Shown piece by piece: positions 1 through 64,000 of a DNA stretch of 64,000 nt. The notes below the pieces were generated by a model that saw only the letters and a program-made list of their open reading frames with translations, did not search any database and was not told where the DNA came from. How positions within the stretch are numbered: the first letter of the stretch is position 1; every line of letters starts with the position of its first letter. This DNA is from Serinibacter salmoneus (GTDB taxonomy: Bacteria; Actinomycetota; Actinomycetes; Actinomycetales; Beutenbergiaceae). Where the stretch lies: the NCBI RefSeq assembly GCF_002563925.1, contig NZ_PDJD01000001.1, forward strand, positions 1,432,973 through 1,496,972, written 5' to 3'. The position numbers and the translations under genes were made by a program.

Positions 1-984
1 CCACGGCAGGAACGGGTCCACGGCGACCGCGGCGAACACCAGCGTCAAGTAGGTGATCGAGGCGTGGAAGACCGCCATGGCCGGTGCACGCCCGGCGGTG
101 CGCTCGGTCTCCGGGCGGGAGGCCAGCCGCATCAGACGAACGCACATCACCAGGAACCACGCACCGGCAGCCGCCGCGACCACCGTGTACACCCAGGACA
201 TCCCGGCGACCGGGGTCAGCAGCAGGCTGCAGGCGACCATCGCGACCGCGTACCCGAGCATCTCGGCAGCCACCCTACGTTGCGATGCCACCACCGGCAG
301 CATCGGCACGCCGGCCGCCTCGTAGTCGGCACGGAACCTCATGGACAGGGGCCAGTAGTGCGGGGGTGTCCACAGGAAGATGATCCCGAACAGCACCAGG
401 GCGGGCCAGGCCAGCGAGCCGGTGACCGCCGACCACCCGATCACGACTGGCATGCAGCCTGCAGCTCCGCCCCACACGATGTTCTGGGATGTGCGCCGCT
501 TCAGGATCATGGTGTAGCCCACGACGTAGAGCAGGATCGCGGCCAGCGTGAGTGCCGCGGCCACCACGTTGACCAGGAGGGCGAACCAGGCGATCGAGAC
601 CACACCCAGGGTGAGGCCGAAGATCGTCCCGGCACGGGGCGAGATCTCCCCCGTGACCAGCGGGCGGCGCTTGGTGCGGCCCATCTTCGCGTCGATGTCA
701 CGATCGAAGACGCAGTTGAGCGCGTTCGCCGAGCCGGCGGCCACGGCGCCACCGACGAGGGTCGCCACCACCAGCCACAGCCCTGGCCAGCCGTCCGCGG
801 CGAGGATCATGGTGGGGACCGTCGTCACGAGCAGGAGCTCGATCACGCGGGGCTTGGTCAGCGAAACGTACGCCGCGAGCCGGCCACGCCACGTGGGCCG
901 ATGACCGACCGTCCCGGGCGTGTGCGTGACCCTCCCGGGGGCGCCGGAAGTCACCCGTGCGGGCCGGGAGTCCGTGTGCGCCAC
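1..984 (-). CDS. ctaB: Protoheme IX farnesyltransferase (heme o synthase), 3' end cut by window edge
   Basis: Integral membrane UbiA-family prenyltransferase that adds a farnesyl group to heme b to give heme o for the terminal oxidase. The frame stays open for 328 codons to the left edge, close to the usual 300-330, so only a short tail is missing. The first allylic-diphosphate motif reads ANALNCVFDRDIDAKMGRT (about residues 82-100) and the second is ADYEAAGVPMLP, followed by hydrophobic helices. The GTG start at 984 is chosen because GGAAGG lies 8 nt upstream; an N-terminal extension of about 45 residues precedes the first helix. It diverges from tkt, the usual arrangement in Actinobacteria. 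Confidence 0.93.
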   Translation of the reverse strand, partial: MAHTDSRPARVTSGAPGRVTHTPGTVGHRPTWRGRLAAYVSLTKPRVIELLLVTTVPTMILAADGWPGLWLVVATLVGGAVAAGSANALNCVFDRDIDAKMGRTKRRPLVTGEISPRAGTIFGLTLGVVSIAWFALLVNVVAAALTLAAILLYVVGYTMILKRRTSQNIVWGGAAGCMPVVIGWSAVTGSLAWPALVLFGIIFLWTPPHYWPLSMRFRADYEAAGVPMLPVVASQRRVAAEMLGYAVAMVACSLLLTPVAGMSWVYTVVAAAAGAWFLVMCVRLMRLASRPETERTAGRAPAMAVFHASITYLTLVFAAVAVDPFLPW

Positions 985-1212
985 GTGGCAGTCCTTCCGT
1001 CTGGGTCCGCGGTCCACCCCCATCCTATGGGTGCCGGGCCGATGCGTGAGACGGGCCGCCCCTGCCCGTGCTGGACAGGGCCCTCGCCGGGTAGGGTCGA
1101 TGGTGCACCGCCGGGAGGTCCCGCAGCGCGGGGCCACCGTCGGCTGACGCGCGCACGACCGACCAGCGTGACGTCAGAGTACGCCCGCACCCGCCCAGAG
1201 CAAGGAGCACCA
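985..1212. promoter_or_regulatory. ctaB/tkt divergent intergenic region with candidate -10 boxes
   Basis: No gene is seen in these 228 bases. A candidate -10 box TAGGGT lies at 1092-1097 on the plus strand for tkt, with GTGCTG about 17 nt upstream as a poor -35. A candidate TAGGAT lies at 1022-1027 on the minus strand and would give ctaB a leader of about 30 nt. Both are by-eye matches to the actinobacterial TANNNT pattern. A good ribosome site, AAGGAG, sits 7 nt before the tkt GTG. Confidence 0.4.
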
Positions 1213-3375
1213 GTGAACGTCGCCTCTCCGAACGCCACCACCGTCGGGTGGAACGACCTCGACCTCGCCGCCGTCGCCACCGCCAAGGCACTGGCCGCGG
1301 ACGCGGTGGAGAAGGTGGGCAACGGTCACCCGGGAACCGCGATCAGCCTGGCCCCCGCCGCGTACCTGCTTTTCCAGAACGTGATGCGACACGACCCCGC
1401 CGACCCCCACTGGTTGGGTCGCGACCGGTTCGTGCTCTCCGCCGGGCACTCCAGCCTCACCCAGTACATCCAGCTCTACCTCGGCGGCTGGGGCCTGGAG
1501 CTGGAGGACCTCGAGTCACTGCGCACCTGGGGTTCCAAGACCCCGGGCCACCCTGAGTACAAGCACACCGACGGCATCGAGATCACGACGGGACCGCTGG
1601 GCACCGGGCTGGCATCCGCCGTCGGCATGGCCATGGCGGCGCGCCGTGAGCGCGGTCTGCTGGACCCGCAGGCGCCGGCCGGCGAGAGCCCGTTCGACCA
1701 CATGGTCTACGTGATCGCCGGCGACGGCTGCCTACAGGAGGGCATCTCCTCCGAGGCCAGCTCCCTCGCCGGCACCCAGGACCTCGGCAACCTCGTGGTC
1801 ATCTGGGACGACAACCACATCACCATCGAGGGTCACACCTCGATCGCGTTCACCGAGGACGTGCTCGCTCGCTACGAGGCCTACGGCTGGCACACCCAGT
1901 CGGTGGACTGGACCCACGGCGGCACGGAGTACCGCGAGGACGTGGACGCGCTCGCCGCGGCGCTCGCCGCGGCGAAGTCGGAGACGGGCAAGCCTTCGAT
2001 CATCCGGCTGCGCACCATCATGGCGTGGCCCAGCCCCACCAAGCAGGACACCCACGGCGCCCACGGCTCCAAGCTCGGCGCCGAGGAGGTCGCGGGGCTG
2101 AAGTCCGCGCTCGGCCTGGACCCGCAGGCCTCCTTCGCCGTCGCCGAGGAGGTGCTCGCACACACCCGAGCGCTCGGCGAGCGGGGTGGGGCCGCACGCG
2201 CCGAGTGGGACATCCGGTACCAGGCATGGCGGGAGGCGAACCCCGAGCGCGCCGCACTCCTGGACCGTCTCGTCGCACGCGAGCTGCCCGCCGATCTGGC
2301 GCAGGCGCTGCCCACGTTCGAGGCCGGGACCTCACTCGCCACACGTGCCGCCTCCGGGAAGGTGCTGGCGGCCCTCGCCGACCCGCTGCCCGAGCTCTGG
2401 GGGGGCAGCGCCGACCTCGCCGGCTCCAACAACACGACGATGGCGGGGGAGCCCTCCTTCCTCCCGGTCGAACGCTCCTCTGCGGAGTTCGCGGGTGACC
2501 CCTACGGCCGCACGCTGCACTTCGGCATCCGCGAGCACGCGATGGGCGCGATCCTCAACGGCATCGCCCTGCACGGTCTGACCCGCCCCTACGGTGGCAC
2601 GTTCCTGACCTTCTCCGACTTCATGCGGGGCGCCGTGCGGCTGTCCGCCATCATGGGCGTGGACGTCACCTACGTGTGGACCCACGACTCCATCGGAGTC
2701 GGTGAGGACGGCCCGACGCACCAGCCGATCGAGCACCTGGCCGCGCTGCGCGCGATGCCGGGCCTCGCCGTCGTGCGACCCGCCGACGCCACCGAGACCG
2801 CTGCCGCCTGGCTGGCCACGCTCGTCAAGGGCGGCCCCACCGGCCTGATCCTGTCGCGCCAGAACCTCCCGGTGTTCCCGCGTGGTGAGCAGGGCTTCGC
2901 CGAGGAGGCGGTCGCTCGCGGCGCCTACGTGCTGCAGGAGGCCTCGACCGGTACGCCCGAGGTCATCCTCGTGGGTACCGGCTCCGAGGTGCAGCTGGCC
3001 GTGGCCGCACGGGAGACGCTCGAGGCCGAGGGAGTGCCCACCCGGGTGGTTTCCGCTCCGTGCCTGGAGTGGTTCGCCGCGCAGGAGGAGGACTACCGCT
3101 CCGCGGTGCTGCCCGGTGACGTGCGCGCCCGGGTGGCCGTGGAGGCCGGCGTGCCGCTGTCCTGGCACGGCATCGTCGGGGACGCCGGACGCATCGTCGG
3201 CATCGACCACTACGGCGCCTCCGCAGACGCCGCGACCCTCTTCCGCGAGTTCGGTATCACGGCGCAGGCCGTCGTCGCTGCGGCGCGCGAGTCGCTCGCG
3301 GCAGCCGCCGGGAACCCGGACCCGACCCCGGTCGGCGCCACCGCCGGCGGTTCCGGGACCGGCGACCAGTCCTGA
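1213..3375 (+). CDS. tkt: Transketolase
   Basis: Thiamine-diphosphate enzyme of the non-oxidative pentose phosphate pathway; it moves two-carbon units between sugar phosphates. The product is 720 residues, slightly longer than usual because of a Pro/Gly-rich tail. GNGHPG near residue 37 supplies a conserved active-site His, AGDGCLQEG near residue 170 is the GDG metal/ThDP motif, and FGIREHAMG near residues 437-445 carries the catalytic Glu of the pyrimidine domain. The frame is open far upstream, but the GTG at 1213 fits the family N-terminus and has AAGGAG before it. It is the first gene of tkt-tal-zwf-opcA; tal follows after 52 nt. Confidence 0.96.
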   Translation: MNVASPNATTVGWNDLDLAAVATAKALAADAVEKVGNGHPGTAISLAPAAYLLFQNVMRHDPADPHWLGRDRFVLSAGHSSLTQYIQLYLGGWGLELEDLESLRTWGSKTPGHPEYKHTDGIEITTGPLGTGLASAVGMAMAARRERGLLDPQAPAGESPFDHMVYVIAGDGCLQEGISSEASSLAGTQDLGNLVVIWDDNHITIEGHTSIAFTEDVLARYEAYGWHTQSVDWTHGGTEYREDVDALAAALAAAKSETGKPSIIRLRTIMAWPSPTKQDTHGAHGSKLGAEEVAGLKSALGLDPQASFAVAEEVLAHTRALGERGGAARAEWDIRYQAWREANPERAALLDRLVARELPADLAQALPTFEAGTSLATRAASGKVLAALADPLPELWGGSADLAGSNNTTMAGEPSFLPVERSSAEFAGDPYGRTLHFGIREHAMGAILNGIALHGLTRPYGGTFLTFSDFMRGAVRLSAIMGVDVTYVWTHDSIGVGEDGPTHQPIEHLAALRAMPGLAVVRPADATETAAAWLATLVKGGPTGLILSRQNLPVFPRGEQGFAEEAVARGAYVLQEASTGTPEVILVGTGSEVQLAVAARETLEAEGVPTRVVSAPCLEWFAAQEEDYRSAVLPGDVRARVAVEAGVPLSWHGIVGDAGRIVGIDHYGASADAATLFREFGITAQAVVAAARESLAAAAGNPDPTPVGATAGGSGTGDQS

Positions 3376-3427
3376 CCCCGCCCCCACTCGACATCACACC
3401 CTGACTCACCGACGACAGGAGACTCTC

Positions 3428-4552
3428 ATGGCAACCGACCCCCTCGCCCGCATCGTGGAATCCGGTGTGTCGCCGTGGCTCGACGACCTCTCGCGCGCTC
3501 GACTCGCCTCCGGCAACCTGACGGAACTCATCCGCACCCGCCACGTGGTGGGGGTGACCACCAACCCGACCATCTTCGACAAGGCGATCGCCGACGGGGA
3601 GGCCTACGCCGAGCAGGTGGCAGCGCTCGCCGCAGCCGGGGCCGGCGTGGAGGAGGCGGTCCGGGCGATGACCACGGACGACGTGCGCGCCGCTGCCGAC
3701 GTCTTCGCCGCCGAGCTGCCGCAGGCCCGGCCGGGAGACGCCCGCGTCTCGATCGAGGTGGACCCGCGCCTGGCCCACGACACCGAGGGCACGATCGCCC
3801 AGGCCCGCGAGCTGTGGAGCCTCGTGGACCGCTCGAACGTGTACATCAAGATCCCGGCCACACCCGAGGGCCTGCTCGCGATCACCGAGGTGATCTCCGA
3901 GGGGATCTCGGTCAACGCCACGCTGATCTTCGACGTCGACACCTACCGCGCCGTTGCCCTCGCCTACCTCGACGGGCTGGAGCGCGCGAAGGCCGCCGGA
4001 GTGGACCTGTCGGCCATCGCCTCGGTGGCGTCGGTGTTCCTCTCCCGGATCGACGCGAAGATCGACCCCGTGCTGGAGGGCATCGGCACCCCGGAGGCGC
4101 TCGAACTGCGCGGGACGGCCGCGATCGCCGGTGCCCGCGCCACGTACGGCGCCTACCTGGAGATCATCGGCTCGCCGCGCTGGCAGTCGCTCGCCCAGGC
4201 CGGTGCGCAGGTGCAGCGACCGCTGTGGGCCTCCACCGGCACGAAGAACGCCGACTACCCCGACACGATGTACGTGGATCAGCTCGTGGTGGCCGATGTC
4301 GTCAACACCATGCCGGAGAAGACCCTGCAGGCCTCCTTCGACCACGCCCGTGTCCCCGCGGGCGAGGACGCCTTCGACACGGTGACCGACACTGTCTCCG
4401 ACGCGGTGGCCACCCTGGAGGCCGTGGTGCGGGTCGGGGTGCCGTACGAGGAGATCATCGCCACCCTGACCCGCGAGGGCGTGGAGTCCTTCATCGCGAG
4501 CTGGGAGAACCTCCTGGCCACGGTGACCGCCGCCCTCCAGGACGCCGCGTGA
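3428..4552 (+). CDS. tal: Transaldolase
   Basis: Transfers a dihydroxyacetone unit between sedoheptulose-7-phosphate and glyceraldehyde-3-phosphate via a Schiff base. The product has 374 residues, the length of the longer actinobacterial/cyanobacterial type. The N-terminal segment contains VGVTTNPTIFDKAI, and the Schiff-base lysine lies in NVYIKIPATPEG near residue 141. WASTGTKNADYPDTMYV near the C-terminal third is the phosphate-binding region. The ATG at 3428 follows AGGAGA by 5 nt. The last codons overlap the zwf start by 4 nt, so the two are translationally coupled. Confidence 0.96.
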   Translation: MATDPLARIVESGVSPWLDDLSRARLASGNLTELIRTRHVVGVTTNPTIFDKAIADGEAYAEQVAALAAAGAGVEEAVRAMTTDDVRAAADVFAAELPQARPGDARVSIEVDPRLAHDTEGTIAQARELWSLVDRSNVYIKIPATPEGLLAITEVISEGISVNATLIFDVDTYRAVALAYLDGLERAKAAGVDLSAIASVASVFLSRIDAKIDPVLEGIGTPEALELRGTAAIAGARATYGAYLEIIGSPRWQSLAQAGAQVQRPLWASTGTKNADYPDTMYVDQLVVADVVNTMPEKTLQASFDHARVPAGEDAFDTVTDTVSDAVATLEAVVRVGVPYEEIIATLTREGVESFIASWENLLATVTAALQDAA

Positions 4553-6072
4553 GCCCGAACCCCCTGCGCAATGACGAGGACCGCCGGCTCCCCCGCATCG
4601 CGGGGCCGGCGGGTCTCGTCATCTTCGGCGTGACCGGGGACCTGGCGCGCAAGAAGCTGCTGCCCGCGGTCTACGACCTCGCCAATCGCGGCCTGCTACC
4701 GCCCGGATTCGGGTTGACCGGGTTCGCGCGGCGCGACTGGAACGCCGATCACTTCGCCCAGGTCACCAAGGAGGCAGTGCAGCAGCACGCCCGCACCCCG
4801 TTCCGGGAGCGGGTGTGGCGCCAGCTGGAGCAGGGCATCCGGTTCGTCCCGGGCGAGTTCGACGACGACGACGCCTTCGACCGGCTCGCGGCGACCGTGC
4901 GCGAGCTCGACGCGGAGCGCGGCACCGCGGGCAACCACGCCTTCTACCTGTCCGTGCCGCCGAGCGCCTTCCCGCTGGTGTGCCGGCAGCTCGCGCGCTC
5001 GGGCCTGTCCGAGAGCGAGGGCGACGCGTGGCGTCGCGTGGTCATCGAGAAGCCCTTCGGCCACGACCTGGCCTCCGCGCTGGAGTTGCAGTCCGTGGTC
5101 GAGTCGGTCTTCCCGGGCGACTCGGTGTTCCGCATCGACCACTACCTCGGCAAGGAGACGGTGCAGAACCTGCTGGCGCTGCGGTTCGCGAACCAGATGT
5201 TCGAGCCGATCTGGAACGCGAACTACGTGGACCACGTGCAGATCACGATGGCCGAGGACATCGGCATCGGCTCCCGCGCCGGGTACTACGACGGCGTGGG
5301 CAGTGCGCGCGACGTGATCCAGAACCACCTCCTGCAACTGTTGGCGCTGACCGCCATGGAGGAACCCGTCTCCTTCGACCCCAAGGCGCTGCGGGCGGAG
5401 AAGGAGAAGGTCCTCTCGGCCATCACGCTGCCCGAGGACATCGCGGCCCACACCGCGCGCGGCCAGTACGCCTCGGGCTGGCAGGGCGGGGAGAAGGTCA
5501 AGGGCTTCCACGAGGAGAACGGCATCCCGGCCGATTCGATCACCGACACCTTCGCCGCGATCCGGCTCGACGTGAACACCCGACGGTGGGCGGGCGTGCC
5601 GTTCTACCTGCGCACCGGCAAGCGCCTGGGGCGCCGGGTCACCGAGATCGCCATCGTGTTCAAGCGGGCCCCGCACCTGCCGTTCCCGCTGCCGGACACG
5701 GTCGAGCTCGGGGAGAACGCGCTGGTGATCCGGGTCCAGCCGGACGAGGGTGTGACGCTGCGCTTCGGCGCCAAGGTCCCGGGCACCGTGATGGAGGTGC
5801 GGGACGTGACCATGGACTTCGGGTACGGGCACGCCTTCACGGAGAACTCCCCGGAGGCGTACGAACGGCTCATCCTGGACGTGCTGCTGGGCGATCCGCC
5901 GCTGTTCCCGCACAGCAAGGAGGTGGAGCTCTCCTGGCGGGTGCTCGACCCGATCCTGCAGCACTGGGAGAGTTCGAGTGTGCTGCCCGATGCCTACCGC
6001 CCCGGCACCTGGGGTCCGCCCAGTGCCGACGAGATGATGGCCCGCGACGGCCGAGCCTGGAGGCGACCGTGA
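4549..6072 (+). CDS. zwf: Glucose-6-phosphate 1-dehydrogenase
   Basis: First oxidative step of the pentose phosphate pathway, glucose-6-phosphate to 6-phosphogluconolactone, making NADPH. The product is 507 residues, normal for the family. The nucleotide fold begins IFGVTGDLARKKLLPAVYDL (about residues 26-45) and the substrate site RIDHYLGKETVQN follows near residue 195. The GTG start at 4549 overlaps the tal stop (GTGA), which with family length fixes the start. opcA overlaps its stop the same way, and OpcA is known to affect assembly or activity of this enzyme. No lactonase gene (pgl/devB) follows opcA here, unlike in many Actinobacteria. Confidence 0.97.
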   Translation: MSPNPLRNDEDRRLPRIAGPAGLVIFGVTGDLARKKLLPAVYDLANRGLLPPGFGLTGFARRDWNADHFAQVTKEAVQQHARTPFRERVWRQLEQGIRFVPGEFDDDDAFDRLAATVRELDAERGTAGNHAFYLSVPPSAFPLVCRQLARSGLSESEGDAWRRVVIEKPFGHDLASALELQSVVESVFPGDSVFRIDHYLGKETVQNLLALRFANQMFEPIWNANYVDHVQITMAEDIGIGSRAGYYDGVGSARDVIQNHLLQLLALTAMEEPVSFDPKALRAEKEKVLSAITLPEDIAAHTARGQYASGWQGGEKVKGFHEENGIPADSITDTFAAIRLDVNTRRWAGVPFYLRTGKRLGRRVTEIAIVFKRAPHLPFPLPDTVELGENALVIRVQPDEGVTLRFGAKVPGTVMEVRDVTMDFGYGHAFTENSPEAYERLILDVLLGDPPLFPHSKEVELSWRVLDPILQHWESSSVLPDAYRPGTWGPPSADEMMARDGRAWRRP

Positions 6073-7013
6073 AGATCACCCTGCAGGAGACGACCTCCTC
6101 CGCCATCGCCGACCAGCTCGTGCACCTGCGGGACGAGGGCGGTGCGGTGGCGCTCGGACGCGTGTTCACCCTCCTGGTGGCCGCGGAGGCCGACGCGGTG
6201 GAGGACGCGATCGAGGCCGCCAATGCAGCCAGCCGCGAGCACCCGTGCCGGGTGATCGTGATCGCCTCCGAGGGCCCTCGGTCCGATCCCGAGCGCACCG
6301 AGGACGGGCTGGACGCGGAGATCCGGGTGGGGCGCGACGCCGGAGCCTCCGAGATCATCGTGCTGCGACCCCGTGGGGGCGCCGCAGAGCAGTTGGACAC
6401 CCTGGTGATGCCGCTGCTGCTCCCGGACGCGCCGATCGTGGCGTGGTGGCCGACGACGGCGCCCGCAGTTCCCTCCAGTGATCAACTCGGGCGCATGGCC
6501 CAGCGGCGCATCACGGATGTGCTCGGGTGTGAGGACCCGCTCGGTCATCTGCGCGAACTGGCCGAGAACCACGCCGCCGGCGACACCGACCTGGCCTGGG
6601 CACGTGCCACCCTGTGGCGGGGGCTGCTCGCCGCGGCGCTGGACGACGTCGACGTCGAGGACCTCACCTCGATCACCGTGACCGGGCGCGCCGACCACCC
6701 CTCGGTGGTGCTCCTGGCCGCCTGGCTGTACGGGGCGCTGGGTGTCCCGGTGACGATCGCCGACGCGCCACAGGCCCCGGCGCTGGTCGGGGTGACGTTG
6801 AGCGGCGGCGCGGGCGACCTCGTCCTGGACCGACCGGTGGACACCACGATCCTGCGTATCACCGAACCCAGCGGGATCCATCACCGGGTGTCCCTGCCGC
6901 TGCGGACCCGGTCGGACTCGCTGATCGAGGACCTGCGACGGCTCGACCCCGACACCGTGTACGAGGACGTCCTCACCCGAGGCCTGCCCGCATTCCTGGA
7001 CTCGCAGGACTGA
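6069..7013 (+). CDS. opcA: Glucose-6-phosphate dehydrogenase assembly protein OpcA
   Basis: Non-catalytic partner of glucose-6-phosphate dehydrogenase, named for its role in oxidative pentose-phosphate activity in cyanobacteria and Actinobacteria. The 314-residue product has the typical start (VKITLQETTSSAIADQL), the central LLPDAPIVAWWP segment near residue 120, and a C-terminal domain ending before a Leu/Asp-rich tail. The GTG start overlaps the zwf stop by 4 nt. It is the last gene of the operon; a long hairpin follows 12 nt after the stop. Confidence 0.95.
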   Translation: MKITLQETTSSAIADQLVHLRDEGGAVALGRVFTLLVAAEADAVEDAIEAANAASREHPCRVIVIASEGPRSDPERTEDGLDAEIRVGRDAGASEIIVLRPRGGAAEQLDTLVMPLLLPDAPIVAWWPTTAPAVPSSDQLGRMAQRRITDVLGCEDPLGHLRELAENHAAGDTDLAWARATLWRGLLAAALDDVDVEDLTSITVTGRADHPSVVLLAAWLYGALGVPVTIADAPQAPALVGVTLSGGAGDLVLDRPVDTTILRITEPSGIHHRVSLPLRTRSDSLIEDLRRLDPDTVYEDVLTRGLPAFLDSQD

Positions 7014-7025
7014 GTAGCCGTGACG

Positions 7026-7062
7026 CGAACGGCCGGTGGAGCGATGCTCCACCGGCCGTTCG
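7026..7062. terminator. Two-way terminator hairpin between opcA and rbpA
   Basis: Perfect 17-bp inverted repeat (7026-7042 with 7046-7062) around a 3-nt loop, lying between two convergent genes. It starts with CGAACGGCCGG and has T-containing sequence on the plus-strand side. It should end both the pentose-phosphate operon and the gap-to-rbpA transcript. Confidence 0.9.
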
Positions 7063-7088
7063 TCGTCGGGTCGTCTGACCAGGTCGCT

Positions 7089-7439
7089 CTAGGCGCCGCC
7101 GCGGCGCTCCCGCAGCGCGGCGATGGCCTCGTCCAGCAGCTCGGCGCCCTCTGCCTCGCTGCGACGCTCCTTCACGTAGGCGAGGTGTGTCTTGTAGGGC
7201 TCATTGCGCGGGGCCTGCGGGGGGTTGGCCTTGTCCTGCCCGGCCGGGAGCCCGCATCGCGGACAGTCCCACGTCTCGGGCGCCTCGTCCCCGGCCTCGG
7301 CGGCGAAACTGGGCCGGGTCTCGTGACCGGCGGCGCACCAGTAGGAGATCCATAGTCTCGGTGCGGCCTCACCCCGTTCGGCCTCACCCATCGGCCCCGC
7401 TCCGACGCGGGATCCACGTATCGCGCTTCCACCAGCCAT
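7089..7439 (-). CDS. rbpA: RNA polymerase-binding protein RbpA
   Basis: Actinobacteria-specific transcription factor that binds the principal sigma factor and RNA polymerase and stabilises the open promoter complex. The 116-residue product opens with GSAIRGSRVGAGPMGEAERG, the typical start of the Streptomyces-type protein. Cysteines in WCAAGH and WDCPRCG form the likely zinc site of the core domain, and the C-terminal sigma-interacting part is YKTHLAYVKERRSEAEG. GAGGGG precedes the ATG by 5 nt. It follows secG by 10 nt, so it is probably the last gene of that unit. Confidence 0.95.
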   Translation of the reverse strand: MAGGSAIRGSRVGAGPMGEAERGEAAPRLWISYWCAAGHETRPSFAAEAGDEAPETWDCPRCGLPAGQDKANPPQAPRNEPYKTHLAYVKERRSEAEGAELLDEAIAALRERRGGA

Positions 7440-7449
7440 GTCTGTCCCC

Positions 7450-7695
7450 TCAGAACGAGTAGCGCTGGATCAGTCCCAGCAGAATCACGCAGGTGCCCCA
7501 CAGCACCGCCGTGCCGATCGTGATGCGGTTCAGGTTCCGCTCCGCGACCCCCGATGAACTGAAACCGCTGGAGAGACCACCACCGAACATGTCCGACATT
7601 CCCCCGCCACGTCCCTTGTGCATGAGGATCGTCAGGACCAGGATCACACTGGTGAGGACCAGGATCACCTGGAGTCCGATTCGGAGCGCGTCCAC
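7450..7695 (-). CDS. secG: Preprotein translocase subunit SecG
   Basis: Small inner-membrane subunit of the SecYEG channel. The 81 residues form two hydrophobic helices (about 4-24 and 57-77) separated by a Gly/Ser-rich cytoplasmic loop with GRGGGMSDMFGGG, which is the family signature. Conserved placement between tpiA and rbpA supports the call. The hairpin between tpiA and this gene suggests it has its own promoter. Confidence 0.93.
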   Translation of the reverse strand: MDALRIGLQVILVLTSVILVLTILMHKGRGGGMSDMFGGGLSSGFSSSGVAERNLNRITIGTAVLWGTCVILLGLIQRYSF

Positions 7696-7719
7696 GCCAC
7701 TTTGCCCTTCGTCGAGTCG

Positions 7720-7766
7720 CGCTCAGCCGCGCTGAGCGATGCCGGCCGTCCGGCCCGTCAAGGATA
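7720..7766 (-). promoter_or_regulatory. Candidate secG -10 box and leader hairpin
   Basis: On the minus strand TATCCT (7761-7766) is a plausible -10 box and would give a leader of about 60 nt. Inside the leader a 7-bp stem (7720-7726 with 7732-7738, loop of 5) can form. No clear -35 is visible; its expected position falls in the tpiA terminator. Confidence 0.4.
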
Positions 7767-7769
7767 GGC

Positions 7770-7800
7770 GATCGGGCGGGGTGCCACACCCCGCCCGATC
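7770..7800 (-). terminator. Terminator hairpin after tpiA
   Basis: Perfect 14-bp stem (7770-7783 with 7787-7800) with a 3-nt loop, 12 nt beyond the tpiA stop codon. It would end gap-pgk-tpiA transcripts before secG. Confidence 0.8.
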
Positions 7801-7812
7801 ACCGTGTCGTTG

Positions 7813-8595
7813 TCACAGGGAGCGGAACCCCGCGATCGCGGCGAACTGCTCCACGACCAGGCTCGCGCCGCCCACGAGGGCGCCGTCCACATCCGGCTTG
7901 GCCATGATGGCCGCCACGTTGTCGGCCTTCACGCTGCCGCCGTAGAGGATCCGCATGCCTGCGGCCACATCGGGGTCGACGGTCTCGGCGACACGCGCAC
8001 GGATCGCCTCGGCCATCTCCTGCGCATCCTCGGGCGTCGCCACCTCACCGGTGCCGATCGCCCAGACGGGCTCGTAGGCGACCACGACGTCGGCGACCTG
8101 CTCGGCGCTCAGCCCCTCCAGCGCGCCGTCGATCTGGCTCAGCGTGAGCGAGACGTGCTCGCCCGCCTGGCGGACCTCGAGCTTCTCCCCCACGCACAGG
8201 ATGGGTGTGATGCCCGCGGCGATTGCTGCGGCCACCTTGGCTCCCACGATCGTGTCCGACTCGCCGTGGTAGTCACGCCGCTCGGAGTGACCGACGATCG
8301 CGAAGTCGACCCCGAGCGCCGTGAGCTGCTCGGCGGAGACCTCACCGGTGTAGGCGCCCTTGGCGTGGGAGGAGATGTCCTGCGAGGAGAGCTTGATGCC
8401 GAGTTCGTCGGCGTCGATGAGCGTCTGCACGCTGCGCAGGCTCGTGAAGGACGGCGCCACGGCGACCTCGACGGCCTCGTAGTCGTGCTCGGCGTCCTTC
8501 AGGGACCAGGCGAGCTTCTGGACGAGCTGGATGCCCTGGTGGTGGTCCAGGTTCAGCTTCCAGTTGCCCACCATCAAGGGGGTGCGGTCGGTCAT
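7813..8595 (-). CDS. tpiA: Triosephosphate isomerase
   Basis: Interconverts dihydroxyacetone phosphate and glyceraldehyde-3-phosphate in the cytoplasm. The 260-residue product has all catalytic residues: Lys13 in NWKLN, His103 in IVGHSERR and Glu175 in [12 protein letters not shown]; the phosphate loop YGGSVK lies near the end. It starts 3 nt after the pgk stop, and the ribosome site GGAGGA lies within the last pgk codons, so it is coupled to pgk. Confidence 0.98.
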
Positions 8596-8598
8596 CTC

Positions 8599-9807
8599 TC
8601 AGTCCTCCAGTACGGCGAGTCCGGGCAGGGTCTTGCCCTCGAGCAGCTCCAGGGAGGCGCCGCCCCCGGTGGAGATGTGGCTGAACCCGGCTTCGTCGAA
8701 GCCGAGCGTGCGGACGGCGGCCGCGGAGTCGCCACCACCGACGATGGAGAACGAACCGGCGGCGGTCGCATCGATCATGGCCTGCGCCACCGCCCGCGTC
8801 CCCGCGGCGAAGGCTGCCATCTCGAACACACCCATCGGGCCGTTCCACACGATGGTGCGGGCCTCCTTGATCGCCTCGGCGAAGGCCTCGGCGGAGGCCG
8901 GACCGATGTCCAGGCCGATGGCCTCGGCCGGGATCGCATCCGCGGCGACGACCTCGTGAGCGGCGTCGGCTGCAAACGCCTCGGCCGCCACGATGTCCGT
9001 GGGCAGCACGATGCGCACACCCTTGGCCTCGGCGCGAGCCAGGTAGCCCTTGACGGTCTCGATCTGGTCCGCCTCGAGCAAGGACTTGCCCACCTCGTAG
9101 CCCTTGGCCGCGAGGAACGTGAAGACCATGCCACCACCGATGAGCAGCGTGTCGGCCTTCTCGATGAGGTTGTCGATCACGCCGAGCTTGTCGGAGACCT
9201 TCGAACCACCGAGCACGACCGCGTAGGGCCGCTCCGGGTCGGAGATCGCCTTGCCGAGCGCGTCCACCTCGGTCTGCACGAGCAGACCCGCCGCGTGCGG
9301 CAGTGCGAGCGCGACGTCGTAGACACTGGCCTGCTTGCGGTGCACCACACCGAAGCCGTCCGAGACGAAGGCATCCACGCCGTCGCCGAGGGCCACGAGC
9401 TCGGCGGCCAGTGCGGCGCGCTCGTCGGCGTCCTTGGAGGTCTCGCGCGCATCGAAACGCACATTCTCCAGCAGGGCGACCTCGCCCTCGCCGAGACCGG
9501 CCACGGCGGCGTCAGCCGAGTCGCCGACGAGGTCGCCCGCGAGCGTCACGTCCTTGCCGAGGAGTTCACCCAGGCGGGCGGCCACCGGGGCCAGGGAGTA
9601 CTTCGCGTCCGGGGTGCCCTTCGGGCGGCCCAGGTGCGCGGTCACGACGACCTTTGCGCCGGCGTCCAGCAGCGCGGTCAGCGTGGGCAGTGCGGCGCGG
9701 ATGCGGCCGTCGTCAGTGATGGTGGTGCCGTCCAGCGGCACATTGAAGTCGGAGCGTACGAGCACGGTCTTGCCGCGCAGGTCGCCGAGGTCAGCGAGCG
9801 TCTTCAC
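8599..9807 (-). CDS. pgk: Phosphoglycerate kinase
   Basis: Makes ATP and 3-phosphoglycerate from 1,3-bisphosphoglycerate. The product is 402 residues, the full family length. The N-domain has [13 protein letters not shown] near residue 17 and [12 protein letters not shown] near residue 53; the C-domain has [11 protein letters not shown] and the nucleotide loop VGGGDSAAA near residue 364. It lies between gap and tpiA in the usual glycolytic triad. Confidence 0.98.
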
Positions 9808-9861
9808 AGCGTCTCTCCAGTTCGCCCGAGGGCGGAAGGTCGAAGGAATGGGGTGGGACGG

Positions 9862-9907
9862 ACGATGCCCGCGACCGCACCCGGAGGGGTACGAGCGCGG
9901 GCATCGT
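9862..9907. other. Inverted repeat between gap and pgk
   Basis: A 12-bp stem (9862-9873 with 9896-9907) with a 22-nt loop occupies most of the 114-nt gap-pgk spacer. It may be a partial terminator or an mRNA processing/stability element that lets gap be made in excess. The role is inferred; only the symmetry is seen. Confidence 0.5.
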
Positions 9908-9921
9908 GGTCGAGCGAGAGG

Positions 9922-10950
<1,029 letters not shown>

Positions 10951-11124
10951 TCACACGCTCTCGTCCGGTGGCGTGCCCGGTCAGGACACGCGGAGGGGGT
11001 CGTCCCCGTTTCTCCATGAACGACCCTACTACGCACCACCGGATTCGCCGGGGGGACCAAATGCCCGCTCAGCCCGTGGCGTAACCGGGCGGGCCGGACC
11101 ATGAGGCACCAGACCCGGTGTCTG

Positions 11125-12105
11125 CTACAGGTCAAGCATCTCCGGCGTGAGGATGCTCTCGGTGTCGGGGATCCCGAGTTCCGCGGCGCGCTTGTCCGCC
11201 GTCGCCAGCAGCCGCCGGATCCTGCCGGCCACGGCGTCCTTTGTCAGCGGCGGATCGGAGTACTGGCCCAGTTCCTCCAGGGAGGCCTGGCGGTGCTCCA
11301 GCCGCAGGCGGCCGGCCTCCACGAGGTGCTCCGGCACCTCCTCCCCCAGGATCTCGAAGGCACGCTGCACCCGGGCCGAGGCCGCCACGGCGGCGCGTGC
11401 GGAACGACGCAGGTTCGCATCGTCAAAGTTCGCCAGCCGGTTCGCAGTACCACGGACCTCCCGGCGGGTGCGCCGCTCCTCCCAGACCAGCACCGCGTCG
11501 TGGGCGCCCATCCGGGTCAGCAGCGCCGCGATCGCGTCACCGTCGCGGACCACCACCCGGTCCACCCCGCGCACCTCACGCGCCTTGGCCGTGATGCCGA
11601 GGCGCCGCGCGGCGCCCACCAGGGCGAGTGCGGCCTCGGGCCCGGGGCAGGTCACCTCGAGGGCACAGGAACGACCTGGTTCCGTGAGCGAGCCGTGGGC
11701 GAGGAAGGCACCACGCCACGCCGCCACGGTGTCGCCGACACTGGCGGAGACCACCTGGGGCGGCAACCCTCGGACCGGGCGACCGCGCTGATCCAACAGG
11801 CCCGTCTGCCTGGCGAGCGCCTCCCCCTCGCGCACCACCCGGACCACGTACCGGTTGCCCTTGCGAAGGCCTCCACCGGAGACCACGATGATCTCGCTGG
11901 AGTGGCCGTACACCTCGGCGATAGCGACCCGGAGACGGCGTGCTGCGGCGGCGTTGTCGAGCTCGGCCTCGATCACGATGCGCCCGGAGATGATGTGAAG
12001 ACCCCCGGCAAAACGCAGCGTCGCGGACACCTCGGCCTTTCGGCTCGAGGTCCGATCGATGCGAACTCTGGCCAGCTCGTCCTTGGCGGCTGCGGTCAGA
12101 GACAT
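11125..12105 (-). CDS. whiA: Sporulation/cell division regulator WhiA
   Basis: DNA-binding protein with a LAGLIDADG homing-endonuclease-like N-domain that has lost nuclease activity and a C-terminal helix-turn-helix; it controls sporulation or cell division genes in Actinobacteria. The 326-residue product has [16 protein letters not shown] near the start, [16 protein letters not shown] in the second half of the N-domain and [24 protein letters not shown] in the HTH region. ATG at 12105 is preferred over an ATG three codons upstream because AGGA is 8 nt before it. It is the last gene of the uvrA-uvrC-rapZ-yvcK-whiA chain. Confidence 0.95.
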
Positions 12106-12159
12106 GGTCGCCATCCTGCCACCGAACCGCCTCCGCGTCCCACTCCGATCGAGATTGCC

Positions 12160-13134
12160 TCAACGATCCGTGACGTCACCCCACGTCGCCGTGAACGCAT
12201 CGCGGTAGGCGGCGGCGAGCCGCAGCGGATCGTGCCGCGCGGTCCCGTCATCGGCCCGCACCTGGCGCAGCAGCAGGCGTGCCCCCAGCGAGCGGGTCAC
12301 GTCCTCGAGGTCGCTCACATCGTCCACCCAGGCGGGGTCCGCGAGCACGACGTCGGGGCGCAGGTCCGGGTCCACCTCGGCCAGCACGCGCACGTGGTCG
12401 GCGGCGGTGAAGCCGTCGGTCTCCCCCTCCTGCTGCTGCAGGTTCAGGGTGAGCGCGAGGTGGGATGCGGTGTGGATCGCCTCGCGCAGGGGCGCCACCT
12501 GGAGGTGCGGCAGCACGGAGGTGTACCAGGAGCCGGGTCCCAGGACCACCCAGTCCGCGGCCCGGATCGCCTCCAGCGTCGCACCGCACATCCGGGGTTC
12601 CTCGGGTAGCAACCGCACCTGGGCGACCCGGCCGGTGGTGACCGCAACACGGGACTGGCCCCGAACCACGCGGTCGGGATAGCCCTCGCGGTGCACATCC
12701 GCCTCGATGACCAGCGGCTCCTCGGCCATCGGCAGGACCCGTCCGCGCACCCCCATGAGCAGCGCGAGACGGGTGAGTCCCTCCACCACGTCTCCACGCT
12801 CGGCCCAGGCACCCGCGAGCATGAGGTTGCCCAGTGCGTGCCCGTCCAACGGACCGTCGGTGGCGAACCGGTGCTGGAGCAGGTCGTGCCACGCCCGACC
12901 CTGGGGGGTGTCGTCGCACAACGCAGCCAACGCCATGCGCAGGTCGCCCGGTGGCAGGATCCCCATCTCGTGGCGCAGCCGCCCCGAGGAGCCACCGTCG
13001 TCCGCCACCGTGACCACGGCGGTGAGGTCAGGGGTCAGATGCCGCAGGGCGAGCAGCGAGGCCGCGAGCCCGTGCCCGCCCCCGAGCGCCACGATCCGAC
13101 TGGGCTCGATCCGCAGCGGGTCCAGGGCGCGCAC
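12160..13134 (-). CDS. yvcK: YvcK-family protein (uridine diphosphate-binding gluconeogenesis factor)
   Basis: Cytoplasmic CofD-like protein needed for morphology and growth on gluconeogenic carbon sources in several bacteria; the biochemical activity is unsettled. The 324-residue product shows the family signature IVALGGGHGLAASL near residue 14, VTVADDGGSSGRLR near residue 42 and LPPGDLRMALAAL. The spacing to rapZ is only 1 nt, and the neighbours rapZ and whiA are those expected. It lacks features of phospho-lactate transferases of F420 synthesis, which share the fold. Confidence 0.93.
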   Translation of the reverse strand: MRALDPLRIEPSRIVALGGGHGLAASLLALRHLTPDLTAVVTVADDGGSSGRLRHEMGILPPGDLRMALAALCDDTPQGRAWHDLLQHRFATDGPLDGHALGNLMLAGAWAERGDVVEGLTRLALLMGVRGRVLPMAEEPLVIEADVHREGYPDRVVRGQSRVAVTTGRVAQVRLLPEEPRMCGATLEAIRAADWVVLGPGSWYTSVLPHLQVAPLREAIHTASHLALTLNLQQQEGETDGFTAADHVRVLAEVDPDLRPDVVLADPAWVDDVSDLEDVTRSLGARLLLRQVRADDGTARHDPLRLAAAYRDAFTATWGDVTDR

Positions 13135-13135
13135 G

Positions 13136-14113
13136 TCACTCCCTCCCGAGGTCGCGGTGCACGTTGCGCACGAGGTGACCCCTGGCCCGCAGCAGCACTC
13201 CCAGGCGTTCGCTGAGTGCCACCGAGCGGTGCTTGCCGCCGGTGCAGCCCACCGCCACCGTCAGGTAGTGCTTCTGCTCCGCGACGTAGCCCGCGAGGAT
13301 CGGGTCCAACAACGCGGCATAGCCCTCGATGAACTCGGCGGCGCCCGGCAGACCGAGCACGTACTCGGCCACGGGGGCGTCCTTCCCCGTGAGATGACGC
13401 AGTTCGGTCACCCAGTAGGGGTTCGCGAGGAACCGTGCGTCCACCACATGGTCTGCGTCCAGCGGGATGCCGTACTTGAAGCCGAAGGACTGCACCGTGA
13501 TCGCCAACGGGTGGGAGTCCTCCCCCGCCACGATCTCGCGCACCCTGCCGGCCAGTTCGTGCACGGTCAGGGTGGAGGTGTCCAGGTAGGTGTCCGCCCG
13601 ACGACGCAGGTCCTGGGTGAGGTCGCGCTCGGCCGCGATCCCATCGATGATCGTGCCCTCACCCTGCAGCGGGTGCGGGCGGCGCACCTGCTCGTAGCGA
13701 CGCACCAGGGTGGCGTCGTCGGCGTCCAGGTACACGATGCGGTATTCGATCCCCTGCGCACGGAATGCCTCCAGCACGGCGGAGAGCTCGGCGAAGAACT
13801 CCTTCCCGCGCACGTCCACCACCGCCGCGAGACGCCGCACGCCACCGCTCGGGGACATCATCCCCACCATCGGCGCCAGGAGCCGCGGTGGAAGATTGTC
13901 CACCACGTACCAGTCCAGGTCCTGCAGCACGGCCGCCGTGCGGGTGCGCCCGGCGCCGGACATCCCGGAGACGATGAGGACCTCGCTCCGCTCGCGCGGT
14001 GGCGCCGTGGCCCGCGCCTCCAGCAGTGGGATGCCATCTGGAACGGTCACGGGGTCTGCCTCACCGGGCAGTGCCTCGCCCGCAGGCGGGTCGGGCGGCG
14101 GCTTCTCGGTCAT
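13136..14113 (-). CDS. rapZ: RapZ-family nucleotide-binding protein
   Basis: P-loop protein of the YvcJ/RapZ family. In enteric bacteria RapZ binds small RNAs of the amino-sugar pathway; the role in Actinobacteria is less clear. The 325-residue product has a Pro-rich start, the P-loop variant GMSGAGRT near residues 50-57, and the C-terminal [16 protein letters not shown] motif. The ATG at 14113 overlaps the uvrC stop (ATGA), which supports this start over longer frames. It sits between uvrC and yvcK as is usual. Confidence 0.94.
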
Positions 14114-16053
14114 GGCTCCAGGATGCCAGGTGCCGCCAGTGCCTCGCTGAGGGTGGCCGCGAGCCGCGGGCCGAATCCCTTCACCGCGGCGATCTCCTCC
14201 ACGCTCGCAGCCCGGATGCCCTTGACGGAACCGAACTGCTTCAGCAGGGCCTTCTGCCGCGCCGGGCCGAGGCCCGGGATGTCGTCGAGCACGGACCGGG
14301 TCATCGCCGCGCCGCGCCGCTTGCGGTGCGCGGTGATGGCGAAGCGGTGGGCCTCGTCCCGGATCCGCTGCAGCAGGTAGAGGCCCTCGGAGGTGCGGGG
14401 CAGGACCAGGGGGAACTCCTCCCCCGGTAGCCACACCTCCTCCAGGCGCTTGGCCAGACCGATCAGCGCCACATCCACCACACCCGCCTCGGACACGGCC
14501 CGGGCGGCGGCCGCCACCTGGGGGGCTCCGCCGTCGACCACGATGAGGTTGGGCGGGTAGGCGAAGCGGCGCGGCCTGCCCGTGTCGGGGTCCACCCGCC
14601 CCAGCGGCACGCCGTCGGCATCCACCTCGGTGGAGGTGGCCGAGGCCTCCCGCTCCTGGGCCAGGCGCCGCAAGCGGCGCGTGAGGACCTCGTGCATCGC
14701 CTCGGTATCGTCCCTGGCACCCTCGCCGGACTCACCCCGCACCACGAACTGGCGGTAGTCGGACTTCTTGGGCAGTCCGTCCTCGAAGACCACCATGGAC
14801 CCGACCTGGTGCGTACCGCCCGTGGTGGAGATGTCGTAGCACTCGATCCGCAGCGGCGAGGCCGGCAGGTCCAACTCCTCCTGCAGCTGCGCGAGCGCCA
14901 GCGACCGAGCCGTGAGGTCGCCGGCGCGGCGTGTCTTGTGCAGGGCCAGGGCGCCGTCGGCATTGCTGCGGACGGTGTCCATCAGGGCGCGCTTGTCCCC
15001 GCGCTGGGGCACCCGGATCTCCACCCGGGAGCCGCGCGTGTTGCTGAGCAGTTCGGTCAGTTCGGGGGCGTCCGCGGGGAGCACCGGGACCAGGACCTCC
15101 CGGGGCACCTCCACGCCACGCTCGGCGTAGACCTGCTGCAGGAGACGCTCGGTGAGCTCGCTCTCGTCGAGGTCCTCCACGCGTTCGGACACCCAGCCCC
15201 GCTGCCCGCGGATCCGGCCGCCGCGGACGTGGAAGACCTGGACGGAGATCTCCAGCTCGTCGCTGGCCAGGGCGAACACGTCCGCGTCGGTCCCATCCGG
15301 CAGGACCACAGCATTCTTCTCCACCACGCGGCGCAGCGCCGCCAGGTCATCGCGCAGGCGCGCCGCACGCTCGAAGTCGAGCTCGTCGGACGCCTCCCGC
15401 ATCTGCCGCTCGACGCGCCGCACGAACGTCGCGGTCTCCCCCGCCATGAACCGGCAGAAGTCCTCCGCCAGGTCACGGTGCTCGGCCGGTGAGATCCGAC
15501 CCACGCACGGCGCCGAGCACTTCTCGATGTAGCCCAGCAGGCACGGGCGCCCGCTGGCCGCGGCGCGCCGGTAGACCCCCGCGCTGCAACTGCGGATCGG
15601 GAACACCCGCAGCAGCAGGTCCACGGTCTCGCGGATCGCCCAGGCATGGGAGTAGGGCCCGAAGTAGCGGGTGCCGGCGCGCTTCGCCCCGCGCATCACC
15701 TGCACCCGGGGGATCTCCTCGGCCATCGTGACGGCGAGGTAGGGGTAGGACTTGTCGTCACGGTACTTGACGTTGAAGCGCGGGTCGAACTCCTTGATCC
15801 AGGAGTACTCCAGGCTCAGTGCCTCCACCTCGGTGCCCACCACGGTCCACTGCACCTGACTCGCGGTGGTCACCATCCGCGCCGTGCGCGGATGCAGGGT
15901 GTGCAGCGGCGCGAAGTAGTTGGCCAGACGCGCGCGCAGGCTCTTGGCCTTGCCGACGTAGATGACGCGGCCGGTGGGGTCGCTGAAGCGGTACACCCCC
16001 GGGGAGTCGGGGATCTCCCCGGGGGCCGGACGGTAGGAGGCGGGGTCGCTCAC
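14110..16053 (-). CDS. uvrC: Excinuclease ABC subunit C
   Basis: Endonuclease that cuts on both sides of a lesion held by UvrB in nucleotide excision repair. The 647-residue product has the GIY-YIG nuclease at the start ([30 protein letters not shown]), a UVR domain near residues 205-240 ([18 protein letters not shown]), an RNase H-like nuclease in the second half ([18 protein letters not shown]) and two helix-hairpin-helix repeats at the end ([16 protein letters not shown]). The GTG start overlaps the uvrA stop by 4 nt. Confidence 0.97.
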
Positions 16054-18908
16054 GCCCCGACGCGCTCGCGCTCGGGTGCCTCCAGGAGATCCTGCAGGAA
16101 GGAACCGGTATAGCTCTCCGGGACGCGGGCCACGTCCTCCGGTGTGCCCTGCGCCACCACGCGCCCGCCGCCGGAGCCGCCCTCCGGTCCCATGTCGATC
16201 ACCCAGTCGGCGTTGCGGATCACGTCCAGGTTGTGCTCGATCACCAGCACGGAGTTGCCCTTGTCCACCAGGCCCTGCAGCACCTCGAGCAGGCGACGGA
16301 TGTCCTCGAAGTGCAGACCCGTGGTCGGCTCGTCCAGCACGTAGACCGTGCGACCGGTGCTGCGCCGCTGCAACTCGCTGGCGAGCTTCACGCGCTGCGC
16401 CTCGCCGCCCGAGAGGGTCGTCGCGCTCTGCCCCAGCCGCACGTACCCCAGGCCCACGTTCACCAGAGTGGTCAGGTGCCGCGCGATCGCCGGGACGGCG
16501 GCGAAGAAGTCCGCCGCCTCGGAGATCGGCATGTCCAGCACCTCGGCGACCGTCTTGCCCTTGTAGCGCACCTCGAGGGTCTCCCGGTTGTACCGCGCCC
16601 CCTCGCACACCTCGCAGGGCACGTAGACGTCCGGCAGGAAGTTCATCTCGATCTTCAGGGTGCCATCGCCGCTGCACGCCTCGCAGCGTCCGCCCTTGAC
16701 GTTGAAGGAGAACCGCCCCGGCCCGTAGCCGCGCACCTGCGCCTCCTGGGTCTGCGCGAAGAGCTTGCGCACGTGGTCCCAGACGCCGGTGTAGGTGGCG
16801 GGGTTGGAGCGCGGCGTGCGGCCGATCGGCCCCTGGTCCACGTGGACCACCTTGTCGAGGTTGTCCAGGCCGGTCACCCGCTTGTGCCTACCGGGGACGC
16901 GTCGCGCCTTGTTCAGTTCGTTCGCGAGCACGGTGTACAGGATCGAGTTCACCAGCGTCGACTTCCCGGATCCGGAGACCCCCGTGACGGCGGTGAGCAC
17001 GCCGAGCGGGAAGGTGACCGTGACGTCGTGCAGGTTGTTCTCGCGGGCACCCACCACGGTGACCTCGCGCCCGGGGGTCGGGGCGCGGCGCGTGGCGGGC
17101 ACGGGGATCGAGCGGCGGCCGGCGAGGTAGGCCCCGGTCACGGACTCCTTCGCGCTCAGCAGCCCCGCGTAGTCCCCCGAGTGCACGATCCGGCCGCCGT
17201 GTTCGCCGGCGCCCGGGCCGATGTCCACCACCCAGTCCGCGGCGCGGATGGTGTCCTCGTCGTGTTCGACGACGATGAGGGTGTTCCCGAGGTCGCGCAG
17301 CCGGGTCAAGGTGTCGATGAGGCGGCGGTTGTCCCGCTGGTGCAGCCCGATGCTGGGCTCGTCCAGCACGTAGAGCACGCCCACCAGTCCGGAACCGATC
17401 TGGGTGGCGAGGCGGATGCGCTGCGCCTCGCCACCCGAGAGGGTGGCGCTCGGACGCGAGAGGGTGAGGTAGTCCAGGCCCACGTCGAGCAGGAAGGAGA
17501 GCCGAGCCTGGATCTCCTTGAGCACGGCGCCGGCCACGACCTGCTCGCGGGGCCCGAGCTCGAGGCGCTCCAGCACCTCCTTGGCGCCGTCGATGGACAG
17601 GTCGCACAACTGCGCGATGGAGTAGCCGGAGACCCGCACGGCGAGCACCTCGGGCTTGAGGCGGGCGCCCTGGCACACCGGGCAGGGCACCTCACGCATG
17701 TAGCCCTCGTACCGTTCGCGCGAGTAGTCCGACTCGGTCTCGGCGTGACGGCGCTTGACGAAGGAAAGCACCCCCTCGAAGCCGGAGGAGTACTGACGCT
17801 GCCGACCCCACCGGTTGGTGTAACGGACCTTCACCTCGTGGTCCTCACCGTGCAGCAGGGCCTTCTTCGCGCGGGCGGGCAGGGCGCGCCACGGGACGTC
17901 CATGGCGAACCCCAGTTGCTCCGCCAGGGCGGTCATCTGCCGTTGGAAGTACTCGGCACTGCCCTGGGTCCAGGGCGCGATCGCCCCCTCGGCCAGGCTC
18001 AGCTCGTCGTCGGGCACCACGAGGTCGGGGTCCACCTCCAGTCGCGTGCCGATGCCGGTGCACTCGGGGCAGGCACCGTAGGGGGCGTTGAAGGAGAACG
18101 TGCGCGGCTCGATCTCGTCCAGCGCGAGCGGGTGGTCGTTGGGGCAGGCGCGCTTCTCGGAGAAGCGCCGCTCGCGCTGCGGGTCCTCGGGCTCCAGGTC
18201 CACGAGGTCCACGAGCACCAGGCCCTCGGCCAGACGCAGTGCGGTCTCGACGGAGTCGGTGATGCGCTGCTTCGCGCTGGCGCGGACCACGAGGCGGTCC
18301 ACGACCACGTCGATGGTGTGCTTGAGCTTCTTCTCCAGCGCCGGCGGCTCCGCGAGCGGCACCACCTCGCCGTCCACCCGGGCGCGCGCGAACCCCTGCT
18401 GCCGCAGGTCGCGGAAGAGGTCCTCGTACTCACCCTTGCGGCCCCGCACCACGGGTGCGAGCACCTGGAACCTGGTGCCCTCCTCCAGCTCGAGCAGGCG
18501 GTCGACGATCTGCTGCGGGGTCTGGGAGGTGACACGCTCCTGACAGACCGGGCAGTGCTGGGTCCCGGCGCGGGCGAACAGCAGCCGCAGGTAGTCATAC
18601 ACCTCGGTGATCGTGCCCACCGTCGAGCGCGGGTTGCGGTTCGTGGACTTCTGGTCGATCGACACGGCCGGGGAGAGTCCCTCGATGAAGTCGACGTCCG
18701 GCTTGTCCATCTGCCCCAGGAACTGCCGGGCGTAGGCGGACAGGGACTCCACGTACCGACGCTGGCCCTCGGCGAAGATGGTGTCGAAGGCCAGGGAGGA
18801 CTTGCCGGATCCCGACAGCCCGGTGAACACGACCAGGCTGTCACGCGGCAGGTCGATCGAGACGTTGCGCAGGTTGTGCTCGCGGGCACCCGAGACGATG
18901 AGACTCAC
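16050..18908 (-). CDS. uvrA: Excinuclease ABC subunit A
   Basis: Damage-recognition ATPase of nucleotide excision repair. The 952-residue product has two ABC modules: Walker A motifs [13 protein letters not shown] near residue 31 and [11 protein letters not shown] near residue 641, two SGGEAQR signatures, and zinc-binding cysteine pairs ([24 protein letters not shown] with CEVCEGARY). GTG at 18908 gives the normal start [20 protein letters not shown] box 6 nt upstream suggests a leaderless message, and a LexA-like box overlaps the promoter. It heads the uvrC-rapZ-yvcK-whiA chain. Confidence 0.97.
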
Positions 18909-18914
18909 GCCGCC

Positions 18915-18920
18915 ATGCTA
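18915..18920 (-). promoter_or_regulatory. Candidate -10 box of a leaderless uvrA transcript
   Basis: On the minus strand TAGCAT is followed by 6 nt and then the GTG start, the spacing expected when transcription begins at the start codon. There is no ribosome-binding site before the GTG. Confidence 0.5.
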
Positions 18921-18938
18921 ATCGCGCCCACCCCCATC

Positions 18939-18954
18939 TCGCACAGATGTTCGA
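18939..18954. promoter_or_regulatory. LexA (SOS) box upstream of uvrA
   Basis: TCGCACAGATGTTCGA matches the Gram-positive/actinobacterial SOS palindrome TCGAAC-N4-GTTCGA in 11 of 12 positions. It lies 31-46 nt upstream of the uvrA start, where bound LexA would cover the -35 region, so uvrA is probably damage-inducible. The divergent YciI-like gene could share this control. Confidence 0.75.
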
Positions 18955-19034
18955 GCAGAGCGGAATCCAGATCGTGCTCGCTAGGCTGATCGCGCGGCCG
19001 GGACCGGCCCGTCGCGCAACCACCGGAGGACACC

Positions 19035-19331
19035 GTGGCCGTTCAGATCGTCGAGTACCGCTACCAGGTGGGCGCACAGGCCGAGCGGCTGCGCGACGAG
19101 GTGCGCCCGCGGCACCGCGACTTCCTGCGCACCCTCCTGGACGCCGGGAGCCTGCTGGCCTCCGGGCCGCTGGTCGAGACTCCGGGCGCGATGCTGCTCC
19201 TCGTGGCGCCCGATGCCGAGGCGGCGACGGCGTTACTCGCCGAGGACCCGTTCCTGACCGAGGGTGTGGTGGCCGAGGTCGGGGTCCGCGGGTGGAAGCC
19301 GGTGATCGGCCCGTTCGCCGACCGGATCTGA
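19035..19331 (+). CDS. YciI-family protein
   Basis: Small protein of the YciI/YCII alpha-beta fold (related to chlorophenol dehydrochlorinases and ferredoxin-like dimers); the cellular role is unknown. The 98-residue product shows the family outline: VEYRYQVGAQ at the start, RPRHRDFLRTLLDAGSLLASGPL with the usual His near residue 29, and the closing ED-PFLTEGVV-WKPVIG segment. GGAGG lies 6 nt before the GTG start. It is divergent from uvrA and converges on the terC pair with 21 nt between stops. Confidence 0.85.
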   Translation: MAVQIVEYRYQVGAQAERLRDEVRPRHRDFLRTLLDAGSLLASGPLVETPGAMLLLVAPDAEAATALLAEDPFLTEGVVAEVGVRGWKPVIGPFADRI

Positions 19332-19352
19332 GGGACCCGCGGGGCGGGACGG

Positions 19353-20369
19353 TCAGCGGGAGGCGTCCTCGGCGTCCTGGGTGTCCTGGGTGTCCTGGAC
19401 GCGCGGCGGCCAGAGCAGGCTCGCGACGGCGGCGATGGCCAGGAAGCCGATGATGACCGCCAGCGAGAGCCAGGTGGGGATCTCCGGCGCCCACGGCACC
19501 CCCTGACCACCGTTGATGAACGGCACCGTGTTGCCGTGCAGGGCCTCCAGGATGAGCTTCACCCCGATGAAGGCGAGCACCGCCGCGAGGCCGTAGCTGA
19601 GGTAGGCGAGGCGCTCCATGAGCCCATCCAGCATGAAGTACAGCTGGCGCAGGCCCATGAGCGCGAAGATGTTGGCGCTGAAGACGATGAACGGGTCACT
19701 GGTGAGCCCGAAGATCGCCGGGATCGAGTCCAGCGCGAACAGCAGGTCGGTGGTGCCGAGCGCGAGGATGACCAGGAGCATCGGCGTGACCATGCGCCGG
19801 CCGTCGATGCGGGTGGTCAGGCGCGCACCGTCGTAGTCCGGGGCGACGGGCATCACGCGCCGCACCACCCGCACCAGGACGTTCTCGGAGTACTCCTCCT
19901 CGTTCTGCCCGCCGACCATCTTCACGGCGGTGACCAGCAGCACCACCCCGAAGAGGTAGAACACCCAGCTGAAGCGCTCGATGATCGCGGCACCCACGAG
20001 GATCAGGCCCGCCCGCAGCACCAGGGCGATGAGGATGCCGATCATCAGGGTGCGCTGCTGCTGCAGGTGCGGCACCGCGAAGGAGCCCATGATGAGGGCG
20101 AACACGAACAGGTTGTCCAGCGAGAGGGAGTACTCCGTGAGCCACCCGGCCAGGAACTCCCCCGCCGGCGCGCTGCCGCCCACCGTGAGGACAAGGAGGG
20201 CGAACACGAGCGCGAGGCCGACGTAGAAGGCGACCCAGCGCGCGCTCTCGGCGAAGCTGGGCACGTGCGGACGCCGCCCGACGACCACCAGGTCGATCAC
20301 GAGGATGGCCGCGAGTACCACCAGTGAGGCGACCTCGAACCAGAGCGGCAGCTCGTGCGTGCCCAGCAC
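19353..20369 (-). CDS. TerC-family integral membrane protein (second of pair)
   Basis: Polytopic membrane protein of the TerC family; characterised relatives help export or load manganese on secreted enzymes, and the tellurium link is older naming. The 338-residue product has about nine hydrophobic helices and the family metal-site motifs: EYSLSLDNLFVFALIMG near residues 79-95 and DLLFALDSIPAIFGLT near residues 208-223. The tail is acidic with QDTQDTQDAED. It starts 5 nt downstream of the other terC gene, so the pair shares a transcript. Confidence 0.92.
   Translation of the reverse strand: MLGTHELPLWFEVASLVVLAAILVIDLVVVGRRPHVPSFAESARWVAFYVGLALVFALLVLTVGGSAPAGEFLAGWLTEYSLSLDNLFVFALIMGSFAVPHLQQQRTLMIGILIALVLRAGLILVGAAIIERFSWVFYLFGVVLLVTAVKMVGGQNEEEYSENVLVRVVRRVMPVAPDYDGARLTTRIDGRRMVTPMLLVILALGTTDLLFALDSIPAIFGLTSDPFIVFSANIFALMGLRQLYFMLDGLMERLAYLSYGLAAVLAFIGVKLILEALHGNTVPFINGGQGVPWAPEIPTWLSLAVIIGFLAIAAVASLLWPPRVQDTQDTQDAEDASR
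19363..19398. repeat. 9-bp tandem repeat in the terC 3' end
   Basis: Four consecutive 9-nt units close to GTGTCCTGG; the last two are identical and the first two differ at one or two bases. On the coding strand they encode Gln-Asp-Thr type triplets in the cytoplasmic tail of the TerC protein. In-frame unit changes would only change tail length. Confidence 0.85.
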
Positions 20370-20374
20370 CCCGA

Positions 20375-21382
20375 TCAGTCCCGCGCGCCGTCGTCGTCGG
20401 CCGCGGCGGATGTGAGCGCGGCATCCCGCCGGGACTTGGCCAGGCTCGCGACGGTGGTGATCGTCAGCACCCCGACGATGAAGATCAGCGAGAAGGCGAT
20501 GGACACCTCGGGCACGCTGACGTGCTCACCGCCGTTGATGAACGGGAGCTCGTTCTCATGCAACGCGTGCAGCACGAGCTTGACCCCGATGAACGCGAGG
20601 ATCGCCGCCAGGCCGTAGTTCAGGTACACGAGGCGGTCCAGCAGGCCGTCCACCAGGAAGAAGAGCTGCCGCAGCCCCAGCAGGGAGAAGGCGTTGGCGG
20701 CAAAGATCAGGAAGACCTCCTGGGTGAGGCCGAAGATCGCGGGGATCGAGTCGATCGCGAACAGGATGTCGGCGCTGCCGATCGCCACCATCACCAGCAG
20801 CATCGGCGTGATGTGCCAGCGGCCGTCGTGCTTCACCCAGATCCGGTCGCCGTGGTAGGAATCCGTCACCGGGAAGATCCGGCGCACCCAGCGCACGAGG
20901 AAGTTCTCGCGCTTCTCGTCAGTCTCCTCGGTGTGACGCAGCTGCGCGATCGCCGTCCAGATCAGGAACGCACCGAAGATGTAGAACACCCAGGCGAAGT
21001 TGTTGACGATCTCCGCACCGATGAAGATGAAGATCGTGCGCAGCACGAGTGCCAGGATGATGCCGACGAACAGCACCTTCTGCTGGTTCTCGCGCGGCAC
21101 CGAGAACGCGCCCATGATCAGGACGAACACGAAGAGGTTGTCCAGGGAGAGGCTCTTCTCGGTGATGTAGCCCGCGAAGTACTCAGCGCCGTAGGGGCTC
21201 GGGAACATCACGAGGATGGCGACCCCGAACAGCAGCGCGATCGCGACGTAGGCCGCCGACCAGATCGCCGCCTCGCGCAGGGTCGGTGCGTGCGGCTTAC
21301 GGACGTGGCCGAACAGGTCGACGGCCAGCATCGCGACGATGCCGGCCACTGTGACCGCCCACAACCAGACAGGAACATCCAT
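20375..21382 (-). CDS. TerC-family integral membrane protein (first of pair)
   Basis: Paralogue of the next gene, 335 residues from the ATG at 21382. Motifs are TEKSLSLDNLFVFVLIMG and DILFAIDSIPAIFGLT, the two acidic helix pairs thought to bind a divalent metal. The open frame extends 23 codons further upstream, but that stretch (FGSQSSVPKGVP) lies inside the riboswitch-like leader and has no membrane character, so the shorter start is used; AAGGG precedes it. The leader points to manganese control, matching a role in manganese efflux or metalation of exported enzymes. Confidence 0.92.
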   Translation of the reverse strand: MDVPVWLWAVTVAGIVAMLAVDLFGHVRKPHAPTLREAAIWSAAYVAIALLFGVAILVMFPSPYGAEYFAGYITEKSLSLDNLFVFVLIMGAFSVPRENQQKVLFVGIILALVLRTIFIFIGAEIVNNFAWVFYIFGAFLIWTAIAQLRHTEETDEKRENFLVRWVRRIFPVTDSYHGDRIWVKHDGRWHITPMLLVMVAIGSADILFAIDSIPAIFGLTQEVFLIFAANAFSLLGLRQLFFLVDGLLDRLVYLNYGLAAILAFIGVKLVLHALHENELPFINGGEHVSVPEVSIAFSLIFIVGVLTITTVASLAKSRRDAALTSAAADDDGARD

Positions 21383-21410
21383 GGGTACACCCTTCGGTAC
21401 CGACGACTGG

Positions 21411-21513
21411 GAACCGAAGGTCTTCTCCGGCCGCGTGCGGCCCAGCAGCACCGGGAACCCGCCGTTGGGCGCCGTGGTGACGATGCTGCTGCTCGGGAGT
21501 ACTCCCCTTCGTC
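21411..21513 (-). ncRNA. Probable yybP-ykoY (manganese) riboswitch
   Basis: The leader of the first terC gene, read on the minus strand, begins CGACGAAGGGGAGUA and closes with GGAGAAGACCUUCGG. The conserved GGGGAGUA and GACCUU strands are the marks of the yybP-ykoY aptamer, and they pair through CGAAGG/CCUUCG (21506-21511 with 21415-21420). Between them lie a GC-rich arm and a CGUCACCACGGCG segment. The usual downstream genes of this element are TerC proteins, as here. Not scored against a covariance model. Confidence 0.75.
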
Positions 21514-21518
21514 GTCAG

Positions 21519-21524
21519 AGCATA
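21519..21524 (-). promoter_or_regulatory. Candidate -10 box of the terC operon
   Basis: TATGCT on the minus strand ends 7-8 nt before the CGACGAAGGGGAG start of the riboswitch, so the RNA would start almost exactly at the aptamer. No good -35 is visible; its position falls near the uvrB stop. Confidence 0.5.
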
Positions 21525-21546
21525 CGCGATGAGGGCGCGCCCGCCC

Positions 21547-23628
21547 TCAACTCGTGGCGGCCACCATCTGGCGCAACTCCTTCTTCAGGTCGGAGATCTC
21601 GTCGCGCAGCCGCGCCGCGACCTCGAACTTGAGCTCGGCGGCTGCGGTGTGCATCTGGTCGGAGAGTTCCTGGATGAGCTCCGCGAGGTCCGATGCCGCG
21701 GCACCGGCCAGGCGCTCACGAGCCGAGGAGCCCGTGGGCTTCGGCGCCGCCCCGCCCTTGCGGTAGCCACCCGCGAGCAGTTCCTTGGTGTCGACGTCCT
21801 CGCGCGCGAGCTGATCGGTGATGTCGGTGATCCGCTTGCGCAGCGGGGTCGGGTCGATCCCGTGCTCGGCGTTGTAGGCGAGCTGCTTCTCCCGGCGCCG
21901 GTCGGTCTCTTCCAGCGCGCGCCGCATGGACGGCGTGATGGTGTCGGCGTACATGTGCACCTGGCCCGAGACGTTGCGCGCCGCGCGACCGATCGTCTGG
22001 ATGAGGGAGGTCTCCGAACGCAGGAACCCCTCCTTGTCGGCATCCAGGATCGCCACCAGGGAGACCTCGGGTAGGTCGAGGCCCTCGCGCAGCAGGTTGA
22101 TTCCCACCAGCACGTCGTACACGCCCATCCGCAGGTCGCGCAGCAGTTCGATGCGCCTGAGGGTGTCCACCTCCGAGTGCAGGTAGGCGACCTTCACCCC
22201 CCGCTCGAGCAGGTAGTCCGAGAGGTCCTCGGCCATCTTCTTCGTCAGGGTGGTCACCAGCACGCGCTCGTCGCGCTCGGTGCGCTGGCGGATCTCCCCG
22301 AGCAGGTCGTCGATCTGCCCCTTCGGGGGCTTGATCACCACCTGCGGATCCACCAGCCCGGTGGGCCGGATGACCTGCTCCACCACGCCGTCGGACTGCC
22401 CCAGTTCGTAGTCGCCGGGGGTCGCGGACAAGAACACGGTCTGCCCGATCCGCTCCAGGAACTCCTCCCAGCGCAGCGGCCGGTTGTCCATGGCGCTCGG
22501 GAGGCGGAACCCGTGGTCCACGAGGGTGCGCTTGCGGGAGGAGTCGCCCTCGAACATCGCGCCGATCTGCGGCACGGTCTGGTGCGACTCGTCGATGATG
22601 AGCAGGAAGTCCTCCGGGAAGAAGTCCAGCAGGGTGTTGGGTGCGGACCCCGGCACGCGGCCGTCGATGTGGCGGGAGTAGTTCTCGATGCCGGAGCACG
22701 TGCCGATCTGCCGCATCATCTCGATGTCGTACGTGGTGCGCATCCGCAGCCGCTGCGCCTCCAGCAACCGGCCACCGCCCTCGAGTTCGGCGAGGCGTTC
22801 CTCGAGCTCCGCCTCGATGGTGCCGATCGCGCGCTCCATGCGCTCGGGGCCGGCGACGTAGTGCGTGGCCGGGAAGATGTGGATCTCCTCCTCCTGCCGC
22901 ACCACGTCACCCGTCAACGGGTGCAGGGTGGCGATCGCCTCGATGTCGTCCCCGAAGAACTCGATCCGGATCGCCAGCTCCTCGTACACGGGGATGATCT
23001 CCACCGTGTCCCCCCGTACCCGGAAGGTGCCGCGCTGGAAGGAGGCGTCGTTGCGGGCGTACTGCATGGTGACGAACTGCCGCAGCAGCGCGTCGCGATC
23101 CACCACGTCCCCCACCCGCAGCCGCACCATCCGGTCCACGTACTCCTGGGGCGTGCCCAGGCCGTAGATGCAGGACACGGAGGCGACCACCACCACGTCG
23201 CGCCGGGTGAGCAGCGAGTTCGTGGCGGAGTGCCGCAACCGTTCCACCTCCTCGTTGATCGAGGAGTCCTTCTCGATGTAGGTGTCCGAGGAGGGCACGT
23301 ACGCCTCGGGCTGGTAGTAGTCGTAGTAGGAGACGAAGTACTCCACCGCATTGTTCGGCAGCAGCTCCCGGAACTCCGTGGCCAGCTGCGCGGCAAGGGT
23401 CTTGTTCGGCGCCATCACCAGGGTGGGGCGTTGGACCTGTTCGATGAGCCACGCGGTGGTCGCGGACTTCCCGGTGCCGGTGGCGCCGAGCAGCACGATG
23501 TCCTTCTCCCCCGCGTTCAGCCGCTCGGTCAACTCCGCGATCGCCGTGGGCTGGTCGCCTGAGGGCGTGTACTCCGAGACCACCTCGAACGGGGCGACGG
23601 TGCGCTGCAGATCGGATACGGGTCGCAT
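21547..23628 (-). CDS. uvrB: Excinuclease ABC subunit B
   Basis: Helicase-like subunit that verifies damage and hands it to UvrC. The 693-residue product has Walker [14 protein letters not shown] near residue 42, the beta-hairpin region [12 protein letters not shown] near residue 95, helicase motifs DESHQTVPQ and [22 protein letters not shown] and QTIGRAARN, and a C-terminal UVR domain ([23 protein letters not shown]). The ATG at 23628 gives the family start; a longer open frame upstream has no likeness to UvrB. It is separated from uvrA and uvrC, and no LexA box is evident. Confidence 0.97.
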
Positions 23629-23745
23629 GCGACAACGGTACGTGGGCCCTCCGACATCCTGACACCACTCGACACCGACCACACCCACGGGGGCAGGATG
23701 GTGACGAGGTGGCGCACGCCACCACCCGTCGACGAAGGGACTGCC

Positions 23746-24177
23746 ATGCCCACCCCCACCACCTCCAGCGCGAGCACGGTCTGGCTCGGCGACCTCGCCT
23801 CCGGCTCCGGCCGCACCGAACCCGCCAGCGGCGCCTTCGGCCCCGTGGACGTCTCCTGGAAGTCGCGCACCGGCGAGATGGGCGGCCAGACGACCCCGGA
23901 GGAGCTCATCGCCACGGCGCACGCGTCCTGCTACGCGATGGCGCTCTCCCACGAGCTCGCCGGGAAGGGCACCCCGCCCACCCGGGTGGAGACCTCCGCC
24001 GCGGTCGACTTCGTGGCCGGTGAGGGCATCACCGGCATCGCCCTGACGGTCGAGGCCGAGGTGCCCGGGATCTCCGAGGAGGACTTCCTCGCCGTCGCCG
24101 AGGCCGCCAAGACCGGCTGCCCGGTCTCGGCCGCGCTCTCGGCGGTGCCGATCACGCTGGCGGCCACGCTGCGCTGA
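23746..24177 (+). CDS. OsmC-family peroxiredoxin
   Basis: Cytoplasmic thiol peroxidase of the OsmC/Ohr superfamily that reduces organic hydroperoxides. The 143-residue product carries both redox cysteines in their usual contexts, [13 protein letters not shown] near residue 65 and [11 protein letters not shown] near residue 125, plus the [13 protein letters not shown] lead-in typical of OsmC rather than Ohr. GAAGGGA lies 5 nt before the ATG. It is convergent with coaE, with only 5 nt between stop codons. Confidence 0.92.
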
Positions 24178-24182
24178 GGCGA

Positions 24183-25151
24183 TCAGGCGGTGCCGACGCG
24201 GATCCGGGCTTCTCGGCCCGGGTCCGCGCTGCCATGCAGGTGACCGCCCTCGCCATCGACCCCGGCGGGCAGCCGCGGGAAACCGCCCTCGTGCAGGCGG
24301 TCCCGCACCGTGGACACCGGATGAGGCCCGCCCGCCCGCCGCGCGCTGGACACCCCCACGACCACCCGCACGACGAGGTCGACACCGTCCGTGCCGTCCG
24401 TGCCGTCCGTGTCGTCCTCCCCGGGGGGTGCCGGGTGGTCGATCCCCGCCACCAGGTCACCCCCGAGGTGCCGGATCCGTGCCGCGAGGCGTGCCGCCGC
24501 CGCGGGATCGAGGCGGCCGGAGTCGCCCTCCACCGCGCGCCGCTCGCGAACGTTCGCCTCGTACGGCACCAGGCGTTCGCTCCAGAGCCGCTCCAGCGCG
24601 GCCCGGGTGTGCGCCGGCCCCGCGCTCGTGTCCAGGAACACGTCGGCCACCGCCGCCCGCTCCTGGTCGCTCGCCTGGGCGGCGATCCGCCGCTCGACCG
24701 CCTCCGAGTCCATCCCGCGTTCCGAGACCGCCCGCCGCACCCTCTCGGCCTCGGGGGCGTGCGTCACCAGGACGAGGTGGTAGCGCGGGGCCAGGCCGTT
24801 CTCGACCAGCAGCGGCACGTCGTGCACCACGATCGCATCCTGGGGTGCCGCCGCGACCCGCGCCTCGAACGCCCTGGCCACGGCGGGATGGACGATGCCC
24901 TCGAGCGCCGACCGGGCGTCGTCGTCGGAGAACACGAGGCGGGCCAGCGCCGCGCGGTCCAGGGCCCCGGACTCCTGGAGCACCGCGGGGCCGAATTCGC
25001 GCACCACGGCCGCGAGGCCCGGGGTCCCGGGTTCGAGGACCTCGCGGGAGAGTCGGTCGGCATCCACGACCACCGCCCCCAGCGCGGCGAGGTGAGAGGC
25101 GGCGGTCGATTTCCCCGAGGCGATCCCCCCGGTCAGGCCCACGAGCAGCAT
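24183..25151 (-). CDS. coaE: Dephospho-CoA kinase with degenerate GrpB-like tail
   Basis: Last step of coenzyme A synthesis, phosphorylating dephospho-CoA. Residues 1-200 are a normal CoaE: P-loop [10 protein letters not shown] near 7-16, [10 protein letters not shown] near 33, [21 protein letters not shown]. Many actinobacterial CoaE proteins carry a C-terminal GrpB/UPF0157 domain. Here the region from about 210 keeps fragments of it ([35 protein letters not shown]) but lacks the GSTAVPGLAAK core, holds an inserted [13 protein letters not shown] run, and stops soon after the SADPGR motif. The tail is thus probably not functional as GrpB. It follows pcp by 20 nt. Confidence 0.93.
24198..24227 (+). 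terminator. osmC terminator inside the coaE 3' end
   Basis: An 11-bp stem with one G-U pair (24198-24208 with 24217-24227) and an 8-nt loop begins 21 nt after the osmC-type gene stop. It lies within the coding sequence for the last residues of CoaE on the opposite strand, so the two genes share this stretch. Confidence 0.6.
24385..24411. repeat. 9-bp tandem repeat in coaE
   Basis: Three perfect copies of CCGTCCGTG, read on the coding strand as Thr-Asp-Gly triplets. They form the acidic insertion that replaces the core of the GrpB-like domain in CoaE. Confidence 0.9.
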
Positions 25152-25171
25152 GGCTCCAGGCTAGGGGTTGC

Positions 25172-25786
25172 TCAGGCGATCGCCCCGCCGATCAGGCGCG
25201 AATCCGCGGTGCCGAGCTCCAGCGCGGTGGCCAGCGCCTCCCGGACGCACGCGGCGAAGTCCGCCACGTCCTCCTCGGCGCGCAGCTCGGGCACATGCGC
25301 GAACCCGACCGGGGCGCCGGGCAGCAGGCCGAGGGCGTGGTACATGACGGCGTTGCACACATAGCTCCCGGCGCTGAGCGAGGAGGTCAGCGGCAGGCCC
25401 CGCTCCGCGGCCCGCGCCAGGGTCGCCTTGACGGGGAGCGTGGTGAACCGGGCCGCAGGCCCCGCGGGATCGACCGGTTCGTCCACCGGCTGCGCGCCGT
25501 CGTTGTCGGGGATGCGCGCATCGGCGAGGTTGATCGCCACCCGCTCCAGGCGCACCCGGTCGGTGCCCGCCGCGAGACCGAGGCAGAGCACGACGGCGGG
25601 GCGAACCCGGGTGATCGCCTCACGCAGCGCGAGGGGTGCGCCGGCGAACGTCACCGGGAGCCGCTCCGGGACCAGCACGCCCGGACCCTCCCAGGTCCGG
25701 GCCACCTCACGTGCCACCTCCCAGGAGGAGTTCGTCGCATCGCCGCCGAACGGCTCGAACCCGGTGACCAGAACGGTTCGTGTCAT
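25172..25786 (-). CDS. pcp: Pyroglutamyl-peptidase I
   Basis: Cysteine peptidase (family C15) that removes N-terminal pyroglutamate from peptides. The 204-residue product contains the catalytic triad in context: Glu81 in RVRLERVAIN, Cys144 in SAGSYVCNAVMY and His164 in PVGFAHVPEL, with the substrate loop GFEPFGGDATNSSWE at residues 9-23. The ATG at 25786 is used because GGGAG lies 9 nt upstream; an ATG 8 codons earlier has no ribosome site. It is probably transcribed with coaE, 20 nt downstream. Confidence 0.93.
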   Translation of the reverse strand: MTRTVLVTGFEPFGGDATNSSWEVAREVARTWEGPGVLVPERLPVTFAGAPLALREAITRVRPAVVLCLGLAAGTDRVRLERVAINLADARIPDNDGAQPVDEPVDPAGPAARFTTLPVKATLARAAERGLPLTSSLSAGSYVCNAVMYHALGLLPGAPVGFAHVPELRAEEDVADFAACVREALATALELGTADSRLIGGAIA

Positions 25787-25813
25787 GGGGACAGTCTCCC
25801 ACCCGGACATGCG

Positions 25814-25846
25814 ACGGCGCCCGCCACCGAAGGTGACGGGCGCCGT
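25814..25846 (-). terminator. rpsA terminator hairpin
   Basis: 10-bp stem (25814-25823 with 25837-25846) extended after one mismatch by 4 more pairs, with a 3-nt loop, 35 nt beyond the rpsA stop. It separates rpsA from pcp. Confidence 0.8.
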
Positions 25847-25880
25847 GCGACCGGATCAGTCGCTGATCATGCGATCAGGA

Positions 25881-27353
25881 TCAGTTGCCGGTGAGCTTCT
25901 CGCGGAGCGCGGCCAGGGCCTCATCGGAGGCCAGGGTGCCGCTGCCGGCAGCCGGGGTGGAGGTGTAGCTCGAGGAGGAGCTCTCCACGGCGGCCTCGGG
26001 GGCCTCGCCCTCCGGCTCGGAGTCCGCGGCCAGTGCCGCGGCGACCTGCGCCTTGTGGGCCTCCCAGCGAGCCTGCGCCTCGGCGTACTGCGCCTCCCAG
26101 GCCTCGCGCTCGGCGTCGAAGCCCTCGAGCCACTCGTTGGTCTCCGGGTCGAAGCCCTCGGGGTACTTGTAGTTGCCCTGCTCGTCGTACTCGGCCGCCA
26201 TGCCGTACAGGCTGGGGTCGAAGTCGTCCGAGGCCGGGTCCACACCCTCGTTGGCCTGCTTCAGCGACAGCGAGATGCGGCGACGCTCCAGGTCGATGTC
26301 GATGACCTTGACGAAGACCTCCTCGCCGACCTTCGCGACCTGCTCGGGCACCTCGACGTGGCGCACGGCCAGCTCGGAGATGTGCACGAGGCCCTCGATG
26401 CCGTCCTCGACGCGCACGAACGCACCGAACGGGACGAGCTTGGTGACCTTACCCGGCACGACCTGCCCGATGGCGTGGGTGCGGGCGAACTGCTGCCACG
26501 GGTCCTCCTGGGTCGCCTTGAGCGACAGCGAGACGCGCTCGCGGTCCAGCTCGACGTCCAGCACCTCGACCATGACCTCCTGGCCGACCTCGACGACCTC
26601 GCTCGGGTGGTCGATGTGCTTCCAGGACAGCTCGGAGACGTGCACCAGACCGTCCACGCCACCCAGGTCCACGAACGCACCGAAGTTGACGATCGAGGAG
26701 ACCACACCGGGGCGCACCTGGCCCTTGGCGAGCGTGTTGAGGAAGGTGGAGCGGACCTCGGACTGGGTCTGCTCGAGCCACGCGCGGCGGGAGAGCACCA
26801 CGTTGTTGCGGTTCTTGTCCAGCTCGATGATCTTGGCCTCGATCTCGCGGCCGACGTACGGCTGCAGATCGCGGACGCGGCGCATCTCCACCAGCGACGC
26901 CGGGAGGAAGCCACGCAGGCCGATGTCCAGGATCAGGCCGCCCTTGACGACCTCGATGACGGTGCCGGTGACGACGCCGTCCTCCTCCTTGACCTTCTCG
27001 ATGGTGCCCCAGGCGCGCTCGTACTGGGCGCGCTTCTTGGAGAGCAGGAGGCGGCCTTCCTTGTCCTCCTTCTGGAGGACGAGCGCCTCGACGACCTCAC
27101 CGACGGACACGACGTCCTCGGGGTCGACATCGTGCTTGATGGAGAGCTCGCGGGAGAGGATGACCCCCTCCGTCTTGTACCCGATGTCGAGGAGCACTTC
27201 GTCACGGTCGACCTTGACGATGGTGCCTTCGACGATGTCGCCGTCGTTGAAGTACTTGATGGTGGCGTCGACGGCGGCGAGGAAGTCCTCCGACGTTCCG
27301 ATGTCGTTGATGGCGACCTGGGGAACCGTCGGGGCGGGGGTGGAGATGGTCAT
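25881..27353 (-). CDS. rpsA: 30S ribosomal protein S1
   Basis: RNA-binding ribosomal protein that helps mRNA bind the 30S subunit. The 490-residue product has four S1 (OB-fold) domains, roughly residues 36-105, 122-190, 208-277 and 295-364 (for example GAFVDLGGVDGLVHVSELSW and GAFVRVEDGIEGLVHISEL), the number typical of Actinobacteria rather than the six of enterobacteria. The tail is acidic and Ala-rich. The ATG at 27353 follows GGAGAGACTCC-like sequence read on the minus strand and gives the known start MTISTPAPTVPQVAIND. A long leader precedes it. Confidence 0.97.
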   Translation of the reverse strand: MTISTPAPTVPQVAINDIGTSEDFLAAVDATIKYFNDGDIVEGTIVKVDRDEVLLDIGYKTEGVILSRELSIKHDVDPEDVVSVGEVVEALVLQKEDKEGRLLLSKKRAQYERAWGTIEKVKEEDGVVTGTVIEVVKGGLILDIGLRGFLPASLVEMRRVRDLQPYVGREIEAKIIELDKNRNNVVLSRRAWLEQTQSEVRSTFLNTLAKGQVRPGVVSSIVNFGAFVDLGGVDGLVHVSELSWKHIDHPSEVVEVGQEVMVEVLDVELDRERVSLSLKATQEDPWQQFARTHAIGQVVPGKVTKLVPFGAFVRVEDGIEGLVHISELAVRHVEVPEQVAKVGEEVFVKVIDIDLERRRISLSLKQANEGVDPASDDFDPSLYGMAAEYDEQGNYKYPEGFDPETNEWLEGFDAEREAWEAQYAEAQARWEAHKAQVAAALAADSEPEGEAPEAAVESSSSSYTSTPAAGSGTLASDEALAALREKLTGN

Positions 27354-27492
27354 GTAGGAGAGACTCCGTTGCGGACAGGGATAGAGCGGACAATGTCTCG
27401 GCACCCGGGTTCGGGTCCCGAAGTACCGTGCATCGCTCCGCGCGCGCCAGCCGCTGATACCGCCGTCCGCGTGACCGCGTGACAACACTCCA

Positions 27493-27570
27493 CCGGTGCG
27501 CGGGCACAGCCCACACAGCACCGCCGGATACCTTACGCCGGTGCGCGACCGTTCGGCAACTCCGGTGCGC
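27493..27570. repeat. Three copies of CCGGTGCGC upstream of rpsA
   Basis: The 9-mer CCGGTGCGC occurs at 27493-27501, 27538-27546 and 27562-27570, in one orientation, 45 and 24 nt apart. The copies flank and overlap the predicted rpsA promoter. Given the very high GC some recurrence is expected by chance, so a regulatory role is only a suggestion. Confidence 0.5.
27530..27559 (-). promoter_or_regulatory. Candidate rpsA promoter
   Basis: On the minus strand TTGCCG (27554-27559) and TAAGGT (27530-27535) are spaced by 18 nt, a fair match to a housekeeping sigma promoter. It predicts a leader of about 170 nt before rpsA, long enough for S1 autoregulation. Confidence 0.6.
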
Positions 27571-27589
27571 CCCGACGCAGGCGACGCGA

Positions 27590-28615
27590 TCAGGCGAGCG
27601 CGCGTGCCACCTCGAGCATGTCGGTGGGCACGTGCTTGACCTTGCCGGCGATCTCCGACAGGGGCACGAGTTCGACGTTCTCCCCACGCACCGCGGTCAT
27701 GACGGCGGTCTCCCCCCGCGTGACGGCGTCGATCGCGGCCACACCGAACCTCGAGCCGAGGATCCGGTCCTGCGCCGTGGGCGTGCCGCCGCGCTGGATG
27801 TGACCGAGGACGGCGACCCGGGTGTCGAATCCGGTGCGCTCCTCGATCTCGACCTTGAGCCGCTCACTGATGCCGCCCGCCACGATCTGCCCGAACTGGC
27901 CGAGCTGCATCTCGTAGTCCATCGCGCTCCCCTCCGCCGGGACGGCGCCCTCGGCGACCACCATGATCGAGAAGGAGGCGTGCGAGCGGTGGCGGTGCTT
28001 CAGGAAGCGCACCACACGCTCGATGTCGAAGGGCTGTTCGGGTGCCAGGACCAGCTCCGCTCCACCCGCGATACCGGCGGTCGCGGCGATCCACCCCGCG
28101 GAACGCCCCATGACCTCCACGATCATCACGCGGTTGTGGGACTCGGCGGTGGTGTGCAGCCTGTCGATCGCATCCGTCGCGATCGTCACGGCCGTGTCGA
28201 AGCCGATCGAACTGTCCGTGCCCCACACGTCGTTGTCGATCGTCTTGGGGATGGCAACGATCTTCACCCCGGCCTCGGCGATCTTGCTGGCGGCGTGCAG
28301 GGTGCCGTCCCCACCGATGCAGATCAACGCGTCGATGTGCTCGTTCTCGATCGTGGTGAGCACCGCGTCGAGGCCGCCGTCCGCCGCGTGCGGGTGGAAT
28401 CGCGCCGTGCCGAGCAGGGTGCCGCCCACCGGGAGCACATTGCGGATGTGAGTACGGTCCAGGGGCACGACGTCGCCGTCGACCACGCCCTTCCAACCGT
28501 TGCGGAAGCCCACGATGTGGTGCCCGTACTCTCCGACCCCCCGCTTGACGACGGCCCGGATCGCCGCGTTCAGCCCGGGGACGTCCCCGCCGCCGGTGAG
28601 AAGTCCGACTCGCAT
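27590..28615 (-). CDS. pfkA: 6-phosphofructokinase
   Basis: Phosphorylates fructose-6-phosphate, the committed step of glycolysis. The 341-residue product has the start LLTGGGDVPGLNAAI and active-site segments ICIGGDGTLHAA (Gly104) and AIPKTIDNDV (Lys124), then MEVMGRSAGWIA. Gly104 with Lys124 is the pattern of the actinobacterial group III ATP-dependent enzymes; pyrophosphate-dependent forms have Asp in place of Gly104. The ATG at 28615 follows AAGGAG by 6 nt. The open frame upstream is not conserved-looking. Confidence 0.95.
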   Translation of the reverse strand: MRVGLLTGGGDVPGLNAAIRAVVKRGVGEYGHHIVGFRNGWKGVVDGDVVPLDRTHIRNVLPVGGTLLGTARFHPHAADGGLDAVLTTIENEHIDALICIGGDGTLHAASKIAEAGVKIVAIPKTIDNDVWGTDSSIGFDTAVTIATDAIDRLHTTAESHNRVMIVEVMGRSAGWIAATAGIAGGAELVLAPEQPFDIERVVRFLKHRHRSHASFSIMVVAEGAVPAEGSAMDYEMQLGQFGQIVAGGISERLKVEIEERTGFDTRVAVLGHIQRGGTPTAQDRILGSRFGVAAIDAVTRGETAVMTAVRGENVELVPLSEIAGKVKHVPTDMLEVARALA

Positions 28616-28696
28616 GTGTTCTCCTTGCCGATTCCGATCGCCGGGCTGTGCGCGCGGCTGGCCGCGCGCGCAGCCGTCGGCGGCGTACGGTTTCAC

Positions 28697-28702
28697 ATTA
28701 TC
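28697..28702 (-). promoter_or_regulatory. Candidate pfkA -10 box
   Basis: GATAAT on the minus strand, with a TTGACC about 21 nt upstream, which is longer than ideal spacing. It would give pfkA a leader of about 75 nt containing a GC-rich stem (GCGCGCGGCCAGCCGCGCGC). Confidence 0.45.
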
Positions 28703-28738
28703 CGCAGCGCTCCGTTCGCACGCGGTCAAAGGACCTAG

Positions 28739-29632
28739 ATGCGAGGTAAAGACCAGGTGAACTCATCCGATCCCGTGGGCGAGGCCCCGGACGACCCGAC
28801 GCTCCCCGCACTCGCGTGGGCCGGCTACGAGGAACCACCCGGCAGCACCGAGGGCACGGTGGACGACGCACTCACCGCCCGCCGCTGGTGGGACGCGAAC
28901 GCCACGGAGTACCTCGCCGACCACGCGACCGACCTCGGCGTGGCGGACTTCACCTGGGGGCCGGAGGGGTTGCGTGAGGCCGATGCGCGGCTCCTGGGGG
29001 ACGTGCGTGGCCGGCGCATCCTGGAGATCGGGGCCGGGAGCGCGCCGTGCAGCGCATGGCTGGCCGATCATGGTGCCGAGGTCATCGCCTCCGATATCTC
29101 GCATCCGATGCTCGCGGCGGGACGCGCCGCGCGAGGCAGGGCGAAGGAGGGCGAGGTCGACATCCCGCTCGTGCAGGCGGACGCCCGCCACCTCCCGTTC
29201 GCTGCGAACACCGTCGACGTGGTGTTCACCAGTTACGGGGTGATCCCCTTCGTCGCCGACCTCGGTGCGGTCCACCGGGAGGTGGCACGGGTGCTGCGGC
29301 CGGGGGGCCGGTGGGTCTTCTCCACCACGCACCCGGTGCGATGGGCGTTCCCGGACGATCCTGGCCCCGAGGGCCTCACGGCACGACGCTCCTACTACGA
29401 CGACCGGCCCTACCGGGAGCGCGCCGAGGACGGCGAGGCCCTGTACAGCGAGTATCACCGCACCCTGGAGCAGCACGTGGCGCTTCTGGTCGCGGCGGGC
29501 TTCGCCGTCGTGGACCTGCGGGAACCGCGATGGCAGCCGGGCCGGCGCACCTGGGGCGGGTGGAGCGAACTGCGTGGTCGGACATTGCCCGGCACGCTGA
29601 TCCTCAGCGCTCGCCGGCTCGTGGACGGCTGA
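28739..29632 (+). CDS. Class I SAM-dependent methyltransferase
   Basis: Methyltransferase of unknown substrate. The 297-residue product has a Methyltransf_11-like core: motif I ILEIGAGSAPCSAWLADHG near residue 94, the acidic end of strand 2 in VIASDISHPML, motif II-like VQADARHLPF near 143 and DVVFTSYGVIPFV near 160, then a C-terminal cap with Trp-rich WQPGRRTWGGWSELRG. The ATG at 28739 has no ribosome site, so the message may be leaderless; a GTG at 28757 with GAGG upstream is the alternative. It diverges from pfkA and converges on polA. Confidence 0.88.
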   Translation: MRGKDQVNSSDPVGEAPDDPTLPALAWAGYEEPPGSTEGTVDDALTARRWWDANATEYLADHATDLGVADFTWGPEGLREADARLLGDVRGRRILEIGAGSAPCSAWLADHGAEVIASDISHPMLAAGRAARGRAKEGEVDIPLVQADARHLPFAANTVDVVFTSYGVIPFVADLGAVHREVARVLRPGGRWVFSTTHPVRWAFPDDPGPEGLTARRSYYDDRPYRERAEDGEALYSEYHRTLEQHVALLVAAGFAVVDLREPRWQPGRRTWGGWSELRGRTLPGTLILSARRLVDG

Positions 29633-29669
29633 CGCCGCCTCCACCCGGCACCGAGCATCCGGGCGGTTG

Positions 29670-32405
29670 CTAGTGCCCCGCCTCGCGCCACGTGCGCCCG
29701 GAGCCGACGGAGACGTCCAGCGGCACGCTGAGATCCGCGGCGCCCGCCATCTCCTCGCGCAGGAGGCTCGTGACGGCCTCGAGTTCGCCGGGCGCCACCT
29801 CGACCACGAGCTCGTCGTGCACCTGGAGCAGCAGGCGCGAGGCGAGACCCTCCCTGCGCGCTCGATCGGCCACGCGGATCATCGCGACCTTGACGATGTC
29901 CGCGGCGGAACCCTGGATCGGCGCGTTCAGCGCCATCCGCTCCGCCATGTCGCGGCGCTGCCGGTTGTCGCTGACCAGATCTGGCAGATAGCGCCGACGC
30001 CCCAGGATCGTCTCGGTGTAGCCGTCACGACGCGCCTGCTCCACCACACCGGTGAGGTAGTCCCGCACACCACCGAACCGGTCGAAGTAGTCCTCCATCA
30101 GCCCGCGGGCCTCCCCCACATCGATCCCGAGCTGCTTGGACAGACCGAACGCCGACAGTCCGTACGCCAGCCCGTAGGACATGGCCTTGATCTTGGCGCG
30201 CATCGCGGAGGTCACGTCTGCCTGGTCCACCCCGAACACCCGCGAGCCGACGAACCGGTGCAGGTCCTCACCCTCGTTGAACGCGTGGATCAGGCCCTGG
30301 TCCCCGGACAGGTGCGCCATGATCCGCATCTCGATCTGGGAGTAGTCCGCCGTGAGCAGGCACTCGTAGCCCGCACCCACCACGAAGGCCTCGCGGATCC
30401 GATACCCCTCCTCGGTGCGGATCGGGATGTTCTGCAGGTTCGGGTCCGTGGAGGACAACCTGCCGGTCGCCGCCACCGTCTGCTGGAAGGTGGTGTGGAT
30501 GCGTCCGTCGGCGGCGACGGTCTTGCGCAGCCCGTCCACGGTCTGGCGCAGACGGATCGACTCACGGTGCGCCAGCAGCGACTCCAGGAACGGGTGCTGG
30601 GTCTTCGCGAACAGCTCGGCGAGCGCATCGGCATCCGTGGTGTACCCGGTCTTCGTGCGCCGGGTCTTGGGCATGTCCAGTTCCTCGAACAGCACCTGTT
30701 GGAGCTGCTTGGGCGAGCCGAGATTCACCTCGTGCCCGATCGCGTCGTACGCGGCCTGCGCCGCCTGCCCGACCGCGGCGTCGAACTGCGCGGCCAGGCC
30801 GTCCAGATGGTCGCCGTCGACCGCGATACCGGCCGCCTCCATGTCCACCAGGATCTCCTGCACCGGGAGTTCCACCCGGTGCAGGAGATCCTCGGCGCCG
30901 CGGGCGCGAACGTCGGTGTCCACCACGGGGGCGAGCTCACCGATCGCCACGGCACGGGCAGCAAGATCCGCTGCGGCGTCCGACTCTCCCGCCAATCCCA
31001 GGTCGAGAGCGCCCTGCGCCTGCTCCCCCTGCGCCGAAGGGAGTTCTCGCTTGAGGTAGCGCAGCACCAGGTCGGACAGGTCGTAGGAGCGCTGGTCGGG
31101 GTGACACAGGTAGGCGGCCAGCAACGTGTCGCCCCGGACCCCGTGGACCGGCATGCCGCGTGCGGCCAGTGCGTGGGCCGCCGGCTTGCCGTCGTGCACC
31201 AGCACCGGGCGGTCCGTGTCGACGAGCCAACCGGCCAGCGCCTGCTCGTCGGCCTCCTCCAGCGCGGTGAGGTCCAGGGTGATGACCTCCTCGCCGTCCG
31301 CGAGTGCCACCCGCCAGGCGTCCCACGCGCCCCGGGCGCCCGCGCCGTCCACCGCGAGCGCGAGCATGCGCCCACCCCGAGCCTGCAGCCACGCAGCCAG
31401 GCCGCCGGGCTCGAGGACCGTCGTGGTCATCCCGAGGGCACCGGCAGAGACCTGGTCGTCCTCCTCCTGCGGGATCATCTTCAGCAGTCGGTCCCGCAGC
31501 ACGGTGAACTGCAGCGCATCGAAGACCTCGTGGACCCCCTCGCGGTCGATCGGCACGCGGGCCAGGTCAGCGAACGTGAGCGGCACCTCGACGTCGCGCA
31601 GGAGAGCGTTCAGCTGGCGATTCAGCATCACCTGGGACAGGTGCTCGCGCAGGTTCTCCCCCGCCTTGCCGCGGATCTCCCCGGCGGCCGCGATGACGCC
31701 GTCGAGTCCGCCGTGCGCACCGATCCACTTCGCGGCGGTCTTGGGTCCCACCCCGGGGACGCCGGGGAGGTTGTCGCTGGTCTCGCCCACGAGGGCAGCC
31801 AGGTCGGGGTAGCGCTGCGGCGGCACGCCGTACTTCTCCTCGACCGCCACCGGCGTCATCCGCACCAGGTCCGAGACGCCCTTGCGGGGGTAGAGCACCG
31901 TGACCTGATCGGTCACGAGCTGCAGCGTGTCGCGATCGCCGGAGCAGATCAGCACCTGCGCACCCTCCGCCTGCGCCACGGTCGCGAGCGTGGCCAGGAT
32001 GTCGTCCGCCTCCACACCCTCGATCCCCACGTGCGGGATACGCAGCGCGTCCAGTACCTGCTGGATCAACGGGACCTGTCCTCGGAACTCCTCAGGCGTG
32101 GCCGCGCGCGTCCCCTTGTACTCCGGGTAGGCCTGCGTGCGGTGCGTCGGGGCCGACTTGTCGAAGGCCACGAGAACGTGGGTCGGGTCCTCATCCCGGA
32201 TCAGGTTGATGAGCATCGAGGTGAACCCGTACACGGCGTTCGTCGCCTGGCCCGAGGTGGTGGCGAAGTTCTCCACCGGTAGCGCGAAATAGGCGCGGAA
32301 GGCCATCGAGTGCCCATCGATCAGCAGGACCCGCGCGGGCGTGCCCGGGTCGAGCGACGCGGTGGCGGACACCTCCTGGATCGTCTCGTCCGGCGCGTTG
32401 GACAT
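29670..32405 (-). CDS. polA: DNA polymerase I
   Basis: Repair and Okazaki-fragment polymerase. The 911-residue product has the 5'-3' flap nuclease first (LLIDGHSMAFRAYFALP near 27, GVEADDILATLA, GDRDTLQLV), a middle 3'-5' exonuclease-like domain without the usual DEDDy acidic set and so probably inactive, and the polymerase domain with motif A LTADYSQIEMRIMAHLSGD, motif B KAMSYGLAYGLSAFGLSKQL and motif C LLQVHDELVVEV. The start at 32405 is one of several possible and has only a weak ribosome site. It works with UvrABC to fill excision gaps. Confidence 0.96.
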   Translation of the reverse strand: MSNAPDETIQEVSATASLDPGTPARVLLIDGHSMAFRAYFALPVENFATTSGQATNAVYGFTSMLINLIRDEDPTHVLVAFDKSAPTHRTQAYPEYKGTRAATPEEFRGQVPLIQQVLDALRIPHVGIEGVEADDILATLATVAQAEGAQVLICSGDRDTLQLVTDQVTVLYPRKGVSDLVRMTPVAVEEKYGVPPQRYPDLAALVGETSDNLPGVPGVGPKTAAKWIGAHGGLDGVIAAAGEIRGKAGENLREHLSQVMLNRQLNALLRDVEVPLTFADLARVPIDREGVHEVFDALQFTVLRDRLLKMIPQEEDDQVSAGALGMTTTVLEPGGLAAWLQARGGRMLALAVDGAGARGAWDAWRVALADGEEVITLDLTALEEADEQALAGWLVDTDRPVLVHDGKPAAHALAARGMPVHGVRGDTLLAAYLCHPDQRSYDLSDLVLRYLKRELPSAQGEQAQGALDLGLAGESDAAADLAARAVAIGELAPVVDTDVRARGAEDLLHRVELPVQEILVDMEAAGIAVDGDHLDGLAAQFDAAVGQAAQAAYDAIGHEVNLGSPKQLQQVLFEELDMPKTRRTKTGYTTDADALAELFAKTQHPFLESLLAHRESIRLRQTVDGLRKTVAADGRIHTTFQQTVAATGRLSSTDPNLQNIPIRTEEGYRIREAFVVGAGYECLLTADYSQIEMRIMAHLSGDQGLIHAFNEGEDLHRFVGSRVFGVDQADVTSAMRAKIKAMSYGLAYGLSAFGLSKQLGIDVGEARGLMEDYFDRFGGVRDYLTGVVEQARRDGYTETILGRRRYLPDLVSDNRQRRDMAERMALNAPIQGSAADIVKVAMIRVADRARREGLASRLLLQVHDELVVEVAPGELEAVTSLLREEMAGAADLSVPLDVSVGSGRTWREAGH

Positions 32406-32439
32406 GCTCGAGGTACTCACGGGTGCCAGCCTAGATCCC

Positions 32440-32838
32440 ATGACTGACATCGCCCTCGGCTACGACCCCACGGGCACCCTGCTCGAACGCATGCGGATGG
32501 AGGTGCTCGAGGTCGCCGCCGAGCGCTGCGTGGTGCGCATGCCCGTGTCCGGGAACACCCAGCCGATGGGTCTGCTGCACGGCGGGGCGAGCGCGGCGCT
32601 GGCGGAGACGGCGGCATCCTTCGCCGCCAAGGCGCACGCGGGCGCCGATCGCCACGTGGTCGGACTCGATCTGTCCATCACCCACCACCGCAGCGCGCGC
32701 TCCGGCTACGTGATCGCCACCGCGACGGCGCTGCACCGGGGGCGCACGATCGCCAGTTACGAGGTAGCGGTCGTGACCGAGGACGACGTCCGCGTCAGTT
32801 CAGCCCGACTGACCTGCCTGGTGCTCGAGAACGCCTGA
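32440..32838 (+). CDS. Hotdog-fold thioesterase, PaaI/YdiI type
   Basis: Acyl-CoA thioesterase-like protein of 132 residues. The family signature QPMGLLHGGASAALAETAASF near residue 44 contains the HGG and the Glu/Asp-type catalytic acid, followed by VGLDLSITHHRSARSGYV. The substrate cannot be told; related proteins act on hydroxyphenylacetyl-CoA or on menaquinone-pathway thioesters. No ribosome site precedes the ATG at 32440. It diverges from polA with only 34 nt between starts, and its last 82 nt overlap the 3' end of the GNAT gene. Confidence 0.88.
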   Translation: MTDIALGYDPTGTLLERMRMEVLEVAAERCVVRMPVSGNTQPMGLLHGGASAALAETAASFAAKAHAGADRHVVGLDLSITHHRSARSGYVIATATALHRGRTIASYEVAVVTEDDVRVSSARLTCLVLENA

Positions 32839-33464
32839 TCGCTCCCCTCGCCCCCGGTGGGCAGGTCGCCGCGCGGGGAGCCTTCCTGGGTCTCGGCCTC
32901 GGACTGCTCGCGCCTGGCCTGGGCGGCCCGCCGCCGGGCGAGCACGAGATCGATGCCACGGGCCGGCGTCGGCGGGTGGTCCAGCCGGCGACGCAGGCTC
33001 TGCGTGGCAATCACCCGCCGACCCCGGTCGTCGACGAAGCCTTCACGGGAGAGGAAGCGGACCTCGGCGCGTGAGCGGTTGGCCGGGATGATCACGATGT
33101 GACCCGCCCCAGCCTGGTCGGCGTACTCCACGAGGTGGGCGAGCAGTGCGTGCCCCACGCCGCGTCGTCGGGCCTCCGGGCGGACGTACATCGCCTCCAC
33201 CTGCACTGAACGGGTGTCGGAGAACAGACCGGGTGGCCGCACCTCGGCCGCGAGCAGCCCGACGGCGTGCGCGCCCTCGTGCGCCACCGCGATGCGCGCA
33301 TCGTGGTTCTCTGCGAACGCGCGCAACCGCCGCAGCGTCGTCGCTGCGTCCAGCCCCTCCGGTTCGAAGGACCATCGCAACTCCCGGTGCGCCGCCTCGA
33401 AGAGATCGGCGACCTCGGCGAGTTCGGTCTCCCCGGCCGCGTGAATGTCGATCGCTCGTGCCAA
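32757..33464 (-). CDS. GNAT-family N-acetyltransferase
   Basis: Acetyl-CoA-dependent acetyltransferase of unknown substrate. The core (about residues 5-165) shows motif A VEAMYVRPEARRRGVGHALLAHL, whose RRRGVG loop binds the pyrophosphate of CoA, followed by VRFLSREGFVDD. A C-terminal tail of about 65 residues is rich in Arg, Ser and Thr and has no likeness to the fold; its last 27 codons lie antisense to the thioesterase gene. The TTG at 33464 is chosen because GGAGGA precedes it and homology begins at ARAIDIH; an ATG at 33581 would add 39 poor-looking residues. The start is uncertain. Confidence 0.8.
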   Translation of the reverse strand: MARAIDIHAAGETELAEVADLFEAAHRELRWSFEPEGLDAATTLRRLRAFAENHDARIAVAHEGAHAVGLLAAEVRPPGLFSDTRSVQVEAMYVRPEARRRGVGHALLAHLVEYADQAGAGHIVIIPANRSRAEVRFLSREGFVDDRGRRVIATQSLRRRLDHPPTPARGIDLVLARRRAAQARREQSEAETQEGSPRGDLPTGGEGSDQAFSSTRQVSRAELTRTSSSVTTATS

Positions 33465-33668
33465 CGGTCCTCCACTCGTGACCGCCCCCTGTGCTCGTGA
33501 TGATACGCCTGCCTCGTCGATCGCGCGGACCGGGCCAGACGCGGGCCAGACGTAACACAACCGACACGCCGACACATCCATCCGTTACACGACCTCCCTA
33601 GCCTCAGGCGCAGCAGAGAAGACGGCCGCGACCGCTGACCGTCACCGACTGGCGAACTGGAGAACGGC
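33465..33668. promoter_or_regulatory. Intergenic region between GNAT gene and livH
   Basis: No gene is supported here beyond a possible N-terminal extension of the GNAT protein. TAGCCT near 33599 on the plus strand may be a -10 box for the liv operon. GTAAC/GTTAC repeats (near 33552 and 33592) recall half-sites of nitrogen regulators, but the spacing does not fit a full GlnR box. Confidence 0.3.
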
Positions 33669-35126
33669 GTGACGCCACCCACCTCCCGCGCCCCGGCGCG
33701 AGTCCCCGGCACCTGGCAGGTGATCCTCGCCGTCGTGCTCGGCCTCCTCGTGCTCGGCCTCCTCGGCGGCGGTGCAGCACCCGCCTCCGCCCAGAGTGCC
33801 GCGTGCGAATCGGGACCGACCACCGCGTGCATCAACGGCACGCTGCGCACCTCCGAGGGCGACCCCGTCTCCGGGGCGGTGCTCACCGTCACCGGGCCTG
33901 GCGCGCAGACCGAGGCCATCTCCCGCGAGGACGGCACCTGGGACGTGGCCCTCCAGGAGTCCGGGGAGTACACGGTGTTGCTCGATGTCACTACCCTTCC
34001 CGAGGGGGAGGAACTGCGCGAGGGTGCGGACAACCCCCGCACCGTCACGGTCGAGCTCGGGCGCGACAGCGCGGCCCTCTTCCCGCTCGTCGCGGCCGGA
34101 TCGGGCGCCGGCGCGCAGGAGTCCACGCAGGAGTCCACGGCCGAGGCCACGGCTGAGGCCGCCGAGGAGAGCACGGCGGCCGCCACCAACACCACCGCCA
34201 CCGATACCGAGGGCGGCACCTCCTCCGAGAGCGCGGGCCTGGCCGGCAACAACCGGGTGGTGCAGCTGCTCGTCTCGGGCCTGGTGTTCGGGATCCTGCT
34301 CGCACTCGCCTCCGTCGGGGCGAACCTGATCTACGGCACCACCGGGCTGAGCAACTTCGCCCACGGCGATCTCGTGACGCTGGGCGGTGTCCTGGCGTTC
34401 GCCGGTGTCCAGTGGTGGGGACTGCCGCTGTGGCTCGCCATCGTGGTCGCCGTCGTCGGAGGGTGCGCCGCCGGTTGGCTCCTGGACGCGGGTGTGTTCG
34501 CCCCCCTGCGCCGCCGCGGAGTCGGGATCACCCAGCAACTGATCGTCACCATCGGTATCGCGTTGGCGATGCTCAACGTGTTCCTGGTCCTGTTCGGCGC
34601 GAATCCGCTCCCGATCGTCACCGAGATCTCCACCCAGGTGAACTTCGGTCTGTTCTCGCTCAGCCCGCAGTCGCTCGTGCTGGTCGCGGTCGCCGTCGTC
34701 GTGCTGGTCGCCGTCGCGCTCGTGCTGCAGCGCACCCGACTGGGGCGCGCCACTCGCGCCGTCTCCGACAACCCGCCGCTGGCCGCGGCATCCGGCATCA
34801 ACGTCGCGGCGATCATCCGCGGCGTCTGGGTCTCCTCCGCGGGCCTCGCGGCGCTCGGTGGCGCCCTGATGGGTCTCTACCTCGGGTCCACCCGGTTCAA
34901 CTTCGGCTCCGTGCTGCTGCTGCTGATGTTCGCAGCCATCACCCTCGGTGGCCTCGGGTCCCCGCTGGGTGGCCTGCTCGGCGCGCTGGTGATCGGGATC
35001 GTGGTGGAGACCTCGACCCTCTTCCTGCCCAACGACCTGCGGTATGCCACCGCGCTGGGCATCCTCATCGTGGTGCTGCTGATCAGACCCCAGGGCATCC
35101 TCGGCAGAGCGCAGCGGATCGGATAA
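33669..35126 (+). CDS. livH: LivH-type permease fused to a secreted carboxypeptidase regulatory-like domain
   Basis: Branched-chain amino-acid type ABC permease with an extra N-terminal part. Residues 1-42 form a signal peptide (hydrophobic 17-34, then APASAQS). Residues 47-135 are a small beta-sandwich of the carboxypeptidase regulatory-like type (GTLRTSEGDPVSGAVLTVTGP, REDGTWDVAL, GEYTVLLDV). A Thr/Ser/Ala/Glu linker covers 138-185. From about 190 comes a complete LivH with some eight helices and GTTGLSNFAHGDLVTLGG and PLGGLLGALVIG. The GTG start follows GGAGA by 6 nt. At 485 residues it is far longer than the usual 290-300. livM follows after 9 nt. Confidence 0.9.
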   Translation: MTPPTSRAPARVPGTWQVILAVVLGLLVLGLLGGGAAPASAQSAACESGPTTACINGTLRTSEGDPVSGAVLTVTGPGAQTEAISREDGTWDVALQESGEYTVLLDVTTLPEGEELREGADNPRTVTVELGRDSAALFPLVAAGSGAGAQESTQESTAEATAEAAEESTAAATNTTATDTEGGTSSESAGLAGNNRVVQLLVSGLVFGILLALASVGANLIYGTTGLSNFAHGDLVTLGGVLAFAGVQWWGLPLWLAIVVAVVGGCAAGWLLDAGVFAPLRRRGVGITQQLIVTIGIALAMLNVFLVLFGANPLPIVTEISTQVNFGLFSLSPQSLVLVAVAVVVLVAVALVLQRTRLGRATRAVSDNPPLAAASGINVAAIIRGVWVSSAGLAALGGALMGLYLGSTRFNFGSVLLLLMFAAITLGGLGSPLGGLLGALVIGIVVETSTLFLPNDLRYATALGILIVVLLIRPQGILGRAQRIG

Positions 35127-35135
35127 GGAGCCACC

Positions 35136-36119
35136 ATGGACATCGCAGATCTCCTCGTCAACGCGCTGCGGGAGGCCACCGGGCCCACAGCGATCGCCTA
35201 CGCCCTCGCGGCGATCGGCCTCAACATCCACTTCGGGCTCACCGGGCTGATCAACATGGGCCAGGCGGGCTTCATGCTCATCGGTGCCTACGGCTTCGCG
35301 ATCTCCACGATTGCGGGACTGCCCCTCCTGGTCGCCCTGCTGATCGCCGTGCTCGCCGCCATCGCCTTCGCGCTCCTGCTCGGCTTCCCCACCATCAAAC
35401 TGCGCGGCGACTACCTCGCGATCGTCACGATCGCGGCCGCGGAGATCGTCCGCTACATCGGCCGCTCCGTTGCGCTGAACGACATCACGGGCGGCTCCCA
35501 GGGCCTCCTCGGCAACACCTTCAAGCACACCTTCCAGGACGCCTCGCCGTTCCCGGACGGTGTGGTCAGCCTTGGGCCGATCACCCTTCCGATGAACCAG
35601 TCCAACTCCTGGTGGCTGCGCATCGCGGGGTGGGCGCTCGTGGCCCTCGCCTGCTTCATGGTCTACCTGCTCATCCGCTCGCCCTGGGGCCGTGTCCTCA
35701 AGGGCATCCGGGAGGACGAGGACGCCGTGCGGGCGCTCGGGAAGAACGTGTACAGCTACAAGATGCAGGCACTGGTCCTGGGCGGTGTGCTCGGCGCCCT
35801 CGGCGGGATCGTGTTCGTACTCGCCAGTTCGGTCCAACCCGACTCCCTCGGCAGACCGGTCACCTTCAACACCTGGACGATCCTGCTCCTGGGCGGCGCC
35901 GCCACCGTCTTCGGGCCGGTACTCGGCTCCATCCTGTTCTGGGCGGCACTCGTGCTCGTGCGTGGGGTCCTGCGCGGCGTGGTGCCCGAGAGCGTGCTGA
36001 GCAGCCCCCAGATCGAGCCGCTCGGATTCGTGCTCGTGGGCATCACCCTCGCACTGCTCATCGTGTTCCGACCACAGGGAATACTCGGCGACAAGAAGGA
36101 GCTGGCGATCAATGGCTGA
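35136..36119 (+). CDS. livM: Branched-chain amino-acid ABC transporter permease LivM
   Basis: Second membrane subunit of the importer. The 327-residue product has about nine helices and the family signatures FGLTGLINMGQAGFMLIGAYG near residue 33 and LLGFPTIKLRGDYLAIVTIA near residue 83, with an EAA-like cytoplasmic loop SPWGRVLKGIREDEDAVRALG near residue 187. AGGAG lies 5 nt before the ATG. It overlaps livG by 8 nt. Confidence 0.95.
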   Translation: MDIADLLVNALREATGPTAIAYALAAIGLNIHFGLTGLINMGQAGFMLIGAYGFAISTIAGLPLLVALLIAVLAAIAFALLLGFPTIKLRGDYLAIVTIAAAEIVRYIGRSVALNDITGGSQGLLGNTFKHTFQDASPFPDGVVSLGPITLPMNQSNSWWLRIAGWALVALACFMVYLLIRSPWGRVLKGIREDEDAVRALGKNVYSYKMQALVLGGVLGALGGIVFVLASSVQPDSLGRPVTFNTWTILLLGGAATVFGPVLGSILFWAALVLVRGVLRGVVPESVLSSPQIEPLGFVLVGITLALLIVFRPQGILGDKKELAING

Positions 36120-37008
36120 GATGCTTCCCATCGTGGCGCAGGCCCGTGCCGACCTCGGCACCGTGGCCCACACCCCGGGCGTGGTCAAGCCGGACGCCGT
36201 GCTGAAGGCCTGGGGCGTGCAGCGCACGTTCGGCGGCGTTCACGCCGTGGACGTGGAACGGCTCGAGGTCCAGAAGAACGTCATCACGGCGCTCATCGGA
36301 CCCAACGGCGCCGGGAAGACCACGTTCTTCAACCTCATGACCGGTTTCGACAAGCCGAATGCCGGCCAGTGGGAGTTCGACGGCACCCCACTGGCGGGTG
36401 TCCCCGCCAGCACCGTCTCCAACCGCGGGATGGTGCGCACGTTCCAGCTCACCAAGGCCCTCTCGCGGATGACGGTGCTGGAGAACATGCGCCTGGGCGC
36501 CCGCGCCCAACCCGGGGAGAACCTCTTCACCGCCCTGGTCCCGGCACTGTGGCGACCACGGGAGAAGGAGATCACCGAGAAGGCGATGTCCCTGCTCGAG
36601 CGGTTCAAGCTCGACGCCAAGGCACAGGACTTCGCCGGCTCGCTCTCCGGCGGTCAGCGCAAGCTGCTGGAGATGGCCCGTGCCCTGATGTCCGATCCGG
36701 CCCTGGTGATGCTCGACGAACCGATGGCCGGCGTGAACCCGGCCCTGACACAGTCCCTGCTGGGCCACATCATCGACCTGCGCGACTCCGGCACCACCGT
36801 GCTGTTCGTGGAGCACGACATGCACATGGTGCGCCACATCTCCGACTGGGTCGTGGTGATGGCCGAGGGCAAGGTGGTCGCCGAGGGTCCACCGAGGGAC
36901 GTCATGGCGAACCAGGCTGTGGTCGACGCCTACCTGGGGGCGCACCACGACACCGACCTCGGGGACGACGCCCTGCTCGAGGAGCCCAGCACGAAGGAGA
37001 GCGCGTGA
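36112..37008 (+). CDS. livG: Branched-chain amino-acid ABC transporter ATPase LivG
   Basis: ATPase subunit, 298 residues. Walker A is GPNGAGKTTFFN near residue 64, the signature LSGGQRKLLEMARAL is near residue 178 and Walker B is LVMLDEPMAGV near residue 200, followed by the switch His in FVEHDMHMV. The N-terminus has about 20 residues ahead of the fold. The start overlaps the livM end, and the stop TGA shares bases with the livF start. Confidence 0.96.
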   Translation: MAEMLPIVAQARADLGTVAHTPGVVKPDAVLKAWGVQRTFGGVHAVDVERLEVQKNVITALIGPNGAGKTTFFNLMTGFDKPNAGQWEFDGTPLAGVPASTVSNRGMVRTFQLTKALSRMTVLENMRLGARAQPGENLFTALVPALWRPREKEITEKAMSLLERFKLDAKAQDFAGSLSGGQRKLLEMARALMSDPALVMLDEPMAGVNPALTQSLLGHIIDLRDSGTTVLFVEHDMHMVRHISDWVVVMAEGKVVAEGPPRDVMANQAVVDAYLGAHHDTDLGDDALLEEPSTKESA

Positions 37009-37817
37009 TGACCCCGGAATCGCAGACCGCCACGCTCGCCGAGGTGCACCGCGGTGCGCCGAGCGGCGAGCCGCTGCTGTTCGCCGACGACCTCGTGGCG
37101 GGGTACCTCCCCGGCGTCAACATCCTGCAGAGCTGCTCACTCGTGCTGCACCCCGGGGAACTCGTCGGGATCATCGGACCCAACGGCGCCGGGAAGTCCA
37201 CGCTGCTGAAGTCGCTGTTCGGGCTGGTGAACATCCGATCCGGCACGCTCACGCTCAAGGGCGAGGAGATCACCAACATGCGGGCGGACGCCCTCGTGCG
37301 CCGCGGCGTCGGGTTCGTGCCGCAGACCAACAATGTGTTCCCCTCCCTCACTATCGAGGAGAACCTGCAGATGGGCGTCTTCCAGACGCCCAAGCAGTAC
37401 GCCGAGCGGGTGGAGGCCGTGATCGACCTCTTCCCCGAGCTCGGCAAGCGCCGCAAGCAACGCGCCGGTGCCCTCTCCGGTGGTGAGCGCCAGATGGTGG
37501 CGATGGCCCGCGCGCTCATGCCCGAACCGTCCGTTCTCCTGCTGGACGAGCCGTCCGCCGGCCTGTCCCCCGTGCGCCAGGACGAGGCCTTCCTGCGCAC
37601 CCGGCGCATCAACAAGGCAGGTGTCTCGGTGGTGATCGTGGAGCAGAACGCGCGCCGCGCCCTGCAGATCTGCGACCGGGCCTACGTGCTGGACCAGGGC
37701 ACCAACGCCTACTCCGGCCCGGGGCGGGACCTGATGAGCGACCCCAAGGTCATCGAGCTCTACCTCGGCACGCTCGCGGCCGACGTCGAGGCCGCCGAGG
37801 AGGACCACGGCGCCTGA
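37008..37817 (+). CDS. livF: Branched-chain amino-acid ABC transporter ATPase LivF
   Basis: Second ATPase subunit, 269 residues. Walker A is GPNGAGKSTLLK near residue 58, the signature LSGGERQMVAMARAL near residue 155 and Walker B VLLLDEPSAGLSP near residue 176. The ATG at 37008 has AGGAG 9 nt upstream; a GTG one codon earlier is possible. In the family the Walker B region is usually followed by Q-loop spacing seen here and a V-x-EQNA motif (VIVEQNARRAL). It is the last gene of livHMGF. Confidence 0.96.
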   Translation: MTPESQTATLAEVHRGAPSGEPLLFADDLVAGYLPGVNILQSCSLVLHPGELVGIIGPNGAGKSTLLKSLFGLVNIRSGTLTLKGEEITNMRADALVRRGVGFVPQTNNVFPSLTIEENLQMGVFQTPKQYAERVEAVIDLFPELGKRRKQRAGALSGGERQMVAMARALMPEPSVLLLDEPSAGLSPVRQDEAFLRTRRINKAGVSVVIVEQNARRALQICDRAYVLDQGTNAYSGPGRDLMSDPKVIELYLGTLAADVEAAEEDHGA

Positions 37818-37844
37818 GCGGCCGCCCCGCACCATCCGCCCGAA

Positions 37845-37886
37845 GCACCCGTTCGACGAGCCCTCCGGCTCGCCGAGCGGGTGCTT
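37845..37886 (+). terminator. Terminator after livF
   Basis: A 9-bp outer stem (37845-37853 with 37878-37886) encloses a second perfect 6-bp hairpin (CGAGCC/GGCTCG). It lies 28 nt after the livF stop. Confidence 0.65.
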
Positions 37887-37959
37887 GCGCATCCCGCCGG
37901 CGCGCTGACCCGGCCGAACCACCCGCTCGGCGACAGAGAGGCGCGGGTGGTGGCATGGG

Positions 37960-37995
37960 CGAGGGCCCGGACACCCTGGGGTGTCCGGGCCCTCG
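37960..37995 (-). terminator. Terminator after the substrate-binding protein gene
   Basis: Perfect 16-bp stem (37960-37975 with 37980-37995) with a 4-nt loop, 24 nt beyond the stop of the minus-strand binding-protein gene. It can also stop readthrough from livF. Confidence 0.85.
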
Positions 37996-38018
37996 CGCTC
38001 AGGCCGATCCGGGGCGGC

Positions 38019-39320
38019 TCAGCCCTCGGGGACCTCGCCCTGCTGGCTCTCGAGGAAGGTGTAGTTGTTGTCCGCACCGAACTCGTAGATCCCGATGTAG
38101 GCCGAGGAGGGGTCGTTGGCGTCGTTGAACGGACCGACACCCGCCACCGCCTGGTAGATGATGTCCTCGCCGTCCGTGATGAGCGTGGAGCACTCCTCCC
38201 ACCCGGTGCACTCGGTGCCGCCGTCTGCGCCGGAGACGGCCGCCATGTTCGCCTGGATCGCCTCACCGGTGGCCGCGCCACCCTTCAACGCCGCGAGTGC
38301 CACGAGCATCGTGGCGTCGTAGGACTCCGCCCCGTAGGAGAACTCCGTCAGGTCAGGGTTCACGCCCAGCATCCGCTCCTGGAACTCCTCGGAGGGGAAG
38401 GCGCCGGGCAGCGTTCCCTTGGAGCCCGTGAGGGTGCCCTCCGGGAAGCCGGTGTCGCCCTCGGTGCCGAAGTTCTGCAGGTTGCCGTCCACGAAGTACG
38501 TCTTCGACATGTCCCACCCCTGCGCCACGAGCTCGCGCACGATCAGCGGGGTCTGGGTGGTGAAGGCGATGATCGCGATCGCATCCGGCTCGGACGCGAT
38601 CGCATCGGAGACGATCGCGGTGTAGTTCGTCTCGTTCGGGTCGAACTCCTGACCCTCGGTGCCGTACACGAGCGAGCCGCCGGCCTCCTCGGTGACGCCC
38701 TGGACGACGTCGCGCAGCGAGGTGCCGTACGGGTCGTTGAACACCAGGATGCCCAGGTTCGCCGCGCCGTCGCCGAGCATGAGGTTCGCCAGGGCGTCAC
38801 CCTGCACGGTGTCCGGCGGGGCGGTGCGGAAGTAGTAGTCGCTGTAGGCCGAGAGCGAGGTCGCGGTGTTGGCCGGGGACACCTGCACGATCCCGGCGCC
38901 GGTGATGTCGTCGATCACATTCAAGGTCACGCCCGAGGACGCGGCGCCGATGACGGCCTGGACCCCCTCGGAGATCAGCGTCTGGGAGGACTCCGTGGCC
39001 ACCGAGGCGTTCTCCGTGTCGCTGGAGTCGGTGTGGGTCACGGTCACGTCGTTGCCGAACACTCCGCCGGCCTCGTTGATCTCCTCGACCGCCAGGTCGA
39101 CTCCGGCGATCTCGGGCGGACCGAGCTGAGCCAGCGATCCCGTGACCGGCAGGAGGGTGCCGATGTGGAGCGTACCGCCCTCACCCGACGCACCGCCCTC
39201 GGCGGACTCGCTCGATTCACCGCCCTCGGCGGACTCGCTCGAGCTGTCACTGCTGCAGGCCGCGAGGACGAGTGCCAGGGCACCCGCCACCGCCGCCACG
39301 CGAGGGATGGATCGGTTCAT
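38019..39320 (-). CDS. livJ: Branched-chain amino-acid type substrate-binding lipoprotein
   Basis: Extracellular solute receptor of the Peripla_BP_6 (LivJ) type, anchored by lipid. The 433-residue product has a signal with lipobox LAAC (Cys22), an acidic Ser/Glu/Gly linker made by a duplicated segment, and the two-lobed fold from about residue 50: LHIGTLLPVTGSLAQLGPP, INEAGGVFGNDV, VIGAASSGVTLNV, DPYGTSLRDVV. AAGGAGA lies 7 nt before the ATG at 39320. It surely serves livHMGF but is read from the opposite strand, converging on it. The ligand is assumed from the family. Confidence 0.93.
   Translation of the reverse strand: MNRSIPRVAAVAGALALVLAACSSDSSSESAEGGESSESAEGGASGEGGTLHIGTLLPVTGSLAQLGPPEIAGVDLAVEEINEAGGVFGNDVTVTHTDSSDTENASVATESSQTLISEGVQAVIGAASSGVTLNVIDDITGAGIVQVSPANTATSLSAYSDYYFRTAPPDTVQGDALANLMLGDGAANLGILVFNDPYGTSLRDVVQGVTEEAGGSLVYGTEGQEFDPNETNYTAIVSDAIASEPDAIAIIAFTTQTPLIVRELVAQGWDMSKTYFVDGNLQNFGTEGDTGFPEGTLTGSKGTLPGAFPSEEFQERMLGVNPDLTEFSYGAESYDATMLVALAALKGGAATGEAIQANMAAVSGADGGTECTGWEECSTLITDGEDIIYQAVAGVGPFNDANDPSSAYIGIYEFGADNNYTFLESQQGEVPEG
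39191..39242. repeat. 27-bp tandem duplication in the binding-protein linker
   Basis: Two identical 25-nt copies (39191-39215 and 39218-39242) at a 27-nt period. They encode repeated Ser-Glu-Ser-Ala-Glu-Gly-Gly in the linker just after the lipid anchor. Confidence 0.9.
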
Positions 39321-39462
39321 GGAGCGTCTCCTTCGTGTGATCTGCACCCGTGGTGCAGTGGACACGAGAAGGACACCAACTCCGTGTGTCGCCGGTGTGA
39401 CGCACCTGTCACCGCGCCGTCACGACGGGCAACAATGCGGTAACGCCCCTGGTGGGTTGACG

Positions 39463-40116
39463 TCAGTCGTCGGAACCGACCTGGTTGATGACCGCGTCGG
39501 CGACCTCGCGCATGGTCAGACGCTTGTCCATGGAGGTCTTCTGGATCCACCGGAAGGCCTCGGGCTCGCTCAAGCCCATCCGTGTCATCAGCAGGCCCTT
39601 GGCGCGGTCCACGCGCTTGCGGGTCTCGAAGCGGTCCGCGAGGTCCGCGACCTCGTCCTCCAGGGCCAGGATCTCGGAGTGACGGTGCAGGGCGATCTCG
39701 ATCGCCGGGAGCAGGTCCGCCTGGGTGAACGGCTTCACCACGTAGGCCATCGCGCCGGCATCCCGCGCCCGCTCCACCAACTCGGTCTGGGAGAACGCCG
39801 TGAGCAGCACCACGGGCGCGATCCGGTCGCGCCCGATCTGCTCCGCCGCGCTGATGCCGTCCAGGACGGGCATCTTGACGTCCATCACCACGAGGTCCGG
39901 CTTCAGTTCGGTCGCGAGCTTCACCGCGCTCTCGCCGTCACCCGCCTCGCCCACGACGTCGAACCCGGCATCGGCGAGCGTCTCCACGACGTCCATCCGG
40001 ATCAGGGCCTCGTCCTCGGCGACCACCACGCGGCGGCCCTTGCCGATGCCGACGTTCTCGGCGCTGCTCTCGTCCTTCGCGTCCTTCTCGGACGGATTCT
40101 TCGATTCCGTGCTCAC
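39463..40116 (-). CDS. pdtaR: ANTAR-domain response regulator, PdtaR type
   Basis: Receiver plus RNA-binding antiterminator. The 217-residue product has an N-terminal acidic arm, a receiver (about 28-145) with VAEDEALIRMD, phosphoacceptor Asp79 in LVVMDVKMP, Thr106 and Lys128 in VVKPF, and an ANTAR domain (about 150-210) with RKRVDRAKGLLMTRMGLSEP. ANTAR domains bind paired hexaloop hairpins in nascent RNA. The usual partner kinase PdtaS is not in the window. The GTG start lies 6 nt after a TAGGCT box and has no ribosome site, so the message is probably leaderless. Confidence 0.94.
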   Translation of the reverse strand: MSTESKNPSEKDAKDESSAENVGIGKGRRVVVAEDEALIRMDVVETLADAGFDVVGEAGDGESAVKLATELKPDLVVMDVKMPVLDGISAAEQIGRDRIAPVVLLTAFSQTELVERARDAGAMAYVVKPFTQADLLPAIEIALHRHSEILALEDEVADLADRFETRKRVDRAKGLLMTRMGLSEPEAFRWIQKTSMDKRLTMREVADAVINQVGSDD

Positions 40117-40121
40117 CCCGG

Positions 40122-40128
40122 TAGCCTA
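40122..40128. promoter_or_regulatory. Shared -10 region between pdtaR and the tRNA gene
   Basis: TAGCCTA reads TAGCCT on the plus strand (40122-40127, suited to the tRNA) and TAGGCT on the minus strand (40123-40128, suited to pdtaR). The two genes are 24 nt apart, so both promoters must overlap, and each -35 would lie within the opposite gene. Confidence 0.5.
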
Positions 40129-40140
40129 TACGTCCGGAGG

Positions 40141-40214
40141 GCCCCGGTAGCCCAACTGGCAGAGGCAGTCGGCTCAAACCCGGCACAGTGAGGGTTCGAA
40201 TCCCTCCCGGGGCA
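40141..40214 (+). tRNA. tRNA with Leu anticodon CAA, short variable arm
   Basis: A full cloverleaf can be drawn: acceptor stem GCCCCGG/CCGGGGC, D-arm with GG in the loop, anticodon stem GTCGG/CCGGC (one G-U) around loop CTCAAAC, variable segment ACAGT, T-arm GAGGG-TTCGAAT-CCCTC and discriminator A. The anticodon CAA reads the Leu codon UUG, and A14 and A73 fit leucine identity. However bacterial tRNA-Leu is normally class II with a long variable arm, which is absent. CCA is not encoded. It may be an atypical tRNA or have a different charging identity. Confidence 0.85.
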
Positions 40215-40220
40215 CAACGA

Positions 40221-40256
40221 GAAGCGGCCGGTACCCGATCGGGTACCGGCCGCTTC
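40221..40256. terminator. Two-way terminator between the tRNA and pyk
   Basis: Perfect 36-nt palindrome with a 16-bp stem (40221-40236 with 40241-40256) and GATC in the loop, between the plus-strand tRNA and the end of the minus-strand pyk. Confidence 0.9.
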
Positions 40257-40269
40257 GTCAGTCCTGGTC

Positions 40270-41718
40270 TCAGCCCGCGGGCGCCGGGGTCGGCTGGTGA
40301 CGATCGGTGTCGTCACCGATCGTGTGCACCTGCACGAGGTTCGTGGTGCCGGCGCGGCCGACAGGTGCACCGGAGACCACCACGACGCGGTCGCCCGGGA
40401 CGGCGAGGTCGCGGCCCTGCAGGGACCGGTCGACCTCGGCCACCATCGCGTCGGTGTGCGGCACGGTGGGCGTCACGATGCTCTGCACGCCCCAACTGAG
40501 GGCGAGACGACGGCGCGTGCGCGGGTCGGGTGTGAAGGCGATCAGCGGGAGCTCGGAGCGCAGGCGCGACATCCGGCGAGCCGAGTCACCCGACTGGGTG
40601 AAGGTCACGAGGTACTTGGCGGCGAGGGTCTTGCCGATCTCGTTCGCCGCCGCCGTGATGACGCCACCGCGGGTGTGCGGCGTCCATGCGAAGGAGGCGA
40701 TGCGCTCCATGCCGTGCTTCTCGGTGGCCTCGATGATCTTCGCCATCGTGCGCACGCACTCGATCGGGAAGTCGCCCACGGAGGTCTCGCCGGAGAGCAT
40801 GACCGCATCCGCGCCGTCGAGCACCGCATTGGCGCAGTCGGAGGTCTCCGCGCGCGTGGGGCGCGGGGAGTGGATCATGGACTCCAGCACCTGGGTGGCC
40901 ACGATCACCGGCTTGGCGTTGCGGCGCGCCAGCGCGATGGCCTCCTTCTGCACGAGCGGCACCCGCTCGAGCGGCAACTCCACGCCCAGGTCGCCGCGGG
41001 CGACCATGATGCCGTCGAACGCATCGACGATCTCGGCGAGGTTCTCCACGGCCTGCGGCTTCTCGACCTTGGCGATCACGGGGGCCTTGTAGCCCTCCTC
41101 GGCCATGATCGCGGCGACGTCGTCGTAGTCCTTCGCCGAACGCACGAAGGACAGCGCGATGAAGTCCGCCTTGAGGCCGAGCGCCCAGCGCAGGTCCGAG
41201 ACGTCCTTCTCGCTCATCGCCGGCACGGAGACCGCGACGCCCGGCAGGTTGATGCCCTTGTTGTTCGAGACCGGGCCGGGGACCTCGACCGTGGTCACCA
41301 CGTCGGTCTCGGTGACCTCGGTGACACGCACCGAGACCTTCCCGTCGTCGATCAGGAGGACGTCCCCGGGTGTGCAGTCACCCGGAAGTCCCTTGTAGGT
41401 GGTGCCGACGATCTCCTTGGTGCCGGGCACGTCGCGGACCGTGATGGTGAAGGTGTCACCCACAGCGAGCTCGTGACCGCCCTCGACGAACCGCTCCAGG
41501 CGGATCTTCGGGCCCTGCAGGTCCACGAGGATCGCGACGGCGCGGCCGGCGCGCTCGGCGGCGTCCCGGACCCGCTCGATCACCTCGGCGTGCTCCTGGG
41601 AGGAACCGTGGCTGCGGTTGATGCGGGCGACATCCATGCCGGCGTCGACCAGCTCCTGGATCTTCTCGGTGGACGCGGTCGCCGGACCGAGGGTGCAGAC
41701 AATCTTTGCTCTACGCAT
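40270..41718 (-). CDS. pyk: Pyruvate kinase
   Basis: Last step of glycolysis: phosphoenolpyruvate plus ADP to pyruvate plus ATP. The 482-residue product has RRAKIVCTLGPATAS at the start, the substrate Arg in VARINRSHGSS, the metal site IMVARGDLGVELPLE near residue 240 and the RAETSDCANAVLDGADAVMLSGET signature region shortly after. The C-domain holds the probable effector site. The ATG at 41718 gives the family start; the ribosome site is weak. It follows gltD by 91 nt. Confidence 0.97.
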   Translation of the reverse strand: MRRAKIVCTLGPATASTEKIQELVDAGMDVARINRSHGSSQEHAEVIERVRDAAERAGRAVAILVDLQGPKIRLERFVEGGHELAVGDTFTITVRDVPGTKEIVGTTYKGLPGDCTPGDVLLIDDGKVSVRVTEVTETDVVTTVEVPGPVSNNKGINLPGVAVSVPAMSEKDVSDLRWALGLKADFIALSFVRSAKDYDDVAAIMAEEGYKAPVIAKVEKPQAVENLAEIVDAFDGIMVARGDLGVELPLERVPLVQKEAIALARRNAKPVIVATQVLESMIHSPRPTRAETSDCANAVLDGADAVMLSGETSVGDFPIECVRTMAKIIEATEKHGMERIASFAWTPHTRGGVITAAANEIGKTLAAKYLVTFTQSGDSARRMSRLRSELPLIAFTPDPRTRRRLALSWGVQSIVTPTVPHTDAMVAEVDRSLQGRDLAVPGDRVVVVSGAPVGRAGTTNLVQVHTIGDDTDRHQPTPAPAG

Positions 41719-41809
41719 GTGCTTCAGCCTAATGGGATGGGTAACGGGGCCGACGGCCGGAAGTCCCGACCGTCGCATGAACACCAGGGAACGAGTGTGA
41801 GACGTCGTC

Positions 41810-43273
41810 TCAGACCGTGAAACCCTGGTCGGCAGGGCGGACCGGCACCGGCAGGTCGGTCGCACCCGTGAGGTAGCGGTCGACCTCGGCGGCCGCGGCG
41901 CGGCCCTCCGCGATCGCCCACACGATGAGGGACTGGCCGCGCCCGGCATCACCCGCGACGTAGACGCCGGGCACCGCAGTCGCGTAACTCTCCTCGCGCG
42001 CCAGCGAACCCCGCTTGCCCACCTCGAGACCGAGCTGGGAGGTCAGGGTCGTGGTCTCCGGGCCGGAGAATCCCATCGCGATCAGGACCAGATCCGCCGG
42101 CAGGTCGCGTTCCGTCCCCGGCTTGGGCACGCGGCGGCCGTCCGCGAGGTACTCCGTCTCGGCGACCGAGATCGATCGCACCGCGCCGTGCTGACCGTGC
42201 AGGTGCACGGTGGAGGCGAGGAACTCCCGCGACCCGCCCTCCTCGTGGGAACTGGAGATCTCCAGCACCTTCGGCGTGGTGGGCCACGGCTGGTCCTCGG
42301 GACGGTCCAGCGGGGGTTGGTACCCGATCGCGAGCGTGGTCACGGAGGCCGCGCCCTGCCGCAGAGCCGTGCCGAGGCAGTCCGAGCCGGTGTCGCCACC
42401 ACCGATGATGATGACGTGCTTGCCCTCGGCGTGGATCTGGTCGGGGACCTCGCGACCGGCAACCACCTCGTTCGCCTGGTGCAGGTAGGTCATGGCCTCC
42501 ACGACCCCGTCGAGGTCGGCACCCTCCACCCGCAGCGGGCGCGCCACGGAGGCCCCGGTCGCGACGATGACGGCGTCGAACCGGGTGCGCAGTTCGTCCC
42601 AGGTCATGTCCTCGCCGATCCGCACGCCGGTGCGGAAGCGGGTGCCCTCCGCCTCCATCTGCGCGATGCGTCGATCGATGTGCCGCTTCTCGAGTTTGAA
42701 GTCCGGCACCCCGTAGCGCAGCAGGCCACCGACGGCGTCGTCCTTCTCATACACCACCACGGTGTGACCGGCGCGGGTGAGTTGCTGGGCCGCGGCGAGC
42801 CCGGCGGGGCCGGATCCCACCACCGCGATCGTCGAACTCGTCAGGCGCTCGGGGATCACCGGCTGCACGTAACCGCGATCGAAGGCCTCGTCGATGATCG
42901 AGACCTCGATGTTCTTGATGGTCACCGCCGGCTGGTTGATGCCGAGGACGCAACTGCTCTCACACGGGGCGGGGCAGATCCGTCCGGTGAACTCGGGGAA
43001 GTTGTTGGTGGCGTGCAGCCGTTCGCTGGCCTCGTGCCACTGATCTCGCCACACCAGGTCGTTCCACTCCGGGATCAGGTTCCCCAGGGGGCACCCGGAG
43101 TGGCAGAACGGGATGCCGCAGTCCATGCATCGACCCGCCTGCCGGGTCAGGTACGGACTGTCGGCCTCGCGCTTCTCGTAGACCTCCTTCCAGTCCGCGA
43201 GCCGGATCGGGACCGGTCGGGAGGTGGGGAGCTCGCGCTCCCGGGTCTTGAGGAATCCACGGGGATCAGCCAC
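41810..43273 (-). CDS. gltD: Glutamate synthase (NADPH) small subunit
   Basis: FAD and iron-sulfur subunit that passes electrons from NADPH to GltB. The 487-residue product has the N-terminal cysteine clusters ([17 protein letters not shown] near residue 48, CPAPCESSC near residue 98), the FAD motif [14 protein letters not shown] near residue 150, the NADPH motif [13 protein letters not shown] near residue 285, and the closing [17 protein letters not shown]. The GTG start overlaps the gltB stop by 8 nt, which sets the start. A small hairpin lies at its stop. Confidence 0.96.
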
Positions 43274-46200
43274 GAGCGGCCTCCAGGAGTTCTTCCCACA
43301 CGCCGGGGGCGGAGGGATCACGGCCTTCGGTCTGCGCTTGTTCCAGGACATCGCGCATGCGGGCGTAGTCGGTGGGCAGGATGCGGGTGAAACGCGCCAG
43401 CGCTGCCGGAAGGTCGGCCAACAGTGCGTGCGCGGTCGGTGAGCCGGTCTCGGCGGCGTGCGTGCGCAGCAGCGCCGTGACCACCTCACGGTCGGCGGCG
43501 TCCAACGCGGACAACTGCAACTCCCCGGTGGACATCGCCGCGATGTTCATCAGGTCCTCGTCGAGGTCCAGCACATAGGCGGTGCCGCCGGACATCCCGG
43601 CCCCGACGTTCCGGCCGGTGCGGCCGAGGATCATCACGGTGCCACCGGTCATGTACTCCAGGGCGTGGTCGCCGGTGCCCTCCACGACCAGGGTGGCGCC
43701 GGAGTTACGCACCCCGAAGCGCTCCCCTGCCAGGCCCGAGAGGTAGACCTCCCCGGCCGTGGCGCCGTAGCCGACGACGTTGCCGGCGATCACGTTGGAC
43801 CCAGCCTCGAAGCTGGCGACCTCGTCCGGGCGGACCACCACCCGACCACCGGACAGGCCCTTGCCGACGTAGTCGTTCGCATCGCCCCACAGCCGCAGCG
43901 TGATGCCCTGCGGCACGAAGGCCGCGAAGGACTGGCCTGCGGAGCCGGTGAGCGTGACCTGGATCGTGTCCGGTGCGAGGCCGGTGTCACCGTAGCGGCG
44001 CGCGACCTCGTGCCCGAGCATGGTGCCGACCGTGCGGTTGACGTTGCGCACGGGCAGGGAGATCTCCACGCGTTCACCCCGCTCGAGCGCCGGCTCCGCC
44101 TGCGCGATGAGCTGACGGTCCAGCGCCTTGTCCAGCCCGTGGTCCTGCTCACGCACCTTGGTGAGGCCGGAACCCGCAACCGGCTCGGGACGAGCGAGCA
44201 CGTTCGCGAGGTCGATCCCCTTCGCCTTCCAGTGCTCCACCGCGTCGCTCGCATCCAGCACCTGGACCTGGCCGATCGCCTCCTCCAGGCTGCGGAACCC
44301 GAGCTCGGCGAGCAGTTCGCGCACCTCCTCGGCGATGTACTCGAAGAACGTCTCCACGAACTCCGGCTTACCGGTGAACCGCGCCCGCAGCTCGGGGTTC
44401 TGCGTGGCCACGCCCACCGGGCAGGTGTCCAGGTGGCACACCCGCATCATGATGCAGCCGGAGACCACCATCGGCGCCGTCGCGAAACCGTACTCCTCGG
44501 CGCCCATGAGCGCGGCGATGACGACATCGCGCCCGGTCTTGAGCTGCCCGTCCACCTGCACCGTGATGCGGTCGCGGAGGTTGTTCAGCACCAGGGTCTG
44601 CTGCGTCTCGGCGAGGCCGATCTCCCACGGGGTGCCGGCATGCTTCAGCGAGGTCAGCGGGCTGGCCCCGGTGCCGCCGTCGTGCCCCGAGATGAGCACG
44701 ACATCGGCGTGGGCCTTGGACACGCCGGTGGCCACGGTCCCGACCCCGAACTCGCTCACGAGCTTCACATGGACCCGCGCCGCCGGGTTGGCGTTCTTCA
44801 GATCGTGGATCAGCTGCGCGAGGTCCTCGATGGAGTAGATGTCGTGGTGCGGCGGCGGCGAGATCAGGCCCACCCCCGGCGTGGAGTGCCGGGTCCGTGC
44901 CACCCACGGGTAGACCTTGTGCCCCGGGAGCTGCCCGCCCTCACCGGGCTTGGCGCCCTGGGCGAGCTTGATCTGCAGGTCGTCCGCGTTGGTCAGGTAC
45001 TCCGCGGTCACCCCGAAGCGGCCCGAGGCGATCTGCTTCACCTTGCTGCGACGCTCCGGATCGTGCAGGCGCTCCGGGTTCTCGCCGCCCTCGCCGGTGT
45101 TGGAACGGGCACCGAGCCGGTTCATGGCGATCGCCAGCGTCTCGTGCGCCTCCTGGGAGATGGAGCCGTAGCTCATCGCCCCGGTGTTGAACCGGCTCAC
45201 GATGTCCGCGACCGACTCCACCTCCTCGATCGGGATGCTCGGGCGGTCCGAGGCGAATCGCAGCAGACCACGCAGGGTCATGAGCCGCGCGGAGGTGTCG
45301 TTCACCCGGGAGGTGTAGGAGCGGAAGATGTCGTACCGGCGGGTACGCGTGGCGTGCTGCAGACGGAAGACGGTCTCCGGGTCGAACAGGTGCTCCTCGC
45401 CGTCGCGCCGCCACTGGTACTCACCGCCCACCTCGAGCTGCTCGTGCGGAGCGGGGTTGCCGCTGGCCGGGTAGGCGTCGGCATGCCGCTCGGCGACCTC
45501 CCTCGCGAGCACCTCCAGGCCCACGCCACCCACGCGTGAGGTGGTCCCCGTGAAGTACTTCGCCACGAGGTCCGGGGCCAGGCCCACCGCCTCGAACACC
45601 TGCGCGCCGCGGTAGGAGGAGATCGTGGAGATCCCCATCTTGCTCATGACCTTCAGCACGCCCTTGCCGAGGGCCTTGATGAGGTTCGCCACCGCCTGCT
45701 CAGGGCTGACCGAGACGTACCCCGTGCGGGCGAGCTCCTCGACGGACTCCATCGCGAGGTAGGGGTTGACGGCAGCCGCTCCGTACCCGATCAGGAGCGC
45801 CACGTGGTGCACCTCACGCACGTCACCCGCCTCGACCACCAGGGAGATCTGGGTGCGGGTGTGGTTGCGGATGGTGTGGTGGTGCACCGCCGAGAGCAGC
45901 AGCAGCGAGGGGATCGGCGCCATGTCGGCATCGGAGTCGCGATCCGAGAGCACCAGGAAACTCGCGCCGTTCGCGACCGCGCGGTCCACCTGCCGGCAGA
46001 TCTCCTCCAACCGCTCGGCCAGGGCCTGCGCTCCCCCGGCCACCCGGTAGGTACCACGGACCACGACACTGCGGAACTTCCCGATCAGTTCCGGGTCGCG
46101 GTCCACCTTCACCACCTTGGCGAGCTGGTCGTTGTTCAGCACCGGGAAGGGCAGCACCAGCTTGCGGGCGTGCAGCGGCGTGTCCTCGAGCAGGTTCGGC

Positions 46201-47843
46201 TCGGGCCCGATCGCGCCACCGATCGAGGTGACCAACTCCTCGCGGATCGCGTCCAGCGGCGGATTGGTCACCTGCGCGAACATCTGCGTGAAGTAGTCGA
46301 ACAGCAGCCGCGGGCGCTGGGAGAGCACCGCGATCGGGGTATCGCTGCCCATCGCGCCCAGAGGCTCGGCGCCGCTGGAGGCCATCGGGCTGAGCAGCAC
46401 CCGCAACTCCTCCTGGGTGTACCCGAAGGTGCGCTGCCGGCGCAGCACGGAGGCGGCGGTGTGGCGCACGTGCTCGCGCGGCGGGAGTTGGTCCAGGGAG
46501 ACCCGGTGCTCGGCGAGCCACGCGGCGTACGGGCGCTGGGCCGCGAGCGAGGCCTTGATCTCGTGGTTGGGCACGATCCGACCGGCGCCGGTGTCCACGA
46601 GGAACATCTGGCCCGGCTCGAGCCGGCCCTTGCTGACCACGGTCGCGGGGTCGAGCTCCAGGACACCCGCCTCGGAGGCGAGCACCACGAGGCCGTCCTC
46701 GGTGACCCAGTACCGACCGGGGCGCAACCCGTTGCGGTCTAGCACGGCACCGATCACCGTACCGTCGGTGAAGGTGAGGCACGCCGGACCGTCCCACGGC
46801 TCCATGAGGGTGGAGTGGTACTCGTAGAAGGCCCGCAGATCGGGATCCATGGTGGCGTGGTTCTCCCACGCCTCGGGGATCATCATCAGCACCGAGTGCG
46901 GCAGCGACCGCCCGCCCAGGTGCAGCAACTCCACGACCTCGTCGAAGGACTGGCTGTCGCTGGTGGCTGGGGTGACGACCGGCATCAGGGGCTCCAGCTC
47001 CCCCAGCGCGGTGCTGCGCAGCATGCCCTCCCGGGCCGCCATCCAGTTCCGGTTGCCCTTCACCGTGTTGATCTCGCCGTTGTGCGCGATCATCCGGAAC
47101 GGCTGCGCGAGCGGCCAGGAGGGGAAGGTGTTGGTGGAGAACCGCGAGTGCACCAGGGCGAGCTCGCTGGCGTAGCGGGGGTCGGACAGGTCCGGGAAGA
47201 ACGGCTCCAGCTGCGCCGTCGTCAGCATGCCCTTGTAGGACAGGGTGCGAGAGGAGAGCGAGGCGAAGTACACCGAGAGTTCGCGCTCCACGCGCTTACG
47301 CACCCGGTAGGTGCGCCGTTCCAGGTCCATCCCGGCCAGTGCGGCGTCCGGGTCGGCGATCACGAGCTGACGGAAGTGCGGCATCGTGGCGCGAGCACTC
47401 GGACCGACGAGCTCGGCGACCACCGGGACCTCACGCCACGCCAGGACCGCGAGACCTTCGGAGTCCACGATCGCGCCGATCTCCTCGATCGCCCGCGCAC
47501 GAGCGTCCTCCTGCGCGGGCAGGAACGCCATCCCGATCGCGTAGCGACCCACGGGCGGCAGTTCCGCGTCGATCACATCGCGTAGGAAGGCGTCGGGGAT
47601 CTGCGTCAGGATTCCCGCGCCGTCCCCGGTGTCCTCCTCCGCTCCCACGGCGCCACGGTGATCGAGATTGAGCAGGGCGGTCAGCCCGGCGTCCACGATG
47701 TCGCGACCTGGGGTGCCGCGCATGGTGGCCACGAAGGCGACACCGCAGGCGTCGTGCTCGGCGCTCGGGTCGTAGAGCCCCGTCGCCTCCGGCGCGCGGA
47801 GCGGAGCGCTGACCTCATGCGACCACTGCGTCGTACTGCTCAT
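43266..47843 (-). CDS. gltB: Glutamate synthase (NADPH) large subunit
   Basis: Makes two glutamates from glutamine and 2-oxoglutarate, the main nitrogen entry with glutamine synthetase. The 1,525-residue product is a class II amidotransferase first, whose nucleophile Cys33 (EHDACGVAF) is exposed after removal of a 32-residue leader. Next come a central domain, the FMN/synthase domain with [20 protein letters not shown] and [15 protein letters not shown], a cysteine cluster [20 protein letters not shown], and a C-terminal beta-helix. A TATAGT box lies upstream. gltD follows with an 8-nt overlap. Confidence 0.97.
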
Positions 47844-47926
47844 ACGGGCGACCGTCCTCACTCCCCGGCACAACCGGGGGATCACGCCTGAATGTCCACG
47901 GGACGCCGTCGGCCCACAACACCTGC

Positions 47927-47932
47927 ACTATA
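47927..47932 (-). promoter_or_regulatory. Candidate gltB -10 box
   Basis: TATAGT on the minus strand, 9-14 nt past the lgt stop, would give gltB a leader of about 75 nt holding a 6-bp CCCCGG/CCGGGG hairpin near 47863-47879. No convincing -35 is seen. Confidence 0.45.
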
Positions 47933-47940
47933 CCCAGTGT

Positions 47941-48933
47941 TTACCCTGACGTCGTGCTCGGAGGGGCGCCGGTCCCTCGCTCGTCCGCCGCCGAGTCGAC
48001 CTCGTTCTCGCCCTGGTTCTCGTCCTTGCTCTCACCCTCGTGTGGGGCGGCCGTGTCCGAACCCACGGACGCACCCTCGGGCTCAGACGCACCCTCGGGC
48101 TCACGGCCGGGGAGCCACACGGTCTCGTCCCGACCCGGGTGGCGTCGGGACAGGACCACGAACGTGACCACGGCCACGAGCCACACCAGGATCGAGGTCC
48201 ACACGTTGAGCCGCAGTCCGAGGATGATCTGCGCCTCGTCCACCCGCAGCATCTCGATCCACACCCGCCCGGTGGTGTACAGCGCGACGTAGAGCCAGAA
48301 CACCCGGCCGTGACCCAGCCGGAACCGGCGGTCCAGCCACAGCAGCACCGCGGCCGCCGCGAGATTCCAGAGGAGCTCGTACAGGAACGTGGGGTGGAAC
48401 AAGGTGCCCACCGCGTAGCCGTCGGGTAGGTACCGCTCGTCGATCTGCAGACCCCACGGCAGGGTCGTCGCAGCGCCGAACAGCTCCTGGTTGAAGTAGT
48501 TGCCCATCCGCCCGATGCCCTGCGCCACCAGCAGCCCGGGCGCGAGCGCGTCCGCGAACGGAGCCATCCGCAGGCCCGCTCGACGCAGACCGATCCAGGC
48601 GCCGAGCGCACCACCCGCGATCGCCCCCCAGATGCCCAGGCCCCCGAGCCAGATCTGTGGGATCAGGGCAAGGTTCCCGTTCGGCCCGAAGTAGGCGTCC
48701 GGCGAGCTGAACACGTGGTACAGCCGCGCACCCACGATGCCGAATGCCACGGCCCACACGGTGATGTCCGCGACCTTCTCGGCGTCACCGCCGCGCTCGG
48801 CGTACCGCCGGCGCAGCATGAGATAGGCGATCACACCGCCCGCGAGGATGAACAGGGCGTAGGCGCGCAGCGGCAGGGGTCCCAGGTACCACACGCTCTG
48901 CGAGGGGCTGGGGATGCCGTCAGCGAGGATCAT
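47941..48933 (-). CDS. lgt: Prolipoprotein diacylglyceryl transferase
   Basis: Membrane enzyme that adds diacylglycerol to the lipobox cysteine of prolipoproteins such as the binding protein and FKBP of this window. The 330-residue product has seven hydrophobic helices, GIVGARLYHV near residue 69, GGLGIWGAIAGG, and the phosphatidylglycerol signature GIGRMGNYFNQELFG near residue 137 with its essential Arg. The C-terminal 65 residues are a Glu/Ser/Gly-rich tail. The start overlaps the trpA stop (ATGA), the common trpA-lgt linkage in Actinobacteria. Confidence 0.95.
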   Translation of the reverse strand: MILADGIPSPSQSVWYLGPLPLRAYALFILAGGVIAYLMLRRRYAERGGDAEKVADITVWAVAFGIVGARLYHVFSSPDAYFGPNGNLALIPQIWLGGLGIWGAIAGGALGAWIGLRRAGLRMAPFADALAPGLLVAQGIGRMGNYFNQELFGAATTLPWGLQIDERYLPDGYAVGTLFHPTFLYELLWNLAAAAVLLWLDRRFRLGHGRVFWLYVALYTTGRVWIEMLRVDEAQIILGLRLNVWTSILVWLVAVVTFVVLSRRHPGRDETVWLPGREPEGASEPEGASVGSDTAAPHEGESKDENQGENEVDSAADERGTGAPPSTTSG

Positions 48934-49757
48934 CGACGCACTCCCGCCGCGAGTTCGGCGGCGAGCGACTGCAGGGCCTCGTAGTCGCCGTCGGGACCGT
49001 CGGGACTGCCGAGCGCCTTCACGAGCGCCGAGCCGACGATGACACCGTCGGCGTAGTTGGCGACCTCATGGGCCTGTTCGGCGGTCGAGACCCCGAGGCC
49101 CACACACACCCGCGGGGCGCCGGTCTCGCGGGTGCGCGCGACGAGCTCCTGCGCACCCGATCCGACGCTCGCGCGGGTACCGGTGACGCCCATCGTCGAG
49201 GCCGCGTAGACGAAACCGCGACAGGCCGCGCTGGTCATCGCGAGGCGCTGCGGTGTGGAACTGGGTGCGACCAGGAAGACCCGGTCCAGGTCGTGCTCGT
49301 CGGAGGCGGCGATCCACTCCGAGGCCTCGTCCGGGATCAGATCGGGCGTGATGAGCCCCGCACCCCCGGCTGCGGCCAGGTCACGCGCGAACGCCGCGGT
49401 GCCATAGGCCAGCACCGGGTTGATGTAGCTCATCACGAGGACGGGAGCGCCCGTCTGCGCAATCGCAGAGACGGCGTCGAAGACGTCACGCACCCGCGTG
49501 CCGCCCCGCAGCGCATGGTCGGCGGCTGCCTGGATGACCGGACCATCCATCCCGGGGTCGGAGTACGGGATCCCGAGCTCCACGACGTCGACCCCGGCCT
49601 CGACCATGGCACGCGCGGCGCGGACCGACCCCGCCACGCTCGGGTACCCGAGCGGGAGGTAACCCACCAACGCCGCCCTGCCCTCCTGGCGCGCACGCTC
49701 GATGGCGCGGATGCTGGAACCCACCGGGGAAGTCTCGCTACTGCTGGGGGCGGTCAC
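48930..49757 (-). CDS. trpA: Tryptophan synthase alpha subunit
   Basis: Releases indole from indole-3-glycerol phosphate. The 275-residue product has the catalytic Glu60 and Asp71 in [18 protein letters not shown], the mobile loop region [11 protein letters not shown] and the phosphate loop VGSALVKAL near the end. The GTG start overlaps the trpB stop by 4 nt and lgt overlaps its own stop, so trpB-trpA-lgt is tightly coupled. Confidence 0.97.
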
Positions 49758-51073
49758 TCGGTCTCTCCCGTCTCGAGGTAGCCGAACCAACGTCCGGCAG
49801 TCTCCACGTCCTTGTCTCCGCGTCCGGAGAGGTTGATCAGCACGATCCTGTCCGTGGCCGGCGCGGAGGAGTTCGGCTGCGCCGGGCCCAGTCGCAGCGC
49901 GCCCGCCAGGGCGTGGGCCGACTCCAGCGCCGGGATGATCCCCTCGGTGCGGCACAGCAACTGGAAGGCCGCCATTGCCTCCTCGTCCGTGACCGGCTCA
50001 TATCGCGCGCGGCCCGTCTCGTGGAGCCAGGCGTGCTCGGGACCGACGCTGGGGTAGTCCAGTCCGGCGGAGATGGAATGGGTGGGCCTGGTCTGGCCGT
50101 CCTCGTCCTGGAGCACATAGGACCTCGCCCCCTGCAGGACCCCCGGGGAGCCACCGGAGAAGCGCGAGGCGTGCTCCCCCGAGGAGATCCCGTGTCCGCC
50201 CGCCTCGAATCCCACGAGGTCCACGCCGGGGTCGTCGAGGAACGCGTTGAAGATCCCCATGGCATTGGAGCCACCGCCCACACAGGCGGCGACGACGTCC
50301 GGCAACCGTCCGGTCCGCTCGAGCACCTGCGCGCGGGCCTCCTCACCGATCACGCGGTGGAAGTCGCGGACCATCTGGGGGAAGGGATGGGGCCCGGTCA
50401 CGGTGCCGAGCAGGTAGTGGGTGTTCTCCACGTTCGCGACCCAGTCGCGGAAGGCCTCGTTGATCGCGTCCTTGAGGGTGCGGGAGCCGATCGTCACCGG
50501 CACCACCTCGGCGCCCAGCAGCCGCATGCGGGCCACGTTGAGCGCCTGCCGGCGGGTGTCCTCCTCGCCCATGTAGACCGTGCACTCCATCCCCATGAGG
50601 GCGGCAGCGGTGGCCGTGGCCACCCCGTGCTGACCGGCACCGGTCTCCGCGATGAGCCGGGTCTTGCCGAGGCGCTTGACCAGCAGCGCCTGGCCGAGGA
50701 CGTTGTTGATCTTGTGCGAACCCGTGTGGTTGAGGTCCTCGCGCTTGAGGAACACCCGCACGCCCGATCCCACATGGGCGGCGAACCGGGGCACCTCGGT
50801 CAACGGTGAGGGCCGCCCGGTGTAGTCCCGGTGCAGCGCCGCGAGCTCGCGCGCGAACTGCGGATCGGTGCCCGCCTTCTCCCAGGCGTCGGTGAGCTCG
50901 TCCAGCGCGGCGATGAGCGCCTCGGGCACGTAGCGGCCACCGTAGGCCCCGAAGTACGGTCCGGCGACGTCCGCGAGCGGTGTCTCTCGGTGAGCGTCGC
51001 GCGCGGGGGCCGATCGTGTGCTGATCGTGCTGGGATCGGGGGCAGTGGGGGGCGTGGGCTCGAAGTCGGACAT
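49754..51073 (-). CDS. trpB: Tryptophan synthase beta subunit
   Basis: PLP enzyme joining indole and serine to tryptophan. The 439-residue product binds PLP at Lys121 in HTGSHKINN, has the Glu of ETGAGQHG near residue 143, and the phosphate cup GGGSNAMG near residue 266. An N-terminal extension of about 30 residues precedes the fold, within the range of actinobacterial proteins. GGAAAG precedes the ATG. A 92-nt spacer with small hairpins separates it from trpC. Confidence 0.97.
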
Positions 51074-51165
51074 CAGTCTTTCCTGGGCGTCGGAGCGGAC
51101 GGTGCGCGGGGCGTGGCCCGCCTCGATACCCGGTGTGGGACCGGGCGCCGGCGGGATCGCGGCGG

Positions 51166-51978
51166 TCAGGGACGGGTGGAGCGCAACGAGGGGTGGGAGC
51201 CGGCCGCGACCAACTCGGCCACGGCGGCTCGGGGGTCGGCGGAGCGCACGAGGCTCTCCCCCACCAGGACGGCATCAGCACCGGAGCGGGCGTAGTCCCG
51301 CACGTCGCGTGCGTCCCGCACCCCCGACTCCGCGATCTTCGCGACATGCTCGGGCAGCACGCGGACCACCTCCTCGAAGGTGCGCCGATCCACCTGCAGG
51401 GTGTGCAGGTTACGCGCGTTGATTCCCACGATGTGGGCGCCGGCGTCGACAGCGCGCTGTGCCTCACCCTGGTCGTGCGCCTCGACCAAGGCCGTCATGC
51501 CCAGGGAGTGGACGCGTTCCACCAGCGAGGTGAGCACGCTCTGCTCCAAGGCCGCCACGATGAGCAGGACCAGATCGGCTCCGTGCGCTCTGGCCTCCCA
51601 GACCTGGTAGGGGGTGACCACGAAGTCCTTGCGGAGCATGGGGATGTCGATCCGAGCGCGCACCTGATCGAAGTCGGCGAGAGAGCCGAGGAAGCGGCGC
51701 TCCTCGGTGAGCACGCTGACCGCGCACGCCCCTCCGGACTCGTAGGCCTCACCGAGCGCGGCAGGGTCCGGGATCGGGGCCAGGGGTCCCTTGCTCGGGC
51801 TGGCGCGTTTGATCTCCGCGATCACCTGCACGCCGTCGTCGTTCTTCAACCGGCCGAGGCAGGAGATCGCCGGGTGTGCTCTGCCCGCGCGTTCCTTCAG
51901 GTCCTCCAGCGTGACGCGCTCCTGGCGCGCCGCGACGTCCTCGCGCACACCGGCAACGATGTCCTCCAACACTGTCAC
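51166..51978 (-). CDS. trpC: Indole-3-glycerol phosphate synthase
   Basis: Closes the indole ring from carboxyphenylamino-deoxyribulose phosphate. The 270-residue product has [13 protein letters not shown] near residue 50, [21 protein letters not shown] near residue 115 and [14 protein letters not shown], with the final [14 protein letters not shown] phosphate loop. GGAGG lies 7 nt before the GTG. trpD and trpF are not in the window; in this group the isomerase step is often done by PriA. Confidence 0.96.
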
Positions 51979-52009
51979 GCTGTGTCCTCCCGATCGACCC
52001 CGTGCTCCC

Positions 52010-52015
52010 AGGCTA
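52010..52015 (-). promoter_or_regulatory. Candidate trpC -10 box
   Basis: TAGCCT on the minus strand in the 91-nt spacer upstream of trpC, giving a leader of about 25 nt. No leader peptide rich in Trp codons and no attenuator pair is seen here. Confidence 0.4.
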
Positions 52016-52069
52016 ATGCCCCGCGCGGCAGGTCGGGACCACGGACCCGTGGCACCGGCGAGAGCGGAC

Positions 52070-52504
52070 TCACCCGGCCGCGGGCTGGGCGAGAGGTCCC
52101 AGGTACGGCACCAGCAGTGGCACGTTGCGCAGCACCCAGAAACCGATGACCGCCACGCCGAGCGTGACCACCGCACCCGCGGGAGGCTCCCAGGGCTCAC
52201 GACCCGCCCTCGCATCCAGGGCCCAGCGGATCACGGCGGCGGCCACCGCGACCAGGCCCACCACCACCAGCGGGTTGTAGGCCCACGCCGTGGCGAGATC
52301 ACCGTGCAGGAGGGAGTCCACCGCGCGCAGTCCGCCGCATCCGGGGCAGACCAGGCCGATCAGCAGACTCGGGCAGGTCACGTAGTGGTGCTCGCTCGGC
52401 GCCGCGAGCACCACCAGCGCCACTCCCCCCGCCAGGAGCGCACCGAAGGACCAGGCCTGCGCCCTCGCGGCACGGCCATGGGCCGACGGCGCACCCCGGG
52501 TCAT
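52070..52504 (-). CDS. DUF2752 membrane protein
   Basis: Small membrane protein of 144 residues in the DUF2752 family; function unknown. It has three or four hydrophobic segments and the family motif [19 protein letters not shown] (about residues 44-62), whose paired cysteines might bind metal or form a disulfide. It sits between trpC and a DUF4190-like gene, 1 nt from the latter, in the group of small membrane genes within the trp region. Confidence 0.85.
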
Positions 52505-52505
52505 C

Positions 52506-53042
52506 TCAACCCACGAGCTGGTTCATCAGTTCGGCGTACTCGGGGGTGGTCATCACCCAGAGCAGGTAGCCCACGCCCACGAGGGCCCCGAGCACACTCA
52601 GGACCAGTCCGGTGATCGCCATGGTCCGGTTGCTCGCGAGGCCACGGCGCGCAGCGGAGACACCCATGGCGCCCGTGATGATGCCCGCGAGTCCGATCGT
52701 GGCGGCCACCAAGGTGGTACAGAACAGCACGAGGCTGGCGATCCCCAGCGCCAGCGACCAGATGCCGAGGGCGTTGCGCTCCTTGCCCGTGCGGTACGGG
52801 TCGAACCCACCACCGCCTCCGCGCCCCGAGTACCCCGGCGGCGTGCCGTACGGGGTGGGAGGGGCGGCGTAGTTCGGTGATGCGGAGTAGTTCGGCGGTG
52901 CGGCGTAACCCGGCGGCGTGCCGTAGGGGTCCTGCGGGGTCCCGCTCGTACCAGGAGGGCTGCCCCAGGCGCCCGAGGCGGGCGGCTGCTGCCCCTCGGG
53001 CAGGCGCGCTCCGTAGCGTGGTTCGTCCGGGGGATTGCTCAC
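52506..53042 (-). CDS. DUF4190-type membrane protein with Pro/Tyr/Gly-rich N-terminus
   Basis: The 178-residue product has about 95 disordered residues with repeated TPPGYAAPPNYSASPNY-type segments, then two long hydrophobic helices (ALGIWSLALGIASLVLFCTT and ITGLVLSVLGALVGVGYLLW) around the GITGAMGVSAARRG loop typical of DUF4190. Function unknown. The GTG at 53042 is chosen because AGGAG lies 6 nt upstream; a GTG 10 codons earlier has none. Confidence 0.85.
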   Translation of the reverse strand: MSNPPDEPRYGARLPEGQQPPASGAWGSPPGTSGTPQDPYGTPPGYAAPPNYSASPNYAAPPTPYGTPPGYSGRGGGGGFDPYRTGKERNALGIWSLALGIASLVLFCTTLVAATIGLAGIITGAMGVSAARRGLASNRTMAITGLVLSVLGALVGVGYLLWVMTTPEYAELMNQLVG

Positions 53043-53081
53043 TGCTGCTCCTGTCTCGTTACTGCTGCCCACCCAGCGTAG

Positions 53082-53456
53082 TCACGCGACGAGCGCGATC
53101 ACGCCCGCCTGGCAGCCGAGGGCGAACAGCGAGAAGGCCAGGGACCACGCCCGGTCCCGGACACCCCGTGGGCCCACTGCGGCCCGTCCGGCGAGCACCA
53201 CGCCGGGCACCGCGAGCGGGACGAACCCGATCAGGGTCGCGAGCACCGCGGTCACCATGACCCACGGTGACGTGCTCACCAGCGGACGGGACACCAGCTC
53301 CCGGATCCACACCACCCGCTCACGCGAGCGCGGTGGTGGGTCGACGGGCAGGTCGTCCGCAGCCACGGGCACCGCTCGCGGCTCGCCCAGGAAGGGCTCC
53401 GGGGTGCCGTATGCGGGCACCTCCGGGTGCTCCCTCGCGCGGGAACGGCGCGCCAT
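53082..53456 (-). CDS. Hypothetical membrane protein
   Basis: A 124-residue protein not assigned to a family by eye. Residues 1-55 are polar and charged (REHPEVPAYGTPEPFLGEP), then two or three hydrophobic helices follow (SPWVMVTAVLATLIGFVPLAVPG, AWSLAFSLFALGCQAGVIALVA). It follows the next gene by 5 nt and belongs to the row of small membrane-protein genes downstream of trpE. Confidence 0.75.
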   Translation of the reverse strand: MARRSRAREHPEVPAYGTPEPFLGEPRAVPVAADDLPVDPPPRSRERVVWIRELVSRPLVSTSPWVMVTAVLATLIGFVPLAVPGVVLAGRAAVGPRGVRDRAWSLAFSLFALGCQAGVIALVA

Positions 53457-53461
53457 GGGGA

Positions 53462-53755
53462 CTAGGAGGCGATGTGGTCCGCGCCCGCGCGATCCACCCG
53501 GTGCGGTGCGGGTTGTCCGAGCCCTGCCGCGCGCAGCGCGCCACCCACGACGAGTGAGAGGACACCGACCACGATGCCGGCCCACCACACGGGTGTGAGG
53601 TGGGCGACGAGTCCCACCCCGACGATCGTGGCAGCGAGCATCAGCCCGTAGCACACGAGCCAACCCGCGGTCGTCTTGCCCTCGTTGTGGAAGGGCACGT
53701 ACTGCGGGATGGCGTCGCCGCCCTCCGAGACGAGCATCAGGGACTTCTCACTCAC
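53462..53755 (-). CDS. Small membrane protein resembling the HGxS-type DUF6704 family
   Basis: The 97-residue product has a short polar start, the segment YVPFHNEGKTTAGW just before the first helix, and two helices (YGLMLAATIVGVGLV, WWAGIVVGVLSLVVGGALRAAGLG). The His-x-x-Gly-x-x-x-Ala/Gly-Trp pattern at the membrane entry recalls small actinobacterial proteins often found in the trp locus. The family name is from memory and tentative; function unknown. The GTG start at 53755 follows GGTCGGCAC without a strong ribosome site. Confidence 0.7.
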   Translation of the reverse strand: MSEKSLMLVSEGGDAIPQYVPFHNEGKTTAGWLVCYGLMLAATIVGVGLVAHLTPVWWAGIVVGVLSLVVGGALRAAGLGQPAPHRVDRAGADHIAS

Positions 53756-53864
53756 GTGCCGACCTCCGGGTGTGGGGCTGTTGCGCCCGCCGTGCATCTC
53801 CTGCCCCCACCCTACTGTGTACCGGCGACCCGACGCCGACCGGCGGGCTCCGCGCGGCACCGCT

Positions 53865-54404
53865 CTACGCGGTCGGGTCCTGCCCGCGCGAGAGCGAGTC
53901 CCAGTCGTCAGCGGGCGTGTGCGACCCACGGGCGTCGCGCTCGTACCGGGCTCCCCGCGCGGCGGACGCAGGCACAGCCAGCAGGCCTGCCACCGTGAGG
54001 GTCAGCAGCACACCCACCACGAGAAAGGCGACCGGCCACACCGTGGTGGTGACGGCGCCCGACACCTGCGCCACGCCCGTGGCCTGCGCGGCCGCGGAGG
54101 CCAGCGCCGCGTGCGGATCACGCCAGGCCAGGACACCCGCGACCACCAGGGACAGCGCGGCCAGGACCATGACCCCCGTCACCACCCGCGCGAGGGCGCC
54201 GTGCACCAACAGGAGCGCCGCCAGACCCGCACCGAGCACCAACACCAGCGCCCCGAGCACGGGGGACGCCTCGAAACCGGAGGCCGAGACCACGATGGTG
54301 CCGGTCGCGGCATCCACCGGAGCCGAGAACCACGTCGCGGCTGCGCCGGCCGCGGCGAGCGCGGCGAGCAGCAGCACCGCGCCCAGCAGCCGCAGCCGCG
54401 TCAC
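53865..54404 (-). CDS. Trp biosynthesis-associated membrane protein
   Basis: Conserved membrane protein of actinobacterial trp operons (the trp-operon protein family once listed as TIGR02234); role unknown. The 179-residue product has four hydrophobic segments, the first a signal-like LLGAVLLLAALAAAGAAATWF followed by the ASGFEASPVLGALVLVLGAGLAALL region. The GTG start overlaps the trpE stop (GTGA), so it is coupled to trpE. Confidence 0.87.
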   Translation of the reverse strand: MTRLRLLGAVLLLAALAAAGAAATWFSAPVDAATGTIVVSASGFEASPVLGALVLVLGAGLAALLLVHGALARVVTGVMVLAALSLVVAGVLAWRDPHAALASAAAQATGVAQVSGAVTTTVWPVAFLVVGVLLTLTVAGLLAVPASAARGARYERDARGSHTPADDWDSLSRGQDPTA

Positions 54405-55972
54405 TCGGGCACGTCCCGGTCCGCCAACCGGCCGGCGAGATCGACCGCGGCGATCACCGCGGCGGCCTTGTTGCGGCACTCCTCGAACTCGGCGCTCGGC
54501 TGGGAATCCGCCACGATCCCCGCACCGGACTGCACGTGGGCAGTTCCGCGCGCGATGATCGCGGTGCGGATCGCGATCGCCATGTCCAGGTTCCCGGCCA
54601 GGTCGACGTAGCCGACAGTGCCGCCGTAGACGCCGCGGCGTGTCGGCTCGAGCTCCGCGATCAACTGCACCGCACGAGGCTTGGGGGCTCCGCTCAAGGT
54701 CCCTGCCGGGAAGGTCGCCGTCAGGGCGTCCAGCGCTCCCGCGTCCGGGCGCATCTGGCCGGTGACGGTCGAGCAGATGTGCATGATGTGCGAGAAGCGT
54801 TTGATGTCCATGAACTCGCTCACGGCCACGGTTCCCGCACGAGCGACCTTTGCCAGGTCGTTGCGGCCGAGGTCGACCAGCATCAGGTGCTCGGAGCCCT
54901 CCTTGGGATCGGCCAGCAGTTCCTCGGCGAGTTCCGCGTCCTGCGCGGCGTCCTTCCCACGGGGCCGGGACCCGGCGATCGGGTAGGTCATGACCTCCTG
55001 ACCCTCGACCCGCGCCAGGGTCTCGGGGCTGGAACCCACCACCGCGAAGGGTCTCCCCTCGGCATCCTCCAGGTGCACGCAGTACATGTAGGGACTCGGG
55101 TTGAGTGCCCGCAGCGCACGGTAGACGTCGATCGGCTCGGCTGCGCACTCCACGTCGAACCGCTGGGAGAGGACCACCTGGAACACGTCACCGTCGCGGA
55201 TGTGCTCCTTGGCCCGCTCCACGGCGTCCTCGTACTCCTCGCGGGTGGAACGTGCACGCACGCGCGGTGCCGGGGCCGTGGGGTCCTCACGCATGGTGCC
55301 GCCTGGCACCGGGCGCGTGAGCGCCGCCGTCATGTCCTCCAGGCGACCCACCGCGCGGCGGTGGGCATCCCCGATCCCACCCGGCAGCCCGTCGGCGTTG
55401 ATTGCGTTCGAGATCAACCACACCAAGCCGCTGTGGTGGTCCACCACCGCGAGGTCCTCCACCAGTGCCAGGGACAGATCGGGCAGGCCGAGCTCGTCCT
55501 GCCCGGTCGGGGTCAGGGTCGGCTCCCAGTACCGGATCGCGTCCCACCCGATGGCGCCCACGAAACCGCTCGTCAGCGGCGGGAGCCCCGCGATCGGTTC
55601 CGTACGCAGGGCGGCAAGGGCGTGATCGAGGACCTCGAGCGGATTCCCCTGGTGCCGCAACCCCCGGGGCACGTCGCCCCGCCAGGCGGCCTCGCCGTCG
55701 CGAGCGGTGAGCAGCGCCCGGGAGGCCACTCCGATGAAGCTGTAGCGACCACCCGAGCCCTCACTCGTGGCCGACTCGAGGATGAACGTGCCAGGCCTGC
55801 CCTGGGCGAGCGCGCGGTAGATCCCCACGGGCGTGAGGGCATCGGCGAGCAGGCGGCGCACCACCGGCACCACGCGGTGATCGCGGCCGAGGTCGCGGAA
55901 CTCCGACAGGGTGGGCCAGATGGCGCCGCTGGGAAGATCCGCAGGAAACTCCACGCTCGGCGCCTCAGCCAC
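54401..55972 (-). CDS. trpE: Anthranilate synthase component I
   Basis: Converts chorismate to anthranilate with a glutamine amidotransferase partner, which is not in this window. The 523-residue product has the regulatory lobe with [16 protein letters not shown]-like sequence near residue 65 (the ES motif of the tryptophan site), and the catalytic lobe with [52 protein letters not shown] and [12 protein letters not shown]. The ATG overlaps the hisI end by 8 nt. Confidence 0.96.
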
Positions 55973-56369
55973 GGGACGGCTCCGGCAGCGACGTCACGGC
56001 GGGCAGCTCGCCGCCCGCATCGAAGCAGGAGAGGGCACCCGTGTGACAGGCCGCGCCGACCTGCGCCACCCGCACGAGGAGCGCATCGCCGTCGCAGTCG
56101 ATCTCCAGACCACGCACGTACTGTGCGTGACCGGAGGTGTCACCCTTGCGCCAGTACTCCTGCCGGGAGCGGCTCCAGAACACCACCCGGCCCTCCGCGA
56201 GGGTCCGGCGCAACGCTTCGTCGTCCATCCAACCGAGCATGAGGACCCTGTCGGTCGAGTGGTCCTGCACGATGGCCGCGACGAGGCCGTCCGCATCCCT
56301 CTTGAGCCTGGAGGCGATCGTGGGCGCGAGGACCGGTGCGGCGGGTGTGTCGGGTCGGGATTGGCTCAC
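55965..56369 (-). CDS. hisI: Phosphoribosyl-AMP cyclohydrolase
   Basis: Third step of histidine synthesis, opening the adenine ring of phosphoribosyl-AMP. The 134-residue product has [36 protein letters not shown] and the metal-binding ending [21 protein letters not shown]. It is the stand-alone cyclohydrolase without a HisE domain. The second of two adjacent GTG codons is preferred (AGGA 7 nt upstream). It shares a 74-nt divergent region with the DinB-like gene. Confidence 0.95.
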
Positions 56370-56443
56370 CACGTCATCCTGCCACGCGGCCACCCACCGC
56401 CGACCGCTCGGCACGGGCCTGGCGGGCGGGTGAGGATAGGGCC

Positions 56444-57085
56444 ATGGACCACGACGACCCGGACACCACCCCACGCATCCGGCTGGCGGCGGCGCTCGCC
56501 GCCGTGACGCCCCACTCGCCCACGTTGTGCGAGGGCTGGCAGGCGCGGCACCTCGCCGCCCACGTGATGCTGCGGGAGCGCGCACCGCATCGGGTCGTCG
56601 CCGACCTGCTGCGCCGTGCCCCGGTGACGGGTGGTCACCTGGGGGCGGTGGCCGACGACGCGGCGGAGCTGCCCGGGTACACCCGGCTCGTGGAGGAGAT
56701 CACCCAGGGCCCCTGGCGGTTCTCACCGATGGCCACGCGGGCCGCGACCCTGACGGAGTTCCTGGTGCACGAGCAGGATGTGCGTCGAGGCGAGGCCCTG
56801 CCCTCCTCGCCCACGCGCCTGGGACCCCGCGTATCCGCGTCCGTGTGGCGGTCCTGCCTCGCGATGGCACGGATGCGGCTGCTGCGTCACCGGGACGGCC
56901 ATGGCCTGGTGCTGGTCACACCCGAGGGTCCTCGTGCCGTGGTGCGCCGCGGCGCCACCTCGGCGGTGCTGACCGGTGAACCGGTCGAACTACTCCTTGC
57001 GCTGTGGGGGCGCGGTGAGGCCAGTCTCACGCAGTGGAGTGGCGACGGTGAGGCCGTGGCCGCGCTGTCGGGGGCGCTGAGGTAG
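56444..57085 (+). CDS. TIGR03085-type DinB-like metal-binding protein
   Basis: Protein of the DinB/maleylpyruvate-isomerase four-helix superfamily, 213 residues; substrate unknown. It shows [21 protein letters not shown] with the first His of the metal site near residue 32 and [14 protein letters not shown] with the second His near residue 110, the pattern of this family. The C-terminal part ([24 protein letters not shown]) is the usual closing domain. It lies on the plus strand between hisI and hisF, breaking their otherwise common direction. Confidence 0.87.
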
Positions 57086-57111
57086 GGCCGGCCCGGCGTG
57101 GTGGCCGCGAC

Positions 57112-57882
57112 TCAGCGCACGGGGTGACCCGCGCGCGCCAGGGCCTCCTTCACCTCGGCTATCCCCAGCGTGGCGAAGTGGAATACGCTCGCCGCCAGGA
57201 CGGCGTCGGCGCCTGCGTCCGCTGCCTCCACGAAGTGCTGCACCGTGCCCGCGCCGCCGCTGGCGATCAGCGGCACGTCGACCTCGGCGCGGACCTCACG
57301 CAGCATGGGCAGATCGAACCCGTCCGTGGTGCCGTCCGCGTCGATCGAGTTCAGCAGCACCTCCCCGGCGCCGCGGTCAGCCGCCTCCGCGGCCCAGGCG
57401 ACCGCGTCCATCCCGGTGCCGCGCCGGCCCCCGTGCGTCGTGACCTCGTACCCGGACGGCGTGACGGCACCGTCCCGGCAGCGACGGGCGTCCACCGAGA
57501 CCACCACCACCTGATTCCCGAAGCGGCGGGCGATCTCGGTGATCACCTCGGGGCGGGCGATCGCCGCCGTGTTGATCCCCACCTTGTCGGCGCCGGCCCG
57601 CAGCAGACGCTCCACGTCCGCCACGCCACGCACCCCGCCGCCGACGGTGAGCGGCACGAAGACCTGCTCGGCTGCACTCGTGACCGTCTCGACTGTCGTC
57701 GCCCGGTCCGAGCTGGAGGCGCTGACGTCCAGGAACGTGACCTCGTCGGCGCCGTCGGCGTCGTAACGGCGCGCGAGTTCGACCGGGTCGCCAGCATCTC
57801 GCAGCCCCACGAACCGCACTCCCTTGACCACCCGACCGGCGTCGACGTCCAGGCACGGGATCACACGCAGGGCGACGCTCAT
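57112..57882 (-). CDS. hisF: Imidazole glycerol phosphate synthase cyclase subunit
   Basis: Cyclase half of the HisFH complex, making imidazole glycerol phosphate. The 256-residue TIM barrel has the catalytic Asp12 in [14 protein letters not shown] and Asp131 in [10 protein letters not shown], plus phosphate loops GGGVRG near residue 81 and ASGGAGT near the end. HisH and the other his genes are not here. It starts 55 nt after the FKBP stop. Confidence 0.97.
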
Positions 57883-57937
57883 GATGACCAGAGTAGTCGC
57901 GCCACCCGCGCCGCCGCGCTCACCCGCGCCTGCGGCG

Positions 57938-58819
57938 TCACCCGGCCTCCTCGGCCTCGGTCGTCTCGGCGCTGGGGGTCGCCGAGGGCAGCACCACCCC
58001 GGATGCCGCCAGGATGTCCACGACGTACACGACCGTCTCGTCGAACCCCTCCGCCGGCGGGGTGACGACCAGCACACGCGAGCCGACGGTCTGCTCCACC
58101 AGCCCCGCGCTGAGCCCGGGCGGGAGCTCGGTCAGCGCGACCTCGCGGGGCGGCTGGCCCCAGGTGTCGTCCAGGACCTCGCCGTCGGACCACCCGATCG
58201 CGCGGAGCCCCACGATGACCGTGGCGTCCGAGGCGACCTGTGTCCCTTCGCCCTTGAGGAGGACGGAGGTGGTCACCTCGGCCGGCTCCACCGCGTCCTG
58301 GACCGAGACGGCGGGTCCCTCCTCCTCGACCGTGACGGTCGGCATCCCTGCCACCGGGTCACGCGGCACTCCGGTGGCCGTGGTCGGCAGGACGTCCACC
58401 ACGAGCACGTGCGGATCCGGCCGCTCGGCGGTCCCGAGCTCCACGCGCATGAGGCGCGACCCCTCGGTTGCGCCGTCCAGCAGGTCGAACAGCGGTTCGC
58501 CGAGATCCTCCTCGGTCAGCGACCGGATCTCGGGCAGGGTCTCGTAGGTGTCCGCGGCCACCTCGCTCGTGACGGCGTTCACCGCGCGGTAGTGCAGCAG
58601 GAGCGGCGCACCCTCCTCGACGGCCGGCCCGTCCCCGGTCATCAAGGTCGAGGTGAGGGACTCGGTCACCTCCAGGTTCTCCGGCACCGTGATGGAAGGT
58701 CGCTGGCCCCACTCCCCGGCGACCTCGACCGTGGCGGCCGGCTCGGGCTCGGGCTCCTCCGGGCTGCAGCCGGTCAGGAACAGGGCCACGGCGAGGACGA
58801 GGGTGCCCGGAGTCTTCAT
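57938..58819 (-). CDS. FKBP-type peptidyl-prolyl isomerase lipoprotein, two domains
   Basis: Secreted lipid-anchored prolyl isomerase. The 293-residue product has a signal with lipobox LTGC (Cys18), an acidic Glu/Pro stretch, a first degenerate FKBP-like domain (about 45-150) and a second better one (about 190-280) with [21 protein letters not shown] and [28 protein letters not shown]. The acidic tail is Ala/Glu/Thr-rich. Its start lies 13 nt after the pafA stop, so it ends the proteasome operon, a frequent arrangement in Actinobacteria. Confidence 0.9.
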
Positions 58820-58832
58820 GCTGCCATTGTGC

Positions 58833-60212
58833 CTAGGTCGCCTGCATGTTCTCGATGAGCCGATCCACACGCTCGTCGTGGGATCGGAACGGGTCCGAGC
58901 ACAGCACGGTCCGCTGCGCGGCATCGTTCACCTTCAGGTGGACCCAGTCCACCGTGTGATCGCGGCGGGCCTCCTGGGCCGCCCGAACGAACGCCCCACG
59001 CAGGCGCGCACGCGTGGTCTGAGGCGGGATGTTGCGGGCCGTCTCGAGTTCCTCGTCGGTGGTGATCCGCTGCACGAGACCCCGCGCGGTGAGCGAGGCG
59101 AACAGGCCCGAGGTCGGGGAGATGTCGTGGTAGGCGAGCTGGAGCCGCGCGACGCGCGGATCGTCCAGGCCGATCCCGTGGCGCGCCCGGTACCGCTCGA
59201 TCAGGCGCTCCTTGATGGCCCAGTCGAGTTCCGTCTCCACGAGGGAGTGATCGCCGGTCTCGACGGCGCGCAGTCCACGTTCCCACAGTTGCAGTACCCA
59301 GGCGGTGCTCGCGGAGTCATCGCCCGTGCGATCGACGAAGGCCTGGGCGCGTTCGAGCAGATCCCGTTGGATCTCGATCGCCGTCGTCGTGCCACCGGAG
59401 GCTCGCCGCACCTCGGCCCGGCCCGTCAGGTCGTGACTGATGTCCCGAATGGCACGCACCGGGTTCTCCAGCGCGCTCTCACGCAGGCTGACGCCGTGCT
59501 CGAGCATCCGCAGCACCAGGTCGGTCGTCCCGAGTTTCAGCATGGTGGTCGGTTCGGCCATGGAGGAGTCCCCCACGATGACGTGCAGCCGCCGGTACGC
59601 CTCGGCATCGGCGTGCGGCTCGTCACGGGTGTTGATGATGGGACGCGATCGGGTGGTGGCCGAGGACACCGACTCCCAGATGTGGTCGGCGCGCTGCGAG
59701 AAGACGTACCTCGGTCCGCGGGGACCCTCCTGAACGTGCCCGGCCCCGGTGAGGATCTGACGGGTCACGAAGAACGGGACGAGCACCTCGGCGGTCCGGG
59801 CGAAGTCCGCGCGGCGGCGCAGCAGGTAGTTCTCGTGGCACCCGAAGGAGTTGCCCACGGAGTCCACGTTGTTGCGCAGCAGGTGGATGGTTCCCGGCAG
59901 CCCCTCGGCTGCCATCCGAGCGTTCGCGTCCTGCGCGAGGGAGTCCAGGATCCGCTGCCCCGCACCGTCCTGGACCACAGCGTCCCGGATCGAGTCGCAC
60001 TCAGCGGTGGCGTACTCGGGGTGGCTGCCCACGTCGAGGTACAGGCGGGCGCCGTTGCGCAGGAACACGTTGCTGGAGCGCCCCCAGGCGACCACCGTGC
60101 GGAAGAGGTAGCGCGCGGCTTCGTCCGCGCTCATCCCCTGCCCGGCAGAGGTCGCGCACGTGATGCCGTACTCGGTCTCGAGCCCGAAGATCCGGCGGTC
60201 GGCCTCACTCAC
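58833..60212 (-). CDS. pafA: Pup--protein ligase PafA
   Basis: Links the C-terminal Glu of Pup to lysines of target proteins, marking them for the proteasome. The 459-residue carboxylate-amine ligase has [13 protein letters not shown] at residues 7-19 with the nucleotide/metal Glu, [20 protein letters not shown] near 56, [20 protein letters not shown] near 112 and [13 protein letters not shown] near 190. The start overlaps the prcA stop (ATGA). It lacks the extra loop seen in Dop. Confidence 0.97.
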
Positions 60213-60913
60213 GGCTGCTCGCCGCCCGCCGGGTCCAGTGCGCCCGCGAGGTCGGCCTCCGCCAGACGCCGGAACGCCCGGCGCGGACCGGAGCGGCCCA
60301 GCACGGCCACCTCCAGTTCGCCCGTCGGCGGTGTGTCGTGGTCGGCACCGACGGCCAGCGCGGCCAGCGCGCCGCGCAGCGCCGCAGGCAACGCCGCGTC
60401 CGGCGACCAGGAGGAGGCGAGGTGATCGGTGCGCTGCTCCGCATCGCCCCCGATCACCACGTAGCCGGGTGTCTCCGTGAGCGACCCGTCGAAGGAGAGC
60501 CGGTAGATCTGGTCGTGGGCCACGTCCTGCGCCACCTCCGCCACCACGAGTTCGACCTCGAACGGCTTGGCCTCCTGGGTGAAGACGGTCGCCAGGGTAC
60601 GCGCGTAGCTGGTGGCCAGGCCCCGCACGTTCACGTCCGCGCGGTCGTAGGTGTAGCCGCGAAGGTCCGCGTAGCGGATCCCCGCCACCCGCAGCGACTC
60701 GAACTCGTGGTACTTGCCGACTGCGGCGAAAGCGATCCGGTCATAGATCTCGCTCACCTTGTGCAGCGCGCGGGAGGGATTGTGGGTCGCGAACAGGATG
60801 CCGCCGGCGTAGGACATCACCACGACCGAACGCCCCCGCGCGATGCCCTGGCGTGCGAAGTCCGCGCGGTCCTGCATGAACTGCTCGGGCGCGACGTAGA
60901 ACGGCATGCTCAT
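60209..60913 (-). CDS. prcA: 20S proteasome alpha subunit
   Basis: Forms the outer rings and gate of the 20S core. The 234-residue product starts [20 protein letters not shown], the usual gate region, followed by the alpha-type fold with [38 protein letters not shown] and [15 protein letters not shown]. It lacks an N-terminal catalytic Thr. It overlaps prcB and pafA by 4 nt on each side. Confidence 0.96.
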
Positions 60914-61749
60914 TCCCGGCCCGCCTCCGTCCGCAACCGCGAGATCTCAGCGACGTGGCCTGCGAGATCGCCGTCGGCCACCCGGCGGTACCCGGCGGCG
61001 TCCACCACCGCGACCACGGGGAAGATGCCCCGTGTCAGGTCCACGCCGCCGGTGGCCGAATCGTCCTCCGCGGCGTCCATCAGGGCCGCCACGGCCGCGG
61101 CAATCGCCCAGGAGGCATCGCCGTCGGCCCGGTAGGTCGCCTTGAGGCTCCCGCGCGCGAATGGGGAACCGGAGCCGATCGCGTGATAACGGCGCTCGGT
61201 GTACCGACCGCCCACGGCGTCGAAGGAGTACAGGCTCGCCGTGGCACGCGCGGCATCGAATCCCGCCAGGAGCGGCAGTGCCAGGAGCCCGTGCGCAGCG
61301 GCCAGCGGCAGGTTCCCACGCACGAGATGTGCGAGCCGGTTCGCCTTGCCCTCCAGCGAGAGCGTCGTGCCCTCGATCTTCTCGTAGTGCTCGAGTTCGA
61401 GCTGGAACAATCGCACCAGCTCCAGGCCCACACCCGCGGCGCCGGCGATGCCCACGGCGCTGTGGTCGTCGGCAGGGAAGACCTTCTCGATCTCGTGATG
61501 GGCGATGTGGGTGCCGCTCGTGGCGCGCCGGTCCCCCGCCATCACCACGCCCCCGGGATAGGTGAGCGCCACGATCGTGGTGGCGTGGGGGGCAAGTGGG
61601 GGGGCGCCCATCTCGCCGCCCTCGCCCGCTCGGGGTTCACGCGCCCAGGCCAGCAGGCGGTCCGGTGCCTGATCCCGGACCAGGTCGAGGAAGGACGCTG
61701 CGCCGTCCGCCCACATCCGGTGCGCGCCCGGTGGGTCGGTGCGGGTCAC
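60910..61749 (-). CDS. prcB: 20S proteasome beta subunit
   Basis: Catalytic subunit of the 20S core. The 279-residue precursor carries a propeptide of 56 residues and the active N-terminal Thr57 in [23 protein letters not shown]. The residue before the cleavage site is Ala rather than the more common Gly. [15 protein letters not shown] and SYSFDAVGG-like segments complete the beta fold. The GTG start overlaps the pup stop by 4 nt. Confidence 0.96.
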
Positions 61750-61925
61750 TGCCCGCCCTTCTGGACGAAGCCCTTCACGAACGACTCGGCGTTCGTCTCC
61801 AGCACGTCGTCGATCTCGTCCAGCAGATCGTCCACCGCCTGGGTCGAGACCTGGTGGCTGGGGACGGGCTGCTCGCCGTCGTCGGGCTCCCCGGGCGGGG
61901 TGACGTGTTCCTGTGACTGTGCCAC
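61746..61925 (-). CDS. pup: Prokaryotic ubiquitin-like protein Pup
   Basis: Small disordered tag attached to proteins for proteasomal degradation. The 59-residue product ends KGFVQKGGQ; the last Gln must be deamidated by Dop before PafA can ligate it. The middle ([20 protein letters not shown]) is the coiled-coil segment bound by Mpa. AGGAGGT lies 5 nt before the GTG start, a strong ribosome site. It lies between dop (31 nt upstream) and prcB (4-nt overlap). Confidence 0.96.
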
Positions 61926-61956
61926 GGGCTACCTCCTTGGCGTCTCGTGCTCGATC

Positions 61957-63546
61957 TTAGGCGTGATCCTCGCGCGCCGTCGGTGTGACGCCCAGTGCGG
62001 CCAGGAACTGCGCGGCATCCTGCGCGCCCGTCAGCGCCTCACCCACCAGGTCGCGGGTGCCGCGGTGTGGATCCGGCATCGGCAGGCGCAGGAGCGTGGC
62101 CTGCCCCGGCAGGTCGAAGACCACGCCGTCCCAGCCCGCAGCCACCACGGCACGCGGGAATCGGCGGACCGCTTCCCCGCGCAGCCAGGCCCGGGTACTA
62201 GCCGGGGGCGTGAGCATGGCACGCGTCACCTCCTCGGGTGTCACGAGAGTGCGAACGGCGCCCGAGGCGCGCAGTCGGGCGTAGATGCCGCGCTCTGGCC
62301 GCACATCGGACCACTGCAGGTCCACTGCCTGGACCTTGGGGTGGTCCCACGTCAGTGCGTGGCGCGCCCGAAGGCCCTCCAACACGCGGAGCTTGGCGAG
62401 CCACTCCACCTCCGCCGCAGCCGCGTCGCGGTCCTCCCGCAACAGGTCCAGGACCCGCCGCCATGTCCGGAGCACCTCTCGCTCGTCCTCGTCGAGGTCC
62501 TCGCCCAGTGCCTGCTCGACCCCCTCGAGGTAGGCCCGCTGGATCTCCCAGGCCGTGAGGTCCCGCCCCGCCATCAGTTCCAGGCCCCGCTCCAGGGTGA
62601 GGTCACGGGAGACCTCCCGGACGGCGGCCACCGGATCCGCCAGGGTGAGCCCCTCCCACCCCAGCGGCACCTCGCCACCGCGTTCCGCCTCCTCCAGCAC
62701 GCGCAGCACCAGGGCGGTCGTGCCGACCTTCAGGTAGGTCGCCACCTCGAGACAGTTGGCATCGCCGATGATGACGTGCAGTCGGCGGTAGCGTCGCGGA
62801 TCGGCGTGCGGCTCGTCACGAGTGTTGATGATCGGTCGGCGCAGCGTGGTCTCCAGGCCCACCTCGGCCTCGATGTAGTCCGCGCGCTGCGAGAGTTGGA
62901 ACCCGGCCTCGTCCCCCGCCTGTCCCAGACCCACGCGACCCGCACCCACCATGATCGGTCGGGTGACCAGGAACGGGGTGAGGTGCCGCACGAGGTCGTC
63001 GAACGGCACCGCGCGGTCCACCAGGTAGTTCTCGTGCGTGCCGTAGGAGGCGCCCTTGCCGTCGACGTTGTTCTTGTACAGCGCGATGTCGGGCGTGTGG
63101 GGCGACGCCGCCAGCGTGCGCACCGCGCGCAGCATGACCTCCTCCCCCGCGCGGTCCCAGAGCACGGCATCGCGCGCGGTGGTGACCTCGGGGCCGGAGT
63201 ACTCCGGATGCGCGTGGTCCACGTACAGCCGCGCGCCATTGGTCAGCAACACGTTGGTGACATTCGGCTCCATGTCACGGCGGGCGCGGCGCTGGATCTC
63301 ACCGTCCTGCCCGATGCTGGAGTCGGTGAGTTGACTCGCGTGCGCGTCCTGGCGTGCCAGGTGCCACCCGCGTGCGTCCGCCAGGGGATCCTCGCTCTCG
63401 TAGCTCCAGCGCACCCCGGGCGCGACCCCGTCCCCCTGGGCGTACGCGGCGACCACCAGCGCGGAGGCGGTCATGGCGTTCACCCGGGAGTCGGGCGCGC
63501 CGAGAACCCCGTACTCCGTCTCGATTCCGATCACAGGCACGGCCAC
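61957..63546 (-). CDS. dop: Deamidase/depupylase Dop
   Basis: Deamidates the C-terminal Gln of Pup and removes Pup from substrates. The 529-residue PafA relative has VIGIETEYGV at residues 5-14, the Dop-specific loop between about 35 and 90 (VRWSYESEDPLADARGWHL), ARLYVDHAHPEYSGPEVT with the catalytic Asp, ALYKNNVDGKGASYGTHENYL and [13 protein letters not shown]. Being longer than PafA and having this loop tells it from the ligase. It lies between mpa and pup. Confidence 0.97.
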   Translation of the reverse strand: MAVPVIGIETEYGVLGAPDSRVNAMTASALVVAAYAQGDGVAPGVRWSYESEDPLADARGWHLARQDAHASQLTDSSIGQDGEIQRRARRDMEPNVTNVLLTNGARLYVDHAHPEYSGPEVTTARDAVLWDRAGEEVMLRAVRTLAASPHTPDIALYKNNVDGKGASYGTHENYLVDRAVPFDDLVRHLTPFLVTRPIMVGAGRVGLGQAGDEAGFQLSQRADYIEAEVGLETTLRRPIINTRDEPHADPRRYRRLHVIIGDANCLEVATYLKVGTTALVLRVLEEAERGGEVPLGWEGLTLADPVAAVREVSRDLTLERGLELMAGRDLTAWEIQRAYLEGVEQALGEDLDEDEREVLRTWRRVLDLLREDRDAAAAEVEWLAKLRVLEGLRARHALTWDHPKVQAVDLQWSDVRPERGIYARLRASGAVRTLVTPEEVTRAMLTPPASTRAWLRGEAVRRFPRAVVAAGWDGVVFDLPGQATLLRLPMPDPHRGTRDLVGEALTGAQDAAQFLAALGVTPTAREDHA

Positions 63547-63585
63547 CAGCCTAGGGTGCTCCGGCAGAGCCGGCAGGCTGCGGGA

Positions 63586-64000
63586 CTACAGGTACTGGCC
63601 GGGATTAGCGGCCGTCTCGACGGCGCGCGGGGCCTGGGAGCCGGCGCTCTTCTTCTGCACGATCGTGCGGATGAAGACGATGCGCTCGCCCTTGCGGCCG
63701 GACACGCGGGCCCAGTCGTCCGGGTTCGTCGTGTTCGGCAGGTCCTCGTTCTCGTGGAACTCCGCCGCGACACCGTCCAACAGGTGCTGGACGCTGATCC
63801 CCCGCGGCCCTCCCTGCAGGAGCGCCTTGATCGCTGACTTCTTGGCGCGGTCGACGACATTGCGGATCATGGCTCCCGAGGCGAAGTCCTTGAAGAACAA
63901 CACCTCTCGATCGCCACTGGCGTAGGTGACCTCGAGGAACTCGTTCTCGGGGCCGGTGTGGTACATCCGCTCCACCGTGGCCTCGACCATGCCGGCCACG
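63586..64000 (-). CDS. mpa: Proteasome-associated ATPase Mpa/ARC, C-terminal part
   Basis: Hexameric AAA unfoldase that feeds pupylated proteins to the 20S core. Only the last 138 codons are in the window; the gene runs off the right edge. The visible part is the C-terminal AAA subdomain ([43 protein letters not shown]) and ends in Gly-Gln-Tyr-Leu, the tail that docks into the alpha ring to open the gate. It heads the mpa-dop-pup-prcB-prcA-pafA operon. Confidence 0.95.

Follow-up and report, generated by a model that had tools for sequence, protein, structure and literature searches.

Can a bacterial tRNA with a leucine anticodon and a class I fold be a working tRNA-Leu? The question is raised by a gene at 40141-40214 of the window, the 64,000-nucleotide stretch of the Serinibacter salmoneus chromosome analysed here. 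The long variable arm of tRNA-Leu is called universal outside animal mitochondria in passages of a 2023 review (PMC9976931). The original prediction left three readings side by side: a lineage that uses a short tRNA-Leu, a tRNA with another charging identity, or one with a non-translational role. In all likelihood the gene specifies a translational, short-armed tRNA-Leu that reads UUG and is charged by the single leucyl-tRNA synthetase (LeuRS) of the genome, the arm being dispensable and changing together with the D-arm core.

The tRNA gene and its neighbourhood

The features of the locus are as follows.

40141..40214, plus strand: class I tRNA-Leu(CAA) gene, acceptor stem through A73 (ARAGORN, Rfam RF00005, own-genome search, sequence)
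40148..40167, plus strand: positions 8-26 including the D-arm, TAGCCCAACTGGCAGAGGCA
40175..40177, plus strand: anticodon CAA, which reads UUG (ARAGORN)
40185..40189, plus strand: variable loop ACAGT, 5 nt (sequence)
40214..40214, plus strand: discriminator A73 (RF00005 match, sequence)
39463..40116, minus strand: pdtaR ORF, ANTAR response regulator, divergent neighbour (homologue PDB 1s8n; conserved beside the tRNA slot)
40219..40259, no strand assigned: strong inverted repeat between the tRNA and the convergent pyk (fold -37.3 kcal/mol)
40270..41718, minus strand: pyk (pyruvate kinase), convergent neighbour (homologue PDB 5wrp)

ARAGORN calls tRNA-Leu(CAA) at 40141-40215, and the RF00005 match over 40141-40214 is full length, with 54.7 bits and an E-value of 5.1e-9, exceeding the gathering score of 29. 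The minimum-energy fold is itself a cloverleaf (-33.1 kcal/mol; strict cloverleaf -32.0). The acceptor stem GCCCCGG/CCGGGGC is followed by A73, and the gene does not encode the 3' CCA. The D-arm has a 3-bp stem, A14, A15, G18G19, A20a and an unpaired C13/A22, a layout common to class II tRNA-Leu; the anticodon arm is GTCGGCTCAAACCCGGC and the T-arm GAGGGTTCGAATCCCTC. The cloverleaf, CAA, A14 and A73 thus stand as first read, but "unbroken" was slightly generous because C13-A22 is open and leaves a D-stem of three pairs, a gap also found in all three class II tRNA-Leu of the genome. The variable segment is indeed 5 nt, as against 13, 15 and 17 nt in those class II molecules. The class II long arm is therefore absent, and the possibility that one had been overlooked is ruled out by the agreement of the covariance match, the cloverleaf and the minimum-energy fold.

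The divergent pdtaR ORF lies close by, with 24 nt between its end and the tRNA gene. On the other side, the pyk ORF extends to 41952, with homology beginning at residue 79. The intervening inverted repeat, which lacks a T run and is absent from the terminator scan's list, is perhaps a two-way terminator; simple scans listed neither a sigma-70-like promoter nor a terminator for the tRNA gene.

Class I readers of the UUR codons

The genome is complete in one contig of 3,268,715 bases. RF00005 finds 45 tRNAs in it and ARAGORN reads 45 distinct ones, a set that excludes one further match, in L007, which could not be typed. Among the 45 the leucine set comprises class II UAG, CAG and GAG and class I CAA (40141-40214) and UAA, the latter located elsewhere:

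G000:C1:2257598-2257671 (in L002 1500-1575 = G000:C1:2257597-2257672): class I tRNA-Leu(UAA) (own-genome search)

Listing all tRNA-Leu genes was the check proposed for a class II CAA copy, and none emerged: no class II CAA or UAA tRNA-Leu occurs among the 45, and the genome gives 0 matches to the class II UUR pattern. Hence UUG and UUA have class I readers only, and the CAA and UAA tRNAs are the sole UUR readers found. The two are 85-86% identical. The UAA gene sits between what we take, from the translations, to be an NDH-2 gene and an IS3-type element or transposase; of 108 matches for class I UAA, 30 show the NDH-2 linkage again.

Leucine identity and the meaning of UUG

With the anticodon and variable loop left out, the CAA tRNA is 86% identical to the class I Leu(UAA), 67% to Tyr, Met and Arg alike, and 61-65% to class II Leu, and is thus not clearly nearest to any other isotype. 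Its D-arm alone is 74% identical to class II Leu and equally to Lys, Asn and Cys. A midpoint-rooted tree joins class I and class II Leu with a support of 0.73, with 80 of its 120 rows being Leu. Nearest-neighbour identity leaves the isotype undecided; it is decided by features compared position by position across the 45 tRNAs. The combination of A73, A14, A15-U48, A20a and an open 13-22 occurs in exactly five of the 45, which are the five Leu tRNAs, and the rest carry at most three of the five features. The CAA tRNA possesses every bacterial Leu element tested (A73, A14, the A15-U48 Levitt pair, G18G19 and A20a) and is probably a tRNA-Leu by descent.

Passages of the review PMC9976931 give the leucylation elements of E. 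coli as A73, A15-U48, G18G19, A20a and D/T-loop contacts, state that the sequence and folding of the long arm are uncorrelated with leucylation, and report that variants without the long arm and the anticodon arm are still active; its table also counts the large variable region as a bacterial Leu element. Bacterial LeuRS would on this account recognise A73 and the elbow (A15-U48, G18G19, A20a, D/T-loop contacts) and not the variable arm. With the enzyme reading the discriminator and the elbow, the long arm could go without loss of charging. The genome has a single LeuRS (976-aa ORF), by which we infer the CAA tRNA to be charged; the one enzyme would then serve both the short-armed UUR readers and the three long-armed CUN readers.

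The window uses 82 UUG and 1 UUA among 1828 Leu codons in 43 genes, which were called crudely by codon bias and of which some are surely wrong frames. UUG positions were compared with the nearest solved homologue in gltB, trpB, polA, uvrA, dop, yvcK, pyk and pdtaR: 17 of 25 align with Leu, six with I, V, M or F and two with other residues (A, D), the doubtful pairing at polA 486 being entered as not Leu and the gltB UUG positions 5 and 1456-1489, which lie outside the alignment, being uncounted. A second gltB homologue has V, L, M, R and L at the five UUG positions. Judged from such alignments UUG is a leucine codon in this genome, and they give no support to its reassignment.

Distribution of short-armed tRNA-Leu

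The evidence supports the suggestion of a short tRNA-Leu in this lineage, and the short form proves far more widespread than was guessed, across Actinomycetota and phages. A DNA search of 59 genomes, the window's own and its relatives, gave matches in 54; the 30 loci read, which come from the stronger matches and include the window's, all hold class I CAA or UAA. Across 296 genomes of the phylum a strict class I pattern matched 54 and a class II UUR pattern 222, each an undercount of its class because both patterns fix D-stem letters. An open pattern, which constrains neither the length of the arm nor the choice between G and C at base 23, matched 63 of 79 genomes in a class-level sample. Patterns run backward as controls matched 1 of 296 (strict class I), 1 of 296 (class II UUR) and 2 of 79 (open pattern). 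Once two of the 80 open-pattern matches, which have no anticodon stem, are dropped as false, short-armed UUR tRNA-Leu occurs in 47 of the 79 genomes, and in four both UUR readers were seen and are short.

A scan of named genomes returned at least 118 stretches, at least 112 of them with a called tRNA; six of 118 had no tRNA at the pattern. The matches listed are mostly from Actinomycetota and include Mycobacterium, Mycolicibacterium, Nocardia, Gordonia, Rhodococcus, Corynebacterium, Streptomyces, Nocardioides, Bifidobacterium, Amycolatopsis, Pseudonocardia, Microbacterium, Arthrobacter and other genera. A few of the matches listed lie outside the phylum, in a planctomycete, a Rokubacterium, a deltaproteobacterium and an acidobacterium, and in tRNA arrays of an elusimicrobium, a chloroflexacean and cyanobacteria. 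These last, among the matches listed, place class I tRNA-Leu(UUR) in dense arrays of 12 to 27 tRNAs per locus (L152, L184, L206, L213, L245).

Phage records yielded 52 matches for the CAA tRNA and 30 for the UAA tRNA, from phages of Mycobacterium, Streptomyces, Corynebacterium, Gordonia, Enterococcus, Prochlorococcus, Myxococcus and other hosts. Six phage stretches were read, and in four, from Prochlorococcus, Myxococcus, Enterococcus and Corynebacterium phages, the same D-stem core accompanies a short loop. Mycobacterium phage Bonray (L302 401-474) encodes a class I tRNA-Leu whose anticodon, GAG, reads CUN codons and whose core is near-identical, with U10-A25, so that the short form is not confined to UUR. 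A Pseudomonas phage match has anticodon TAG and a different D-arm.

Conservation and the link between D-arm core and variable arm

Among 144 distinct class I Leu tRNAs A73 is present in 144, and among the 143 with a parsed D-arm (that of L198 was not parsed) A14 and A20a are each present in 143, with pair 15-48 being A-U in 136, covarying G-C in six and A-C in one; because AGAGGC and portions of the anticodon and T loops were preset in the search pattern, these counts are valid only for the free positions (73, 14, 15, 48 and most stem pairs). The stems vary with compensation, except 53-61, which is always G-C; 137 of the variable loops have 5 nt and the other seven have 6 nt. The constancy of A73 and the compensated variation in nearly all stem pairs show that this is no chance fold.

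Arm length is tightly linked to the D-arm core. In the 79-genome sample all 51 tRNAs with G23 are short-armed and all 27 with C23 long-armed, without mixtures; counted as distinct sequences, 44 are G23/short and 22 C23/long (Fisher P 5e-18). Class I molecules have C12 and C13 in all 143 parsed cases, class II molecules G12 and G or A13. Loss of the arm would thus go with a change of the 12-23 pair from G-C to C-G, of base 13 to C and of base 9 mostly to A, a change that probably repacks the tRNA core for a 5-nt loop. The link is looser beyond the 79 genomes, in that CAA tRNAs of a Pseudomonas phage and a mycobacteriophage have short loops on other D-arms. One short-armed case, a UUR tRNA-Leu at G354:C44:28574-28615, combines the class I core with a variable loop of intermediate length, 8 nt.

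Both classes at the pdtaR slot

The original prediction had found added interest in the tight link to pdtaR. The link is real and old: 53 of 71 pattern matches for class I CAA have pdtaR within 3 kb, in a set in which the window's locus is entered twice and three stretches have no called tRNA. It is nevertheless uninformative on the short arm, as class II tRNA-Leu occupies the same slot in other genomes. Comparison of this locus across actinobacteria, which had been proposed as a check, finds either class I or class II CAA beside pdtaR. Among 30 class II UUR loci, a class II CAA gene is accompanied by both pdtaR and pyk in L131 and L133-L135 and by pyk in L132, and pdtaR relatives at 46-55% are found in L121, L107 and L125; a 29% match in L112 was not counted.

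The two classes meet within the window's own family. Of its 24 genomes, 16 (all but the genus g6) have class I CAA adjoining pdtaR and 0 matches to the class II pattern. The eight genomes of g6 have class II CAA, with pdtaR (80-88% identical) adjoining in seven loci and the eighth locus ending at a contig edge. The first six acceptor bases of the window tRNA, GCCCCG, are common to all eight g6 class II genes, and its 17-nt anticodon arm is identical in six of them and one base off in the other two. Their 20-nt D-arm stretch equals that of the window genome's tRNA-Leu(CAG) in four and of its tRNA-Leu(GAG) in four. Because this stretch is common, the match is only a hint, one that might fit recombination among tRNA-Leu genes; class exchange could have come about by such recombination.

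On a tree of 66 PdtaR proteins, which leaves out L265 since it lacks pdtaR, the class label needs five changes, at least two of them forced by starred branches; shuffled labels average 12.9. With an uncertain root and a number of uncertain long branches, the change counts do not distinguish gain of the arm from its loss. On the same tree L141, titled Sphaerisporangium cinnabarinum ATCC 31213, groups with Cellulosimicrobium, and the record name may not fit. It seems fairly likely that at this one orthologous slot beside pdtaR the tRNA-Leu(CAA) of actinobacteria has changed class, between I and II, more than once, core and loop changing together and LeuRS identity staying constant, and that whole lineages, the window's included, read UUR through class I alone. 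If true, this would overturn the rule that tRNA-Leu is long-armed everywhere but in animal mitochondria. The short-armed tRNA-Leu form a large natural set that includes, among the matches listed, the well-studied Streptomyces, Mycobacterium, Corynebacterium and Bifidobacterium, and in the window's lineage at the least no long-armed reader of UUR was found. With natural long/short pairs at one locus the function of the long arm becomes testable, and the set is also relevant to tRNA annotation, to genetic-code tools relying on tRNA class and to the way SerRS and LeuRS discriminate their tRNAs.

Alternative explanations

If the gene specified the class I tRNA of some other amino acid in mutated form, with UUG misread or reassigned, this would account for an overall sequence that resembles Tyr, Met and Arg (67%) at least as much as class II Leu (at best 65%), and a human class I tRNA-Leu-CAA is, according to passages of PMC8450103, really a changed tRNA-Met. 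Such an identity is very improbable here, given that the class I UAA sister is the only other possible UUG reader found, that UUG positions align mostly with Leu (17/25), that the full five-feature Leu set is confined to Leu tRNAs (5/45) and that A73 is kept in 144/144 relatives. The suggested other charging identity is accordingly not borne out: UUG is Leu, and all tested Leu elements are present.

The suggested non-translational role fares no better. A regulatory tRNA-like RNA, perhaps acting with the RNA-binding PdtaR, would explain the old and tight linkage (53/71 class I CAA matches within 3 kb), but an ordinary class II tRNA-Leu(CAA) fills the same slot elsewhere, which also disfavours any PdtaR-linked RNA; the UAA sister lies elsewhere, adjoining an NDH-2 gene, and without the CAA and UAA tRNAs there would be no UUR reader among the 45. 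We regard this reading as highly improbable. That the gene is a decaying or redundant copy, with a class II CAA gene present but missed, is barely credible: the 86%-identical UAA sister could indeed read UUG by wobble, but the genome is complete in one contig, the other class II tRNAs scored clearly above the RF00005 cut-off, the class II UUR pattern is absent here yet matches in 222/296 phylum genomes, and class I CAA is kept in 16/16 family genomes without the class II pattern. A translational tRNA-Leu with a short arm is the reading we retain.

Relation to described tRNA-Leu forms

Full-text searches, with few subscription papers in their scope, turned up no description of class I tRNA-Leu in actinobacteria, and an earlier one is possible. 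None appears in passages of PMC7609411, PMC8450103, PMC9437257, PMC4932002, PMC12772374, PMC6297222, PMC8629427, PMC9569102 and PMC2474678, and the relevant terms are absent from PMC10531406 and PMC5359403. Several Tyr, Leu and Ser tRNAs are said to have short arms in passages of PMC2474678, which leave the organisms unnamed. In public records the short form is already annotated as tRNA-Leu, for example in phages.

With bacterial class II tRNA-Leu, as in E. coli or the Streptomyces bldA tRNA-Leu(UAA), the window tRNA shares A73, A14, A15-U48, G18G19, A20a, the 3-bp D-stem with open 13-22, Leu codons and, in some genomes, the same slot; it differs in lacking the long arm, in 12-23 being C-G rather than G-C, in C13 instead of G or A and in having mostly A9. 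Animal mitochondrial tRNA-Leu(UUR) is likewise a short-armed UUR reader, recognised via A73 and A14 according to passages of PMC9976931. It is organellar, with a partly unfolded anticodon branch, unlike the stable GC-rich cloverleaf found here on bacterial chromosomes, and the two short-armed forms are presumably independent. Human tRNA-Leu-CAA-5-1 is also class I with a CAA anticodon but scores as a tRNA-Met with a changed anticodon in passages of PMC8450103, whereas the window gene is old and keeps the Leu identity set. The nearest printed description is that of tRNA-Leu(TAG) in the Mycobacterium mucogenicum clade, a bacterial tRNA whose short variable loop is noted in passages of PMC6582537; there it belongs to a tRNA cluster and supplements a normal gene with a long arm, whereas the genome analysed here yielded no long-armed copy for the codon.
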